From positions 395,847-459,846 of the forward strand of contig NZ_CP074435.1 in assembly GCF_019923565.1 (NCBI RefSeq): a DNA stretch of 64,000 nucleotides. The letters are read 5' to 3'. The notes beneath the pieces were generated by a model. That model saw only the letters and a list, made by a program, of their open reading frames with translations, was not told where the DNA came from and ran no database searches. Below, piece by piece: positions 1 through 64,000 of the stretch (position 1 is its first letter; every line of letters starts with the position of its first letter). Position numbers and translations under genes: made by a program. Source of the DNA: Candidatus Schneideria nysicola (GTDB taxonomy: Bacteria > Pseudomonadota > Gammaproteobacteria > Enterobacterales > Enterobacteriaceae).

Positions 1-129
1 CTATTATAATTTAAATTATAAATAATTAATATAATATAACAGATAGTGTTAATAAACTATTTATTTTTAATATCGAAATTTAAACAGATAATATAATTAT
101 TTAATTTTAGATAAATTTTGGAAAAAATT

Positions 130-642
130 ATGACAAATAGAGGTGTAAATAAAGTTATTTTAATAGGTAATTTAGGTCAAGATCCAGAAATACGTTATAT
201 GTCTAATGGAAATGCAGTAACTAATATAAATTTAGCTACTTCCGAAACATGGCGTGATAAACAAAATGATGAAATAAAAGAAAAAACTGAATGGCATCGA
301 ATAGTTATTTTTGGAAAACAAGCTGAAATAGTCAATGAATATTTAAAAAAAGGTTCTCAGATTTATATTGAAGGTTCTTTACAAACACGTAAATGGCAAG
401 ATCAAAATGGACAAGATAGATATATTACCGAAGTCATTGTAAGTAGTAGAGGTGGCATGATACAAATGTTAGGAAATCGTCCAGAAAAAGAATTGTTAAA
501 TTCTAATAATTGGATCAATACCAAAAATACTAAAATAAATAAAATTAGTAAAGAATCAGACGATATGAATGATTCTAAGAAAAATATTCAAAAAAATCAC
601 AATGAATTTCCAATTAATTTTGATGATGATATTCCATTTTAA
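130..642 (+). CDS. ssb: Single-stranded DNA-binding protein SSB
   Basis: Homotetrameric protein that coats single-stranded DNA in replication, repair and recombination. The 170-residue product has an N-terminal OB fold (about residues 1-110) nearly colinear with E. coli SSB, including [16 protein letters not shown] and the aromatic residues around EWHR and RKWQD. A short low-complexity, Asn/Lys-rich linker follows, and the C-terminal tip DDDIPF, which binds partner proteins, is intact. An in-frame TTG lies at 118, but the ATG at 130 (MTNRGVNK) matches the E. coli start. The gene stands alone; uvrA, its divergent neighbour in E. coli, is not seen upstream in this window. No LexA box is visible in the 117 bases before it. 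Confidence 0.97.
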
Positions 643-673
643 ATTAGAATTAATTTGCAATTAAATTTATTTT

Positions 674-693
674 AAAAATCTTTATAGATTTTT
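674..693 (+). other. Perfect 8-bp hairpin before rluC start
   Basis: AAAAATCT and AGATTTTT flank a TTAT loop. The stem ends two bases before the rluC ATG (696) and occupies the place where a Shine-Dalgarno sequence should be; none is visible. It could be a weak ssb terminator or limit rluC translation. AT-rich hairpins also arise by chance here. Confidence 0.3.
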
Positions 694-695
694 AT

Positions 696-1670
696 ATGAA
701 AAATACTAAAAATAATGATTATTTTTATTTCGCTATTCCAATAGATAGAATAGATCAAAGAATTGATAATTTTTTACATATTTATTTAAGTACTGTTCCT
801 AAAAGTGCAATTTATAGATTATTACGTAAAGGAATAATTAAGGTAAATGGATATAGTATTAAACCTAATTATAAATTTAAAAATAATGATAGAATCTATA
901 TTCCTCAAAAGATATATTCTCAACACATAAATGATAAAAGAATATTTAATTCTACTTATTTAAATACTGAAAAAATTCAATTCTTAAATAAGAGAATTTT
1001 ATATGAAGATTCATATTTATTAATAATTGATAAACCTACTGGAATAGCGGTACATGGCGGAAGTGGATTAAGTTACGGAATTATTGAAGGATTACGTATA
1101 TTACGTAATGATGTTTCACTCGAGTTAGTACATCGATTAGATAAAGATACATCAGGAATTCTTATTATAGCAAAAAAAAGATCTGCTTTGCGTTTTCTAC
1201 ATGAACAGTTTCGTATAAATAATATTTTGAAATATTATTTAGCTTTAGTAAAAGGTACATGGAATATTAAAGAAAAAAGTATAACTACATATCTTCATAA
1301 AAAAATTTCTGGTATTTCTCGATTAATGACTAATGATAATAGAATAGGAAAAAAATCAGAGACTTGTTTTCAAATAAAAGAAAAATTTCGTATTGCTACT
1401 TTAGTGAATATTTCTCCTATAACTGGACGTACTCATCAAATACGTGTACATAGTCAATATTTAGGTCATCCTATTGCTTTAGATAAATTATATGGTGATA
1501 ATGATTTTAATAATTTGATGAAAAAAAAATGTGGATTAAACCGATTATTTTTACATGCTTCTGAATTAATATGTATCCATCCTAATACTAAAAAGACTTT
1601 ATATATTAAAGCACCTATAGATAATCACTTAAATAAGTGTCTTTTATATTTAAGAAAAAATATTCAATAA
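696..1670 (+). CDS. rluC: 23S rRNA pseudouridine synthase RluC
   Basis: Converts uridines 955, 2504 and 2580 (E. coli numbering) of 23S rRNA to pseudouridine. The 324-residue protein has an N-terminal S4 RNA-binding domain (about 18-75, QRIDNFL...IIKVNG) and a RluA-type catalytic domain. The catalytic aspartate is D149 in HRLDKDTSG, and the family motif GRTHQIRVH is present. AVHGGSGLS and LNRLFLHA are characteristic of RluC rather than RluD. In E. coli rluC lies next to rne; here it follows ssb and converges on dcd, so the local order is rearranged. Length is close to the E. coli protein. Confidence 0.95.
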   Translation: MKNTKNNDYFYFAIPIDRIDQRIDNFLHIYLSTVPKSAIYRLLRKGIIKVNGYSIKPNYKFKNNDRIYIPQKIYSQHINDKRIFNSTYLNTEKIQFLNKRILYEDSYLLIIDKPTGIAVHGGSGLSYGIIEGLRILRNDVSLELVHRLDKDTSGILIIAKKRSALRFLHEQFRINNILKYYLALVKGTWNIKEKSITTYLHKKISGISRLMTNDNRIGKKSETCFQIKEKFRIATLVNISPITGRTHQIRVHSQYLGHPIALDKLYGDNDFNNLMKKKCGLNRLFLHASELICIHPNTKKTLYIKAPIDNHLNKCLLYLRKNIQ

Positions 1671-1688
1671 AATAGTATAAACGATAAT

Positions 1689-1726
1689 ATTTTAGTTTAT
1701 TATATTTATTTTAGTTTATTATATTT
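1689..1726. repeat. Perfect 19-bp tandem duplication at the dcd stop codon
   Basis: Two identical 19-base copies (1689-1707 and 1708-1726, each ATTTTAGTTTATTATATTT) abut exactly. The copy nearer dcd contains its last codons and stop (1711-1713, minus strand); the other lies beyond the stop in the rluC/dcd convergent gap. It looks like a slippage duplication. Confidence 0.9.
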
Positions 1727-2271
1727 TTTTGCTCATAATATTGAGCGGTTTCTCTTTTATTATATGGACGTATAGATTTACCACTAAGTAACTCAAAACT
1801 TAATGCACCTATTATCATTCCTGGTCGAAGTACTAATGGTATTTTTCCAGAGTTATAAAATTCAAGAACAATTTGTCCTTTCCAACCTGGATCAATTCTA
1901 TGAGCTGTAGCATGGATCATTAATCCTAATCTTGCTAATGAGGATCTACCATCTAACCATCCTACGATATTATCAGGTAAAGAAATCGATTCTAAAGTAA
2001 GAGCTAATACAAATTCATTTGGATAAATAAAAAATTTATCATTATTAGATAACTCAATATTATCACTCATAACTTGTTTTATTAAGTTATAGTCATTTAT
2101 TTGAGTTAAATCAATAAATTTAATTGTATGTTCTTTTTTAAATATACGAAACTGATTACCTAAACATATATCGACTGTGGCTCCATGAATTCTTTCTGTA
2201 GAAGGTTTTGGATTAATAATTAATTTTTCTTCTTTTAACCATATTTCAATATCTTTATCACATAATTTCAT
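1711..2271 (-). CDS. dcd: dCTP deaminase
   Basis: Deaminates dCTP to dUTP, the main route to dUMP for dTMP synthesis in enterics. The 186-residue product is colinear with E. coli Dcd (193 residues). [22 protein letters not shown] and the catalytic glutamate E137 in VLEFYNSGK are all present, as is the [12 protein letters not shown] strand. The C-terminus is about seven residues shorter than in E. coli, and its last codons lie inside a 19-bp tandem duplication, so the shortening may come from slippage. The frameshifted tmk in this window acts later in the same dTTP pathway. Confidence 0.96.
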
Positions 2272-2305
2272 AATTTGTATACCTATTTTTTTATTTTATA
2301 TTGAT

Positions 2306-3034
2306 CTAGTTAATACTAGACATAATTTTTTCTATCTGTTTTGCTGCATAATCTAATTTTAATTTTAGATAAGCTTTATGCAAATATGGTAAGGTTTTCC
2401 ATATAGTTCGAGTATCTGAACAATCAGATAATATTTTAGCAAATCTATTAACTACGGATATATAAGCACCACATTGATCATAATATTTTATTACTGCTAA
2501 ATCATATTTAGCTATTCTATTATTTAGATAATTTAATCGATAATTGGTATCAATAATATATTGACTATGAGGAAAATATTGAATTAATTTTTTAAAATCT
2601 TGTATTGCTTCTTGAATATGTTCTGTAGTACGGTCCGTTCTATTTATATGAAAATATTTATGAAATGTATTATAATCTAATGCCATATTAATTAGTCCTC
2701 GCATATATAATATATAATCAAGTTGTGTATGAATAAGATTAAGACGAAGAAATTGATCAATAAGGTTTTTTGCTTTTAAAAAGTTATTTAATTTATAATA
2801 AGAATAAATTAAAGTTATATTTATTTGTTGCCTATAAGGATTAAAAGGATAAATTTTTTCTAAATAATGTAATTCTTCAATAGCTTTTGTATAGTTATTA
2901 TTTTTAATATTATTTTGAATAGAAATATAAATTTGATTAAAAGAAATATTATTATTTTTTAAATTTTTTTTATTAGTACAACTAATTAATGTTAATTGAC
3001 AGACAATAAAAATTATATTAAAAATATATATCAT
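2306..3034 (-). CDS. bamD: Outer-membrane assembly lipoprotein BamD
   Basis: Essential lipoprotein of the BAM complex that inserts beta-barrel proteins into the outer membrane. A hydrophobic signal ends in the lipobox LISC with the acylated cysteine at residue 19. The remaining part is helical TPR-like sequence (YTKAIEELHYLEKIYPFNPYR, then repeats around FLKAKNLIDQFLR and AIQDFKKLIQYFPHSQY), and the 242-residue length matches E. coli (245). It is divergent from rluD with 65 bases between them, as in E. coli. Its presence implies the cell still builds an outer membrane with barrel proteins. Confidence 0.95.
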   Translation of the reverse strand: MIYIFNIIFIVCQLTLISCTNKKNLKNNNISFNQIYISIQNNIKNNNYTKAIEELHYLEKIYPFNPYRQQINITLIYSYYKLNNFLKAKNLIDQFLRLNLIHTQLDYILYMRGLINMALDYNTFHKYFHINRTDRTTEHIQEAIQDFKKLIQYFPHSQYIIDTNYRLNYLNNRIAKYDLAVIKYYDQCGAYISVVNRFAKILSDCSDTRTIWKTLPYLHKAYLKLKLDYAAKQIEKIMSSIN

Positions 3035-3099
3035 AAATATTAATTCCTTATTTATCAGGAAGGAATAAGATAAGATATTATTAATTATTTTTTTATAAA

Positions 3100-4023
3100 A
3101 TGATAAATATTTCTAATAATAGAAAACGATTAGACTTAGTAGTTACAGAACTTTTTCCTAAATACTCAAGATCACAAATTAAGAATTGGATTCTCCAAGG
3201 GAGAGTAAAAGTTAATGGAATCACTACATTTATCCCTAAAAAAAAGGTCTTAGGAAACGAATCAATCATTATTTCTTTTCCTCTTATTAAAGAAGAAAAA
3301 AAAGACTTAGCTCAAAATATTAAATTAAATATTCTTTATGAAGACGATTATTTAATTATAATTAATAAGACTGCTAATTTATTAGTATGTCCAGGTATTA
3401 AACAAACTGAAGGAACTATTTTTAATAGTTTATTATATCATTATCCATCCAATATTCTTTTACCTAGAGCTGGTATTGTGCATCGATTAGATAAAGATAC
3501 CACAGGACTTATGATAATCGCAAAAACAATTCTTTCTCAAAATAGATTAATAGAATTAATTAAATATAGAAAAATTATAAGAGAGTATGAAGCTATTGTT
3601 ATAGGAAATATAAAAGAATCTTATGGAAAAATAGATAAACCAATTGCTCGTCATTTTAGTAAACGTATTCATATGATTATTAGTTCTAGAGGTAAACCCT
3701 CAACAACTCACTATAAAGTCATAGAAAGATTTCATAATTATACTAGAATTTCTTTAAGATTAGAAAGTGGTCGTACTCATCAAATTAGAGTACATATGAA
3801 ATCCATTGGATATCCATTAGTTGGTGATACTTTATATGGGGGGAATTCTCATGAAAAATTTAGAGTATATCAAAATTTATTGAATAGACAGGCTTTACAT
3901 GCAATAATGTTAGAATTTTATCATCCTATTACGTTTACTAAAATATATTGTCGTATTCCCTTACCAGATGATATGAAAAATTTTTTAGATATGTTAAAGA
4001 ACAATCATATAAATTATTGCTAA
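3100..4023 (+). CDS. rluD: 23S rRNA pseudouridine synthase RluD
   Basis: Makes pseudouridines 1911, 1915 and 1917 in helix 69 of 23S rRNA. The 307-residue protein has an S4 domain (about 1-60, SRSQIKNWILQGRVKVNG) and a RluA catalytic domain with HRLDKDTTG (catalytic D131) and GRTHQIRVH. The divergent bamD neighbour is the E. coli context and, together with LLPRAGIVHRL, separates it from RluC. It is slightly shorter than E. coli RluD (326), mainly at the C-terminus. Confidence 0.95.
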   Translation: MINISNNRKRLDLVVTELFPKYSRSQIKNWILQGRVKVNGITTFIPKKKVLGNESIIISFPLIKEEKKDLAQNIKLNILYEDDYLIIINKTANLLVCPGIKQTEGTIFNSLLYHYPSNILLPRAGIVHRLDKDTTGLMIIAKTILSQNRLIELIKYRKIIREYEAIVIGNIKESYGKIDKPIARHFSKRIHMIISSRGKPSTTHYKVIERFHNYTRISLRLESGRTHQIRVHMKSIGYPLVGDTLYGGNSHEKFRVYQNLLNRQALHAIMLEFYHPITFTKIYCRIPLPDDMKNFLDMLKNNHINYC

Positions 4024-4062
4024 AAATTAATAATAGCTTCTGACTAATTTTTTATTAAAAAT

Positions 4063-5688
4063 ATGAAAAAAGAATGTAATTCATATATTACTGATGTTCT
4101 TATTGTTGGTAGTGGTGTAGCAGGTTTATCAATAGCATTACAACTATCTGAAAATTTTAAAATTGTTATATTAAGTAAAACGTCTTTAGAAGAATGTTCT
4201 ACTTTATATGCTCAAGGAGGGATTGCAACCGTATTAGATGAAAATGATAGTACGGATTCTCACATTCATGATACTTTAATAGCAGGAAGGGAATTATCAG
4301 ATAAAAATATAGTAGAATATATAGCTACAAATGCTTGGAATTGTATTCAATGGCTTATTGATCAAGGTATGATTTTTGATTATGAAATATCTTCTAATCA
4401 CTCTTCTAAAAAATATCATTTAACTAGAGAAGGAGGTCATAGTCATAGACGTATATTACATGTAGCAGATTCTACTGGCCGAACACTTGAAAATTTACTT
4501 ATAAATAAAATTTTAAAATATAAAAATATTCAGACGATGGAATATCGTAATGTAATAGATTTAATCTTTTCAGATGTAGTTGAAGTTTCCCGTATTCCAC
4601 CTCGTATAATAGGCGCTTATGTATGGAATTCTATAAAAAAAGAAGTAGAGATATATTATGCTAAAATTGTAGTATTAGCTACAGGTGGAGCATCTAGAGT
4701 ATATAAATATACGACCAATCCTAATGTTTCATCAGGCGATGGTATTGCAATTGCTTGGAGAGCAGGTTGTCGTGTGGCTAATTTAGAATTTATTCAATTT
4801 CATCCTACTTGTTTATTTCATCCTAAAGTACATAATTTTTTACTAACAGAAGCATTACGAGGTGAAGGGGCCTATTTATGTCGTCCAGATGGAAGTCGTT
4901 TTATGTCTCTTTTTGATAAAAGAGAGGAATTAGCTCCAAGAGATATTGTAACCCGTGCTATTAATTATGAAATGAAACGTCTTAAAGTAGATTGTATGTA
5001 TTTAAATATTAGTCACCAATCTGATTTATTTATTCGTTATCATTTTCCAACGATATATAATAAATTACTTAAATTAGGGATTGATTTAACTCGAGAACCG
5101 ATTCCTATTACGCCAGCGGCACATTATACCTGTGGTGGAGTTGTCGTAGATAGAAGAGGTCGTACTGACTTAGATGGACTGTATGCGATAGGAGAAGTAA
5201 GTTATACTGGATTACATGGTGCAAATCGTTTAGCTTCAAATTCTTTGATAGAATGTTTGGTTTACGGTTATTCGGCTGCAAAAGATATTAATGAGTGTTT
5301 ATCTTATATTTCACCTGTTTCTAAATGTAAAATCAGTATTCAAAATAGACGAATAATTTCAGAAAAAAAAGAAAAATTTTTAATGAAAAAATTATATGAT
5401 TTGCGTTCCTTAATGTGGAAATATGTAGGTATTATGCGTTCTTCTAATGAACTAAAATTTGCTTTAAATCAAGTCAAAGATTTACAGAATATAATCTTCA
5501 ATCAGTATGAAGAAAGATTGCTTATTTCTGATATTCTATTAGAATTACGTAACTTAATACAAGTTGCTCAATTAATTATTGTAAGTGCACTTTCTCGTAA
5601 AGAAAGCAGAGGATTACATTTTATGACAGATTTTCCAGATATGTTATCTAATGCCCAACCAACTTTTTTAAATCCTAACGAAAAATAA
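4063..5688 (+). CDS. nadB: L-aspartate oxidase
   Basis: FAD enzyme that oxidises L-aspartate to iminoaspartate, the first step of de novo NAD synthesis; the product goes to quinolinate synthase NadA. The 541-residue length equals the E. coli enzyme. Visible motifs are the FAD Rossmann signature [14 protein letters not shown] near residue 15, [22 protein letters not shown], the [10 protein letters not shown] catalytic arginine region, HYTCGGV and [14 protein letters not shown]. It is a monocistronic-looking plus-strand gene between rluD and mutH; nadA is not in the window. Retention suggests the symbiont makes its own NAD, perhaps for the host too. Confidence 0.96.
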
Positions 5689-5733
5689 TATATTCCATTC
5701 CTATCATCTCATTATCTTCATCTATTTTCATTC

Positions 5734-6432
5734 TTAATCAAAGAAACTTTTTATAATTTTTTTAGTAAAAGACTTTTTGAAATAAAATCCACATGGAGAA
5801 ACTAAAATAATTTTTCCATTTTGATCTATAGCAGGAGTTAGAGAAAGATGGTTCTTTCTTTTAGAAGATATTTGTATTAATTCACCAGAAAAATTATATA
5901 TTGATTGAATTTTTCCTAAAACTATTAAATTCATCAAGGATTCCCAATCATATTGTAATATTAATTCTTCTAACTTGTTTAGATTTAAAATCCATAAGTG
6001 AGGGATTCCAATCCTTCTCATAGAAAGAGTAATATCTTTACTACCTTCAATAGGTATCCATAAAATTTTAGAAATTTTATAACGTAAATAACTTGTTTCC
6101 CAAATTGTTTTATGATAATTAATTAAATTAATCATACAAATAAAGGTGTTTTCTATTGGAATTCCATTTTCATCAATAGGTAGAGTTTTTAATTCAATAT
6201 TTAAATGGGGAAAATCTCTAGAAGCTTTACTTTTCGTATTGGCACCTAAACAAAATTCTATTAATTTTCCAATCCATCCTTTATCTTTTTTAAGATCCAG
6301 TGGAATATTTATATTAGCCCACGTAGCTAATTCTCCTAAATTAAATCCAGCAAGCCTATTTGCACGATCCATTAACTCCTTTTGAGAAGAAGGGGGAAAT
6401 GGAGGATAAGAAAGTTTTATATAATTTATCAA
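5734..6432 (-). CDS. mutH: DNA mismatch repair endonuclease MutH
   Basis: Nicks the unmethylated strand at hemimethylated GATC sites during methyl-directed mismatch repair, activated by MutS and MutL. The 232-residue product (E. coli 229) keeps the restriction-endonuclease-like catalytic set in SRDFPHLNIELK: D73, E80 and K82. LGELATWANI and GWIGKLIEFCLGA near the N-terminus, and the C-terminal YNWESL and GKIQSIYNFSGE-like regions, also match. mutS and uvrD are present in this window; mutL and dam are not seen here. MutH is restricted to a few gamma-proteobacteria and is often lost in symbionts, so its intact state is notable. Confidence 0.94.
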   Translation of the reverse strand: MINYIKLSYPPFPPSSQKELMDRANRLAGFNLGELATWANINIPLDLKKDKGWIGKLIEFCLGANTKSKASRDFPHLNIELKTLPIDENGIPIENTFICMINLINYHKTIWETSYLRYKISKILWIPIEGSKDITLSMRRIGIPHLWILNLNKLEELILQYDWESLMNLIVLGKIQSIYNFSGELIQISSKRKNHLSLTPAIDQNGKIILVSPCGFYFKKSFTKKIIKSFFD

Positions 6433-6484
6433 TTAATTATATTTTCCTTATAATGTATAAAAATATTCTAAAAATAATATTTTT

Positions 6485-7045
6485 TTATAAATATACGTTA
6501 TTAGACCAAATGATTTCTCCACTTTTAACCAAAATAAGTTGGATACTAATATTTAATTTATTCATATTCTCTTCAATTTTACTAGATAAAATATAATGTA
6601 TATTTAAATAATGAGCAATTTCTACCTCTTTATAGAAAGATTCTAAATTATCCTCTTTATCTAAATTAAAGAGAATCTTAGCATTGTTATCTATTTCTTT
6701 TTCTTCTATAACTTTTACTGCTTCATTACGAAGTAAATTAATGATTAGTATAGTCACTATATCAATTGGTATAAAAATATTAGTATTATTTATAATTTTT
6801 TTTACTAAAAATACATGATTAAAATTAATTTCCTCTATAGAAACGAGATTTTTTATTAGTGGTCTTAATATATTTTCCCAATTTATCTTAATTAATTCTT
6901 TATTTGTATCATTCAATGACAACAATATATTTTTTTTCTTCTTTCCATCAATGGGCTCAGTGGGATAATAATGATTTATAGGAGATTTTATAGTACAATT
7001 AGTTAATAAACATAATAAAAAAAGGATAAGAAGAATTATAGGCAT
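6485..7045 (-). CDS. lpoB: Penicillin-binding protein activator LpoB
   Basis: Outer-membrane lipoprotein that reaches through the periplasm to activate the peptidoglycan synthase PBP1B. The 186-residue protein begins with a hydrophobic signal and a degenerate lipobox ending at C17 (LLTNC). The rest resembles the E. coli LpoB C-terminal domain: a conserved loop NNTNIFIPIDIVT, a central helix-strand region, and the terminal QLILVKSGEIIWSNN, close to the E. coli LMLVQTGEIIWSG. The E. coli proline-rich linker is mostly gone. Position 17 bases downstream of hinT in the tmk-to-lpoB block supports the call. Sequence similarity is low except at the C-terminus. Confidence 0.85.
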   Translation of the reverse strand: MPIILLILFLLCLLTNCTIKSPINHYYPTEPIDGKKKKNILLSLNDTNKELIKINWENILRPLIKNLVSIEEINFNHVFLVKKIINNTNIFIPIDIVTILIINLLRNEAVKVIEEKEIDNNAKILFNLDKEDNLESFYKEVEIAHYLNIHYILSSKIEENMNKLNISIQLILVKSGEIIWSNNVYL

Positions 7046-7062
7046 GTTGTTATTAAATTACA

Positions 7063-7422
7063 TTAACTAACTACTAATGGTCCAAGTGATCTTCCACCTA
7101 ATAAATGAACATGAAGATGAAAAATCTCTTGTCCTCCATGACTATTACAATTAATAATTAGTCTATATCCACTTTCACTAATACCATGTGATTGAGCAAT
7201 ATTTTTTGCTACGGTAAATAATCTCCCAATTATAATTTCATCGTCAGTCGTGATATCATTTATTGTTGGAATGATTTTATTAGTAACTATAAGAACGTGA
7301 ACTGGTGTTTTAGGATACTTATCATAAAAAGCTGTAACTAATTTATCTTGATAAATAATATTGACAGGTATTTCCTTACGAATAATCTTACTAAAAATAG
7401 TTTCTTCTGTTTTATTTATCAT
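7063..7422 (-). CDS. hinT: HIT-family purine nucleoside phosphoramidase HinT
   Basis: Hydrolyses adenosine 5'-phosphoramidates and aminoacyl-adenylates. The 119-residue length is identical to E. coli HinT. The histidine triad HLHVHLL (H102, H104, H106) is intact, with H104 the expected nucleophile, and [13 protein letters not shown] at the N-terminus is typical. It sits between ptsG and lpoB as in E. coli, although fhuE and ycfL are missing from that interval. Confidence 0.95.
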
Positions 7423-7506
7423 TGTTTTATTTCTTGTTAAATAACATTCATTAATGATAATAAATCTTCATATAAAATCTAATACATTACAAATAAATGT
7501 CATTAA

Positions 7507-8940
7507 TTATTGCATATAATTGTTCATCTCAATCCTTAGATTATCAGATTGTGTTCCAAATATTGCTTGTATTCCTGTTCCTATAATTATAACTCCTCTG
7601 GCTCCAAGTTGGATTAGTTTCTCTTTCTCCACTTTTTTTGTATCAATTACACTTACACGTAATCTTGTTATACAAGCATCAAGACTAATAATATTATCTT
7701 TTCCTCCAAAAGCATTAATTAATTCTTCTATCATTGTATCTTTATTTGTCATTTTTCTTGTTTCTTCAATAAAAGTATCTCTACCTGGTGTTTTTAAATC
7801 TAATTGTATAATTAAATATCTAAATATACTATAATAAATAAATGCATATAAAATTCCTATTATTGGAAATAACCATATACGATTACTATTACCACTAAGT
7901 AGTATAAAATCGATTAAACCATGTGAAAAACTTGTACCGTTACGCATCTCTAAAAGAATACAAATTGGAAAAGCTAAACTCGATAATATTACATGTATAC
8001 CATATAATATGGGGGCTATAAACATAAAAGAAAATTCAATTGGTTCGGTAATGCCAGTTAAAAAAGAAGTCAAAGCAGCCGAAAGCATAATCCCTCCTAT
8101 TCTAGAACGATATTTTGTCCAAGAAGAGTGCCAAATAGCTATAGCAGCGGCTGGTAAGCCATACATTTTAAATAAAAATCCTCCTGATAGTTTTCCTGCA
8201 GTAGGATCACCAGCCATATAACGAGGAATATCTCCATGAAAAACTTGTCCCATTGCATTAGTATATTCACCTACTTGCATTTGAAATGGAACATTCCATA
8301 TATGATGTAACCCAAAGGGAACTAGTGCACGTTCGACTAAACCATAAATACTAAAAGCAACTACTGAATTTTGATAAGCAGCCCAATAGGAAAATTTTTG
8401 AATAATACTTCCTATTGGAGGCCAAATAAAAGATAAAATAGTCCCAACCATAATTGCTATTAATCCAGAAGCAATAGGTACAAAACGATTCCCTCCAAAA
8501 AAACCTAAAAAATCTGGTAATTTAATAGTATGAAAGCGATTAAAAGTAAATGCGGCAATACTTCCAGATATAATTCCACCTAACACTCCAGTATTAGATA
8601 AATATTCTGCTGAAATTTTTTGAAAAGAAATATAAGATGATAATAAAGGAGTAATAACTGACATTGTTTTTATTAAAATACTATATACTATTAAAGCTGA
8701 TAAAGCTGAAACTCCGTTATTATTAGTAAAACCTAAAGCAATTCCAATTGCAAAAATTAATGGCATATTAGTAAATATAGATCCCCCTGCTTCAGCCATC
8801 ACATGAGAAACTACTTCCGGTATCCAATAAAAATTAGCGGAACCAACTCCTAATAAAATACCAGCTATAGGTAAAACAGAGACTGGCAACATTAAAGATT
8901 GACCTACTTTTTGTAAATTAGAAAATGGATTCTGAAGCAT
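7507..8940 (-). CDS. ptsG: Glucose-specific PTS transporter EIICB
   Basis: Imports and phosphorylates glucose using phosphate from EIIA-Glc. The 477-residue protein matches E. coli PtsG in length: an N-terminal multi-span EIIC domain (about 1-380) with [15 protein letters not shown] in the substrate region, a linker, and a C-terminal EIIB domain whose phosphorylated cysteine is C423 in [21 protein letters not shown] ends the EIIB fold. crr and ptsHI are not in the window but must exist if this works. Glucose uptake by PTS is plausible in a symbiont that depends on host sugar. Confidence 0.96.
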
Positions 8941-9069
8941 TTTACCTATACTCCTAATACTAAATTTTATAAAAAATAAATAAAATTATTATTTCTAATA
9001 AAAATCTTTTATCTTATAATTTTAACATAGTATAATTCATTAATAATATATTTATTTAAATTTTTATAT

Positions 9070-9867
9070 CTAGATACTAGTATCTAATTTTTTTAAATTA
9101 AATAAATTAAAAAAATTATCTGTTGTAAAATTAGCGATTTCTTCTATTGTTATTTTTTTTAAATCTGCAATATATTGAGCAATATTAAGTAAGTAAGCAG
9201 GATGATTTTCTTTTCCTCTATAAGGAACGGGTGTAAGATAGGGAGCATCTGTTTCTATTAATAAACGATCAATAGGTATAAATTTTACCACTTTTTTTAA
9301 TTCATCCGTATTAGAAAACGTAATTATTCCAGAGAAAGATATATAAAATCCCATATCTAATATTACTCTCGCGGTATCTATATTTTCAGTAAAACAATGT
9401 AATATACCTCTACATCTTTCCGCAGATTCTTCACTTAAAATATTTAATGTATCTTTACTAGCTTTTCTTGTATGAATAATAATAGGCTTATTTTGTATAC
9501 AAGCTATACGTATATGTTCTCTAAAAAATTGCTGTTGTATTTTTTTTTCCTCTATATTTTTAATCTTTAAATAATCTAACCCAGTTTCTCCAAAAGCTGA
9601 AATTATTGCATCTTTAGAAATTAAATTTAATAATTCTAAATCTAGAAGATTCTTTGAATAAAGAGGATGTATACCACAAGAAAGTAAAATATCTTTTCTA
9701 TTTATAACTAGATTCTTTAAAATATTAAATTCATTTAAAGTAGTAGATATTGTTAAAAACATTTTAATATTATTACTGTTAGATTTTTTTATAATATTCT
9801 CTATATTTTGAGATAAAGAATAATCTTTTAATTGATTAAGATGACAATGAGAATCCACTAAAAACAT
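9070..9867 (-). CDS. ycfH: TatD-family metal-dependent deoxyribonuclease (YcfH)
   Basis: Member of the TatD amidohydrolase superfamily, metal-dependent nucleases or hydrolases. The 265-residue product carries the family metal-ligand motifs in order: DSHCHL (residues 5-10), GETGLDY, PIIIHTRKA, ILHCF and LLIETDAPYL. Its place between holB and ptsG is that of E. coli ycfH. Its stop is 12 bases before the holB end, consistent with co-transcription from tmk through holB. The precise substrate is not established for this paralogue. Confidence 0.93.
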   Translation of the reverse strand: MFLVDSHCHLNQLKDYSLSQNIENIIKKSNSNNIKMFLTISTTLNEFNILKNLVINRKDILLSCGIHPLYSKNLLDLELLNLISKDAIISAFGETGLDYLKIKNIEEKKIQQQFFREHIRIACIQNKPIIIHTRKASKDTLNILSEESAERCRGILHCFTENIDTARVILDMGFYISFSGIITFSNTDELKKVVKFIPIDRLLIETDAPYLTPVPYRGKENHPAYLLNIAQYIADLKKITIEEIANFTTDNFFNLFNLKKLDTSI

Positions 9868-9879
9868 ATATTTTATTCC

Positions 9880-10857
9880 TTAAATATTACTCTCTAAAGC
9901 TATTAACTGATTTATTAATCCTAATTCATGATTAATTCTACTTCCTTCTTCAAATCGCTTTATTAATATTAATATATTATTTAAATGTTTATAGAAAAAA
10001 AATGTATTCCATCTATTTGATAATATTTTTATTAATTCAAATTGATCGATATTACTGATATCATCAAATAGATATTTTTTATATTTTAAAGCATCCCATA
10101 AAAAATGGTATAACCAACTAAGTTTTATACGAATACTTTTATCTTCTTTTAAGATAAAGGGGAATAATTTTAAAAAATCATTACTTTGTACCGATTGAGA
10201 AAGTATTAAACAAAATTTTGAACGATCTTCCCAATAGATAGATAATAATTTTTGAGCATGGATAGGGGTACCATTACATAAACGTAATGCAATTTTACAA
10301 TCTGTAAGATTATTATTTTTTTTTAACCAATTTAATATAAAGTTTTCATTTGGCGTAGGTAATATCCAACGATGACAACGACTACGTAATGTTAAAGGTA
10401 AGATATAGATTTTTTCACATTCAATAAAAAAACATGTATTATTAGGGGGATCTTCCATTATTTTTAATAATACATTAATTGCATGAATATTTAGAAATTC
10501 TATATACTGTAACCATATTATTTTTTTTTTACCTTGATGCGCATATTTATATAAATTATTAAGAGTTGAACGAATATTATCTATTCCAATATTTTCTTTT
10601 TTACAATTAATTTGATAGCAATCGGGATGAGTTCTTGCTTTCATTAATTGACAATGATTACATAAACCACAAAATTTTTCTTTATAAGATTTTGGACACA
10701 TTAACCATATAATAATATTATATAATAAATAATTTGCACCATTACCTTCTTGACTAATTAATAATAAAGGAGAAGGAGAGTTATTTTTTTCTTTTATACT
10801 ATGATAATATTGAATGATTCTATTATAATACGTATTTAACCAAGGATATTGATTCAT
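9880..10857 (-). CDS. holB: DNA polymerase III delta-prime subunit
   Basis: Clamp-loader subunit that works with delta, tau/gamma and the beta clamp. The 325-residue protein keeps the zinc-binding cysteine cluster around FCGLCNHCQLMKARTHPDC, the ALLKIMEDPP-type helix (here NVLLKIMEDPP) and the SRC motif (LTLRSRCHRW). As in the family, the ATP site is degenerate (SQEGNGANY). An upstream in-frame GTG would add 13 residues and overlap tmk, but ATG 10855-10857 (MNQYPWL) aligns with E. coli MRWYPWL. It lies 17 bases after tmk. Confidence 0.93.
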   Translation of the reverse strand: MNQYPWLNTYYNRIIQYYHSIKEKNNSPSPLLLISQEGNGANYLLYNIIIWLMCPKSYKEKFCGLCNHCQLMKARTHPDCYQINCKKENIGIDNIRSTLNNLYKYAHQGKKKIIWLQYIEFLNIHAINVLLKIMEDPPNNTCFFIECEKIYILPLTLRSRCHRWILPTPNENFILNWLKKNNNLTDCKIALRLCNGTPIHAQKLLSIYWEDRSKFCLILSQSVQSNDFLKLFPFILKEDKSIRIKLSWLYHFLWDALKYKKYLFDDISNIDQFELIKILSNRWNTFFFYKHLNNILILIKRFEEGSRINHELGLINQLIALESNI

Positions 10858-10874
10858 TAGTAACGACTTCCTTC

Positions 10875-11503
10875 TTATGAATTGAACTTCAACCATTTTT
10901 CCATTTTTTCATAAATAGCCGATTCTACCAAAATTTTTGGTTGATTTGCATTAATTACAAAAATACGAGAATCTTTTTTAGCTAAATATTTATAACATAA
11001 TCGTACTCTTTCAAAAAAATCCATTGATTCTGATTCTATACGATCTAATTCTCTAATAGAACGAATTCGAGATAATCCTACCAAAGGAGGAACATCTAAA
11101 TAAAGTATAAGATCAGGTTGACAATTTTCTAATATTAGTTTACTTAAAATTTTAATTAAAGTAGGATGAATTTTTCTTCCTCCTCCTTGATAAGCTTGAG
11201 AAGACAGTTCATATCTATCACTAAGTACCCATGAACCTTTTTCTATTGCTGGTTTAATCACTTTTTCTATAAGTTGTATGCGTGCGGCATAAAAAAGTAA
11301 TAATTCGGAATAATTAGAAATGGTTTCCTCTTTTTTTTTTCTATAAGTAAATTGCGTAAAGCATCAGCAAAAGGAGTTCCTCCTGGATCTCTTGTTACAA
11401 TGATATCATCAATATGATGATTTTTTAGAATTTTTTTTATTTGTTGAATAGCAGTACTTTTTCCCGCTCCTTCTAACCCTTCAATTACAATAAATTTCCC
11501 CAT
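10875..11503 (-). pseudogene. tmk: Thymidylate kinase, frameshifted in a poly(A) tract
   Basis: Phosphorylates dTMP to dTDP, an essential step with no bypass. The gene is split into two frames. Codons from 11503 give the P-loop GLEGAGKST, the TRDPGGT motif and LRNLLIEKKK. The frame then runs off at a run of ten A residues (coding strand, 11340 to 11331) and stops at 11267. One extra A, or two fewer, restores EETISNYSELLLFYAARIQ followed by the second part: SDRYELSSQAYQGGGR, LDVPPLVG, RIRSIRELDRIE. Apart from this indel the sequence looks conserved. Slippage of RNA polymerase at the A-run could make functional enzyme; a sequencing or assembly error is the alternative. Confidence 0.88.
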
Positions 11504-11559
11504 AAAAAAGAATTCCTTATCTTAAAAATTTATTAATCATTTATTTTTCAAATTAAACT

Positions 11560-11568
11560 TGCTATAAT
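11560..11568 (+). promoter_or_regulatory. Candidate extended -10 promoter for suf operon
   Basis: TGCTATAAT is a perfect TGn-TATAAT extended -10 element 70 bases before the sufA ATG. The -35 region (about 11540-11545, TTTATT) is weak, which extended -10 promoters tolerate. It is the only good candidate between tmk and sufA. Confidence 0.5.
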
Positions 11569-11575
11569 ATATTAG

Positions 11576-11595
11576 AATTCATTTTAGAATGAATT
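11576..11595 (+). promoter_or_regulatory. Inverted repeat in suf leader
   Basis: AATTCATT and AATGAATT form a perfect 8-bp stem around TTAG, starting eight bases after the candidate -10 element. The position, overlapping the expected transcription start, is that of an operator or 5' leader hairpin. It does not resemble the IscR or Fur consensus closely. Confidence 0.35.
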
Positions 11596-11637
11596 ATGTG
11601 TTAAATAAAAATATTTATTTTATTTAGAGATAAAAAA

Positions 11638-12003
11638 ATGAATAGAGACAAATCAAATTTATTTAATAAAAATAACTGGTGTGGTTTAATTATAAGTGAA
11701 TCAGCACAAAAAAGAATTTTATATTTAATAGAAAACAAACCTAATATATTAGGGTTACGATTAGATATAAAAAAATCTGGCTGTGCAGGATTTATATATG
11801 TTTTAACTACTGTTCTACAAGAAAATAAGGATGATTTGATTTATGAAAATAACGGTGCCAAATTTTTCATTAAAAAAGACATTATGCCTTTAATTGATGG
11901 GACCAAAGTTGATTATGTTCAAGAAGGATTAAATTATATGTTTAAATTTAAGAATCCTAAAGCACAAAATTTTTGTGGTTGTGGAATCAGCTTTAGCTTA
12001 TAA
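11638..12003 (+). CDS. sufA: A-type iron-sulfur carrier SufA
   Basis: Accepts Fe-S clusters from the SufBCD scaffold and passes them to apoproteins. The 121-residue product (E. coli 122) has the three A-type cysteines: one in KKSGCAGFIYVL and two in NFCGCGISF at the C-terminus. FIDGT-like (LIDGTKVDY) and EGLNYMFKF match SufA rather than ErpA. First gene of a six-gene operon, sufABCDSE, in E. coli order; sufB begins 26 bases later. Confidence 0.96.
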   Translation: MNRDKSNLFNKNNWCGLIISESAQKRILYLIENKPNILGLRLDIKKSGCAGFIYVLTTVLQENKDDLIYENNGAKFFIKKDIMPLIDGTKVDYVQEGLNYMFKFKNPKAQNFCGCGISFSL

Positions 12004-12029
12004 GTCGTCTTATATATTACGAGAAGAAT

Positions 12030-13466
12030 ATGGAACATAGCCAGTATAAAGAAGGTTTTTTTACTCATTTATCTAATGAGGAATTAGACTATGGGATTAA
12101 TGAAGAAATAATCCATTCTATTGTGAAAAAAAGAGATGAACCTGCATGGATGTTAGATTTTCGTCTAAATGCATATAATATTTGGAAAAAGATGAAAGAA
12201 CCTCATTGGTTAAAAGCAGAATATCAATTAAATTATAATGCTTATAAATATTTTTCAGCACCACATCTTACTTATCAAGAAAAAATATCTAGCAATAACT
12301 TTTCAAATGAAAATAAAAACAAAAAAAATTATTTGACTAAAGAAGTAGAAAATACTTTTAATAAATTAGGTATCCCTGTAAAAGAAGGAAATGAAATTGC
12401 TGTAGATGCAATTTTTGATTCAGTATCGGTTTCTACCACTTATAGTGATAAACTTTTAAAAGAAGGAATTATATTTTGTTCTTTTAATGAAGCACTTTGC
12501 AAATATGAAGATCAAGTTCGTAAATATTTAGGGAGTGTCGTTCCTATTGATGATAATTTTTTTGCGGCACTAAATGCCGCCGTTGCTTCTGATGGAACTT
12601 TTATATATATCCCCAAAGGGGTTCATTGTCCCATGGAATTATCTACATATTTTCGTATAAATTCGGCTAAAACTGGACAATTTGAACGAACTATTCTTAT
12701 TGCTGATGAAGATAGTTATGTAAGTTATATAGAAGGTTGTTCTGCACCAATACATAATAATTATCAATTACATGCAGCGGTTGTAGAAGTAATAGTATTA
12801 AAAAATGCTGAAGTAAAATATTCAACCGTTCAAAATTGGTTTGCTGGAGGTAAAAATAAAAGCGGCATTTTAAATTTTGTAACTAAACGTGCTTTATGTG
12901 CTGGAGAAAATGCAAAAATGTCTTGGACACAATCTGAGACTGGTTCTGCAATTACTTGGAAATATCCGAGTGTTATTTTACAAGGTGATAGATCAGTTGG
13001 AAACTTTTTTTCTGTAGCGGTAACTAATGGTTCTCAACGTGCGGATACTGGAACAAAAATGATTCATATTGGAAAAAATACACGTTCCACAATTATTTCC
13101 AAAGGAATATCCCTTGGTGCTAGTGAGAATACTTATCGTGGATTAGTGAAAATCACATCTTCTGCCATTAATTCTCGTAATTTTACTCAATGTGATTCAA
13201 TGTTAATTGGTCAAGAATGTGGTGCTCATACCTTTCCTTCCATAGAAGTATCAAATAATCAATCTTGGGTTGAACATGAAGCGACTGTTTCACGTGTGAG
13301 TGAAGATCAAGTCTTTTATTTTCAACAAAGAGGGATTAAAGAAGATGATGCGATCGCAATGATTGTTAATGGTTTTTGTACCGATGTATTTTCTAAACTA
13401 CCTTTAGAATTTGCTGTAGAAGCAAAAAAATTATTATCTATTACTCTTAAACACAGTGTTGGATAA
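12030..13466 (+). CDS. sufB: Fe-S scaffold subunit SufB
   Basis: Core of the SufBC2D scaffold on which clusters are assembled from sulfur delivered by SufSE. The 478-residue protein (E. coli 495) shows the SufB N-terminal region (EEIIHSIVKKRDEPAWMLDFR), the beta-helix core with YIEGCSAP and KMSWTQSETGSAITWKYPS, and the C-terminal signature SNNQSWVEHEATVSRVSEDQ, IKEDDAIAMIVNGFC. The cysteine in NGFCTDV and the glutamate and histidine around VEHEA are retained. It ends 51 bases before sufC. Confidence 0.97.
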   Translation: MEHSQYKEGFFTHLSNEELDYGINEEIIHSIVKKRDEPAWMLDFRLNAYNIWKKMKEPHWLKAEYQLNYNAYKYFSAPHLTYQEKISSNNFSNENKNKKNYLTKEVENTFNKLGIPVKEGNEIAVDAIFDSVSVSTTYSDKLLKEGIIFCSFNEALCKYEDQVRKYLGSVVPIDDNFFAALNAAVASDGTFIYIPKGVHCPMELSTYFRINSAKTGQFERTILIADEDSYVSYIEGCSAPIHNNYQLHAAVVEVIVLKNAEVKYSTVQNWFAGGKNKSGILNFVTKRALCAGENAKMSWTQSETGSAITWKYPSVILQGDRSVGNFFSVAVTNGSQRADTGTKMIHIGKNTRSTIISKGISLGASENTYRGLVKITSSAINSRNFTQCDSMLIGQECGAHTFPSIEVSNNQSWVEHEATVSRVSEDQVFYFQQRGIKEDDAIAMIVNGFCTDVFSKLPLEFAVEAKKLLSITLKHSVG

Positions 13467-13517
13467 TACTTATAGAATAGATTGTTCATTCAACATTCAC
13501 AGAAAAATAATATTATG

Positions 13518-14264
13518 ATGCTATCAATTAAAGACTTACATGTTAGTATAGAAGATAAACCTATTCTTAATGGACTAAATTTAGAAGTAAAATGTGGGGA
13601 GATACATGCCATTATGGGCCCTAATGGATCGGGCAAAAGTACTTTATCTGCTACTTTATCTGGAAATAAAAAATATATAATTCATTCTGGAATAATAAAA
13701 TTTAAACATCATAATCTTCTAAAACTCAATACTGAAGAACGTGCTAGAGAAGGATTATTTGTGGCTTTTCAGTATCCTATAGAAATTCCAGGAGTTAGTA
13801 ATAAATTATTTTTGCAAACTGCTATTAATTCTAAAAGAGAATATCAAGGAAAATCACCATTAGATCAATTTGATTTTACTAATTTTATTTCAGAAAAAAT
13901 GAAATTAATAGATATACCATTAGATTTATTGAATCGTTCAGTTAATGTTGATTTTTCTGGTGGAGAAAAAAAACGTAATGATATTTTACAAATGATAGCA
14001 TTAGAACCAGATTTATGTATTTTAGATGAAACGGATTCAGGATTAGATATAGATGCATTAAAAATAGTAACAAATGGAATAAAAATATTATTTAATACTA
14101 GACGTTCATTTATTATTATTACACATTATAAGAGAATTTTAGATTATATTCAACCCGATCATGTCCATGTTTTATATAAAGGAAAGATTATTAAATCTGG
14201 TAATGCGGATCTAGCAACACAACTTGAGGAAAAAGGTTATGGCTGGATTATCGATGATCAGTAA
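13518..14264 (+). CDS. sufC: SUF ATPase SufC
   Basis: ABC-type ATPase that drives conformational change in SufB and SufD. The 248-residue length equals E. coli SufC. Walker [10 protein letters not shown], the family-specific signature FSGGEKKRNDILQM, Walker B LCILDETDSGLD and the switch histidine in IITHYKRI are all intact. An in-frame TTG at 13482 and an ATG at 13515 lie upstream; ATG 13518 (MLSIKDLHV) matches E. coli. The 3' end overlaps the sufD start by 26 bases, as in E. coli, suggesting translational coupling. Confidence 0.97.
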   Translation: MLSIKDLHVSIEDKPILNGLNLEVKCGEIHAIMGPNGSGKSTLSATLSGNKKYIIHSGIIKFKHHNLLKLNTEERAREGLFVAFQYPIEIPGVSNKLFLQTAINSKREYQGKSPLDQFDFTNFISEKMKLIDIPLDLLNRSVNVDFSGGEKKRNDILQMIALEPDLCILDETDSGLDIDALKIVTNGIKILFNTRRSFIIITHYKRILDYIQPDHVHVLYKGKIIKSGNADLATQLEEKGYGWIIDDQ

Positions 14265-15522
14265 TAATAATAGAGTATTTAATCAATGGCTCCAAATTTT
14301 TAGAAAAAAAAATAATCGATCTTTATATGCTCAAGAAAATTGGAAAAAATTAGAAAAAATAGAATTATTTTCAAATAGAAATTCTTGGGAGAAGACTGTA
14401 CTATTAGAAATTTTATCAAAAAATTTTATATCTCTAGAAAATATAACGATTTCTAGTGAAACCTATGATAATAGACGTTTAAATTTGAATGCTTATTATT
14501 TAGTTTTTGTCAATGGATGTTTAGTCCCTTCTCTTAGTGATCAGTATATTGGAGCATGGCAAGTTAAAATTGAAAACACCCCCCCCTACTTACCTCTCCC
14601 TTCCCCCATTTATTCTGAGTTTTTTTTACATTTAACAGAAAGTTTACATTTTGAAACTACTCGTATTTTTCTGCCAAGTGGAAAAAAGGAAGAAAAACCA
14701 TTATATATGGTGCATATTAGTGAAGGAAGCATAGAAAAAGATACATTAAATATGATTAATTATCATCATATTATTGAAATAGGGAAAGGTGGATCGGGTG
14801 AAGTCATAGAACATTTTATTAGTCTAAATCAAGAAAAATCATACTTTAATGGAAATCGTACTCTATTTTTTTTAGATGATGAAACGATACTTAAGCATAT
14901 TAAACTTGGAATGGAAAATTCAAATAGTTATCATTTTGCTCATCATGATATTCATATAGGTAATAATTCGACTATAGAAAGTAATGTTATTATGTTAGGT
15001 ACTAAATTTTCTCGTCATCAAACTAGTGTGAGAATTCATGGAAATTATAGTAAAATATCTCTGAATAGTTTAATATTGCTTTCTAAAAATAATATTGGAG
15101 AATCACGTACCTATATTGAACATAATAAAAGTAATTGTTCAAGTCGACAATTACATAAAATGATTGTAAAAAAATTTGGAAAAGGTATTTTTAATGGTCT
15201 TATTAAAGTAACAAAAGGTGCTATAAAAACGGATGGGAACATTATTAATAACAATCTTTTACTTGATAGAGAAGCAGAAGTACAAACTGATCCTCAATTA
15301 GAAATATATGCCGATGATGTAAAATGTAAACATGGTGCTACTATAGGATATATTAATGAAGAGCAAATATTTTATTTATGTACTAGGGGAATTTTATATA
15401 AACAAGCAAAAACAATCATTATTTACGGATTTGTACAAGAATTACTGACTTTAATTAGGCATCAAACAATTAAAGATATGATTCTATCGCGTTTGTCTTC
15501 TTTCTTGTCAGAAATTATATAA
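14239..15522 (+). CDS. sufD: Fe-S scaffold subunit SufD
   Basis: SufB paralogue that completes the SufBC2D scaffold. The 427-residue protein starts MAGLS, as E. coli does (MAGLP), at an ATG inside the end of sufC; a TTG at 14224 is an unlikely longer start. Conserved parts include LHLTESL, FHLRGVDL-type core replaced by KHIKLGMEN, FAHHDIHIG, YIEHNKSNCSSRQLHK, GLIKVTKGAIKTDG and DDVKCKHGATIG. Residues about 118-128 are encoded by an unusual C-rich stretch (14579-14607) that reads as a proline-rich loop, in a poorly conserved place. The stop overlaps the sufS start by one base (TAATG). Confidence 0.96.
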   Translation: MAGLSMISNNNRVFNQWLQIFRKKNNRSLYAQENWKKLEKIELFSNRNSWEKTVLLEILSKNFISLENITISSETYDNRRLNLNAYYLVFVNGCLVPSLSDQYIGAWQVKIENTPPYLPLPSPIYSEFFLHLTESLHFETTRIFLPSGKKEEKPLYMVHISEGSIEKDTLNMINYHHIIEIGKGGSGEVIEHFISLNQEKSYFNGNRTLFFLDDETILKHIKLGMENSNSYHFAHHDIHIGNNSTIESNVIMLGTKFSRHQTSVRIHGNYSKISLNSLILLSKNNIGESRTYIEHNKSNCSSRQLHKMIVKKFGKGIFNGLIKVTKGAIKTDGNIINNNLLLDREAEVQTDPQLEIYADDVKCKHGATIGYINEEQIFYLCTRGILYKQAKTIIIYGFVQELLTLIRHQTIKDMILSRLSSFLSEII

Positions 15523-16757
15523 TGAATAAGATCCGTTATCCTATTGACATGATCAGATCCGATTTTCCTATTTTATCAAGAACGATAAATAATTATCCAT
15601 TAGTTTATCTTGATAATGCGGCCAGTACTCAAAAACCTAATATCGTTATTGATAGTGAAAGTCACTATTATCGTTTTGAATATGCTGCAGTACATAGAGG
15701 AATTTATACTCTCAGTAATGAATCTACCTCTCGTATTGAGGAAATACGAAGTAAAGTAGCAAAATTTATTAATGCTGCTTCAATGTATGAAATTATTTTT
15801 TGTAAAGGAGCAACAGAAGGAATAAATCTTATTGCTAATAGCTTAGGAAAATATTTTTTACAAGAAGGAGATAATATCCTCTTAACAGAAATGGAACATC
15901 ATTCGAATATTGTTCCATGGCAGATTTTAGCAAGAGAAAAAAAACTAATACTACGTTTTATTCCTGTGAATTCCAATGGAATGTTAGATTTCTCGACATT
16001 CTCTTCTTTAATTGACGAAAAAACGCGTATCTTAGCAATCACGCATTTATCTAATGTATTAGGCGTATTGAATCCTATAAATACTTTAATTAAAGAGATA
16101 TCACAATCCTATAATAATATATTATTTGTAGTAGATGGTGCACAATATATATCACATTCTCGAATAGATGTACAAAAATTAGGTTGTGATTTTTATGTAT
16201 TTTCTGGTCATAAAATATATGGTCCTTCTGGAATTGGTATAGTATATGGTAAAAAAAAATTACTGGATAATATGCCTCCCTGGCAAGGAGGAGGTGCTAT
16301 GATACGTAATGTTAGTTTAAGGGATTATCCTCATTTTACAGAAGCGCCTTGGAAATTTGAAGCAGGTTCTCCTAATACGGCTGGAATAATTGGATTAGGT
16401 GCGGCTCTTGATTATATTCAAAAAGTAGGATTAAGTAATATAATAGAATGGGAACAAATACTAATGGAATATCTGTGGGATGCTATCGAAACAATACCAA
16501 ATATAAAAATTTATGGTCCAAGAGAACGGAAAGGTATTCTTTCTTTTAATATAGCTCAACATCATCCCTATGATGTTGGAATTTTTTTGGATCAATATGG
16601 GATTGCAATACGTACTGGACATCATTGTGCGATGCCGTTGATGAATCGTTTCAAAACCTCTAGTATGTGTCGTGTATCATTAGCTTTATATAATACCAAA
16701 GAGGATATTGATAAACTTCTTGATGGACTAAGACGAGTTCATCGTTTACTAAGTTAA
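15522..16757 (+). CDS. sufS: Cysteine desulfurase SufS
   Basis: PLP enzyme that takes sulfur from cysteine and passes it to SufE. The 411-residue protein (E. coli 406) has the PLP lysine K231 in [11 protein letters not shown], the catalytic cysteine C369 in RTGHHCAMPLM (group II type), EMEHHSNIVPW and FEAGSPNTAG. The start ATG overlaps the sufD stop, so translation is probably coupled. A second desulfurase, IscS, is encoded at 42.8-43.9 kb. Confidence 0.97.
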   Translation: MNKIRYPIDMIRSDFPILSRTINNYPLVYLDNAASTQKPNIVIDSESHYYRFEYAAVHRGIYTLSNESTSRIEEIRSKVAKFINAASMYEIIFCKGATEGINLIANSLGKYFLQEGDNILLTEMEHHSNIVPWQILAREKKLILRFIPVNSNGMLDFSTFSSLIDEKTRILAITHLSNVLGVLNPINTLIKEISQSYNNILFVVDGAQYISHSRIDVQKLGCDFYVFSGHKIYGPSGIGIVYGKKKLLDNMPPWQGGGAMIRNVSLRDYPHFTEAPWKFEAGSPNTAGIIGLGAALDYIQKVGLSNIIEWEQILMEYLWDAIETIPNIKIYGPRERKGILSFNIAQHHPYDVGIFLDQYGIAIRTGHHCAMPLMNRFKTSSMCRVSLALYNTKEDIDKLLDGLRRVHRLLS

Positions 16758-16765
16758 AAATCAAT

Positions 16766-17212
16766 ATGAAAAATTTACCTGATAAAAAAAGATTATTGAT
16801 TAATTTTTCTATGTGTAAAAATTGGGAAGAGAAGTATCTCTATATTATAGATTTGGGATATCTTTTACCAACATTTCCAGAAAAGATGCGTATTGATCAA
16901 TACCTAGTTCCTGGTTGTCAAAGTCAAGTTTGGATTGTAGTGTTAATAGAAATTATCCAATATAAACGTGTAGTCCGTTTTTATGGAGATAGCGATGCCT
17001 TAATAGTGAAAGGATTAATCGCTATTATATTTATTATCTATAAAGATAAAGATCTCCAAGAAATAGTAAATTTGGATATTCGAGAGATATTAAAATTGCT
17101 AGAATTAGATAAATATTTAACATCATTTCGTATACAAGGTATTAATTCTATATTGAATGCAATTCATAATCAAATTACTGTATTAAATAATGGTAATGAA
17201 ATAAAATTCTGA
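16766..17212 (+). CDS. sufE: Sulfur acceptor protein SufE
   Basis: Receives persulfide sulfur from SufS and delivers it to SufB. The 148-residue product (E. coli 138) has its acceptor cysteine at C51 in VPGCQSQVW, the same number as in E. coli, after NFSMCKNWEEKYLYIIDLG. It begins eight bases after sufS and closes the operon. The C-terminal tail is about ten residues longer than usual. Confidence 0.95.
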   Translation: MKNLPDKKRLLINFSMCKNWEEKYLYIIDLGYLLPTFPEKMRIDQYLVPGCQSQVWIVVLIEIIQYKRVVRFYGDSDALIVKGLIAIIFIIYKDKDLQEIVNLDIREILKLLELDKYLTSFRIQGINSILNAIHNQITVLNNGNEIKF

Positions 17213-17242
17213 TTGGTAAGAAAAATTATATATTGATTACTT

Positions 17243-17791
17243 ATGACTGCTGAAGGACATATACTTTTTGCTTTATCTTCTGTGATTTTAATAAAAAAAG
17301 TAGAAATTATATCTTTTTTATTACAAGAAGATGATTATTGGCATATTATTACAGGTAGTTTATTAAGTGCTTTATTACCGGATATTGATCATCCTAAATC
17401 CTTTATAGGTCAACGTTTAAAATATATCTCTACTTTTATTGCTAAAACATTTGGGCACAGGGGTTTCACACATAGTTTATTCATAGTTTTTCTTAGCATT
17501 GTGATTTTTAAAATGAGTTTCTCTTCAATTAATACAATCATTCCTTTAGATGTTTTTCATGGCATAGTGATAGGTTATTTGAGTCATATTATAGCCGATA
17601 TGTTTACTCCATATGGGGTTCAATTATTTTGGCCATATCGAATACGTTTACATATATTATCTATTAGTAATAAAAAAATGGAACGTTTTATATGTGTAAT
17701 ATTACTTTTTTTTGCTTTGTTTTATTCAGAATATATAAGTTTTTTAAAGGAAATAGTCCATATAGTGTCTATCTATTATAAGGAAATATAA
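17243..17791 (+). CDS. ydjM: YdjM-type inner-membrane metal-dependent hydrolase family protein
   Basis: Member of the YdjM/YbcI membrane protein family, whose biochemical role is not known; the E. coli gene is LexA-regulated. The 182-residue product starts MTAEGHILF (E. coli MTAEGHLLF) and has LLPDIDHPKSFIGQRLKYIS and FGHRGFTHS, the conserved His/Asp motifs that may bind metal, plus LSHIIADMFTP. Several hydrophobic segments follow. It starts 31 bases after sufE, so may be read from the suf promoter. No LexA box is visible before it. The C-terminus is shortened. Confidence 0.88.
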   Translation: MTAEGHILFALSSVILIKKVEIISFLLQEDDYWHIITGSLLSALLPDIDHPKSFIGQRLKYISTFIAKTFGHRGFTHSLFIVFLSIVIFKMSFSSINTIIPLDVFHGIVIGYLSHIIADMFTPYGVQLFWPYRIRLHILSISNKKMERFICVILLFFALFYSEYISFLKEIVHIVSIYYKEI

Positions 17792-17865
17792 AAAAATTTA
17801 ATATAAAAAAAGAACCAACCGGACTGTTGTTATTCCTTTAAAATAAAAGGACGGAGGATTTTTTT

Positions 17866-18726
17866 TTGGAAGAGAAATTTATAGGTGCGCATGTTAGTAT
17901 ATCTGGTGGAATATATCAAGCAGTAAATAGGGCATATCAATTACAAGCCACAGCATTTGCTATGTTTACTAACAATCCATTGCGTTGGTTTGCATCGCCA
18001 CTTCCTTCAGAGGAACTAGATAATTTTAGAAGAAACTGTCAAATATATAATTATTCTTCTGATCAAATTCTAGTTCATAGTAGTTACCTCATTAATCTCG
18101 GACACCCTAAAAAATGCGGCTTAGAACAGTCTCGATTAGCTTTGTTTGATGAATTAAAACGTTGTGAAAAACTTGGATTAAGTTTACTTAATATACATCC
18201 GGGTAATCATTTACAATCAGATGTAAAACAGTGTTTATTACGTATTGCGGATTCAATCAATATTGCTTTAGAAAAGAGTCAATCTATAACAATAGTGATT
18301 GAAAATACAGCTGGACAGGGTACTAATGTAGGATTTTGTTTTGAACATTTAGCCACTATTATTCAACACATAGAGGACAAGAGCCGTATTGGAGTTTGTA
18401 TTGATACTTGTCATGCGTTTGTTTCAGGTTATGATTTAAGTCATGTAGAATCCTGTCAAAATACTTTTGAAAAATTTGATAATATTATTGGATTAAAGTA
18501 TTTAAGGGGTCTACATTTGAATGATACTAAATATCATTTAGGTAGTCGAGTAGATAGGCACGAAAATATTGGTATGGGTAAAATAGGTAAAAGAGCTTTT
18601 TCATGGATTATATCTGATAAACGTTTTAATAACATTCCCATTATTTTGGAAACGACTAATAAAAATTTATGGATAAAAGAAATATCGTGGTTAAGAAGTC
18701 TCAATAAGTCCCCCCATAATAAATAG
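17866..18726 (+). CDS. nfo: Endonuclease IV (AP endonuclease)
   Basis: Cleaves DNA 5' to abasic sites and repairs 3'-blocked ends in base excision repair; uses three metal ions, usually zinc. The 286-residue length matches E. coli (285). Motifs: [78 protein letters not shown] and ILETTN, containing the metal-ligand His, Glu and Asp residues. The start is a TTG at 17866 preceded by GGAGGA at 17853-17858; no ATG is available. Its last codons form one arm of a GC-rich hairpin. Confidence 0.96.
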
Positions 18727-18732
18727 GGGGAC
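18708..18732. terminator. GC-rich hairpin between nfo and sodA
   Basis: GTCCCCC (18708-18714) and GGGGGAC (18726-18732) form a perfect 7-bp stem with an 11-base AT-rich loop. It includes the nfo stop codon and lies between convergent nfo and sodA, so it could end transcription from both sides. There is no clear U-run on either strand. Such G/C runs are rare in this window. Confidence 0.45.
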
Positions 18733-18742
18733 AGAGGGACAA

Positions 18743-19360
18743 TTAAATAATACTTTGTAAACGACTATTCACTTCATCCCAATTAATAATATTCCAAAAT
18801 GCATCAATATAATCTCTGCGTCTGTTTTGATATTGTAAATAATAAGCATGCTCCCATAAATCTATACCAAGAATTGGGATTCCAGAAGTGCCTGATATAT
18901 TTTCCCCCATTAATGGATTATCTTGATTGATGGTATGTACTATATTAAGTTGATTATTCTGTTTAACTAACCAAACCCAACCGGAACCAAAAAGAGATAG
19001 GGCTGATTGCTGAAACCTATCTTTAAATGATCCTATGTTACCAAAATTATCTTCGATTATCTGTTTGATTTCTCCTTTTAAAGGTACATGCTTCTTTAGA
19101 CTTTTCCAGAAAAAATTATGATTAATATATCCTCCAACATTATTACGTAAAATTGTTTGGGTAATTAGAGGAAATTTTTCTAATTCTTGAATGATTTTTT
19201 CTATTTGAATATTAGAATCATGGAAATCTTTTAATATAGTATTAGCATTATCAATATAAGTTTGATGATGTTTGGTATGATGAATTTCCATTGTTTTTCT
19301 ATCGATATAAGGTTCTAAATCGCTATAATTATATTCAAGATTAGGTAAAGTTAATGTCAT
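18743..19360 (-). CDS. sodA: Manganese superoxide dismutase SodA
   Basis: Dismutes superoxide in the cytoplasm. The 205-residue product (E. coli 206) has all four metal ligands: H27, H81, D167 and H171 (DLWEHAYY). Gln at 146 (NQDNPL) with Gly at the position that holds Gln in FeSOD indicates the manganese type. A manganese transporter, mntH, is encoded at 55-56.5 kb, consistent with metal supply. The gene converges on nfo and diverges from uvrD. Confidence 0.96.
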   Translation of the reverse strand: MTLTLPNLEYNYSDLEPYIDRKTMEIHHTKHHQTYIDNANTILKDFHDSNIQIEKIIQELEKFPLITQTILRNNVGGYINHNFFWKSLKKHVPLKGEIKQIIEDNFGNIGSFKDRFQQSALSLFGSGWVWLVKQNNQLNIVHTINQDNPLMGENISGTSGIPILGIDLWEHAYYLQYQNRRRDYIDAFWNIINWDEVNSRLQSII

Positions 19361-19515
19361 AAATACTTCTCCATATTGGCTTTATAATAAGAGATTTGGA
19401 TAATAATTTATATATAAAAAAAAGTCCAATAAGATTAAAACTCTTTTTTAATTGTAATAGTTTGTAAAGGAATATATATCTATAAAAATTTTAATTGGAG
19501 GATATGAATTAAGAA

Positions 19516-21696
19516 ATGCTATATAAATATGATTTACTTAATGGATTAAATAAAAAACAATATGAAGCAGTTACAACGTCTTGCAATCATGTTTTAGTCT
19601 TAGCTGGGGCTGGAAGTGGAAAAACTAGGGTATTAGTTCATCGTATTGCATGGTTATTATTAGAAAAAAAATATTTACCTTCTTCTATTATGGCAATGAC
19701 CTTTACTAATAAAGCAGCTTCGGAGATACAAAAGCGTATTGCATCTCTTATCGATATTAAAAAAAATAATATGTGGATTGGTACTTTTCATAGTTTAGCT
19801 TATCGCATATTACGAATACATTATAAAGAAGCTAATCTATTACAAAATTTCCAAGTAATTGATAATCAAGATCAGATAAAAATTATTAAAAAAATTATTG
19901 ATTTATTAAAATTAAATAAGAATCAATATTCTGCCGACCAAGTCATAAAATATATATCTAAAAAAAAAGATAGTGGAATCCAGTGTTTTCAAGAAGAAAT
20001 AATGTTGGAACGTATTTATCATGCTTATCAAAAAGCATGTGAGATTGCGAATCTAGTAGATTTTTCAGATTTATTAATTCGCGTTAATCAATTATGGATA
20101 AATAATCCACATATTTTATCTTATTATCAACAAAGATTTGTCAATATTCTAATTGACGAATTTCAAGATACCAATAGGATTCAGTATAATTGGATGTATA
20201 TCATTGCTAAAAATAATAAAAATAATGTAATGGTTGTCGGAGATGATGATCAATCTATTTACAGTTGGCGTGGTGCACAAATAAGTAATATTATAAATTT
20301 TACAAAAGATTTTATTCCTACAAAAATTATTCGACTGGAACAAAATTATCGTTCTACTGGTAATATTTTGAATGCAGCAAATATTTTAATTGCGAAGAAT
20401 AATACTAGATTTAGAAAAACTCTTTGGACAAACGATGAAAGAGGAGATCCAATTTATATTTATTGCGCATCTAATGAGTTAGATGAAGCAGATTTTATAA
20501 TAAAATCTATTCATTTCGCATTAAAAAGCAATCTAATCTTATTAGGAGAATGTGCGATTTTATATCGTAATAATGCACAATCACGTCTATTAGAAGAATT
20601 CTTAATAAGAATGAAGATACCTTATCTTATTTATGGTAGTCTCCGTTTTTTTGAACGTCAAGAGATTAAAGATATATTAGCTTATTTAAGATTATTAATT
20701 AATCGAAATGATGATCTTTCTTATGAAAGAATTATTAATATACCTAATAGAGGTATTGGTCCTCGTACATTAGAAATAATTCGTTGTACTGCGGAGAGAA
20801 ATAAAATAAATTTGTGGGATTCTAGCTGTCTTCTACTACAAGAGAAACGCTTATCTCCACGTTCTGCTTATGCATTAAATCAATTTATACAATTAATTAA
20901 TAATTTAGAACAAGAAATTATTCATTTACCATTACCTATCCAAGTTGAAAAAGTAATTCGTGGTTCTGGTTTGTTAACGATGTATGATAGGAACCAAGAA
21001 AAGAATCAAAATAGAATAGACAATATTGAAGAGTTAATTACTGCAATAAAACAGTACTATAATCTTTATAAAGATGAAAAAGCACCTAAATTTACTTTAC
21101 TTCATTCGTATTTAAATACTCTTCTTCTATCAGAACCAGAACAAACAGAAGATCGTCCAAAAGATACCGTCAAACTTATGACTATTCACGCTGCTAAAGG
21201 ATTAGAGTTTAGTCAAGTATTTATCGTTGGAATGGAAGAAGGTATTTTCCCTAATCGAATGTACTTAGATACAGTAGAAAAATTGGAAGAAGAAAGAAGA
21301 TTAGCTTATGTAGGAATTACTAGAGCTATAAAAAGATTAACATTTACTTATACTAAATCGCGATATTTATATGGAAAGAAAACTTTCTCTACCCCTTCAC
21401 GCTTTATTGCGGAATTACCAAAAGAGTGTATAAAAAAAATAAATCATTATTCTGAGATAGATAGAAATAGAGAGAATATAAATCATAAATTTTATAATAT
21501 TAATAATATTAATAAGAGAAAAATGACATTGACGATTGGACAGTATATCTATCATAAGAAATTCGGGAAAGGTAAAATAATGAAAGTTATTATAGATAAT
21601 GATAGTATACAAAATCGTATACAAATTGCTTTTAAAAAAGGCTATGATATAAAATGGTTAGTGACCGAATATGCAGACATTGAAATTCTAGAATAA
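19516..21696 (+). CDS. uvrD: DNA helicase II UvrD
   Basis: 3'-5' SF1 helicase used in mismatch repair and nucleotide excision repair. The 726-residue protein (E. coli 720) shows all helicase motifs: GAGSGKTR (I), TFTNKAA (Ia), DEFQDTN (II), VGDDDQSIYSWRGA (III), LEQNYRS (IV), TIHAAKGLEF (V) and RRLAYVGITRA (VI). The C-terminal KFGKGK...IKWLV region, which binds RNA polymerase in E. coli, is retained. The GGAGG sequence is 14 bases from the ATG, and a tiny in-frame ATG-AAT-TAA lies between them. Confidence 0.97.
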   Translation: MLYKYDLLNGLNKKQYEAVTTSCNHVLVLAGAGSGKTRVLVHRIAWLLLEKKYLPSSIMAMTFTNKAASEIQKRIASLIDIKKNNMWIGTFHSLAYRILRIHYKEANLLQNFQVIDNQDQIKIIKKIIDLLKLNKNQYSADQVIKYISKKKDSGIQCFQEEIMLERIYHAYQKACEIANLVDFSDLLIRVNQLWINNPHILSYYQQRFVNILIDEFQDTNRIQYNWMYIIAKNNKNNVMVVGDDDQSIYSWRGAQISNIINFTKDFIPTKIIRLEQNYRSTGNILNAANILIAKNNTRFRKTLWTNDERGDPIYIYCASNELDEADFIIKSIHFALKSNLILLGECAILYRNNAQSRLLEEFLIRMKIPYLIYGSLRFFERQEIKDILAYLRLLINRNDDLSYERIINIPNRGIGPRTLEIIRCTAERNKINLWDSSCLLLQEKRLSPRSAYALNQFIQLINNLEQEIIHLPLPIQVEKVIRGSGLLTMYDRNQEKNQNRIDNIEELITAIKQYYNLYKDEKAPKFTLLHSYLNTLLLSEPEQTEDRPKDTVKLMTIHAAKGLEFSQVFIVGMEEGIFPNRMYLDTVEKLEEERRLAYVGITRAIKRLTFTYTKSRYLYGKKTFSTPSRFIAELPKECIKKINHYSEIDRNRENINHKFYNINNINKRKMTLTIGQYIYHKKFGKGKIMKVIIDNDSIQNRIQIAFKKGYDIKWLVTEYADIEILE

Positions 21697-21797
21697 AAAA
21701 TATTATTATTATAATAGTCAGTTAATAATACATATCCATATGAAAATAAGATATTTTATTATGTATGTATGATATAAATAATATGGACAATAGGAAT

Positions 21798-22748
21798 ATG
21801 CTTAATGCTTTTCAATTAGATAATAATCATTTGTCTCGACTGGATCCTAATACACAAGGAACGTTATTAAAAGCTATATGGATTGATCTAATCGAACCAG
21901 ATGATAAAGAAAGAAAAACAATACAAGATGAACTTGGTCAAAACTTAGCTACTTGTTTAGAGTTAGAGGATATTGAAGCTTCTGCTCGTTTCTTTGAAGA
22001 TAAAGATGGATTACATGTTCATTCTTTCTTTTTTTATGAAGATACAGGAGATCACGCTGGTAATGCTACAGTAGCATTTACTATACGTAATGGTAGACTT
22101 TATACTTTACGTGAAAGAGACCTACCTGCATTCCGATTATATCGAATGCGGGCTCGTAATCAACGATTGATTGATGGGAATGCTTATGAGTTACTATTAG
22201 ATTTATTTGAAACCAAAATTGAACAATTGGCAGATGAAATTGAAAATATTTATAGTGATCTTGAGTCTCTTAGTATTGTCATTATGGATGGTCAACAAGG
22301 AGAGAAATATGATGATGCCTTATCTACTCTGGCTTCATTAGAAGATATAGGATGGAAAGTAAGATTATGTTTGATGGATACACAACGAGCATTAAATTTT
22401 TTAGTTAGAAAGGCTAGTATTCCTTCTAGACAACTCAAACAAGCAAAGGATATATTAAGAGATATTGAATCATTATTACCTCACAATGAATCTCTATTTC
22501 AAAAAGTTAATTTTTTAATGCAAGCAGCAATGGGTTTTATCAATATAGAACAAAATCGTATCATTAGAATTTTCTCCGTAGTATCTGTTGTTTTTTTGCC
22601 TCCAACTTTAGTTGCTTCGAGTTATGGAATGAATTTCGAATATATGCCTGAATTAAATTGGTCTTTGGGTTATCCATGTGCAATCATATTAATGATTGCA
22701 ACCGGCTTAGCACCCTATCTATATTTTAAACGTAAAAAATGGTTATGA
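21798..22748 (+). CDS. corA: Magnesium transporter CorA
   Basis: Homopentameric inner-membrane channel for Mg2+ (also Co2+ and Ni2+). Strikingly similar to E. coli CorA, including long identical blocks such as [19 protein letters not shown] and [13 protein letters not shown]. Two C-terminal transmembrane helices surround the selectivity motif YGMNFE, and the last residues are FKRKKWL. The start ATG 21798 ([10 protein letters not shown]) gives 316 residues, the E. coli length; ATG 21783 or the upstream ATG at 21765 would add residues not found in E. coli. It overlaps convergent fumC by six bases. Confidence 0.97.
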
Positions 22749-24131
22749 TTGAATCATATTCTTAGGATTGACCCATTCTTCGAATTGTCTTTCATTAATA
22801 TAACCAAGTTGTATCGCAGATTCTTTAATAGAGATATCATTGTTATAGGCCATTTTGACAATAGTCGCTACCTTATCGTAACCAAGATGATTATTTAAAA
22901 TCGTAGCTAACATTAAGGATTCATTAAGTAACTGTTCAATACGTTTATAATTAGGCTCTATACCCATTACACAATATTTATTAAAACTTTTTAAACCGTT
23001 CGCTAGAAGGCGTATTGATTGTAAAAAATTATAAATGATTATAGGACGTGAAACATTAAGTTCAAAATTTCCAGATGCACCAGCAATATTTATAACAGTA
23101 TCGTTTCCTAATATCTGATAACAGATCATCATTAATACTTCGCATTGTGTTGGATTAATTTTTCCTGGCATAATAGAACTACCAGGTTCATTTGCAGGTA
23201 TTTTTATTTCACCGATACCACAACGAGGACCAGATGCAAGCCATCTAATGTCATTGGCAATTTTTATTATAGATGTAGCCAAACTTTTTAAAGAACCATG
23301 ACTATAAACTAAAGCATCACAAGTAGACAAGGCTTCAAATTTATTTTTAGCTGGAATAAAAGGATGTCCAGTAAGTTCAGCTAAATTTTTTGATACCTCA
23401 ACAGCAAATTCTGTATGAGTATTTATACCGGTTCCTACAGCCGTCCCACCTATTGCTAATTCATAAAGATAAGGAATCGTATTATTTATATGAGATAATC
23501 CGTTTTCTAACATTTGTACCCAACCAGAAATTTCTTGACCTAATGTAAGAGGTAATGCATCTTGTAGATGGGTACGTCCAATCTTTATAATATCCTTAAA
23601 AGATTTTGATTTAATTTCTAATGTGTTTTTTATATTTTTAATTTTAGGAAGGAGTACTTCCTTAATAGAAGTTACTGCTGCCATATGCATGGCAGTTGGA
23701 AAAACATCATTAGAACTTTGACCTTTGTTAACGTCATCATTAGGATGTATTAATCTATGTTTACCACGTATTCCTCCGAGTAATTCACTGGCAATATTAG
23801 CTAAGACCTCATTCATATTCATATGAGTTTGAGTACCTGATCCTGATTGCCAAATTGTTAATATAAATTCCTTATTATATTTTTCTTCTAATATTTGATC
23901 TGCAGCTAAACTGATAGCATTAGCACATTCGGAGGATAATAATCCTAATTTTTTATTGACTTGTGCTGCAACACGTTTTATTTGAGCTAAAGCTTTAATA
24001 ATTTCTAATGGCATTATCTCTTCATTAGAAATTTGAAAATGTTTTAAAGCACGTTGTGTTTGTGCTCCCCATAGTCTATCATTAGGAATATTAATTACTC
24101 CTAAAGTATCTTTTTCTAAACGTGTGCTCAT
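22743..24131 (-). CDS. fumC: Fumarate hydratase class II
   Basis: Iron-independent fumarase that interconverts fumarate and malate. The 462-residue product (E. coli 467) carries [44 protein letters not shown] and the fumarase/aspartase signature [15 protein letters not shown] with its mobile-loop serine. A start at 24131 ([11 protein letters not shown]) has AGGA nine bases upstream and matches E. coli MNTVRSEKDSMG; starts at 24137 and 24140 are less well placed. Fumarate is also a product of nadB when fumarate is the electron acceptor's source pool, so the two are metabolically linked. Confidence 0.96.
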
Positions 24132-24276
24132 TAACATCAATCCTTTTCAAATTCAAATTATAAAGAAGACTATTAACTTAACATTATTACATTTTTTTAC
24201 AAGAAAATTTATAATTTTCTATTTTAAAATAAATATTATATGTAATAAGATTCTTATATCAAATAGGATAAAAATT

Positions 24277-26373
24277 ATGCCAAATCTATTACCTACTCAA
24301 TGCAATTTACCTTTGAAACTACCCTGTTTTTCTAAAATTTCTTATAAAGATATTGTGAACATAGTAAAACAAGCAATAGATCATTGTTATAAAACTGTAG
24401 AAGAAGTTACTTCAAATAATAAGAATTTTACGTGGGAGAATCTTTGTCAACCTATTAGTGAATCTAATAATGATTTAAATTATATTTGGTCCTTTATTAA
24501 TCATATGAATGCAGTAAAAAATAGTCCAGATTTACGTAAAGCTTATGAGGAAAGTTTATTACTATTATCTGAATATACTACTTGGATTAGTCATCATAAT
24601 GGATTATATCAATCTTATTGTATTTTACAAAAAAATGTGGATATTTTTAATAAATTAAATGTAGCTCAAAAGAAATTAATTACAAATATAATAAGAGATT
24701 TTGAACTTTCTGGAACTAATCTATCAAAATCGCAAAAAAATTCTTATAAAAGAATAGTAACTCGATTATCAGAGTTATCTTTTATGTATAGTAACAATGT
24801 ATTAGATTCTACTATGGGATGGAATAAATTAATTACTAATAGAAAAGAACTTGCAGGCTTACCAAAAAGTACTTTATCTCTAGCATATAATACTGCTATA
24901 CGATATAATAAGAAAGGTTGGTTAATTACACTAGATACCCCTATCTATCTATCTATTCTTACTTATTGTGAAAATAGTTCTCTTCGAGAAGAAATATATT
25001 ATGCCTATAATACCCGCGCTTCAGATCAAGGTCCAAATGCTGGTAGATGGGATAATGGACCATTGATTAATGAAATTATTTCTCTACGTTATGAAATAGC
25101 TCAATTACTAGGTTTTAATAGTTATGCAGATAAATCATTAGTAACAAAAATGGCATGTGATAAAAATCATGTCATCAATTTTCTTCTAAATTTAATTAAA
25201 CATACAAAAGATAAAGGGAAAAAAGAATTTTTACAATTATGTACATTTGTTAAAAATTATTTTAATTGTGATCTAATTCATCCTTGGGATATAGCTTTTT
25301 ATAGTGAGAAACAAAAGCAACATTATTTTGCTATTAATGATGAACAATTTCGACCATTTTTCCCAGAAAAAAAAGTATTAAGTGGTTTGTTTAAAATTAC
25401 TCAACTTCTTTATTGTATTTCTATAAAAGAAAGAAAAGAAGTAGATAGATGGGATCCAGATGTAAGATTTTTTGAAATATTTGATAAAAATGGACAATTG
25501 CGAGGAGGTTTTTACTTAGATTTATATGCAAGAATGAATAAAAGAGATGGGGCTTGGATGGAAAGCTGTACCGATATGTTTATAAAATCTGATGGAACAT
25601 TACAAAAGCCCGTTGCTTATTTAGTTTGTAATTTTAATCCTCCTATTGAGAATAAGAAAACAGCATTATTCACTCATAGTGAAGTTATTACTTTATTCCA
25701 TGAATTTGGACATGGATTACATCACATAATGACCTCAATTGATATATTGGGTATATCAGGAACGGATGGGATCCCCTGGGATGCAATTGAAATATCTAGT
25801 CAATTCATGGAAAATTTTTGTTGGACAGAACAAGCATTGTCTTTGATTTCTGGTCATTATAAAGATGATTCGCCTATCCCTTCATCTTTATTAAAACAAC
25901 TTTTATATACAAGAACTTATCAATCATCCTTATTTCTTTTAAGACAGTTAGAACTTAGTTTATTTGATTTTCGATTACATTGTCAAAATAATTTACAAGA
26001 TAATTATTACTTAAAATTACTAGAAAGTGTAAAAAAAGAAGTATCAGTTTTACCTACTGTAGAATGGAGTCGATTTCCTAATACATTTAGTCATATTTTT
26101 TCAGGTGGTTATGCTGCAGGCTATTATAGTTATTTATGGTCTAATGTTTTATCTTCTGATGCTTGGTCTTTATTTGAAGAAAAAGGAATTTTTAATCCGG
26201 ATGTTGGACAATCTTTTCTAGATAATATTCTATCCTGTGGTGGATCAGAAGATCCCTCAGTATTATTTTATCGTTTTAGAGGTCGTGATCCTAATATAAA
26301 TGCAATGTTACGCCATTATAATATTATCGAAAATGATAATATAGAAGAAAATATTAAATTAGATAAATTCTAA
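24277..26373 (+). CDS. prlC: Oligopeptidase A
   Basis: Zinc metallopeptidase of family M3 that degrades short peptides, including cleaved signal peptides. The 698-residue product (E. coli 680) has the zinc motif HEFGHGLHH followed by the downstream glutamate ligand region WDAIEISSQFMENF, plus NPVAYLVCNF-like and FSGGYAAGYYSYLW sequences. The open frame extends 51 codons upstream, but that part is AT-rich, overlaps fumC and has no homology; ATG 24277 with AGGA nine bases upstream is the start. Divergent from fumC. Confidence 0.95.
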   Translation: MPNLLPTQCNLPLKLPCFSKISYKDIVNIVKQAIDHCYKTVEEVTSNNKNFTWENLCQPISESNNDLNYIWSFINHMNAVKNSPDLRKAYEESLLLLSEYTTWISHHNGLYQSYCILQKNVDIFNKLNVAQKKLITNIIRDFELSGTNLSKSQKNSYKRIVTRLSELSFMYSNNVLDSTMGWNKLITNRKELAGLPKSTLSLAYNTAIRYNKKGWLITLDTPIYLSILTYCENSSLREEIYYAYNTRASDQGPNAGRWDNGPLINEIISLRYEIAQLLGFNSYADKSLVTKMACDKNHVINFLLNLIKHTKDKGKKEFLQLCTFVKNYFNCDLIHPWDIAFYSEKQKQHYFAINDEQFRPFFPEKKVLSGLFKITQLLYCISIKERKEVDRWDPDVRFFEIFDKNGQLRGGFYLDLYARMNKRDGAWMESCTDMFIKSDGTLQKPVAYLVCNFNPPIENKKTALFTHSEVITLFHEFGHGLHHIMTSIDILGISGTDGIPWDAIEISSQFMENFCWTEQALSLISGHYKDDSPIPSSLLKQLLYTRTYQSSLFLLRQLELSLFDFRLHCQNNLQDNYYLKLLESVKKEVSVLPTVEWSRFPNTFSHIFSGGYAAGYYSYLWSNVLSSDAWSLFEEKGIFNPDVGQSFLDNILSCGGSEDPSVLFYRFRGRDPNINAMLRHYNIIENDNIEENIKLDKF

Positions 26374-26381
26374 ATATTTTC

Positions 26382-26591
26382 TTAGTTAATTATTTTTTTA
26401 AATCTTTCATTAAAAAGATTTACACGGCCTTTATTATCAACTAAACGTTGTTTCCCTGTATAAAAGGGATGACATATATTACATATATCCAAATTTAAAT
26501 TTTGAGATAATGTAGAAAAAATTGGAATGGTATTGCCACAAGAACAAGTTGCGATGACTTGATTATAATTAGGATGAATATTTTTTTTCAT
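26382..26591 (-). CDS. rpmE: 50S ribosomal protein L31
   Basis: Ribosomal protein of the large subunit that bridges to the small subunit. The 69-residue product is the zinc-binding type: cysteines in CSCGN and [13 protein letters not shown]. The start at 26591 (MKKNIHPNY) is preceded by GGAG five bases upstream; the open frame extends four codons further without homology. It converges on prlC with an eight-base gap. Confidence 0.96.
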
Positions 26592-26675
26592 GATACTCCT
26601 CAAGAGATAAATTTCAAATTATGTTTGATTTACTAATATATTTCCATAATAGAAAAGAGATTATATTATAATAAT

Positions 26676-27947
26676 ATGATGATAATATACAATATTATTC
26701 TATATTTATTACAACCTTTAATACTTATTAGATTGTTATGGCGTAGTAGAAAAAACTTATCTTTCTCATATTGGAATCGTTTGTCTGAACGTTATGGATT
26801 CTGTTCAGGAAAAGTAAAATCCAATGGAATTATGATACATGCTGTATCAGTAGGGGAAACTCTCATGATAATTTCATTTATTCATGCTTTACGTAATCGT
26901 TATCCTACTTTACCTATTACAATCACAACAAGTACTCTTACGGCTTCTGAGCAAGTTCAAAAAAAAATTCATACAGAAATCAGTCATGTATATTTACCTT
27001 ATGATTTACCTGGATCAATAAATCGTTTTTTAAATCAGGTTAATCCAAAATTGGTAGTGATTATGGAGACCGAAATTTGGCCGAATCTGATTAAAATATT
27101 ACATAATCGAAAAATACCTATTATTATAGCTAATGCACGTCTATCTAATCGTTCTATTATTGGTTACAAAAAAATTTATAAATTTATAAAATCAATTCTT
27201 CATGATATCACTCTTATTGTTGCACAAGATGAAACACATAGTAAAAGATTTATTGAAATAGGAGCCAAAAGCAATCAATTAAAAGTCATTGGTAATCTTA
27301 AATTTGAAGTCAATCTTTCCTCTGAATTAAAGTTAAATATAGAAAATTTAAGAAAAAAATGGATATCAAATAGACCAATATGGATTGCCTCTAGTACACA
27401 TACAGGAGAAGAAAGAATACTCTTATCTGCACATTCTAGATTATTAAATGATTTCCCTGATTTATTATTGATTTTAGTTCCTCGTCATCCGGAACGTTTT
27501 CTCTTAGTAGAAAAAATTGTTAAACAATCACATCTACAATATATTCTATGGAGTAAGAATATTATTCCATTGCTTGATACAAAAGTTCTAATAGGAGATA
27601 CAATAGGGGACCTGATATTACTATATGGAATGGCAGATATAGCCTTTATAGGTGGAAGTATGGTCCAATGTGGTGGACATAATCCACTAGAAGCTGTCAT
27701 ACATTCTCTGCCTATTTTAATGGGACCATATATTGAAAATTTTGAATATATTTGTAATAGTTTACAAAAAGAGGGAGTATTAATTATTGTTAATAATGAA
27801 TCGATGTTAGTTCAACATATTAAAACACTCTTAATCAATACGAATTATAGAAAAAAATGTGGTCAAATTGGTTTCAATTTTTTATTGAAACATCAGGGAG
27901 TCACACAACGTTTACTACATATATTAGAAAAATATATATCTACCTAA
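26676..27947 (+). CDS. waaA: Kdo transferase WaaA
   Basis: Adds Kdo residues to lipid IVA, the first step of LPS inner-core synthesis at the cytoplasmic face of the inner membrane. The 423-residue product (E. coli 425) has an N-terminal membrane anchor (YNIILYLLQPLILIRLLW), HAVSVGETLMI with the catalytic glutamate region, ETEIWPN, and the nucleotide-sugar-binding signature GGHNPLEAVIHSLPILMGP. Followed by coaD, as in E. coli. Its presence indicates that at least a Kdo-lipid A type LPS is made. Confidence 0.96.
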   Translation: MMIIYNIILYLLQPLILIRLLWRSRKNLSFSYWNRLSERYGFCSGKVKSNGIMIHAVSVGETLMIISFIHALRNRYPTLPITITTSTLTASEQVQKKIHTEISHVYLPYDLPGSINRFLNQVNPKLVVIMETEIWPNLIKILHNRKIPIIIANARLSNRSIIGYKKIYKFIKSILHDITLIVAQDETHSKRFIEIGAKSNQLKVIGNLKFEVNLSSELKLNIENLRKKWISNRPIWIASSTHTGEERILLSAHSRLLNDFPDLLLILVPRHPERFLLVEKIVKQSHLQYILWSKNIIPLLDTKVLIGDTIGDLILLYGMADIAFIGGSMVQCGGHNPLEAVIHSLPILMGPYIENFEYICNSLQKEGVLIIVNNESMLVQHIKTLLINTNYRKKCGQIGFNFLLKHQGVTQRLLHILEKYIST

Positions 27948-28008
27948 ATATATTTAAAGTTAAAAATTATTGTATTTCAGATTAAAAATGATTATTTTTA
28001 AGGAATGA

Positions 28009-28497
<489 letters not shown>

Positions 28498-28648
28498 TTT
28501 TTTATTTCTACTTTTTTTTCATAAGAAAGAAGATATATTATTTATTAGTTAATATTCCAGATCCAGATAGTTCATTTATAATACAATTGAAATATTTTAT
28601 TTTTCTTTGTGTTCACATAAATTTTTCACACATAAAAGAGTGAGACAG

Positions 28649-29746
28649 ATGAATCGTATTTTTAATTTTAGTGCTGGACCGGCAGCTATACCAATACAAG
28701 TATTACAAAAAGTACAGAAAGAACTATGTAATTGGCATAATTTAGGTGTATCAATAATGGAAATTAGCCATCGTAGTAAAGAATTTTTACAAATAGCACA
28801 AGAATCGGAAAGTGATTTACGTGAATTATTAAATGTACCTGATAATTATAAAATATTATTCTGTCAGGGAGGAGCTCGTGCTCAATTTGCAGCTGTTCCA
28901 ATGAATTTAATAACTAATAATGAAAAAAATAATGTAGAGTATATTATTAGTGGTTATTGGTCACGTTGTGCAGCACAAGAAGCACAAAAATACTGTGATC
29001 CCAAAATTATTGATGTCTTAGTTCAAGATGATACTATGTTAGGCATTAAATCCATGAAAAAATGGCCAATTTCGACCAATAGTACGTATGTACACTATTG
29101 TCCAAATGAAACAATAGAGGGTTTAGCTATACATGATTTACCTATATTTGATACAAAAAATACAGTAGTAGTAGCCGATTGTTCCTCTATGATTCTTTCA
29201 GCTCCTTTAGATATTAGTCGTTTTGGTATAATTTATGCGGGTGCTCAAAAAAATATTGGTCCTGCTGGATTAACAGTATTAATTATTCGTGAAGATTTAT
29301 TAGGATTAGCAAGGAAAGAAATTCCATCTGTTTTAAATTATCAATTATTATATGAATATTCTTCTATGTTTAATACCCCACCAACTTTTGCTTGGTATCT
29401 GGCAGGATTAGTATTTAAATGGCTAAAATCTGAGGGAGGTTTATTAGAAATAAGTAAACGTAATCAGGCTAAAGCAAAATTATTATATCAAACTATCGAT
29501 AATAGTGAATGTTATTCTAATAATATTAATCCATTAAACAGATCTTATATGAATATTCCATTTAAAATAATTAATAAAAAATTAGAGGAGATGTTTTTTC
29601 AAGAATCACTTAATGCCGGATTATATGCATTAAAAGGTCATAAAATATTAGGAGGGGTACGTGCATCTTTATACAATGCCGTTACTTTGGAAGGAGTACA
29701 AGCCTTAGTAGATTTTATGAAATATTTTGAACGTCGTTATGGTTAA
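28649..29746 (+). CDS. serC: Phosphoserine aminotransferase
   Basis: PLP enzyme that converts 3-phosphohydroxypyruvate to phosphoserine and also acts in pyridoxal phosphate synthesis. The 365-residue product (E. coli 362) starts [12 protein letters not shown]; the frame continues 14 codons upstream from a TTG without homology. The PLP lysine lies in [11 protein letters not shown], and [30 protein letters not shown] and [17 protein letters not shown] are conserved. Upstream of aroA, cmk and rpsA, as in E. coli. Confidence 0.96.
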
Positions 29747-29750
29747 TATC

Positions 29751-29766
29751 TTACTTTATAAAGTAA
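29751..29766. repeat. Perfect 16-bp palindrome between serC and aroA
   Basis: TTACTTTATAAAGTAA is self-complementary over its full length and begins four bases after the serC stop. It could be a weak terminator stem without loop or a protein-binding site. AT-rich palindromes of this size can occur by chance here. Confidence 0.3.
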
Positions 29767-29809
29767 AATAAAATTAGTAATATCATGAATGGAGGATAGA
29801 GCAGCTAGT

Positions 29810-31102
29810 ATGCAAAAATTTATTACTTTACAACCTATAAATAAAGTAAATGGAACGTTAACGTTACCGGGATCCAAAAGTCTTTCTAATCGTGTTTTAT
29901 TGTTATCAGCACAATCTAGTGGAACGACACGCATTTATAATTTACTTGATAGTGATGATGTGCGTTATATGCTAGAAGCTCTCAAAAAACTTGGAATAAT
30001 ATATCGTTTTTACAATAACGGTAAGATTTGTGAAATAGATGGAATAGGTAGATCACTCTATTGTAATAGTAAATTAACATTATTTCTTGGTAATGCAGGT
30101 ACTGCACTGCGTCCTTTAACTGCTGCATTATCTTTATATGCTAAAGATATTATTCTTACCGGTGAGAAAAGGATGACAGAAAGACCGATTGGAGATTTAA
30201 TAGATGCCTTAAAACAAGGTGGTGCAAAAATTGATTATTTATCAAAAATTAACTATCCTCCTATTCGTATAAGAGGAGGGTATGTAGGTGGACATATTAC
30301 TATTAATGGTGAATTATCAAGTCAGTTTATTACCGCATTATTAATGATGGCACCTCTCGCTCCTGAAGATAGTACAATTCATATTGTAGGAAATCTTGTA
30401 TCTAAACCGTATATTACTATTACTATAGCATTAATGAAAAATTTTGGTATTGAAGTACAACATGATGATACGTACCAAAATTTTTATATAAAAGGTGCTA
30501 CTCAGTATCGTAGTCCTGGAGAGTATTTTATTGAAGGAGATGCTTCAAGCGCCTCATATTTTCTTGCAGCAGCTGCTATCCGTGGAGGAACAGTACGTGT
30601 AAAAGGGATTACAAAAAATAGTATACAAGGCGATATTTATTTTGCGAATGTATTAGAAAAAATGGGAGCTATTATTAAATGGGGAGAAAATTTTATAGAG
30701 TGTACTCGAGGGAGCTTACAATCTATTGATATGGATATGAATGCAATTCCGGATTCAGCGATGACGATCGCTATAGTTGCGTTATTTGCTACCGGTGAAA
30801 GTACAACATTACGTAATATCTATAATTGGAGAATAAAAGAAACGGATCGGTTAAGAGCAATGTCCATTGAATTAAGAAAAATTGGTGCGTCAGTAACTGA
30901 AGGAAAAGATTTTATTACTGTAAAACCTCCTACAATATTTATTCCTGCTACAATTCACACCTATAATGATCATAGAATAGCTATGTGTTTTTCTTTATTA
31001 GCTCTAGCTAATATTCCAATAACAATTGAGAATCCAGCATGTACTAATAAAACTTTTCCTAATTTTTTTAAACAATTAGCGAATATTTCATTTTTCAAAT
31101 AA
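29810..31102 (+). CDS. aroA: EPSP synthase (3-phosphoshikimate 1-carboxyvinyltransferase)
   Basis: Joins shikimate 3-phosphate and phosphoenolpyruvate on the way to chorismate. The 430-residue product (E. coli 427) has [49 protein letters not shown] and [15 protein letters not shown]. Start 29810 (MQKFITLQP) matches E. coli MESLTLQP; an in-frame ATG at 29789 would add seven residues. GGAGG at 29791-29795 lies 14 bases from the chosen start, longer than optimal. Chorismate may feed folate, quinone or aromatic amino acid synthesis. Confidence 0.96.
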
Positions 31103-31164
31103 AAATTATCGATTCTATATAAATTTAGAATCTTTCTTCTAAAGGAGAAAAGAAGGAGAGAATA

Positions 31165-31851
31165 ATGATAAGTAACGTTCCAGTAGTTACTATAGATGGA
31201 CCAAGTGGATCAGGAAAGGGAACATTATGTAAAGCTCTTGCCAATATACTTAAATGGCATTCACTAGATTCTGGAGCTATGTATAGAGTATTAGCCTTAT
31301 CATTATTACGTCACCGTTTTACTTTGGATATTAATGAAGAAAATTTAGTTCAGCTAGCTTCCCAGTTAGAAGTACGTTTTATAGTCAATAAAGAAAAATT
31401 GGATATAATATTAAATGGTGAAAATGTAAATTTATCTATTCGCAATGAAATTGTTGGAAATATTGCGTCTAGAATTGCTGTCTTCCCTAGAGTACGTAAT
31501 GTACTATTATATCAACAACGTGCATTTCGTCTTCCTCCTGGTCTAATTGCGGATGGTCGTGATACTGGAACGACCGTCTTTCCCGATGCTCCCGTAAAAA
31601 TATTTCTCTATGCATCTTCAGAAGAAAGAGCAAATCGTCGTATGCGACAGTTGCAAAAATTAGGTTTTAGTGTTAATCTTCAATCTCTCTTATCTAAAAT
31701 ACAGGAAAGAGATAAGAGAGATTGTAATCGTAATATAGCACCGTTGATTCCAGCTTATGGTGCATTTATACTCGATTCTACATATTTGAGTATAGATAAC
31801 GTAATAAAAGTAGTATTAAAACATATTAAATATGTTTTAGGATATTTGTAA
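31165..31851 (+). CDS. cmk: Cytidylate kinase
   Basis: Phosphorylates CMP and dCMP using ATP. The 228-residue product (E. coli 227) has the P-loop [22 protein letters not shown], the substrate loop [18 protein letters not shown] and the lid region with [10 protein letters not shown]. Good SD (AAGGAG) upstream. It precedes rpsA by 73 bases in the conserved serC-aroA-cmk-rpsA order. Confidence 0.97.
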
Positions 31852-31870
31852 ATACTAGAAATGACACTGA

Positions 31871-31888
31871 TATTTCCTTATGGAAATA
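31871..31888 (+). promoter_or_regulatory. Hairpin in rpsA leader
   Basis: TATTTCC and GGAAATA form a 7-bp stem around TTAT, 36 bases before the rpsA ATG. In E. coli the rpsA translation initiation region is folded into hairpins that bind S1 for autoregulation. This could be a remnant of that structure; the identification is an inference. Confidence 0.35.
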
Positions 31889-31924
31889 ATTTTATTTTAA
31901 TTTTAAACATGCAGATTATTAAAT

Positions 31925-33616
31925 ATGACAGAATCGTTTTCTCAGCTTTTTGAAGCTTCATTAAAAGAAATAGAAACTCGTCCGGGTTCTATTATTCGAG
32001 GTACTATTATTTCTATAGCAAAAGATCTAGTTTTAGTTGATGCTGGATTAAAGTCTGAAGCAACTATTCCTATCGATCAATTTTATAATGATAAAGGTGA
32101 ATTAGAAATTCAGGTTGGGGATCAAGTCGATGTTGCACTCGATGCTATAGAAGGTGGATTTGGTGAAACCTTATTATCTCGTGACAAAGTTAAACGTCAT
32201 GAAATGTGGATTAATCTCGAGAGAGCTTATGAGAAATCCGAAAAAGTTATTGGTAAAATTAATGGGAAGGTTAAAGGAGGATTTACTGTTGATTTAAATG
32301 GAATACGTGCTTTTTTACCTGGATCTTTAGTAGATATTCGTCCAATACGTGATACTTTTCATTTAGAAAATAAAGATCTTGAATTTAAACTAATTAAATT
32401 AGATCAAAAGCGTAATAATATTGTTGTATCTCGTCGTGCTATTATTGAATCTGAAAATAATCAGGAACGTGATCAATTAATTGATAAATTAAAAGAAGGT
32501 ACAAAAATTAATGGTATTGTTAAAAATTTAACTGACTATGGTGCCTTTGTAGATTTAGGTGGTATTGATGGCTTACTACATATAACTGATATGACATGGA
32601 AGCGTATTAAGCATCCTAGTGAAATTGTTAATGTTGGAGATGAAATTTGTGTAAGGGTTCTAAAATTTGATAAAGAACGTGTGCGTGTTTCATTAGGGCT
32701 CAAACAACTCCACGAAGATCCATGGTTTTCTATAAAAAAACGTTATAAATCCAATATGCGTTTAAGTGGTCGTGTAACCAATTTAACTGACTATGGTTGT
32801 TTTGTGGAAATAGAAGAAGGGATAGAGGGACTGGTGCATGTCTCGGAGATGGACTGGACAAATAAAAATATTCATCCATCTAAAGTAGTAAGTGTAGGTA
32901 ATATTGTAGAAGTAATGATTCTAGACATTGATGAAGAAAGACGTCGTATTTCTTTAGGTATTAAACAATGTAGAAATAATCCTTGGCAACAATTTGCTAA
33001 AAATTATAATAAAGGTGACCATGTTATAGGACAAATTAAATCTATTACTGATTTTGGTCTATTTATTGGATTAGAAGGAGGGATTGATGGTCTAGTACAT
33101 CTCTCGGATATATCCTGGAATATCCCAGGAGAGGAAGCTGCACGTACTTATAAAAAAGGTGATGAAATTGAAACGATGGTATTACAAGTTGATATAGAAA
33201 GAGAACGTATTTCTTTAGGTATTAAACAATTGGTTGAAGATCCTTTTAATCATTATATTTCAAGCAATAAGAAAGGTTCAGTCATATGTGGAAAAGTCAC
33301 TGCTTTTGATCCTGATAAAAAAGAAATTGTAGTAGAATTAGCATATGGGATAGAAGGAAGAATCCCCCAATCGGAATTAGAACGCTTCCTTCCTAAGGAA
33401 GAGCAACTATCCTATCAAAATTATTTAAAAATAGGTGATAATATAGATGTCAAATTGTCTGGTGTAGATAGGAAAAATCGCTTGATAAATTTATCCCTAA
33501 TTCAGGAAAAAGAAATAGAAAATAATAAAAACGATCAAACAAAAAATAAATTTCAAGAAGAAAAGAATTTTTATAATGTTATGACAGAAGCTTTTAAAGC
33601 CGCAACCAAGGAATAG
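31925..33616 (+). CDS. rpsA: 30S ribosomal protein S1
   Basis: Binds mRNA and brings it to the 30S subunit. The 563-residue product (E. coli 557) contains six S1 OB-fold repeats at about 21-87, 105-170, 191-259, 276-346, 363-433 and 450-517; repeats three to five carry the typical [18 protein letters not shown] and SLGIKQ patterns. There is no obvious SD before the ATG, as is usual for rpsA in enterics, where the leader hairpins and S1 itself regulate translation. The Lys/Asn-rich end is weakly conserved. Confidence 0.97.
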
Positions 33617-33637
33617 AAAAGAAGGAAGAGATCATTA

Positions 33638-36226
33638 TTATTTTTGTATTTTGTTATTAATCCTTTTTTTTAAAAAATATAACCAATTAAGTGCTTTATG
33701 AGGGGTAAAATTATCCAGATCTAAACGATCGATTAAATTTATAATCGATTTTTCCATAGATTTTTGATAGAAGAGATGATAATGATGTTGACTACTTCTA
33801 TTTTCTTCATATAAAGTATTTTTTTTAGCTAATTCATAAGATTTTTTTCTTGCTCTTTCTATGACATTAGCAGGAACACCAGCTAGAGCTGCCACTGCTA
33901 ATCCATAACTATTGTCAATAGCACCATCTTTAACATTATACATAAAAATTAGAGATTGGTTATGTTCTAATGCATTTAAATGTACATTTTTTATTAGTGG
34001 ATGTTTATTTTGAAGTTGCGTAAGTTCAAAGTAATGTGTAGAAAAGAGAGTCATAGATTGACGTTGAATTAACTCTTCTGCACAAGACCATGCCAAGGAT
34101 AACCCATCATGAGTAGAGGTACCTCTACCAATTTCATCCATTAAAATAAGACTATCTTTAGTAGCATTATTCAAAATATTAGCGGTTTCAGTCATCTCGA
34201 CCATAAAAGTAGAACGTCCAGAAGATAAGTCATCAGATGCACCTATACGAGTAAAAATTTGATCGATAGGACCTATAATAGCTTCATTGGCTGGGACAAA
34301 ACTTCCTATATAACTTAATAATACGATTAATGCATTTTGACGCATATAGGTACTTTTGCCTCCCATATTAGGTCCAGTAATCATTAGCATTCTTTCTTTT
34401 TGTGATAAATTTAATGAATTAGGTATAAATGTTTGATTTTTTATTTTTTGTTCTATAACGGGGTGACGACCAGCTATAATTTTTATACCTGTCTCTTTGC
34501 TAATATTAGGACAAACATAGTTTAAAGATATAGCACGTTCCGCTAAATTACTTAATACATCTAGTTCTGCTAATGAACGTGCACTTCTTTGAAGTGCACC
34601 TAAGTATGGAATAAAAAAATCAAATAATCCATTATATAGTTCTTTTTCAAGAGAAAGGATTTTATCTTGTGCAAGTAGTACGTTTTTTTCATATTCCTTC
34701 AATTCTGGAATAGTATAGCGTTCAAAGTTTTTTAATGTTTGCTTACGTATATAGTAATTTGGGATCAAATGATTATGACTGCGATGAATTTGTATATAAT
34801 ATCCATGTACTCTATTATATGTAATTTTTAAAGTATCTATCCCCGTATTTTTGCGCTCTTTCTTTTCTAAATCGTGTAGATAAGATGTACAATCTCTAGA
34901 TATAGTACGCCATTTATCCAGTTCATTATTATAGCCCGATGCAATTACTCCGCCTTCACGTAATACAGCTGGTGGAAATTCTACAATAGCTCTTTCTAAG
35001 AGCTGATATAACGATTCAAAATATCCAATATGATATACTATATTTTTCAGATGTGTTTCAGAATAGTTTTTGAACAATTCTTGAATAAGAGGAAATTGTT
35101 TCAAGGCATAACGCATACGCGTAAAATCACGTGGTCTTGCTGATTTTAGTGCAATACGAGAAGATATACGTTCTAAATCCTGTATTTTCGTCAATATTTT
35201 TCTTATTTTGATGAATGTTTCTTGTAGTATCACTATACTCCTTTGACGATGTATTAACATACATCTATTACGAATAGGAGTATGTATCCAACGTTTTAAC
35301 ATACGACTTCCCATGGGAGTTATAGTACGATCAAGAATATCTAATAATGTATTTTGGGTTCCTCCCTGTAAATTTTTAGTTAATTCTAAATTTTTCTGAG
35401 TAGTAGCATTCATTACTATTATATTTTTTTTATTTTCTAAAGATATTGATGAAATATGGGGTAATGAAATACATTGAGTATCCTTAACATATTGTAATAG
35501 GCATCCAGCAGCACATAATGCTATCTTTGCTTTTTCAACACCGAAACCATGTAAGTTATTTGTATTAAATTGCCTATTTAATTGTTTATATGCTGTACTC
35601 AAATCAAATTCCCATATTGGTCGATAACGTATATTTCGATAATTCTCTAAGAAGGTAAACTTTCGTATTGTTTCGGGATAAAGAATTTCAGCAGGATTAG
35701 TGCGTTGCAATTCTGCAACCATATTATCTTGATTATCTATTTCTGATATAATAAAACGACCAGATGAGACATCTAATGTTGCATATCCAAATTTTTCTTT
35801 TTCATACCATATAGCAGCCAGAAGATTATCTTGTTTTTCATCCATTAATGCTTCATCGCTTAAAGTTCCAGGAGTGACAATACGTACTACACGTCTTTCT
35901 ATTAAACTTCCTGCTTTCTTTGAATCTCCTATTTGTTCACAAATAGCTATTGATTCCCCTAACGCAACTAATTTTGCTAAATAATTATCTAGTGCATGAT
36001 AGGGTATACCAGCCATAGGAATTGGTTTCCCATCATATATTCCTCTTTTAGTTAGAGTAATATTAATTAAATTAGAAATTTTTTTTGCATCTTCATAAAA
36101 AAGTTCATAGAAATCTCCCATACGATAAAATAAAAGCATATCGGAATACTTTTTTTTAAGTTGTATGTATTGTTGCATACTAGGAGTAGGAGTGTTTATT
36201 TTCTTGTCTTTAAGATATGGTTTCAT
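33638..36226 (-). CDS. mutS: DNA mismatch repair protein MutS
   Basis: Recognises mismatches and small loops and recruits MutL. The 862-residue product (E. coli 853) has the mismatch-binding Phe-X-Glu motif in [11 protein letters not shown] near residue 39, connector and lever domains, Walker [14 protein letters not shown], and the ATPase motifs [29 protein letters not shown] and LFSTHYFEL. The C-terminal tetramerisation region is present. mutH (5.7 kb) and uvrD (19.5 kb) are also intact; mutL lies outside the window if present. It converges on rpsA. Confidence 0.97.
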
Positions 36227-36364
36227 TTTGTATTAAAAATAGAATGTGATTAACTCTATTATATAGTATTTAAAAAATACTATCATTACATTAAAAAAAT
36301 TTAATATAATTAAATTTCTTAGATATAAAAAATATTATAGGGAAAATAATATTGGATAAATTTT

Positions 36365-36697
36365 ATGAAAAAGATCTTCCAAATTACCGATACTGCAGCA
36401 AAGAGAATTCATGATATTATTCAAAGTGAAAAAAAATCTGAAATGAAATTGCGTATATATATTATAGGAGGAGGGTGTAGTGGATTTCAATATAGATTTA
36501 TGTTAGATAAGACTATAAATGAAGGTGACTATATTTTTGAAGAAAAAGGAGTATTTTTGATCATCGATCCAATGAGTTTTCAATATCTTATTGGTGGATT
36601 AATAGATTATAAGGAGGAACTAGAGGGATCACGATTTATTATTAAAAATCCTAATGCACAACATACATGTAGTTGTGGTTTATCCTTTAGTGTATAG
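36365..36697 (+). CDS. erpA: Iron-sulfur insertion protein ErpA
   Basis: A-type carrier that delivers Fe-S clusters to essential targets such as IspG. The 110-residue product (E. coli 114) keeps the three cysteines in GGGCSGFQY and [21 protein letters not shown] and [16 protein letters not shown] sequence (here [23 protein letters not shown]) separate it from SufA, which is encoded at 11.6 kb. It likely receives clusters from the SUF machinery here. Confidence 0.95.
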
Positions 36698-36819
36698 TGA
36701 TTATTATCATCATAGTAAATTGATTCATGATATAATCAATTGCTATATTTAGAACGCTGCTCTTAGACATTCCATAAAAAACTTATTATATTGGTAACGA
36801 ATGGAGAATGGAAATTCAT

Positions 36820-38112
36820 ATGATTGATCCTAATTTATTACGTTATGAATTAGAAACGACTGCTAAAAAATTGCAACGAAGACAATATCAATTAGATATT
36901 GAAAATATTAAAAAAAAAGAAGCCAGTAGAAAACAATTACAAAAAGAAAATGACAGTTTAAGAGAACAACGTAATAGTTGGTCTAAAGAGAGCGGTTATG
37001 CTAAAATTAGAGGAGAAAATATCGATTTTTTTCGTTCAAAGATGAATCAAATTAATCATAATTTAGATCAAGTTAAATTACAACTTGCTATGCTACGAGA
37101 AACAATTCAAAATGATTTAATGTCGATACCTAATATTCCAGATGATAGTATACCGGATGGATTACATAAAAATAATAATAAAGAAGTATTAAGATGGGGA
37201 AAGATCAAACAATATAATTTTCTTTTACGAGATCATACCTCATTAGGAAAAATGATGGGATATGAATTAAATTTTTCAGTTGCTTCCAAAATTGCTGGTT
37301 CTCGTTTTGTAGTAATGTGTGGAGATCTTGCAAAGATACACCGTGCATTAATACAATTTATGTTAGATTTGCATGTTGAAAAACATGGATATAAAGAATA
37401 CTATTTACCTTATTTAGTTAATCAAACATCATTATATGGGACAGGACAATTACCTAAATTTGAGGATGAACTTTTTCATATTATCAATGAGAAAAAAAAT
37501 AATCGTTATACCCTTATACCCACAGCAGAAGTACCCTTAATAAATTTAATTCGAAATGAGATAATAGAAGAAAAAATGTTACCATTAAAAATGGTTGCTC
37601 ATACCCCATGTTTTCGTGCTGAAGCTGGAGCATATGGGAAAGATACCCGTGGCTTAATACGTATGCATCAATTTGATAAAGTCGAATTAGTACAAATAGT
37701 CCAACCTCAAAAATCCATGGAAGCCTTAGAAGCTATTACACTTCATGCTGAAAAAGTTCTACAGTTACTTGATTTACCGTATCGTAAAATATTGTTATGT
37801 GCTGGAGAATTAAGTTTTGCTTCATGTAAAACATATGATCTAGAGGTTTGGTTTCCTTATGAAAAAAGGTATTATGAAGTCTCTTCATGTTCTAATGTAT
37901 CAGATTTTCAATCACGTCGTATTCATGCCCGATATCGTATAAAAGGAAATAAAAAATTATATCTATTACATACTTTAAATGGATCTGGTCTTGCCGTAGG
38001 ACGTACATTAGCAGCAATATTAGAAAATTACCAATTACCAGATGGAGGGATTGAAATACCCAAAGTGCTTAAACCTTATATGAAGAACTTAAAAAAGTTA
38101 TATTATAACTAA
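36820..38112 (+). CDS. serS: Seryl-tRNA synthetase
   Basis: Class II synthetase charging tRNA-Ser. The 430 residues equal the E. coli length: an N-terminal long coiled-coil arm (about 25-100) that contacts the tRNA, then the catalytic core with motif 2 TPCFRAEAGAYGKDTRGLIRMHQF, ISSCSNVxDFQxRR-like sequence and motif 3 LNGSGLAVGRTLAAILENYQ. ATG 36820 (MIDPNLLR) matches E. coli MLDPNLLR; ATG 36808 would add four residues. Confidence 0.97.
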   Translation: MIDPNLLRYELETTAKKLQRRQYQLDIENIKKKEASRKQLQKENDSLREQRNSWSKESGYAKIRGENIDFFRSKMNQINHNLDQVKLQLAMLRETIQNDLMSIPNIPDDSIPDGLHKNNNKEVLRWGKIKQYNFLLRDHTSLGKMMGYELNFSVASKIAGSRFVVMCGDLAKIHRALIQFMLDLHVEKHGYKEYYLPYLVNQTSLYGTGQLPKFEDELFHIINEKKNNRYTLIPTAEVPLINLIRNEIIEEKMLPLKMVAHTPCFRAEAGAYGKDTRGLIRMHQFDKVELVQIVQPQKSMEALEAITLHAEKVLQLLDLPYRKILLCAGELSFASCKTYDLEVWFPYEKRYYEVSSCSNVSDFQSRRIHARYRIKGNKKLYLLHTLNGSGLAVGRTLAAILENYQLPDGGIEIPKVLKPYMKNLKKLYYN

Positions 38113-38203
38113 TGTAATTTAGTTTATTTTATAAATTTTAATAGTGGTATACTTTTGATTAGTTTGCTTTAAATGTTAATATTTAAATAAAAGGATAATT
38201 ATT

Positions 38204-38539
38204 ATGAATAATGTTGATAATAAGATTATTTATCTTAATGATAAAAATTTTGATAAGGTAGTGTTACAATCAGACACAGCTTGTCTTGTCGATTTTTGGG
38301 CAGATTGGTGCGCTCCTTGTAAACAAATTTCTGCTATTTTAGATGAAATTTGTAAAGATTTTGATAAAAATCTAATTATAGCTAAATTGAATGTTAGTGA
38401 GTATACTAGTATTGCAAATAAATATAATATTAGAAGTATTCCTACACTATTACTTTTTCGTAATGGAGAAGTTATAGCTAATAAAACTGGATCCTGTTCT
38501 AAAGAACAGTTAATGACATTTTTAAGAACATCTATATAG
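38204..38539 (+). CDS. trxA: Thioredoxin 1 with CAPC active site
   Basis: Small cytoplasmic dithiol reductant for ribonucleotide reductase and other enzymes. The 111-residue product (E. coli 109) has one thioredoxin fold: DFWADWCAPCK (C36, C39), and the cis-proline segment RSIPTLLLF. The usual CGPC is CAPC; a Gly-to-Ala change next to the nucleophile can alter redox potential slightly, but such variants are known. It precedes rho, as in E. coli; a 7-bp inverted repeat (CTGAATA/TATTCAG, 38542-38572) follows its stop. Confidence 0.95.
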   Translation: MNNVDNKIIYLNDKNFDKVVLQSDTACLVDFWADWCAPCKQISAILDEICKDFDKNLIIAKLNVSEYTSIANKYNIRSIPTLLLFRNGEVIANKTGSCSKEQLMTFLRTSI

Positions 38540-38650
38540 TTCTGAATAGATAGCTAGAGAAGGATTATTCAGTCAATTAACAATCTATAGTTATACAATC
38601 CAATTAAGATCATTCTTCAATCCCCCAAGGTTAGAAAAGAACCTATCATT

Positions 38651-39910
38651 ATGAATCTTACTAAATTAAAAAATACCCCAGTTTCTGAACTAGTTGTTCT
38701 TGGTGAAAATATGGGAATAGAAAATTTGGCACGGTTACGTAAACAAGATATTATTTTCTCCATTCTTAAACAACATGCTAAAAGTGGAGAGGATATATTT
38801 GGAAACGGTGTATTAGAGATACTGCAAGATGGATTTGGATTTTTGCGATCGAGTGATAGTTCTTATCTCGCTGGTCCAGATGATATTTATGTTTCACCCA
38901 GTCAAATTCGTCGGTTTAATCTGCGTACTGGTGATACTATTTCTGGTAAAATTAGACCTCCTAAAGAAGGAGAGCGATATTTTGCATTATTAAAAGTGAA
39001 TGAAGTGAATCACGATAAGCCAGAAAATGCTCGTAATAAAATTCTCTTTGAAAACTTGACACCACTCCATGCTAATTCTCGTTTACGTATGGAAAGAGGG
39101 AATGGTTCTGCTGAAGATTTAACTGTTCGTGTATTAGATTTAGCCTCTCCTATTGGTAGAGGGCAACGTGGATTAATTGTAGCCCCTCCTAAAGCTGGTA
39201 AAACTATATTACTACAAAATATTGCACAAGGTCTCGCCTATAATTATCCTGATTGTATCTTAATAGTATTATTAATAGATGAACGTCCTGAAGAAGTAAC
39301 TGAAATGCAACGTCTAGTCAAAGGGGAAGTGATCGCATCTACCTTTGATGAACCTGCATCTAGACATGTTCAAGTAGCTGAAATGGTTATAGAAAAGGCA
39401 AAAAGATTAGTAGAACATAAAGAAGATGTTATTATTTTATTAGATTCTATAACCAGATTAGCACGTGCTTATAATACAGTTATTCCGGGTTCAGGTAAAA
39501 TATTAACAGGAGGAGTAGATGCCAATGCTTTACATCGTCCTAAACGTTTTTTCGGTGCAGCACGTAATATGGAAGAAGGAGGAAGTCTTACAATAATTGC
39601 TACCGCTTTAATTGATACCGGATCAAAAATGGATGAAGTTATTTATGAAGAATTTAAGGGTACTGGTAATATGGAATTACATTTATCTCGTAAAATCGCA
39701 GAAAAACGTGTTTTTCCCGCTATTGATTATAATCGTTCTGGAACAAGAAAAGAAGAACTTCTGACCACTCCAGAGGAACTTCAGAAAATGTGGATTCTGA
39801 GAAAAATTATGCATCCTATGGGAGAAATTGAGGCAATGGAATTTCTAATTAATAAATTAGCTATGACTAAAACTAATGATGAATTCTTTGATATGATGAA
39901 GCGTTCCTAA
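38651..39910 (+). CDS. rho: Transcription termination factor Rho
   Basis: Hexameric RNA-dependent ATPase that ends transcription. The 419-residue length is identical to E. coli, and the sequence is very similar: N-terminal helical and OB-fold RNA-binding domain ([21 protein letters not shown]), P-loop [26 protein letters not shown]-loop and R-loop ([16 protein letters not shown]). It follows trxA by 111 bases. Functional Rho fits a genome where few intrinsic terminators are visible. Confidence 0.98.
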
Positions 39911-40076
39911 CTCTTTAATATTCTTTCTTCTCTTTTAAAGATTTGTTGCAATCCCTCCTTGAGTATATAAAGTAGAAGATTCAATAAACATCATCGAATA
40001 GTGTACAATTTTTATAAAAATAGCTAGACATCTCAAAAATAAAATTTTATTATTTTCTTTATATTTTAATAGAATT

Positions 40077-40150
40077 GCGCCTGTAGCTCAATTGGATAGA
40101 GCGCTACCCTCCGGAGGTAGAAGTATCAGGTTCGAATCCTGTCAGGCGTG
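40077..40150 (+). tRNA. argX: tRNA-Arg (CCG)
   Basis: 74-base cloverleaf with acceptor GCGCCTG/CAGGCGT, anticodon CCG in the loop CTCCGGA, and TTCGAAT T-loop; closely matches E. coli argX. CCA is not encoded. First of four tRNA genes in the E. coli argX-hisR-leuT-proM order. Confidence 0.97.
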
Positions 40151-40162
40151 ACTATAATTTTT

Positions 40163-40236
40163 GGTGATTGTAGCTCAGTTGGTAGAGCCCTGGATTGTGA
40201 TTCCAGTAGTCGTGGGTTCGATTCCCATCAATCACC
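40163..40236 (+). tRNA. hisR: tRNA-His (GTG)
   Basis: Anticodon GTG in TTGTGAT. The extra 5' guanosine (G-1) that marks tRNA-His is encoded and faces C73. D-loop and T-loop match E. coli hisR. CCA is not fully encoded. It lies 12 bases after tRNA-Arg. Confidence 0.97.
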
Positions 40237-40263
40237 CATCCATTCCATAACATAAATGAATAT

Positions 40264-40347
40264 GCGAAGATGGCGGAATAGGTAGACGCGCTAGTTTCAG
40301 GTGTTAGTGTCGTATTGGGCGTGAGGGTTCGATTCCCTCTCTTCGCA
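40264..40347 (+). tRNA. leuT: tRNA-Leu (CAG)
   Basis: Class II tRNA of 84 bases with a long variable arm. Acceptor GCGAAGA/TCTTCGC, anticodon CAG in TTCAGGT, discriminator A73. Corresponds to E. coli leuT in the same cluster. Confidence 0.96.
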
Positions 40348-40375
40348 GTATAAGATGTTTTCTATAATTTTTTAT

Positions 40376-40449
40376 CGGCGAGTGGCGCAGTTTGGTAGCG
40401 CGGCTGGTTTGGGACCAGTAGGTCGGAGGTTCAAATCCTCTCTCGCCGA
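40376..40449 (+). tRNA. proM: tRNA-Pro (TGG)
   Basis: Acceptor CGGCGAG/CTCGCCG, anticodon TGG in TTTGGGA, discriminator A73; nearly identical to E. coli proM. Last gene of the four-tRNA cluster. The next 155 bases, up to clpB, hold no remnant of a ClpB N-domain. Confidence 0.97.
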
Positions 40450-40604
40450 ATCTCTCCCTAATGGAGACGTTTAAAAAATAAAAGCATATCTATTTTAGTT
40501 CCAAGTAAAGGAATAAAAAACAGAATTTATAGATATTTTCTATTAATCTCTACAATCTAGATTCACTCCTTTTCTTAATTGGGGAAGTAAAAAGAGGGAA
40601 GTAA

Positions 40605-42752
40605 ATGAATGATCAATATGCAGATAACAAACCGATACTGAAATATTTTTCTATAGATTTAACGGAACAAGCAGAAAAAGGAAAATTGGATCCTATTATT
40701 GGTCGTGATGAAGAAATTCGTCGAACTATTCAAGTATTACAGAGAAGAACAAAAAATAATCCTGTATTAATTGGAGCGCCTGGGGTAGGAAAAACGGCTA
40801 TTGTTGAAGGATTGGCACAACGTATTGTTAATAATGAAGTTCCAGATGGTTTGAAAAATAGTCGTCTACTATCTTTAGATATGGGTGCTTTGTTAGCTGG
40901 TACTAAATATAGAGGTGAATTTGAAGAACGTTTGAAAAGGGTACTTAATGAGATTAAACAATCAGAAAAAAATATTATTTTATTTATAGATGAATTACAT
41001 ACCATTATTGGTACAGGAAAAATAGATGGAATGATGGACGCTGGAAATATGTTAAAACCTGCTCTTTCCAGAGGTGAATTACATTGTGTAGGTGCTACTA
41101 CCTTGGATGAATATCGTCAGTATATTGAAAAAGATGCGGCATTAGAAAGAAGATTTCAAAAAGTCCTTGTTATTGAACCTAGTATAGAGGATACAATTGC
41201 AATTTTAAGAGGATTAAAAGAACGTTACGAATTACATCATCATGTACAAATTACGGATACTGCGATTGTAGCAGCTGCCACGTTATCTGCGAGATATATT
41301 ACTGATCGTAACTTACCAGATAAAGCAATTGATCTGATTGATGAAACTGCTTCTAGCATTCGCATACAGATTGATTCTAAACCAGAAGAACTTGATCGTT
41401 TGGATCGTCGTATTGTTCAGCTAAAATTAGAAAAAAAAGCTTTAGAAAAAGAATCAAAAGAATTAGATGAAAGAAGTGTTAAACGTCTTGACTCCTTAAA
41501 AAAGGAAATTTTAGAAAAAGAATCCTCTTATGCTGCTTTATATTCACAGTGGAATACAGAAAAACGTTCTTTATTAAAAGTTCAAAATTTAAAATATGAA
41601 TTAGAAAAAGCAAGAATTTCTATAGAACAAGCTCGACGTACAGGTGATTTAGCCAAAATGTCAGAGCTACAATATGGTATCATTCCAGAAATTGAAAGAA
41701 AACTGGAAATAATTCTATCTCAATCAAAAAAGATGGCACGTCTCATTCGTAGCCGTGTTACCGATAAAGAAATAGCAGAAACCTTAGCAAAATGGACCGG
41801 TATTCCGGTATCCAAAATGTTAGAAATTGAGAAAGAAAAATTATTACATATGGAAAAAGAATTGCATAAGAGAATAATTGGACAAAAAGAAGCAGTAGAA
41901 GCCGTATCTCATGCGATTCGTCGTAGTCGAGCAGGGTTATCCGATACAAATAGACCGATTGGTTCTTTTCTCTTTCTTGGTCCAACCGGAGTAGGGAAAA
42001 CAGAGTTATGTAAAGCATTAGCTAATTTTATGTTTAGTAATGATAATACTATGGTTCGTCTCGATATGTCCGAATTTATGGAGAAACATTCTATTGCGAA
42101 GTTAGTCGGTGCCCCTCCTGGATATATCGGTTATGAATCGGGAGGATTTCTTACCGAAGCTATTCGTAATAGACCATACTCTCTTATTTTGTTAGATGAA
42201 ATAGAGAAGGCACATCCAGATATTTTTAATATATTATTACAAGTATTAGATGATGGTAGGCTAACGGATAGTAAAGGTAGAACAGTAGATTTTCGTAATA
42301 CCATTATTAGTATGACTTCTAATCTGGGTTCTGATCTAATTCAAGATAGATTTTGGGACATAGACTATAACGAAATGAAACATATGGTTCTTAATATTGT
42401 CAATCGGCATTTCCGTCCGGAATTTATTAATAGAATTGATGAAATCGTTGTTTTTCATCCTTTAAATCAGGAACATATTAATGAAATTATTAGAATACAA
42501 CTCCAAGGATTAATGAATAGACTAGAAGAAAAAGGATATTCACCTATTACTATAAGTGAAGAAGTATATTCAGTATTGCGAATGTCTGGTTTTGATTCGA
42601 TATATGGAGCTCGTCCTTTAAAACGTTCTATACGACAAAAAATTGAAAATTTTTTATCGTATCAAATGTTATCTGGAAAATTATTACCTGGAAAACCCAT
42701 AAAATTAGATGTAATAGATAATAAAATAGTATCCATACAAAAGGATATGTAG
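40605..42752 (+). CDS. clpB: Disaggregase ClpB, short form lacking the N-domain
   Basis: Hexameric AAA+ chaperone that resolubilises aggregates with DnaK. The 715-residue protein begins at MNDQYAD, which aligns with the internal GTG start (Val149) used in E. coli to make the 80-kDa ClpB isoform. Downstream, all is intact: NBD1 Walker [18 protein letters not shown] arginine fingers, the coiled-coil M-domain (about 255-375), NBD2 Walker [21 protein letters not shown] and the GARPLKR sensor 2. AGAGGGA lies seven bases before the ATG. The preceding 155 bases are non-coding, so the substrate-binding N-domain is deleted. Converges on iscS with a three-base gap. Confidence 0.96.
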
Positions 42753-42755
42753 TTG

Positions 42756-43925
42756 TTAAAGATAGAATTGAGATAATTGTAAGACTACATTATAAATATG
42801 ATCGGCCGCAAAATCAATTTCTTCTTTTGTAGTAAAACGTCCGATAGAAATACGTATAGGACTATTATTCATTACTGATTTTTTTGGATTAGTATGCAAT
42901 GCGTGTAATACATGGGAGAATTCCAATGTAGCTGTAGTACAAGCCGCACTAGATGAAATAGCTACATCTTTTAACATGAGAATTAAAGCCTCCCCATCTA
43001 TAGAGCTAAAACTGATATTGATGATAGTTGCAATACTGTTTACTAAATCACCATTGAGTTGTATTCCTGGAATTTGTTTTAATTTTTCCCATAATAAGTT
43101 ACGTAATAGATGTAATCGTGGCATTTCGGTATGCATTTCTTCTGATGCGATCCGAATAGCTTCACCCATACCTACGATTTGATGTACTGGTAATGTTCCA
43201 GAACGCATTCCTCTTTCATGATTTCCGCCATGTATTTGTGGTGTAATTTTAACCCATGGCTTTCTACTGATATATAATACACCAATCCCCTTTGGTCCAT
43301 ATATTTTATGACCACTAAAAGACATGAAATCTATAAAGGAATTTTTTTTTAAATCAATAGGCAATTTTCCTATACTTTGTGTTGCATCTACATGAAACAA
43401 TATATTATTTTCACGACATAATTTTCCCAATGCATAAATGTCTTGAATCACACCAATTTCATTGTTAACATGCATGATGGATACTAAAATAGTATCATTC
43501 AGTAAAGAATCTTGTAATTGTTTTAATGTAATTAGTCCATTAGATAAGGGTTTTAAAAGAGTAAGCTTAAATCCTTCTTGTTCTAATTTTGTACAACTAT
43601 CTAAGACAGATTTATGTTCTATCATGCTGGTGATAATATGTCTTCCTTTATGAAAATTAGCATAAGCTGCTCCCTTAATAGCGAGATTATTAGACTCGGT
43701 CGCTCCTGATGTAAAGATGATTTCACGAATATCAGCTCCAATAGTATGAGCAATTTGATTACGTGCGATGTCTACTGCTTCATCTGCTTGCCATCCATAT
43801 AGATGAGAACGCGAAGAGGGATTACCAAATATTCCTTCTAAAGTTAGATATTGCATCATTTTTTTTGCAACACGAGGATCTACTGGTGTAGTAGCGGCAT
43901 AATCTAGATAAATTGGTAATTTCAT
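42756..43925 (-). CDS. iscS: Cysteine desulfurase IscS, C-terminally shortened
   Basis: PLP enzyme supplying persulfide sulfur for Fe-S clusters, tRNA thiolation and thiamine. The 389-residue protein (E. coli 404) has the PLP lysine K207 ([11 protein letters not shown]) and the mobile catalytic cysteine C329 in [11 protein letters not shown]. After [12 protein letters not shown] it ends at QLSQFYL, lacking about 16 residues of the C-terminal tail that contacts IscU in E. coli. No iscR precedes it and no iscU follows; clpB is three bases away. In E. coli suhB, trmJ and iscRSUA share this locus, so the rest of isc has been deleted here. Confidence 0.95.
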
Positions 43926-44051
43926 ATGAGTTTTTCCTCTTTTTGATTACTTTCCAAATGAAGACAAACATGTTATATATATACTCTCTCTCTTTCTCTT
44001 TAGAAGAAAGAATATATTTTTATTGATAGATTTTCATCAGGTAATTATAAA

Positions 44052-44834
44052 ATGTCTCCAATCCTCAATATTGCTATTCGTACAGTACGTTCAGCAGGAA
44101 ATTTTCTCTCTAGATATTATGATTCTTTTAAAATTGAAAGAAAAAATATAGAGGATTCTGCTCACTATATTAGTAGAGAAGTTACTAAATTAATGTCTCA
44201 AACTATTCATCGTTTTTATCCTCAACATTTAATACTCGATCGAGTATATCCAAACCCATCTTCTAGAGAAAAGGCTATTCAATGGATAATTAATCCAATA
44301 GATAATATTACCAATTTTTTTAATGGATTTCCTTATTTTTCTATTTCCGTTGCAGTATATATTAAAGGTCAAATTGAGATTGCAGTGATTTATGATCCAA
44401 TACGTAATGAACTATTTAGTGCAAAGCGTGGATGTGGTGCTCAATTAAACGGATATAGACTAAGAATAGGTTCGGCTTATAGTCTAAATGGAGCTATTTT
44501 ATCTCTAGGAATAAAGATAGATAGTAAAAATCCGCCCCAATCCCAATATAATTATTGGAGAATATTAAAAAAATTATTTAAACAATATGTTCATTTTAGA
44601 TATACTGGATCTATTACATTAGATTTAGCATATGTTGCTGCAGGTAGGCTTGATGGTGTGTTTCAAATTTGTCAAGACTTATATAATTTATATAGTGGTG
44701 GAGAGTTAATAGTACGTGAATCAGGAGGATTAACCACTGATTTTTATGGCAAACAGGCTTATCTTTCTTCGGGTCATATTATTTCAGGAAACTCACGTGT
44801 CGTTAAACTAATATTAGCGAATGTTCAAAAATAA
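44052..44834 (+). CDS. suhB: SuhB, inositol-monophosphatase fold with altered active site
   Basis: In E. coli SuhB is an inositol monophosphatase and a Nus-complex factor that promotes rRNA antitermination and maturation. The 260-residue product aligns throughout with E. coli (267), with good matches such as YDPIRNELF, GAQLNGYRLR and LDLAYVAAGRLDG. Yet the metal and catalytic residues are changed: TEES becomes DRVY (Glu67 to R64), IDPLDGTTN becomes INPIDNITN (Asp84 to N81, catalytic Thr to I86) and PWDFAAG becomes LYNLYSG (Asp212 to N212). Only D84, the second aspartate of motif A, remains. It is probably non-catalytic and kept for its RNA-polymerase-bound role. Divergent from iscS. Confidence 0.93.
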   Translation: MSPILNIAIRTVRSAGNFLSRYYDSFKIERKNIEDSAHYISREVTKLMSQTIHRFYPQHLILDRVYPNPSSREKAIQWIINPIDNITNFFNGFPYFSISVAVYIKGQIEIAVIYDPIRNELFSAKRGCGAQLNGYRLRIGSAYSLNGAILSLGIKIDSKNPPQSQYNYWRILKKLFKQYVHFRYTGSITLDLAYVAAGRLDGVFQICQDLYNLYSGGELIVRESGGLTTDFYGKQAYLSSGHIISGNSRVVKLILANVQK

Positions 44835-44852
44835 AGCTCAATTTTATGGTGG

Positions 44853-44880
44853 TTGACTACCCTAGTTTGACTACCCTAGT
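44853..44880. repeat. Perfect 14-bp tandem duplication at the ftsY stop codon
   Basis: Two adjacent copies of TTGACTACCCTAGT (44853-44866 and 44867-44880). The copy nearer the gene contains the ftsY stop codon (44871-44873, minus strand). Like the dcd repeat, it looks like a slippage duplication in a suhB/ftsY convergent gap. Confidence 0.92.
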
Positions 44881-45857
44881 TTAGGAAAAATAAAATCGAC
44901 AAATTGTTCGGATTTAAAAACTTGTATATCCTTCATATCTTCACCAGTACCTATATAACGTACTGGAATCCCAAATTGATCCGCAATAGTAAAAATTACG
45001 CCACCCTTTGCAGTCCCATCTAATTTTGTTATGGTAATACCGGTCAAGGGGATAAATTCATTAAAAGAAGAAATTTGACTTAAGGAGTTTTGTCCTATAC
45101 TGGCATCTATAATTAGCATCGCTTCATGGGGAGCTTCAATATCTATTTTTTTTATCACTCTAATAATTTTTTTCATTTCATTCATTAAATTAATCTTATT
45201 GTGTAATCGTCCTGCAGTATCTATAATTAATATGTCGTAATGTTGCTTTTTAGCTATATGCATTGCATTAAATATAACAGATGCCGCGTCATTACTATAT
45301 TCTCTAGTAATCACAGGTATTCGATTACTTTCGCCTAATATTTGTAATTGTTCTTTGCCTGCTGCACGAAACGTATCGCCTCCAGCAAGAAGAACTTTTT
45401 TTCCTTCACTAGTTAACTTGTTAGCTAATTTTCCGATAGTAGTAGTTTTACCAACCCCATTCGCACCAATAATTAAAATAATAAAAGGGACGTTATCTGA
45501 CGTTATAATTAAAGGTTTTTCTATTTTGGATAGCATATTCTTCATTTTTTCTTGAAGAAGAGTATAGACGGTTTCTGTATTTGTGACTCGATTATATTGA
45601 GTCATTTTTATGAGATACTCTATAATGAGATGGGTCGTTTTTACGCCAAAATCAGCGATTAATAAACTTTCTTCAATTTTTTCAAAAAAATCTGTATTAA
45701 CTTGTTGACCTAAGCATAAAGTCATAATTTTATGACCTAAAACTTGGCGTACTTTTGACAAAGAATTTCTTAATTTAAAAAGAAATGGTGTCTTCTTTTG
45801 AGAAGATTCAGTCATCTCTGATTGTTTTTTTTCATTGAGATTGTTATTAATGAACAA
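44871..45857 (-). CDS. ftsY: Signal recognition particle receptor FtsY (NG domain)
   Basis: GTPase that docks the SRP-ribosome complex to the membrane translocon. The 328-residue protein holds the complete N and G domains: GANGVGKTTTIGKLA (G1), GGDTFRAAGKEQL, DTAGRLHNK (G3), TKLDGTAKGG (G4) and the closing GTGEDMKDIQVF. The acidic A domain of E. coli FtsY (497 residues) is missing; only about 25 polar residues precede the N domain. The start is a TTG with AAGGA nine bases upstream; ATG 45813-45815 is an alternative. In E. coli rsmD is its divergent neighbour, as here. Confidence 0.94.
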   Translation of the reverse strand: MFINNNLNEKKQSEMTESSQKKTPFLFKLRNSLSKVRQVLGHKIMTLCLGQQVNTDFFEKIEESLLIADFGVKTTHLIIEYLIKMTQYNRVTNTETVYTLLQEKMKNMLSKIEKPLIITSDNVPFIILIIGANGVGKTTTIGKLANKLTSEGKKVLLAGGDTFRAAGKEQLQILGESNRIPVITREYSNDAASVIFNAMHIAKKQHYDILIIDTAGRLHNKINLMNEMKKIIRVIKKIDIEAPHEAMLIIDASIGQNSLSQISSFNEFIPLTGITITKLDGTAKGGVIFTIADQFGIPVRYIGTGEDMKDIQVFKSEQFVDFIFPKLG

Positions 45858-45982
45858 GGTATGATTTCCTTAATGAAGTATAAAAAAGTGTATTGAAACT
45901 TTTACTGTACTTTGTTTGATATTTTTATTCAAATATTAAATAGAGATTAGTCATTATCTTATCAAAGGTTTAAAATTTGTTG

Positions 45983-46579
45983 ATGAAAAGAAATATTGTT
46001 TTCCATAGAAATATTCATTTTTCTGGTTCTATTCGTATTATAGGTGGGAGGTGGAAAAATCGTAAAATTCCAGTTTTGTCTTGTGAGAATTTAAGACCAA
46101 CTACTAGTAGAATGCGTGAAACAATCTTCAATTGGTTAACACCTAAAATAAATGGTGCACATTGCTTAGATTGTTTTGCTGGTAGTGGTGCGTTAGGATT
46201 AGAAGCATTATCAAGATATGCTGCTAGTGTTATATTTCTAGAAAAAAATTTTCATTATAGTAATCAAATATGCAAGATTCTTCAAACATTACAAATTGAA
46301 AAAAACATCGCTATAGTAGTAAGAACTAATACTTTACATTGGATGAAACAATCTAATAAAATTTTTGATCTAGTTTTTATAGATCCCCCTTTTTATCAGG
46401 GGTTGATAGAGAAAACAATATATTTACTTAATTTATATCGTTTATTAAAAAGAGACGCATGGATTTATATAGAATCAGAATATGAGATATCTTATTTGAA
46501 CGTTCCTATGAATTGGAGAATGAAAAGAAAAAAAAGCAATAGCAAAGTAACGTATTGGTTATATCAGCTTTCTAATTAA
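45983..46579 (+). CDS. rsmD: 16S rRNA m2G966 methyltransferase RsmD
   Basis: Methylates G966 of 16S rRNA with S-adenosylmethionine. The 198-residue product (E. coli 198) has RIIGGRWKNRKIPV, LRPTTSRMRETIFNWL, the SAM-binding DCFAGSGALGLEALSRYA and the catalytic DPPF (IDPPFYQG). Start ATG 45983 follows two TTG codons in frame; TTG 45977 has better SD spacing (AAGG, eight bases) and cannot be excluded. Divergent from ftsY, as in E. coli. Confidence 0.94.
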   Translation: MKRNIVFHRNIHFSGSIRIIGGRWKNRKIPVLSCENLRPTTSRMRETIFNWLTPKINGAHCLDCFAGSGALGLEALSRYAASVIFLEKNFHYSNQICKILQTLQIEKNIAIVVRTNTLHWMKQSNKIFDLVFIDPPFYQGLIEKTIYLLNLYRLLKRDAWIYIESEYEISYLNVPMNWRMKRKKSNSKVTYWLYQLSN

Positions 46580-46682
46580 TTTATTATTCCGTACAATTTT
46601 TAATGATAACATATGAGTTGATTGATGTATCATTTAAGGGTGGATTAAAATTTATGGATTATAATAGAGTAGGGTCTATACT

Positions 46683-46943
46683 GTGAAAGAACATGAAATA
46701 GTAGAAATATTAAAAAAAAACTTAGATTTGGATCAGATATTTGTCAAAGGAGATGGGAACCATTTTCAAATAGTTGCTATTAGTAAGATATTTAGAAATA
46801 TGAGTTATGTGGAAAAACAACAAGTAATTTATTCGTTGTTGATGGAATTTATTATCAATAAACAGATACATGCTGTCTCCATCAAAACATTAACACCAGA
46901 TGAATGGAAAAATCATCAAAATTATAGTGATATTATACTGTAA
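46683..46943 (+). CDS. ibaG: BolA-family protein IbaG
   Basis: Small BolA/YrbA-family protein that partners with monothiol glutaredoxins and is linked to Fe-S and acid stress in E. coli. The 86-residue product has the family core FVKGDGNHFQIVAISKIF and the signature HAVSIKTLTPDEW, including the invariant histidine. It starts at GTG 46683. It sits 47 bases before murA, the E. coli order. Confidence 0.93.
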   Translation: MKEHEIVEILKKNLDLDQIFVKGDGNHFQIVAISKIFRNMSYVEKQQVIYSLLMEFIINKQIHAVSIKTLTPDEWKNHQNYSDIIL

Positions 46944-46975
46944 TTCCTCATGCTATTAGAAATAACTAAATATAA

Positions 46976-48253
<1,278 letters not shown>

Positions 48254-48309
48254 GAATGCTTAATCATTTGATTATATTAAAAATTTTAGTATGGAAGGGA
48301 ATTTGAATA

Positions 48310-50049
48310 ATGCGTATATATTGTGGTCAACTAAATATCACTCATATTAATCAAAAAGTCATTCTATACGGATGGGTTAATAAAATACGTAATTTGGGAC
48401 GTTTATTTTTTATTGATTTACGTGATAGAGAAGGGATAGTACAAGTATCGATTAAGAATAATCTACTTTTTAATATTGTTAATAAGATCAGAAATGGATT
48501 CTGTATAAAAATTATAGGAATCGTTCAAAAACGTCCATTGAAACAAATAAATAATTGTATGTCGACTGGAGAGATAGAAGTTATAGCGAGTGAGATAGTA
48601 ATATTAAGTGATTCTGATCCATTACCTCTTGATTGTAATGATCAGAATCATACAGAAGAACAGAGATTAAAATTTCGTTATTTATATCTTCGTTGTCCTG
48701 AAATGATTGATAGAATCAGAACACGCGCAAAGATTACTAGTTTTATTCATCGTTTTATGGAGCATGAAGGGTTTATAAATATTGAAACTCCTTTTTTAAC
48801 GAAATTTACTCCTGAAGGAGCACGTGATTATTTAGTACCTAGTCGTAAATATAAAGGAAAATTTTATGTCTTACCTCAATCTCCACAGATATTTAAGCAA
48901 CTTCTTATGATAGCCGGATTCGATCGTTATTATCAGATTGTCAAATGTTTTCGTGATGAGGAATTACGTGCTGATCGTCAACCGGAATTTACTCAAATTG
49001 ATATCGAAGCTTCTTTTATGAATGCTCATCAAATACGTCAAATAACAGAAAAATTAATAAGAAATTTATGGTGGCATATCAAAAAGGTAGACTTAGGAAC
49101 GTTTCATGAAATGACTTATACTGAAGCAGTAACTCGTTTTGGATCTTCAAAACCTGATTTACGTAATCCCATAGAGATTACAGAAATAACCAATATGTTA
49201 CAACAAGAAGAAAAGCGTCGTTTATTTCCATCTTTTGATGAAGAATATAGGATATCTGCCTTTCATATCCCTGCTGATTTTTTTATAAAATTGACACCAC
49301 AAAAAATAGAAGCATATCAGATGTATATAAAAGATCAGTGTCAATTAAGACAATTGAATTGGGAACATTGTAAAATTCAACAAATTACTCAAGATAGTAT
49401 GACATTAATCCATGAATTAAGAGATAAAATATTTTATAATAAATCCAGAGAAAAAGATGAGTATTTGTTCATTCTCCATCATAAAAATTTTTCTTCCAAT
49501 ATATTAGGGATGTTACGTAATAAAATTGGTCAAGATTTAAATGTGATAGAATATCATCGTTATATTCCTCTTTGGGTAATTGATTTTCCAATGTTTGAAA
49601 AAGGGGAAAATAATACTTTGAAATCAGTACATCATCCTTTCACTGCTCCTCATTTAAATTATAAGTCTTCATTCTTAAAGAATCCATTAAGAGCCATTGC
49701 AGATGCGTATGATATAGTAATGAATGGATATGAAATAGGAGGAGGTTCCATTCGTATTCATTGTAGTCAAATGCAACAATCTATATTTAATCTACTCGGT
49801 TTGGATCAAAATGCACAAAAAGAGCAATTTGGATTTATGCTTGATGCTTTGAAATACGGTACTCCTCCACATGGAGGAGTAGCTCTAGGTTTAGATAGAT
49901 TAGTTATGTTATTAACAGGAACGGATAATATCCGCGATGTCATTGCTTTTCCCAAAACTACTGCTGCAGCAGATTTAATGACAGGTGCTCCAACTAAGAT
50001 TGCTTCTAATATATTAGAAGATCTTTCCTATCGAATAAGAATTAATTAA
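48310..50049 (+). CDS. aspS: Aspartyl-tRNA synthetase
   Basis: Class II synthetase charging tRNA-Asp. The 579-residue product (E. coli 590) has the N-terminal OB anticodon-binding domain (about 1-105), core motifs [21 protein letters not shown] (shortened here: [14 protein letters not shown]), [10 protein letters not shown], motif 2 [16 protein letters not shown], the bacterial insertion domain (about 290-410) and motif 3 [15 protein letters not shown]. It is followed by yebC and ruvC, as in E. coli. Confidence 0.97.
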
Positions 50050-50147
50050 ACAAATTATTATAATGAAAAAAGAATGTTATTCTTCTCTTTACAGGAAAGA
50101 GAAGATTGAACCAAATAATATTGAAAGGTTGAAAGGAGATTCTATCT

Positions 50148-50879
50148 ATGTCAGGTCATAGTAAATGGGCTAATACTAAACATCGTAAGGCTCTTCAAGA
50201 TTCTAGACGTGGTAAGATATTTACTAAGCTTATTCAGGAATTAGTAACCACAGTGAAATTAGGAGGAGCAGATACTAACACTAATCCACGGCTTCGTACA
50301 ATAATTAATAAGGCTTTATCTAATAATATGACAAGAGATACTATCAACAGAGTACTCAATCGTGGAGTTGGAGAGCAATCTTTAAAAGAAATGGAAAATA
50401 TTGTATACGAAGGCTATGGTCCTGGTGGTACAGCTTTGATAATAAACTGTATTAGTAATAATCGCAATCGAACAACCTCAGAAATACGTTATATACTTAA
50501 TAAGATAGGTTGCAGTTTAGGAGTCAAAGGTTCAGTTTCTTATCTCTTCCAAAAGAAAGGTATGTTGTCTTTTGTTGCTCCCGGAGTAGATAAAGATAGA
50601 ATGTTAAATTATGCTATAGAGTTTGGAGCGGATGATATCAATATCCATGATAATGGATCTATTGATATTTATACTACATTAGAATTATTTGGTTCTATTA
50701 GTAGTAGATTGAATCAAAATGGATTCATAGAAGTATCTTCTAAGATAGTATATCTCCCTATAACAGGAATCAGATTAAATCAAGATAATACTAATGAACT
50801 CATAAAACTAATTGGTTTGTTAGAAAAAAATGATGATATAAAAAATATTTTTCACAACGGTATTTATTATATAATGTGA
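50148..50879 (+). CDS. yebC: YebC/TACO1-family translation factor
   Basis: Widely conserved protein once annotated as a transcriptional regulator; recent work links the family to ribosome stalling at proline-rich sequences. The 243-residue product (E. coli 246) starts SGHSKWANTKHRK, has DTNPRLRTIINKAL (here ADTNTNPRLRT) and EGYGPGGTALII. Strong SD (GAAAGGAG). Upstream of ruvC by 31 bases, forming an aspS-yebC-ruvC series. Confidence 0.96.
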   Translation: MSGHSKWANTKHRKALQDSRRGKIFTKLIQELVTTVKLGGADTNTNPRLRTIINKALSNNMTRDTINRVLNRGVGEQSLKEMENIVYEGYGPGGTALIINCISNNRNRTTSEIRYILNKIGCSLGVKGSVSYLFQKKGMLSFVAPGVDKDRMLNYAIEFGADDINIHDNGSIDIYTTLELFGSISSRLNQNGFIEVSSKIVYLPITGIRLNQDNTNELIKLIGLLEKNDDIKNIFHNGIYYIM

Positions 50880-50910
50880 AAATATTCTTCCTTAATATGA
50901 TGAGAAATAT

Positions 50911-51387
50911 ATGACAATTATTATTGGTGTGGATCCAGGTTCCCGAATTACGGGATATGGAATTATCTCTCATGAACAGAAAAAATTTGGTTATTTAGAT
51001 AGTGGTTGTATTAGAACAAATGTCTCTGATTTTCCCCATCGATTAAGAAAAATTTATAGTGATATGATGAAAATTATTAACGATTTTAAGCCAGATTGTT
51101 TTGTTATTGAAAAAGTGTTTATGGCCAAGAATGCCAATTCTGCAATTAAACTCGGACAAGCACAAGGTGTAGCTATTTTAGCGGCAATAAATCATGGATT
51201 ACCAATATTTGAATATGCTACTAAACAAGTAAAACAGATAGTCGTAGGAATCGGTTCTGCAGAAAAGAATCATGTACAAAATATGGTACGTATTTTACTA
51301 CGTTTAAAAAAAAATCCGAGTACAGATGCGGCTGATGCATTAGCTATTGCAATTACACATTGTCATATTCGTCGTATACATAAATAA
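50911..51387 (+). CDS. ruvC: Holliday junction resolvase RuvC
   Basis: Dimeric endonuclease that resolves Holliday junctions. The 158-residue product has the RNase H-fold catalytic acidic residues D8 (GVDPGSR), E67 (VIEKVF), D139 and D142 ([10 protein letters not shown]). It is about 15 residues shorter than E. coli RuvC at the non-conserved C-terminus. ruvA and ruvB, which follow ruvC in E. coli, are absent: znuB ends nine bases downstream. If RuvAB is not encoded elsewhere, RuvC would act without its usual branch-migration motor. Confidence 0.95.
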
Positions 51388-51396
51388 ATAAATAAT

Positions 51397-52188
51397 TTAT
51401 ATACGAGATTTAATAAATAAACTCAATAAGAATAATAACGATGCACAGAATACTATAGACGGACCAGCGGGAGTATCATAACGTGCTGTAAATACTAGAC
51501 CGCCAGTAACAGAGCATATACCAGTAATAATAGATAAAATTGCCATTTGTTCTGGACTTTTAGAAAAACGTCTAGCGGTAGCAGCTGGAATAATGAGTAA
51601 TGATGTAATAAGTAATGCCCCTACAAACTTTGTAGCTATTCCTATTATTAGAGAGATTATAATCACTAATAAAAGTTTTATTTGTTTTAATCGTATTCCA
51701 TCTACATGCGGCAATTCTGAACTAATAGTTATTGATAATAATGCACGCCATTTCCAAATGATTAAGAATAGCACTATGAATACAATAATACTTAATATAT
51801 AAATATCTTCTTTAGTGACAATTAATAAATCTCCAAATAGATATGATAATAAATCTATTTTTATACCATAATCCTTCATTAAACTCGATATAATGAGACC
51901 TAATGATAGTGCACTATGAGCCATAATACCTAATATAGTATCAATAGATAATTGAGGATAACTTTCTAACCAAATGAGTCCTAATGCTAGTAATATACTA
52001 ATTATAATAATAGTATAAAATGGATTAACATTTAGTAAAATACCACAAACTCCTCCAAGTAGAGAGGTATGAGCAAGAGCATCACCGAAATAAGACATTT
52101 TTTGCCAAACAATAAAAGATCCGAGTGGACCGGCAGCGCAGGCTAAGAGCACACCAACTAACCAACTGGGTAGTAATAAATCCATCAC
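51397..52188 (-). CDS. znuB: Zinc ABC transporter permease ZnuB
   Basis: Inner-membrane channel of the high-affinity ZnuABC zinc importer. The 263-residue product (E. coli 261) is hydrophobic with about seven to eight membrane segments and the family sequences [41 protein letters not shown] and [20 protein letters not shown] (each recognisable in part). Downstream of znuC on the same strand, 54 bases apart. Confidence 0.96.
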
Positions 52189-52242
52189 GATGAAGAATCC
52201 TTATTTATGATAAAGCACTTTTATTTCACTAGGCTTTTTTCT

Positions 52243-52959
52243 TTAAGTATGACGATGATAATAAATTGCTAATTGCTTAGGAGTATCATCACTATGTTTA
52301 TGGAACATTTCTATAAAACTAGGATGTTCTGAGACCTTCTCTGGTGTACCAGAACAACAAATGTGATGATTGAGACAAATTACATCATCCGTTTTAGCCA
52401 TAACTAAATGTAAATCATGAGAGACCATAAGTATCCCACAATTAAAAATATTGCGTATTTTATCAATTAAATCATATAAATGTAATTGTCCATTAATGTC
52501 CATTCCTTGAGTTGGTTCGTCTAATACAAGTAATTGTGGTTGATTTAGTAATGCGCGAGATAATAAGACCCGCTGCATTTCACCTCCTGAAAGTATATGC
52601 ATTGATTTATTTATTAAATGTTCAGATTCCACATATTTAAGAGATTGAGGTATATCATTTTTTTTTACTGTTGGACGAAGTCGCATAAAACGTTCTACTG
52701 TAAGAGGAAAAGTTGAATTAAGATGAATTTTTTGTGGAACGTATCCAATTCTTAATTTATTTTTACATTGAATGATACCAGTACTAGGTTTAATTAAACC
52801 TAATATAACACGTACTAGTGTAGATTTACCTGAACCATTAGGCCCTAATAAAGTAGTAATTTTTCCTTTATTTAAAATAAGTGAAATGTTTTTTAGAATT
52901 TGTTTCTTTTCCAAAAATAATGAAATTTCTCTAAGAATAATTAGATTATCTATATTCAT
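52243..52959 (-). CDS. znuC: Zinc ABC transporter ATPase ZnuC
   Basis: ATP-binding subunit of the zinc importer. The 238-residue product (E. coli 251) has Walker [11 protein letters not shown], the signature [15 protein letters not shown], Walker [13 protein letters not shown] and the switch histidine in VSHDLH. The C-terminus is shorter than in E. coli but ends with a His-containing YYHRHT. It diverges from znuA across an 80-base gap that holds a Zur-box-like sequence. Confidence 0.96.
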
Positions 52960-52992
52960 AAATTAATCTCATCCATTTTATAATTTTTATAA

Positions 52993-53014
52993 AGATATTA
53001 TAATATAATTATCT
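52993..53014. promoter_or_regulatory. Possible Zur operator between znuC and znuA
   Basis: An imperfect palindrome centred on ATTATAATATAAT (52997-53009). Its 11-base core TTATAATATAA equals the core of the enterobacterial Zur consensus GTTATAnTATAAC, and the location matches the single divergent znu operator in E. coli. The outer arms fit poorly and the region is nearly all A/T, so chance is a serious alternative. Confidence 0.35.
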
Positions 53015-53039
53015 TATTTATTTTGAATAAATCATTTTA

Positions 53040-54050
53040 ATGAAAAAAAAATATTTTTTGTATTTTTATTTTTTTGATTTTTTTATAAAATTTTTTATCT
53101 TTTTCCTCTTAATCGGTAATTCTATAGTTCATGCGACTGTTATTACTTCAATTCGACCATTGGGTTTTATTGCATCCGCAATTGCAGAAGGTGTGATGCC
53201 AGTGGAGATATTACTTCCCAATGGGGCCTCTCCTCATGATTATACATTAAGGCCATCAGACTTAATACGTATGAAAAAAGCTAGTATTTTGGTTTGGATT
53301 GGACCAGAGATGGAAAGTTTTCTATCTTCACCTATATCTTCTCTAAAAAATAGAGAAATAATTACTTTATCAAAAGTATCTACTATTATACCATTGTTAG
53401 TGGATAGTAGAAAATTTATACATAATAAAAATAATAGTATTTTAATGCCGTTACATCAACGTTCTGAAGAGAATAAATCAAGAGATATCTTTCTTAAAAA
53501 AAATAAAAACGGTATTAATAAACATCAAGTAAATATGCATATTTGGCTTTCTCCTAAGATTGCGAATTGTGTTGCAATAGAAATTTATAATCGTCTTCTT
53601 CTTTTATTCCCTAATCATAAGAAAAAATTAGATGAGAATTTAATCATATTTCAGTCTATTTTATCAGAGACAGATAGAAAAATATCTTTATCTCTTTCAC
53701 ACGTAAAAGATAAAGGTTACTATGTATTTCATGATGCTTATAGATATTTTGAAGAGCATTATGGATTAAAACCTTTAGGATATTTTACCTTTGATCCTAA
53801 TATCCATCCAGGAGCTAAAACTATACATAATATTAGATCTAAAATTATGGAAAGAAAATCTACTTGTATTTTTATGGAACCACAATTTAAATGTACTGTT
53901 ATAAAAACTATATTTTTTGCTAACAAAGTATATATTGGTTTATTAGATCCATTAGGAACAAATGTTCCTTTAAGCAAAAAAAGTTATTCTAATTTTTTAG
54001 AGAGAATATCTAATCAATATATAAACTGTTTGGAGAAAATAGATGATTAA
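53040..54050 (+). CDS. znuA: Periplasmic zinc-binding protein ZnuA
   Basis: Captures zinc in the periplasm for ZnuBC. The 336-residue precursor has a long signal peptide, with probable cleavage after IVHA near residue 32. Zinc-ligand histidines appear in GASPHDYTLRPSD, NMHIWLSP and YVFHDAYRYFEEHYGL. The central loop (about 130-165), His/Asp-rich in E. coli, is here Lys/Asn-rich with only scattered histidines. Diverges from znuC; mepM follows by 22 bases, as in E. coli. Confidence 0.95.
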   Translation: MKKKYFLYFYFFDFFIKFFIFFLLIGNSIVHATVITSIRPLGFIASAIAEGVMPVEILLPNGASPHDYTLRPSDLIRMKKASILVWIGPEMESFLSSPISSLKNREIITLSKVSTIIPLLVDSRKFIHNKNNSILMPLHQRSEENKSRDIFLKKNKNGINKHQVNMHIWLSPKIANCVAIEIYNRLLLLFPNHKKKLDENLIIFQSILSETDRKISLSLSHVKDKGYYVFHDAYRYFEEHYGLKPLGYFTFDPNIHPGAKTIHNIRSKIMERKSTCIFMEPQFKCTVIKTIFFANKVYIGLLDPLGTNVPLSKKSYSNFLERISNQYINCLEKIDD

Positions 54051-54072
54051 GAACTAATAAGGACAATGATAA

Positions 54073-55134
54073 GTGCTGCAAAGAGTCGAATTTTTATTAT
54101 ATAAACATTATAAAATATTCCTATTATTAGGATTGGTTACTATCTTCATTTGGAATTGTAATACTTATTCTGCTACTGGTAATACATTATGGCATCACTA
54201 TTATTTTTTCTTAGAGAGATTTTACTCTAAAAATTTTAATACCTATCAAATAGATTATTATTCTAATCATTCTTTTTCAAGAATAAGGGCCAATGATTAT
54301 CGAGACTATTGTGATAATATTTTACAAAATAATTATGTATCACAAAATCATTTTAAACGTAATGTCATTATTAATGGTAGGCTAAGAAGTAATTTTATTA
54401 CTAGTGTTAAAAATATGGGTTTAACTAAACATGATATTTATACAATAATAAAAGCATTAGAATGGCAATTAAATTTAAATAAATTACATAAGGGAGATCC
54501 CTTCTCCATCTTAATAGAGAAAGAATTTATTAATGGAAAAAATACTAAAAATACTTTAATTGGAATACGTTTACATACTGGAAAAAAAGATTATTATGCT
54601 TTTCGAGCTAAGAATGGCAATTTTTATAACTGTGATGCTATAAAATCCTCATATGGATTTATGCGTTATCCTATACTAAAAAAAACTTATATTACTTCTA
54701 ATTTTAATCTAAATCGGTATAATCCTATTACTGGTTGTATTGCACCTCATAGGGGTGTAGATTTAGCGGTACCTATTGGGACCGCAGTGCTAACTGTTGG
54801 AGATGGTAAAGTTGTGGCAGTTGGTAACGATTATGCGGCCGGTAAATATATTACTATCCATCATGATCATCAATATATGACACGCTATATGCATCTTAAA
54901 AAATTCTTAGTTAAACCAGGACAAATAGTAAAAAGAGGAGATTGTATTGCGTTATCAGGAAATACGGGTAGATCAACAGGACCTCATCTTCACTTTGAAC
55001 TTTGGATTAATCAAAAAGCAGTTAATCCTATTACTACTCCATTACCCTCTCATAGAGATAGTCTATCGGGAAATGAGCGATTAGAATATCTATTAGAAGT
55101 CAAACGTTTACTTCCCCAATTAAAGTTTAATTAA
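54073..55134 (+). CDS. mepM: Murein DD-endopeptidase MepM (M23 family)
   Basis: Cleaves D-Ala-mDAP cross-links so the sacculus can grow. The 353-residue product has an N-terminal membrane anchor (about 14-28) and a C-terminal LytM/M23 zinc peptidase domain: HRGVDLAVPIGT (H226, D230), HHDHQYMTRYMHL, and HLHFELW (H305, H307). The N-terminal part is about 90 residues shorter than in E. coli (440) and its LysM region is hard to recognise. It starts at GTG 54073 with AGGA nine bases upstream. The E. coli neighbour lpxM is missing after it. Confidence 0.94.
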   Translation: MLQRVEFLLYKHYKIFLLLGLVTIFIWNCNTYSATGNTLWHHYYFFLERFYSKNFNTYQIDYYSNHSFSRIRANDYRDYCDNILQNNYVSQNHFKRNVIINGRLRSNFITSVKNMGLTKHDIYTIIKALEWQLNLNKLHKGDPFSILIEKEFINGKNTKNTLIGIRLHTGKKDYYAFRAKNGNFYNCDAIKSSYGFMRYPILKKTYITSNFNLNRYNPITGCIAPHRGVDLAVPIGTAVLTVGDGKVVAVGNDYAAGKYITIHHDHQYMTRYMHLKKFLVKPGQIVKRGDCIALSGNTGRSTGPHLHFELWINQKAVNPITTPLPSHRDSLSGNERLEYLLEVKRLLPQLKFN

Positions 55135-55145
55135 AAAAAACGTAA

Positions 55146-56507
55146 TTAAATATGACGTGAAGATGTATATAGTGTTTCAAAAATTAACTGAATATTAAGT
55201 ATAATTAAGAGTACTGTAGCTAACCAACCTAATATAATAAATAATTTACAATTGACGAAAATACCCATTGTCTTCTTGGAGGATGTTAAATATAATAAAG
55301 GAATCATTGAAACAGGTAAAGCAATACTTAAAAATACCTGAGTATAAACTAACAATTTTTCTACTACATCTCCATTATGCCCCCATAGATAAATACAAGC
55401 TAAAACTGGAAGAATTGCAATCATTCTAGTAATTATTCTACGTTGCCATAAAGGTAATTTAAAATTCACAAATCCTTCCATTACAACTTGTCCTGTAAGA
55501 GTCCCAGTAATGGTTGCATTCTGTCCTGATGCTAGCAAAGCAACTGCAAATAGTGTTGCTAAAGTAGAGCTAGCAATTGTTCCTACCATATTATGATCTT
55601 TTAAAGCTTCATATAATTGTGCAAATCTTCCAATATCATCTGGATTTTTTCCAAAGAAAAGGGTAGCACCTAAACCTAAAAGTAAACAATTAATAATAAA
55701 AGAAAAACTTAATTGGATATTAGAATCAATAGTGGCATAACGTATAGCCTCTTTTAATGCATACCAATCATTACGATTATATTGTCTAGACTGAACTATC
55801 GATGAATGTAAATATAAATTATGTGGCATTACTGTAGCACCAACTACTCCTAAAGCAATAAAAAAAGCGGAATCTCCTCCTTCTACATGAGCATTTAAAA
55901 TATCATATTTAGGTAAGAATGATCGCATAATAAGTAATAGATCAGGATTAGCAAGAGCAACTTCATATGCAAAAATAATAAAAATAGTTACTGTCAGTAT
56001 AAATGCTAATGCTTCTATTTTTCGAATTCCAAATTTTATTAAAGCTAATAATAAAAATACGTCTAATGCGGTAATAATAACTCCAAGTAAAAGAGGAATT
56101 TGAAATAATAAATTAAGTGCTATTGCACTACCAATCACTTCCGCAATTTCTGTAGCAATAATAGCTAGTTCAGTAGTAATCCATAATATAAAAGCAGTTT
56201 TTCTTCCTACTAATGTTTTGGTTGCTTGTGCTAAATCCATTCCAGTCACGATACCTAATTTAGCACACATCATTTGTAGTAACATCGCAATTAGACTTGA
56301 TATTAATATTACTGATAGAAGTAAATATCCATATAAAGCTCCTCCTTGAATAGAAGTAATCCAATTGCCAGGATCCATATAACCAACGGCTACTAATGCT
56401 CCTGGTCCAGAAAAAGCAAAGAGTTTTTTTATAAAGCTTTCTTTACCAGAAGGAACAGGAATAGTATTATTAATTTCTTCTAAGCTGTTTTTTCTAACTA
56501 TTTCCAT
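55146..56507 (-). CDS. mntH: Nramp manganese/divalent metal transporter MntH
   Basis: Proton-coupled importer of Mn2+. The 453-residue product has about eleven membrane segments, the TM1 metal-binding motif YMDPGNW and the TM6 motif MPHNLYLHSS. The sequence from LFAFSGPGALVAVGYMDPGN through TELAIIATEIAEVIGSAIAL differs strongly from E. coli MntH (412 residues; IGYIDPGNF, AEIIAMATDLAEF) and resembles the form common in Firmicutes, which suggests transfer. It has an extra N-terminal tail of about 30 residues. SodA (Mn type) is a likely client of the manganese supply. Confidence 0.93.
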   Translation of the reverse strand: MEIVRKNSLEEINNTIPVPSGKESFIKKLFAFSGPGALVAVGYMDPGNWITSIQGGALYGYLLLSVILISSLIAMLLQMMCAKLGIVTGMDLAQATKTLVGRKTAFILWITTELAIIATEIAEVIGSAIALNLLFQIPLLLGVIITALDVFLLLALIKFGIRKIEALAFILTVTIFIIFAYEVALANPDLLLIMRSFLPKYDILNAHVEGGDSAFFIALGVVGATVMPHNLYLHSSIVQSRQYNRNDWYALKEAIRYATIDSNIQLSFSFIINCLLLGLGATLFFGKNPDDIGRFAQLYEALKDHNMVGTIASSTLATLFAVALLASGQNATITGTLTGQVVMEGFVNFKLPLWQRRIITRMIAILPVLACIYLWGHNGDVVEKLLVYTQVFLSIALPVSMIPLLYLTSSKKTMGIFVNCKLFIILGWLATVLLIILNIQLIFETLYTSSRHI

Positions 56508-57015
56508 ATTTTTCTCAATAATATTTAGTAGAATTCATAGATTTAGTAAAATTGATGTCTATATAAGATAATGGCAAATAAATAAAATTTTTTAGAAAAC
56601 TTTTATTAATATTCTTTTGAGAAAAAATAAATGTTTCATACTTAAGAAGTATTCTCAACAAGGAGAATCTTGTACTAATTAAGAAGAACTTTATTTTTTT
56701 GAAAATAAATTTATTAATTTTATAGAGTGCTTTTCAATATATCATATATTTATCTTAATTAAGAATGATTAAGTAATTTTTATAGAAATGAAAATGTTAT
56801 TTATGAGTAATAAATAACATTCTATTTTAATAAAATAGTGAAATCGATATATTGAACGGTAACGAAACACATTTAAAAAATATTTGCCTTAATAATTCTT
56901 TTTTCCTGATTGATAAAATCAAGAAGCAAAAAAGTATTAATTTAATTTGATACAATAGTATCACTAATTATGGTATCTTTAATTTTGATTATTAATTAAA
57001 TTGTGGGTATAGATT
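56508..57015. other. 508-base non-coding gap between mntH and argS with hairpins
   Basis: No gene is visible in this divergent gap, one of the two longest in the window. It holds ATTCTC/GAGAAT around AACAAG (56651-56668); a perfect 11-bp hairpin AATGTTATTTA/TAAATAACATT with a 7-base loop (56793-56821); directly next to it CTATTTTA/TAAAATAG (56822-56838); and TGATAC/GTATCA around AATA (56948-56963). The last overlaps a possible argS -35 (TTGATA, 56947) with TATGGT 16 bases on. The space may carry mntH and argS control or be an eroded gene. Confidence 0.5.
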
Positions 57016-58782
57016 TTGAATATTCAATCTTTGTTATCAAAAAAGATATATAAAACTTTGTCAATGATTGTTGATAAAAATCTTTCTAGTGAAAGACATA
57101 AAATATATATTAAACGATCTAAAAAAAGTGATTTTGGTGATTATCAAATTAATGGAATAATAAATATTACAAAAAAAATAGATATATCTTTCTATCAATT
57201 AGCAAAAAAAATTGTTGATATTCTTAACAAAGAAAATATTTTTGAAAAAGTAGAAATTTCTAATTCAGGATTTATTAATATTTTTTTAAATACAGAATGG
57301 TTATCTGCACAACTTTTTAATACTCTGTCATCGAAACGATTAGATATATCATTAGTAAAACCACAAAATATCATTGTAGATTACTCTTCTCCTAATATTG
57401 CTAAAGAAATGCATGTTGGACATATGAGATCAACTATTATTGGAGATGCTATAGTAAGATTGTTAGAATTTTTAGGCCATAATGTAATTCGTGTAAATCA
57501 TATAGGAGATTGGGGAACTCAATTTGGTATGCTTATTGCTTATTTGGAAGAGAAGCAATATTCTAATCAGGAAATTTGTATTACTAATTTAGAATCCTTC
57601 TATCGCGAGGCTAAAAAAAAATACGATCAACATTCTGATTTCACAAAACGTGCTAGAGAGTATGTAGTAAAACTTCAACATGGTGATAAATATTGTAGAC
57701 ATATTTGGAAAAAATTAGTAGATATTACTATGAAACAAAACCAAATAATTTATAACAAACTGAATGTAACATTAAGTTACAATGACATTATGGGTGAAAG
57801 TCTATATCAGGATATGTTACCTGATATTATATCAGATCTCAAAAAAAAAGGGTTAGCTATACAAGATAAGAATGCTATCATCGTTTTACTAGAGGAATTT
57901 AAGAATAAAAATAATCAACCTATGGGAGTTGTTATTCAAAAAAAGGATGGAGCATATTTATATACTACCACTGATATTGCTTGTGCTAAATATCGATGTG
58001 ATAAATTAAAAGCTGATAGAATTCTTTATTATATTGATTCACGTCAACATCAACATTTAATGCAAGCATGGACTATTGCTCGTAAGGCTGGTTATATTCC
58101 AGATTCTGTTTCATTAGAACATCATATGTTTGGTATGGTTTTAGGTAAAGATGGTAAACCATTAAAAACTCGTTCTGGTGAGACTATTAAGCTAAATTCA
58201 TTGTTAGATGAAGCTATTAAACGAGCACATAATGTTATCAGTAATAAAATTACTACATCTATTACAGATAGAAGTGAAATTGAGCATTTAGCAAGAGTGA
58301 TAGGAATAGGATCAGTAAAATACGCAGATTTATCTAAATGTAGAACCACAGATTATGTATTTGATTGGGATCAAATGTTAAAATTTGAAGGAAATACAGC
58401 TCCATATATACAATATGCTTATACCCGTATAATGTCTATTTTTAACAAGACTGGTTATTCTTATAAGAATTTTCTTAATCATATAGAGGAAATTAAAGAA
58501 GAAATAAAATTAGAATCTAATATAGAAAGACAACTGGCAATATGTCTTCTTCAATATGAAGAAACTATTACTAATGTAGCTGATTTAGGAATGCCACACA
58601 TATTATGTACTTATTTATATAGATTATCTGTTTTATTCTCTTCATTTTATGAAGAATGTTCAATTATTGAAGCAAAGAGTAAATCTTTATTTTATAGTCG
58701 TTTGCAAATTGCATTACTTACTGCTCGAATATTAGAACATGGTTTAAATCTGTTAGGAATACAAGTAGTTGATCGAATGTAA
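57016..58782 (+). CDS. argS: Arginyl-tRNA synthetase
   Basis: Class I synthetase charging tRNA-Arg. The 588-residue product (E. coli 577) has the N-terminal Add-1 domain, the HIGH motif as HVGH (133-136, in SPNIAKEMHVGHMRST), the degenerate KMSK region KPLKTRSGETIKL and the C-terminal anticodon-binding helical domain. It starts with TTG 57016: MNIQSLLSKK aligns directly with E. coli MNIQALLSEK, so the unusual start is well supported. The substrate tRNA-Arg (CCG) is encoded at 40.1 kb. Confidence 0.97.
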   Translation: MNIQSLLSKKIYKTLSMIVDKNLSSERHKIYIKRSKKSDFGDYQINGIINITKKIDISFYQLAKKIVDILNKENIFEKVEISNSGFINIFLNTEWLSAQLFNTLSSKRLDISLVKPQNIIVDYSSPNIAKEMHVGHMRSTIIGDAIVRLLEFLGHNVIRVNHIGDWGTQFGMLIAYLEEKQYSNQEICITNLESFYREAKKKYDQHSDFTKRAREYVVKLQHGDKYCRHIWKKLVDITMKQNQIIYNKLNVTLSYNDIMGESLYQDMLPDIISDLKKKGLAIQDKNAIIVLLEEFKNKNNQPMGVVIQKKDGAYLYTTTDIACAKYRCDKLKADRILYYIDSRQHQHLMQAWTIARKAGYIPDSVSLEHHMFGMVLGKDGKPLKTRSGETIKLNSLLDEAIKRAHNVISNKITTSITDRSEIEHLARVIGIGSVKYADLSKCRTTDYVFDWDQMLKFEGNTAPYIQYAYTRIMSIFNKTGYSYKNFLNHIEEIKEEIKLESNIERQLAICLLQYEETITNVADLGMPHILCTYLYRLSVLFSSFYEECSIIEAKSKSLFYSRLQIALLTARILEHGLNLLGIQVVDRM

Positions 58783-58810
58783 TAGCTGATTTTTTTGATT
58801 GAGATTTATA

Positions 58811-58881
58811 CTGGGGTACCAGGATTTGAACCTGGGATGGCGGGATCAAAACCCGCTGCCTTACCACTTGGCTATACCCCA
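58811..58881 (-). tRNA. tRNA-Gln (TTG)
   Basis: 71 bases; acceptor TGGGGTA/TACCCCA, anticodon TTG in TTTTGAT, discriminator G73. Variable loop is four bases, one fewer than E. coli glnU. Last of three minus-strand tRNAs in the order Met-Leu-Gln, like E. coli metT-leuW-glnU. Confidence 0.96.
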
Positions 58882-58896
58882 ATTATTTTTTACTAC

Positions 58897-58977
58897 TGCG
58901 GGGAGCGAGATTCGAACTCGCATAAAAAAGTGCCAGAACCTAAATCTGGTGCGTCTACCATATTTCGCCATCCCCGC
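58897..58977 (-). tRNA. leuW: tRNA-Leu (TAG)
   Basis: Class II tRNA of 81 bases with acceptor GCGGGGA/TCCCCGC, anticodon TAG in TTTAGGT, discriminator A73. The variable arm is AT-rich compared with E. coli leuW. Confidence 0.95.
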
Positions 58978-58996
58978 AACACTTGATTTATTGTAG

Positions 58997-59070
58997 TGGC
59001 TACGACGGGATTTGAACCTGTGACCCCAGCATTATGAGTGCTGTGCTCTAACCATCTGAGCTACGTAGCC
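58997..59070 (-). tRNA. metT: tRNA-Met (CAT), elongator
   Basis: Acceptor GGCTACG/CGTAGCC, anticodon CAT in CTCATAA, discriminator A73. Nearly identical to E. coli metT, with a paired 1-72 end, so it is the elongator and not the initiator tRNA. Confidence 0.96.
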
Positions 59071-59219
59071 TAAGTTGATATTATTATGTAATGTATTTTT
59101 ATTAGAGTCAATCTCAATTTTTCATTCTCTTTAATTTAAAGATAAAAATTTTTAATTAAAAAATTGTTTTTGAAGGCTTTTCTTTTTAGAATAAGAGAGA
59201 GTAAATAATTATTAAATAA

Positions 59220-59804
59220 TTGGTGAGAATCTTGTTAAAGAATTATAATAAAGATAATATAAATAGGAAGCAAAGAACAAAAAGTAATTTAATATTATTA
59301 TATCTTCTTTTGCTTTTTTCTATTAATAACATTAATGCTGCTAATATTATTGATATTGATGTGGCTTTTTCCCCTGGTGACTCTGCTAAAGAACTTATAT
59401 TGAATGCAATTGAGAAAGCTACCACATCGATTGATGTGGCAGCCTATTCTTTTACTAGTAAACCAATAAGTATTGCATTAGTTGATGCATACAAACGTGG
59501 TATTAAAGTAAGAATTGTAGCAGACAAGAAAGCAAATAGTGGAAAATATACTGCTGTAAATTTTTTATCCAACCAAAATATATCTGTCAAATTGAATGAT
59601 TGTTATCTTATTATGCATAATAAATTTATGATCATTGATGATACGTCTATACAAACTGGTTCTTTTAATTATACGCGTAATGCCGTTTATCGAAATGCAG
59701 AAAATATTATTTTTATTAAAAATAAACCCGATATTGCTAAAAAATATAAAAAAGAATTTAATCGCCTTTGGAATGAAGGGATATTGCTTGAAAAACAATA
59801 CTGA
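59220..59804 (+). CDS. Phospholipase D-family secreted nuclease (Nuc-like)
   Basis: Resembles the small PLD-superfamily endonuclease Nuc of enterobacterial plasmids, which cleaves DNA in the periplasm. About 194 residues with a hydrophobic signal (about 23-38, cleavage near NINA) and one HKD motif: H133, K135, D140 in HNKFMIIDD, followed by GSFNYT. A single HKD per chain fits Nuc, which dimerises. The start is unclear: TTG 59220, GTG 59223 or a later codon; no ATG precedes the signal and no strong SD is seen. Not part of a conserved E. coli block here; its origin may be plasmid-borne. Substrate is an inference. Confidence 0.82.
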   Translation: MVRILLKNYNKDNINRKQRTKSNLILLYLLLLFSINNINAANIIDIDVAFSPGDSAKELILNAIEKATTSIDVAAYSFTSKPISIALVDAYKRGIKVRIVADKKANSGKYTAVNFLSNQNISVKLNDCYLIMHNKFMIIDDTSIQTGSFNYTRNAVYRNAENIIFIKNKPDIAKKYKKEFNRLWNEGILLEKQY

Positions 59805-59818
59805 TAAATATCCAATTT

Positions 59819-60646
59819 TTATAAATTAATAAATCCATCATATACATGAACAGATGGACCTGTCATATAAATAGGTTGATGTTTCCCTTTCCAAAATATA
59901 GTTAATTTTCCTCCAAGAAGTTCTACTGTTACTTCTGAATCTAATAATCCTTGTTGAATACCTATTGCAACGGAAGCACATGCTCCACTTCCACAAGCCT
60001 GTGTCTCTCCCGTACCACGTTCATATACTCGAAGTCGAATATATTTTCGATTAATAATTTGCATAAAATTGACATTTATTTTATTAGGAAAGTAGGAATG
60101 TTTTTCTATTTGTGGACCGATAGTATCTATTGGAATATTTTTCCAATCTTCTTCTACTACTATAACACAATGAGGATTTCCGACTGAAACTATACCACAT
60201 GATATGATTTGATTATTAATAGGTATCTTATATTCATTTTGATGTTTATTAGATACAAAAGAAATGTCTTGAGGATTAAAATCAGGTTCACCCATATCAA
60301 CACATATAAGATTCTTGTCAAGAATACTTAATAACATACATCTATTTTTAGTACTAACATAAATCTTCTCTTTATTTGTTAAATTTTTCATTTTAACAAA
60401 ATGAGCAAAACAACGTGCACCATTACCACATTGAAAAGTTTCTGTTCCATCTGCATTAAAAATGCGATAATGAAAATCTATATTTTTTTCATAGGAATGT
60501 TCTACAATTAATAATTGATCAAATCCTATACCGTAGTGTCTATTTGATAATTTTTTTATGATTGGAGTGGAAATATTTATATTTTGTGTTATAGATTCTA
60601 CAATCATAAAGTCATTACCAAGGCCATGCATTTTAGAAAATTTCAT
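59819..60646 (-). CDS. dapF: Diaminopimelate epimerase
   Basis: Interconverts LL- and meso-diaminopimelate, needed for peptidoglycan and lysine. The 275-residue product (E. coli 274) has both catalytic cysteines: C73 in [13 protein letters not shown] and the second in [24 protein letters not shown] at the N-terminus and VGNPHCVI are typical. It lies 30 bases after yajC on the minus strand and converges with the PLD gene. Its E. coli neighbours (xerC, yigA) are absent. Confidence 0.97.
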
Positions 60647-60676
60647 TTTTTATCCATTTATTTTCAATAGTCGATT

Positions 60677-61021
60677 TTATAAAGTTTTCATTGTTCCTTT
60701 TGGTAAAACTGTTACGATAAAATCGCGTTTAATTATAACCTCATTATTTTCATTAAGAGAAAGAATAATATAATTATTTTCTATTATCTTAGTAACACGT
60801 CCTATTAATCCACCTGCAGTTAATATTTCATCTCCTTTAGAAATAGATTGAATAAGTTTTTTATGATCTTTATTTCTTTTTTGTTGTGGACGAAAAATCA
60901 TAAAATAAAAAATTAATCCAAAAATGATTAATATAATTATAAAGGAATAAGGATTCCCTTGTGAGGTATAATTAAGAGAACTATTTTCTGTTGTTATAAT
61001 GTTAGAAAAAAGTAAATTCAT
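60677..61021 (-). CDS. yajC: Sec translocon accessory protein YajC
   Basis: Small inner-membrane protein associated with SecDF and YidC. The 114-residue product has one membrane helix (FIIILIIFGLIFYFMIF), then RPQQKRNKDHKKL and the conserved cytoplasmic part GDEILTAGGLIGRVTKI...VLPKGTMK. The frame extends nine codons further upstream, but ATG 61021 (MNLLFSN) with GAGGA just upstream is the likely start. The E. coli partners tgt and secDF are not next to it, so the gene has been separated from its operon. Confidence 0.94.
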   Translation of the reverse strand: MNLLFSNIITTENSSLNYTSQGNPYSFIIILIIFGLIFYFMIFRPQQKRNKDHKKLIQSISKGDEILTAGGLIGRVTKIIENNYIILSLNENNEVIIKRDFIVTVLPKGTMKTL

Positions 61022-61377
61022 ATTTTCCTCTTCTTTTCTTCTACTCAAAAAATTCTAATTTAAGAAAATTATCAAATATTAATATTTTTTATATTTATTT
61101 GAATAATTTTTTTATAAATAAAATATTAGGTAATGATTATAATACTACTAAATTATAAAATATTTAATATATTATAAATTAAAATCATTATAAAATAATG
61201 ACATTAATGTAAGAAAATTAATAAATAAATTTTTCTAATAGAAATTTTTCTATTTAATAATTTAAAAAAATTTTTATCGATTACTTCACATCTAATCTAA
61301 TTTTCTCTATAAAGAATAACATTTATAAATCAAATACTATTTTCAAAATAATAGTTCTATGGAGGAGTATAATATTA
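61022..61377. other. AT-rich non-coding gap between yajC and greA
   Basis: A 356-base divergent gap, nearly all A/T, without a coding frame. AATGATT and AATCATT form a distant inverted pair within about 61130-61190, and ACTATT/AATAGT (61336-61355) forms a small hairpin just before the greA ribosome-binding site. I see no confident promoter; too many AT-rich matches exist. Confidence 0.5.
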
Positions 61378-61854
61378 ATGAATCAAATTCCTATGACTGT
61401 TAGAGGTTTAGAAAAATTAAGAGAAGAACTTCTTTTTTTAAGAGATATTCGTAGACCAGAGATTATTAAAAATATAGCAGAAGCAAGAAAACATGGTGAT
61501 CTAAAAGAAAATGCTGAATATCATGCTGCTCGAGAACAGCAAATATTTTGTGAAAATCGTATAAAAGAAATAGAAAATAAATTATCACATGCTCAAGTTA
61601 TTGATATTACCAAAATTCCTCCTAGTAATAGAATAGTTTTTGGTACTACTATTAGTATTAAAAATTTATATAGTGGAGATAAAAAAACTTATCGTATTGT
61701 TGGAAATGATGAAGCCGATTTAAAACAACATTTAATTTCTATTAATTCGCCTTTAGCAAGAGGTCTAATAGGAAAAAAACTAGGAGAATGTGTCGTCATT
61801 ACTACCCCAAGTGGAAAAATAACATATAAAATATTGAAAATAGAGTATTTATAA
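61378..61854 (+). CDS. greA: Transcript cleavage factor GreA
   Basis: Inserts a coiled coil into the RNA polymerase secondary channel and stimulates cleavage of backtracked RNA. The 158 residues match E. coli exactly in length: N-terminal coiled coil (about 1-75) with the acidic tip D41 and E44 in [17 protein letters not shown], then the FKBP-like C-terminal domain ([15 protein letters not shown]). GGAGG lies seven to eight bases before the ATG. Confidence 0.97.
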
Positions 61855-61940
61855 GAATAATTAATTATAATTGTTAATTATATTTTATTATTTTATTATT
61901 ATAGATACAACATTCTATTAGATTATTATAAAATCATTAG

Positions 61941-62549
61941 ATGAATAAAATTTGGTTAAGACAACATTTTAAAGATATATATATTAAACAAAAATACAAA
62001 AGAAAAATAAGATCTCGCGCTTGGTTTAAATTAGATCAAATACAAAAAACTGATAATATTTTTAATAAGGGTATGCATATAATCGATCTTGGTTCTGCTC
62101 CTGGAGGATGGTCAGAATATGCTTTAAAAAAAGTCATACCATACAAAGGTAGTGTTATTGCTTGCGATATTTTACCTATGCAACCTTTACAAGGAGTAGA
62201 GTTTATACAAGTAGATTGTTTTCATAATGATTTTTTAAAAATTCTATTGAAACAAATAAATAACAGAAAAATTCAAATGGTAATGTCTGATATGTCTCCT
62301 AATATAACCGGAATCTCATCTATTGATATACCCAATAGTATAAATTATGCCAATATAACCCTAAATATTTGTTATTCTCTCTTAGAAAAAGAAGGAAATT
62401 TACTTCTGAAAATTTTTCAAGGAGAAGGATTTAATGAATATATAAAAAAGGTTAAACTTATATTTAACAAAGTAATTATACGTAAACCACCTGCTTCTCG
62501 ATCTTCTTCAAGAGAAGTATATCTTGTAGCAAAAGGATTTAAAAGATAA
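61941..62549 (+). CDS. rlmE: 23S rRNA 2'-O-methyltransferase RlmE
   Basis: Methylates U2552 of 23S rRNA in the late 50S particle (FtsJ/RrmJ). The 202-residue product has the SAM motif IIDLGSAPGGWSEYAL and the catalytic K-D-K-E set: K30 in RSRAWFKLD, the aspartate in SDMSPN, the lysine in LLLKIFQGEG and the glutamate in SREVYLVAKGFK. It precedes ftsH, as in E. coli. Confidence 0.97.
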   Translation: MNKIWLRQHFKDIYIKQKYKRKIRSRAWFKLDQIQKTDNIFNKGMHIIDLGSAPGGWSEYALKKVIPYKGSVIACDILPMQPLQGVEFIQVDCFHNDFLKILLKQINNRKIQMVMSDMSPNITGISSIDIPNSINYANITLNICYSLLEKEGNLLLKIFQGEGFNEYIKKVKLIFNKVIIRKPPASRSSSREVYLVAKGFKR

Positions 62550-62611
62550 GATAATCTTTATCTTACTCTATATATAATATTATTCCTATAATTAAATATG
62601 AGGCTAATCCC

Positions 62612-64000
62612 TTGAGTGATATGGCGAAGAATCTAATTCTTTGGTTAATCATAGCAGCAGTGCTGATGTCAGTTTTTCAAAATTTTGGCAACAATAATCT
62701 AAATAGTAGAAAAGTATCCTATTCTACTTTTATGTCTGACTTAAACCAAGATCAAATTAAAGAAACGCGTATTAATGCACGTGAAATTACTGTAATAAAG
62801 AAAGATAGTAGTAGATATATCACTTATCTTCCTATTAATGATGCCAAACTTTTAGATATATTATTATCAAAAAACGTTAAGGTAATAGGGGAACCACCAG
62901 AAGAACCTAGTTTATTAACATCTATTTTTATATCTTGGTTTCCAATGTTATTACTCATAGGAGTATGGATTTTTTTTATGAGACAAATGCAAGGAGGTGG
63001 AAGAGGTGCAATGTCTTTTGGAAAAAGTAAAGCACGTATATTAACCGAAGATCAAATTACTACTACTTTTTCAGATGTTGCAGGATGTGATGAAGCAAAA
63101 GAAGAAGTAAGTGAACTTGTGGAATATTTAAGAGAACCTAATCGTTTTCAAAAATTAGGAGGAAAAATACCTAAGGGTGTGCTTATGGTAGGACCACCTG
63201 GTACTGGAAAAACACTATTAGCAAAAGCTATTGCTGGAGAAGCAAAAGTTCCATTTTTTAGTATCTCTGGTTCTGATTTTGTAGAAATGTTTGTTGGTGT
63301 AGGGGCATCACGAGTCAGAGATATGTTTGAACAAGCAAAAAAATCTTCACCATGTATAATTTTTATAGATGAAATTGATGCGGTTGGTCGACAAAGAGGT
63401 GCAGGTTTAGGAGGAGGTCATGATGAACGTGAACAAACTTTAAATCAGATGTTAGTTGAAATGGATGGATTTGAAGGAAAAGAAGGAATTATTGTTATTG
63501 CTGCAACCAATCGTCCAGATGTTCTTGATCCCGCATTACTTCGTCCTGGTCGTTTTGATCGACAAGTTATTGTCGCTCTTCCGGATATTCGTGGTCGTGA
63601 ACAAATTTTAAAGGTACATATGCGTCGTGTTCCTCTAGATTCCGATACTGATGTATCTATTATTGCAAGAGGAACTCCCGGTTTTTCTGGAGCGGATTTA
63701 GCCAATTTAGTCAATGAAGCCGCACTTTTTGCAGCAAGATATAATAAAAGAGTAGTATCTATGATAGAATTTGAACAAGCTAAAGATAAACTTTTAATGG
63801 GAACAGAAAGACGTTCTATGGTTATGACAGAATCCCAAAAAGAGTGTACGGCTTATCATGAAGCTGGACATGTAATTGTTGGAAGATTAGTACCAGAACA
63901 TGATCCAGTACATAAAGTTACAATTATTCCACGTGGACGCGCTTTAGGTATTACTTTTTTCTTACCAAAAGATGATATAGTTAGTATTAGTCGTCAAAAA
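62612..64000 (+). CDS. ftsH: ATP-dependent zinc protease FtsH (5' part; runs off window)
   Basis: Membrane-anchored AAA+ protease that controls LpxC, sigma-32 and damaged membrane proteins. About 463 codons are in the window and the frame is still open at the end. Two membrane segments ([14 protein letters not shown] and [15 protein letters not shown]) flank a periplasmic domain; the AAA domain has [17 protein letters not shown] and the arginine-finger region [11 protein letters not shown]; the zinc motif HEAGH is at 63857-63871. TTG-AGT-GAT-ATG at 62612 preserves the dual start known from E. coli; ATG 62621 is the alternative. GAGG lies eight bases before the TTG. Protein identity to E. coli is very high. 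Confidence 0.96.

Follow-up and report, generated by a model that had tools for sequence, protein, structure and literature searches.

How might a bacterium that should need thymidylate kinase (Tmk) live with a tmk gene split over two reading frames? Such a gene runs from 11503 to 10875 on the minus strand of the window, by which we mean the whole stretch of 64,000 nucleotides analysed here (28.7% GC), in a genome of 572,184 bases that forms one contig and is listed as 99.58% complete. Genome size, base composition and kinship lead us to regard the bacterium as symbiont-like. In window positions, the elements of the locus are:

11267 to 11503, minus strand: N-terminal frame of tmk, 78 amino acids with the P-loop GLEGAGKS, matching Pfam PF02223 over profile positions 1-55
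11331 to 11340, minus strand: A10 run (T10 on the plus strand), the meeting point of both tmk frames
11319 to 11330, minus strand: GAGGAAACCATT, immediately 3' of the A10 run, with a Shine-Dalgarno-like GAGG and an ATT codon
10875 to 11363, minus strand: C-terminal frame of tmk, open over 162 amino acids, matching PF02223 over profile positions 47-185
9880 to 10896, minus strand: holB (delta'), the next gene downstream of tmk, an open frame identified by Pfam, with an in-frame A10 at 10521-10530

The first-pass annotation of this DNA had proposed a thymidylate kinase split at the ten-A tract 11331-11340, and this holds: two frames that both match PF02223 (Thymidylate_kin) meet in the A10 run. 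By Pfam, the N-terminal piece corresponds to profile positions 1-55 (47.8 bits) and the C-terminal piece, taken from its GTG, to 73-185 (90 bits), the cut-off being 27; in a genome-wide profile search the C-terminal frame matched over 47-185 from window position 11336 (118.6 bits), and positions 1-77 were matched at 47 bits by reading through two stops. The match covers the whole profile above the curated cut-off, in two frames rather than in a single open frame for the whole enzyme, and two adjoining pieces of one family, ordered and co-linear along the entire profile, are no product of chance. The frames overlap across the run, the C-terminal one being open back to 11363 with its first ATG/GTG/TTG start at GTG 11261, and the final 20 of the 78 codons of the N-terminal frame lie outside the frame of the family. 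At the run the N-terminal frame reads GAA AAA AAA AAG and then AGG, and so contains A_AAA_AAG. Past the run the C-terminal frame reads EETISNYSELLLFYAARIQ, which includes the segment LLLFYAARIQ that had been expected there, and the residues of a whole, joined Tmk across the junction would be EKKKEETISNYSELLLFYAAR.

Is what lies on either side of the junction still an enzyme? The read-through Tmk (209 residues) aligned with all 39 relatives supplied (local identity 41.5-53.4%, shortest match 168 residues), and its best solved structure is E. coli Tmk 4tmk (query 2-206). Its identity to two large-genome relatives (L009 and L030) is 49.8% and 51.4%, where nine unbroken tmk from genomes of 0.3-1.1 Mb reach 42.0-54.0% and 43.9-59.2%, and its halves are alike in identity (50.0 and 58.8%; 50.7 and 51.7%). 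Judged from these alignments, both halves, which the first-pass annotation had called conserved, match the intact tmk of other reduced genomes in their degree of conservation. The better conservation of tmk in the less reduced relatives G008 (2.0 Mb) and G029 (1.2 Mb), at 62.5-63.8%, counts against a working gene. In the 39-relative alignment the stretch that holds the junction varies in length, so gaining or losing one residue at that point should do no harm. Beyond the A10 junction tmk showed no additional stop or frame change, which leaves a single frame change, in an A/T run of at least about nine, in a gene otherwise intact; decay of the gene was considered and is not seen, the halves being conserved and free of any further lesion. 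A second, intact tmk had been named as the check on this reading, and a profile search of all 572,184 bases found none, so that tmk is a single locus in the genome.

The metabolic setting bears on whether the gene could simply be dying. thyA is intact in this genome, so dTMP is made and Tmk should be needed. A tmk match was found in 58 of the 60 genomes surveyed, this one included, and none in the reduced relatives G010 and G033, which have no thyA match either and thus raise the question of their dTTP source. thyA was found in four of the ten reduced genomes (this one, G007, G018 and G021), and tmk occurs without thyA in four others (G005, G006, G030 and G058). From G010 and G033 it follows that Tmk is not universal in reduced genomes, and a bacterium that makes dTMP should still need it. 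We therefore consider it very unlikely that tmk is a young pseudogene, with dTDP coming from its host, from a partner symbiont or through another kinase: loss of the pathway is possible, as those two genomes out of 60 testify, but here thyA is kept, the halves of tmk are conserved with no additional stop or frame change, and a near relative has kept the C-terminal half (P0001, 2 substitutions in 147 residues).

Nor is tmk broken amid general breakage at homopolymers. In the ORF layout of the window, examined by eye without a family test for each gene, no split gene other than tmk is apparent, in agreement with the first-pass annotation, which had called this the only coding lesion of the window. 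The window has 18 runs of at least nine bases, 17 of them inside a kept ORF and one at an ORF border; for the nine-base runs the figures are 15 of 16 within open ORFs and the remaining one at an ORF border. The genome as a whole has 12 A/T runs of at least ten (13 overlapping A10 matches) and no run of 14. The genes at all 12 were inspected, ten pieces together with holB and tmk by Pfam and pheT by eye. Nine of these longest runs are in frame, in rpmF, rpsU, pheT, murI (read from a GTG), engB, smpB, nusA, holB and lipB, and hence the genome is not generally broken at its runs. Two are out of frame, those of tmk and pgpA, or at most three if lptA is added. pgpA lies outside the window and is split by the genome's longest homopolymer, T11 (G000:C1:234777-234787; L037:1318-1829); Pfam matches positions 2-87 of the PgpA profile ahead of the run and 84-138 behind it, in different frames.

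Two of the other genes deserve a word. In lptA (L043:1440-1620; T10 at G000:C1:376383-376392) the open frame begins at T10, with no ATG/GTG/TTG before 1592, and an ATG with a hydrophobic start sits in another frame ahead of the run; its layout may reflect a third homopolymer frame change, within the signal peptide, or a lost signal peptide. smpB (L041:1055-1543) is an open SmpB-like frame whose N-terminal part has no ATG/GTG/TTG and which may use a rare start codon. The idea that the lesions stem from lost mismatch repair is unsupported, given that the MutS and MutL families were matched in open frames of 864 and 591 residues (mutS at window 33638-36226, an ORF of 862 aa, and mutL elsewhere in the genome). 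Mismatch repair thus seems to be kept despite the homopolymer lesions in the genome.

The lengths of the runs might themselves be misjudged. If the true tmk and pgpA runs differed from those called, through an assembly or base-calling artefact shared by near relatives sequenced alike, both genes would be intact. The clear cases (tmk and pgpA, with lptA as a possible one) do fall in the longest runs (10-11), with frame changes all in one direction, as undercalls would have it, and A11 matches on both strands number 1 here against 2 to 552 in nine other reduced genomes (overlapping matches counted), a ceiling on length. We examined the ceiling by synonymous shuffling of 57 of the 62 kept ORFs of the window (56,775 bases), leaving out the two tmk pieces, two short ORFs and one ORF at the window edge. 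Runs of at least ten are fewer than expected for A (1 against 4.1) and T (0 against 1.7), with 8 and 17 of 200 shuffles, respectively, as low, whereas runs of eight A are in excess (31 against 22.2 expected) and those of nine A slightly so (15 against 11.5). The expectation per 57 kb is about 1.2 runs of 11 and 0.6 of at least 12, or about 1.8 of at least 11; the genome has one run of 11. Such a ceiling fits selection against slippery runs, which has been reported for many bacteria (PMC1088944), and it also fits undercalling. For the window by itself, where about 1.8 hidden long runs would be expected, the single broken gene accords with undercalling, but if the expected long runs were undercalled genome-wide, some 16-18 genes should be broken rather than two or at most three (an extrapolation that ignores selection), and all but one of the 16 nine-base runs of the window sit within open ORFs, the exception being at an ORF border.

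That artefacts occur is clear from two other genomes of the 60, G014 and G028, which have tmk in pieces and which we used as artefact controls only. In G028 (49% complete) the gene is broken several times. In G014, a 4.6 Mb relative, tmk lies in two frames and no homopolymer of at least six occurs in the accessible part of the stretch (L081, G014:C1:1862200-1863200).

Proteins of near relatives bear on this question as well. For Tmk, the 8000 candidates sharing the most words were scored, of which 7852 passed, and the best 120 of these 7852 were listed. The closest, P0001 (148 aa), has two substitutions (V to I twice) over the 147 residues that follow its initial Met, and that Met falls at the ATT codon of the window behind GAGGAAACC, just past A10; a start past the run is telling, since a gene caller would hardly begin there with the frame open upstream. 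The remaining 119 of the 120 matches listed are at most 56% identical to the read-through Tmk, so that no close intact homologue stands among them, the best after P0001 being at 56%. A search with the N-terminal piece returned nine proteins, of which P0121, identical to the piece in the window, may come from the same genome and the runner-up has 54% identity. With PgpA as query a single protein came back, P0130 (113 aa, a cluster of 4 sequences). It carries 2 substitutions over these 113 residues and ends in the out-of-frame tail FFFFQQIIGMRF, identical to that of the pgpA product of this genome; on sequence grounds this tail is the best sign that such a lesion may be inherited. The comparison is one of proteins only, and for Tmk it marks the annotated start of the protein rather than the run itself. 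At the DNA level, the search for near relatives gave a single match in the genome contigs (a Gastranaerophilales contig, 43%) and none among plasmids (near mode) or viral contigs, collections that may omit very near genomes. The combination in P0001 and P0130 of the same breaks with substitutions of their own argues for lesions that are real and inherited, and speaks against an artefact, which we accordingly hold to be unlikely, if by no means negligible.

The start of P0001 also invites another reading, in which the poly(A) frame change turned one tmk into two overlapping genes, the second starting at ATT here and at Met in the near relative; we give this history very little credence. The enzyme would then consist of two chains, the 78-residue N-terminal piece and a C-terminal piece started separately after GAGGAAACC. 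GAGG does lie five bases ahead of the ATT codon, and the annotated start Met of P0001 is at exactly that position, but the latter may merely reflect the choice of a gene caller, and the N-terminal piece bears 20 unrelated residues. Moreover, ATT is a rare start codon and, to our knowledge, no two-chain Tmk has been described. A working two-chain Tmk thus seems to us highly improbable.

Taking these lines together, we lean somewhat towards the reading that tmk has an inherited frame change at A10 and would still be a working gene, rescued mainly by polymerase slippage. RNA polymerase would slip backward in the A10 run and add a nucleotide in part of the transcripts; the slipped transcripts would give whole Tmk of about 209 residues and the remainder the 78-residue stub. 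Slippage in the run would supply some complete Tmk, which is probably why the bacterium tolerates the split gene. In the A/T runs of Buchnera, insertions of a single base are the prevailing change and become exponentially more frequent as runs lengthen, up to 11 nt; 157 insertions are counted against 70 deletions, yet the rates printed are 1.30e-5 and 1.75e-5 per nucleotide (PMC5574713), and hence the preference for insertion is not clear-cut. For frameshifted poly(A) genes of aphid and ant symbionts, the proportion of corrected transcripts is given as 12-50% (PMC5009743), and as 30% in a figure cited in another paper (PMC3017870). Against slippage stands a reporter study in which E. coli RNA polymerase prefers poly(T) and shows almost no poly(A) rescue, rescue being 5-10% for T7/T8 and activity undetectable below seven T or eight A (PMC6260861).

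Slippage had been the proposal of the first-pass annotation, and it stands in part: the single tmk, its conserved halves, the pgpA lesion, the breaks in relatives and the precedents support it, whereas the dnaX-type A_AAA_AAG and the sole tRNA-Lys had been overlooked. With this heptamer in the broken frame and only one tRNA-Lys (UUU) found, rescue could be ribosomal. The RNA would then be a faithful copy, and ribosomes would either make a -1 shift at A_AAA_AAG or slide along the AAA codons. The zero-frame codons GAA AAA AAA AAG AGG of tmk contain a heptamer of the X_XXY_YYZ type, as in dnaX, at which a -1 shift would give the identical residues EKKKEET, and the one tRNA-Lys, UUU, among the 36 tRNAs found (ARAGORN) is the condition named for E. 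coli, where A_AAA_AAG is the dnaX site and is prone to shifting owing to weak pairing between AAG and the sole tRNA-Lys (PMC5009743). The zero frame of pgpA likewise reads U_UUU_UUC, ribosomes are described as sliding along consecutive AAA codons (PMC4363877), and a predicted downstream fold begins 6 nt past the tmk run. This fold is, however, weak (z -1.72, equalled by 12 of 200 shuffles, ensemble frequency 0.025) and has its inner stem at a distance of 30 nt, none of five Shine-Dalgarno-like motifs lies within 30 nt upstream of the run, and at least two AAA codons are, according to the same source, normally passed without sliding (PMC4363877), tmk having two before AAG. The tRNA set may itself be incomplete: tRNA-Ile(GAU) and tRNA-Ala(UGC) are absent among the 36 tRNAs found in G000, where the search may have missed them. 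Nor is the heptamer a sign of selection: where an AAA run is followed by G, any frame change with this polarity creates it automatically. A mainly translational rescue is in our judgement quite unlikely. In our view polymerase slippage is the chief route; ribosomal shifting, possibly a second one, would lead to identical residues and may raise the yield.

How does the locus compare with known systems? The Buchnera and Blochmannia precedents invoked in the first-pass annotation were indeed found (PMC5009743, PMC3017870). The poly(A) slippage rescue described for these symbionts (Tamas et al., 2008, via PMC5009743, PMC3017870, PMC4389277) resembles the present case in the AT-rich reduced genome, in the frame change within an A/T run of 10-11 in an otherwise intact, conserved gene, and in a lesion apparently common to related strains. 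It differs in that we deal here with another genus, with tmk and pgpA, with few long runs and with a case known from sequence alone. Eight homopolymer frameshifts in otherwise intact genes are reported for Blochmannia vafer (PMC3017870), and dnaX, dnaG and pth among them are a close likeness, as replication or protein-synthesis genes broken once in a homopolymer that the authors treat as functional; across six Blochmannia the count is 4 to 8 frameshifted genes per genome (Table 1, PMC4389277). With E. coli dnaX (PMC5009743) tmk shares the zero-frame heptamer of the -1 site, A_AAA_AAG, and the one tRNA-Lys UUU found here, but it has no upstream Shine-Dalgarno-like stimulator and a weak downstream fold, and in tmk it is the long product, rather than the short one, that a shift would yield. 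With dnaX of Thermus thermophilus, where slippage occurs on nine A (PMC1088944, PMC5009743), it shares the coding-strand A run, mixed transcripts being a feature of T. thermophilus; there, in contrast, slippage acts on an in-frame template and produces the shorter protein.

Symbiont genes that are intact but for a homopolymer frameshift are thus already known, and the points of interest here are the essential gene and the sister-lineage signal. The word tmk has no occurrence in the main text of PMC3017870 or of PMC4389277, and in the related literature searched, which omits most subscription papers, 'thymidylate kinase' is absent from the 12 papers listed of 89 matches and 'pgpA' from the 12 listed of 52. 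If real, the case is one of a DNA-precursor enzyme made from a gene that does not encode it in one frame, with pgpA in the same state, and it would carry the Buchnera and Blochmannia phenomenon into nucleotide metabolism and into a further reduced lineage. It would also offer a clean test of polymerase slippage against a ribosomal -1 shift, because the heptamer is self-made and both routes lead to the same protein.

Downstream of tmk, the genes that follow holB look, by eye and by the E. coli gene order, like tatD and ptsG. Should the polymerase slip at tmk, the holB message, with its in-frame A10 at 10521-10530, should be partly out of frame. Outside this lineage, two short metagenomic N-terminal pieces of Tmk, P0122 and P0126, have their first 57 residues in common and then continue in different frames, another break in tmk.
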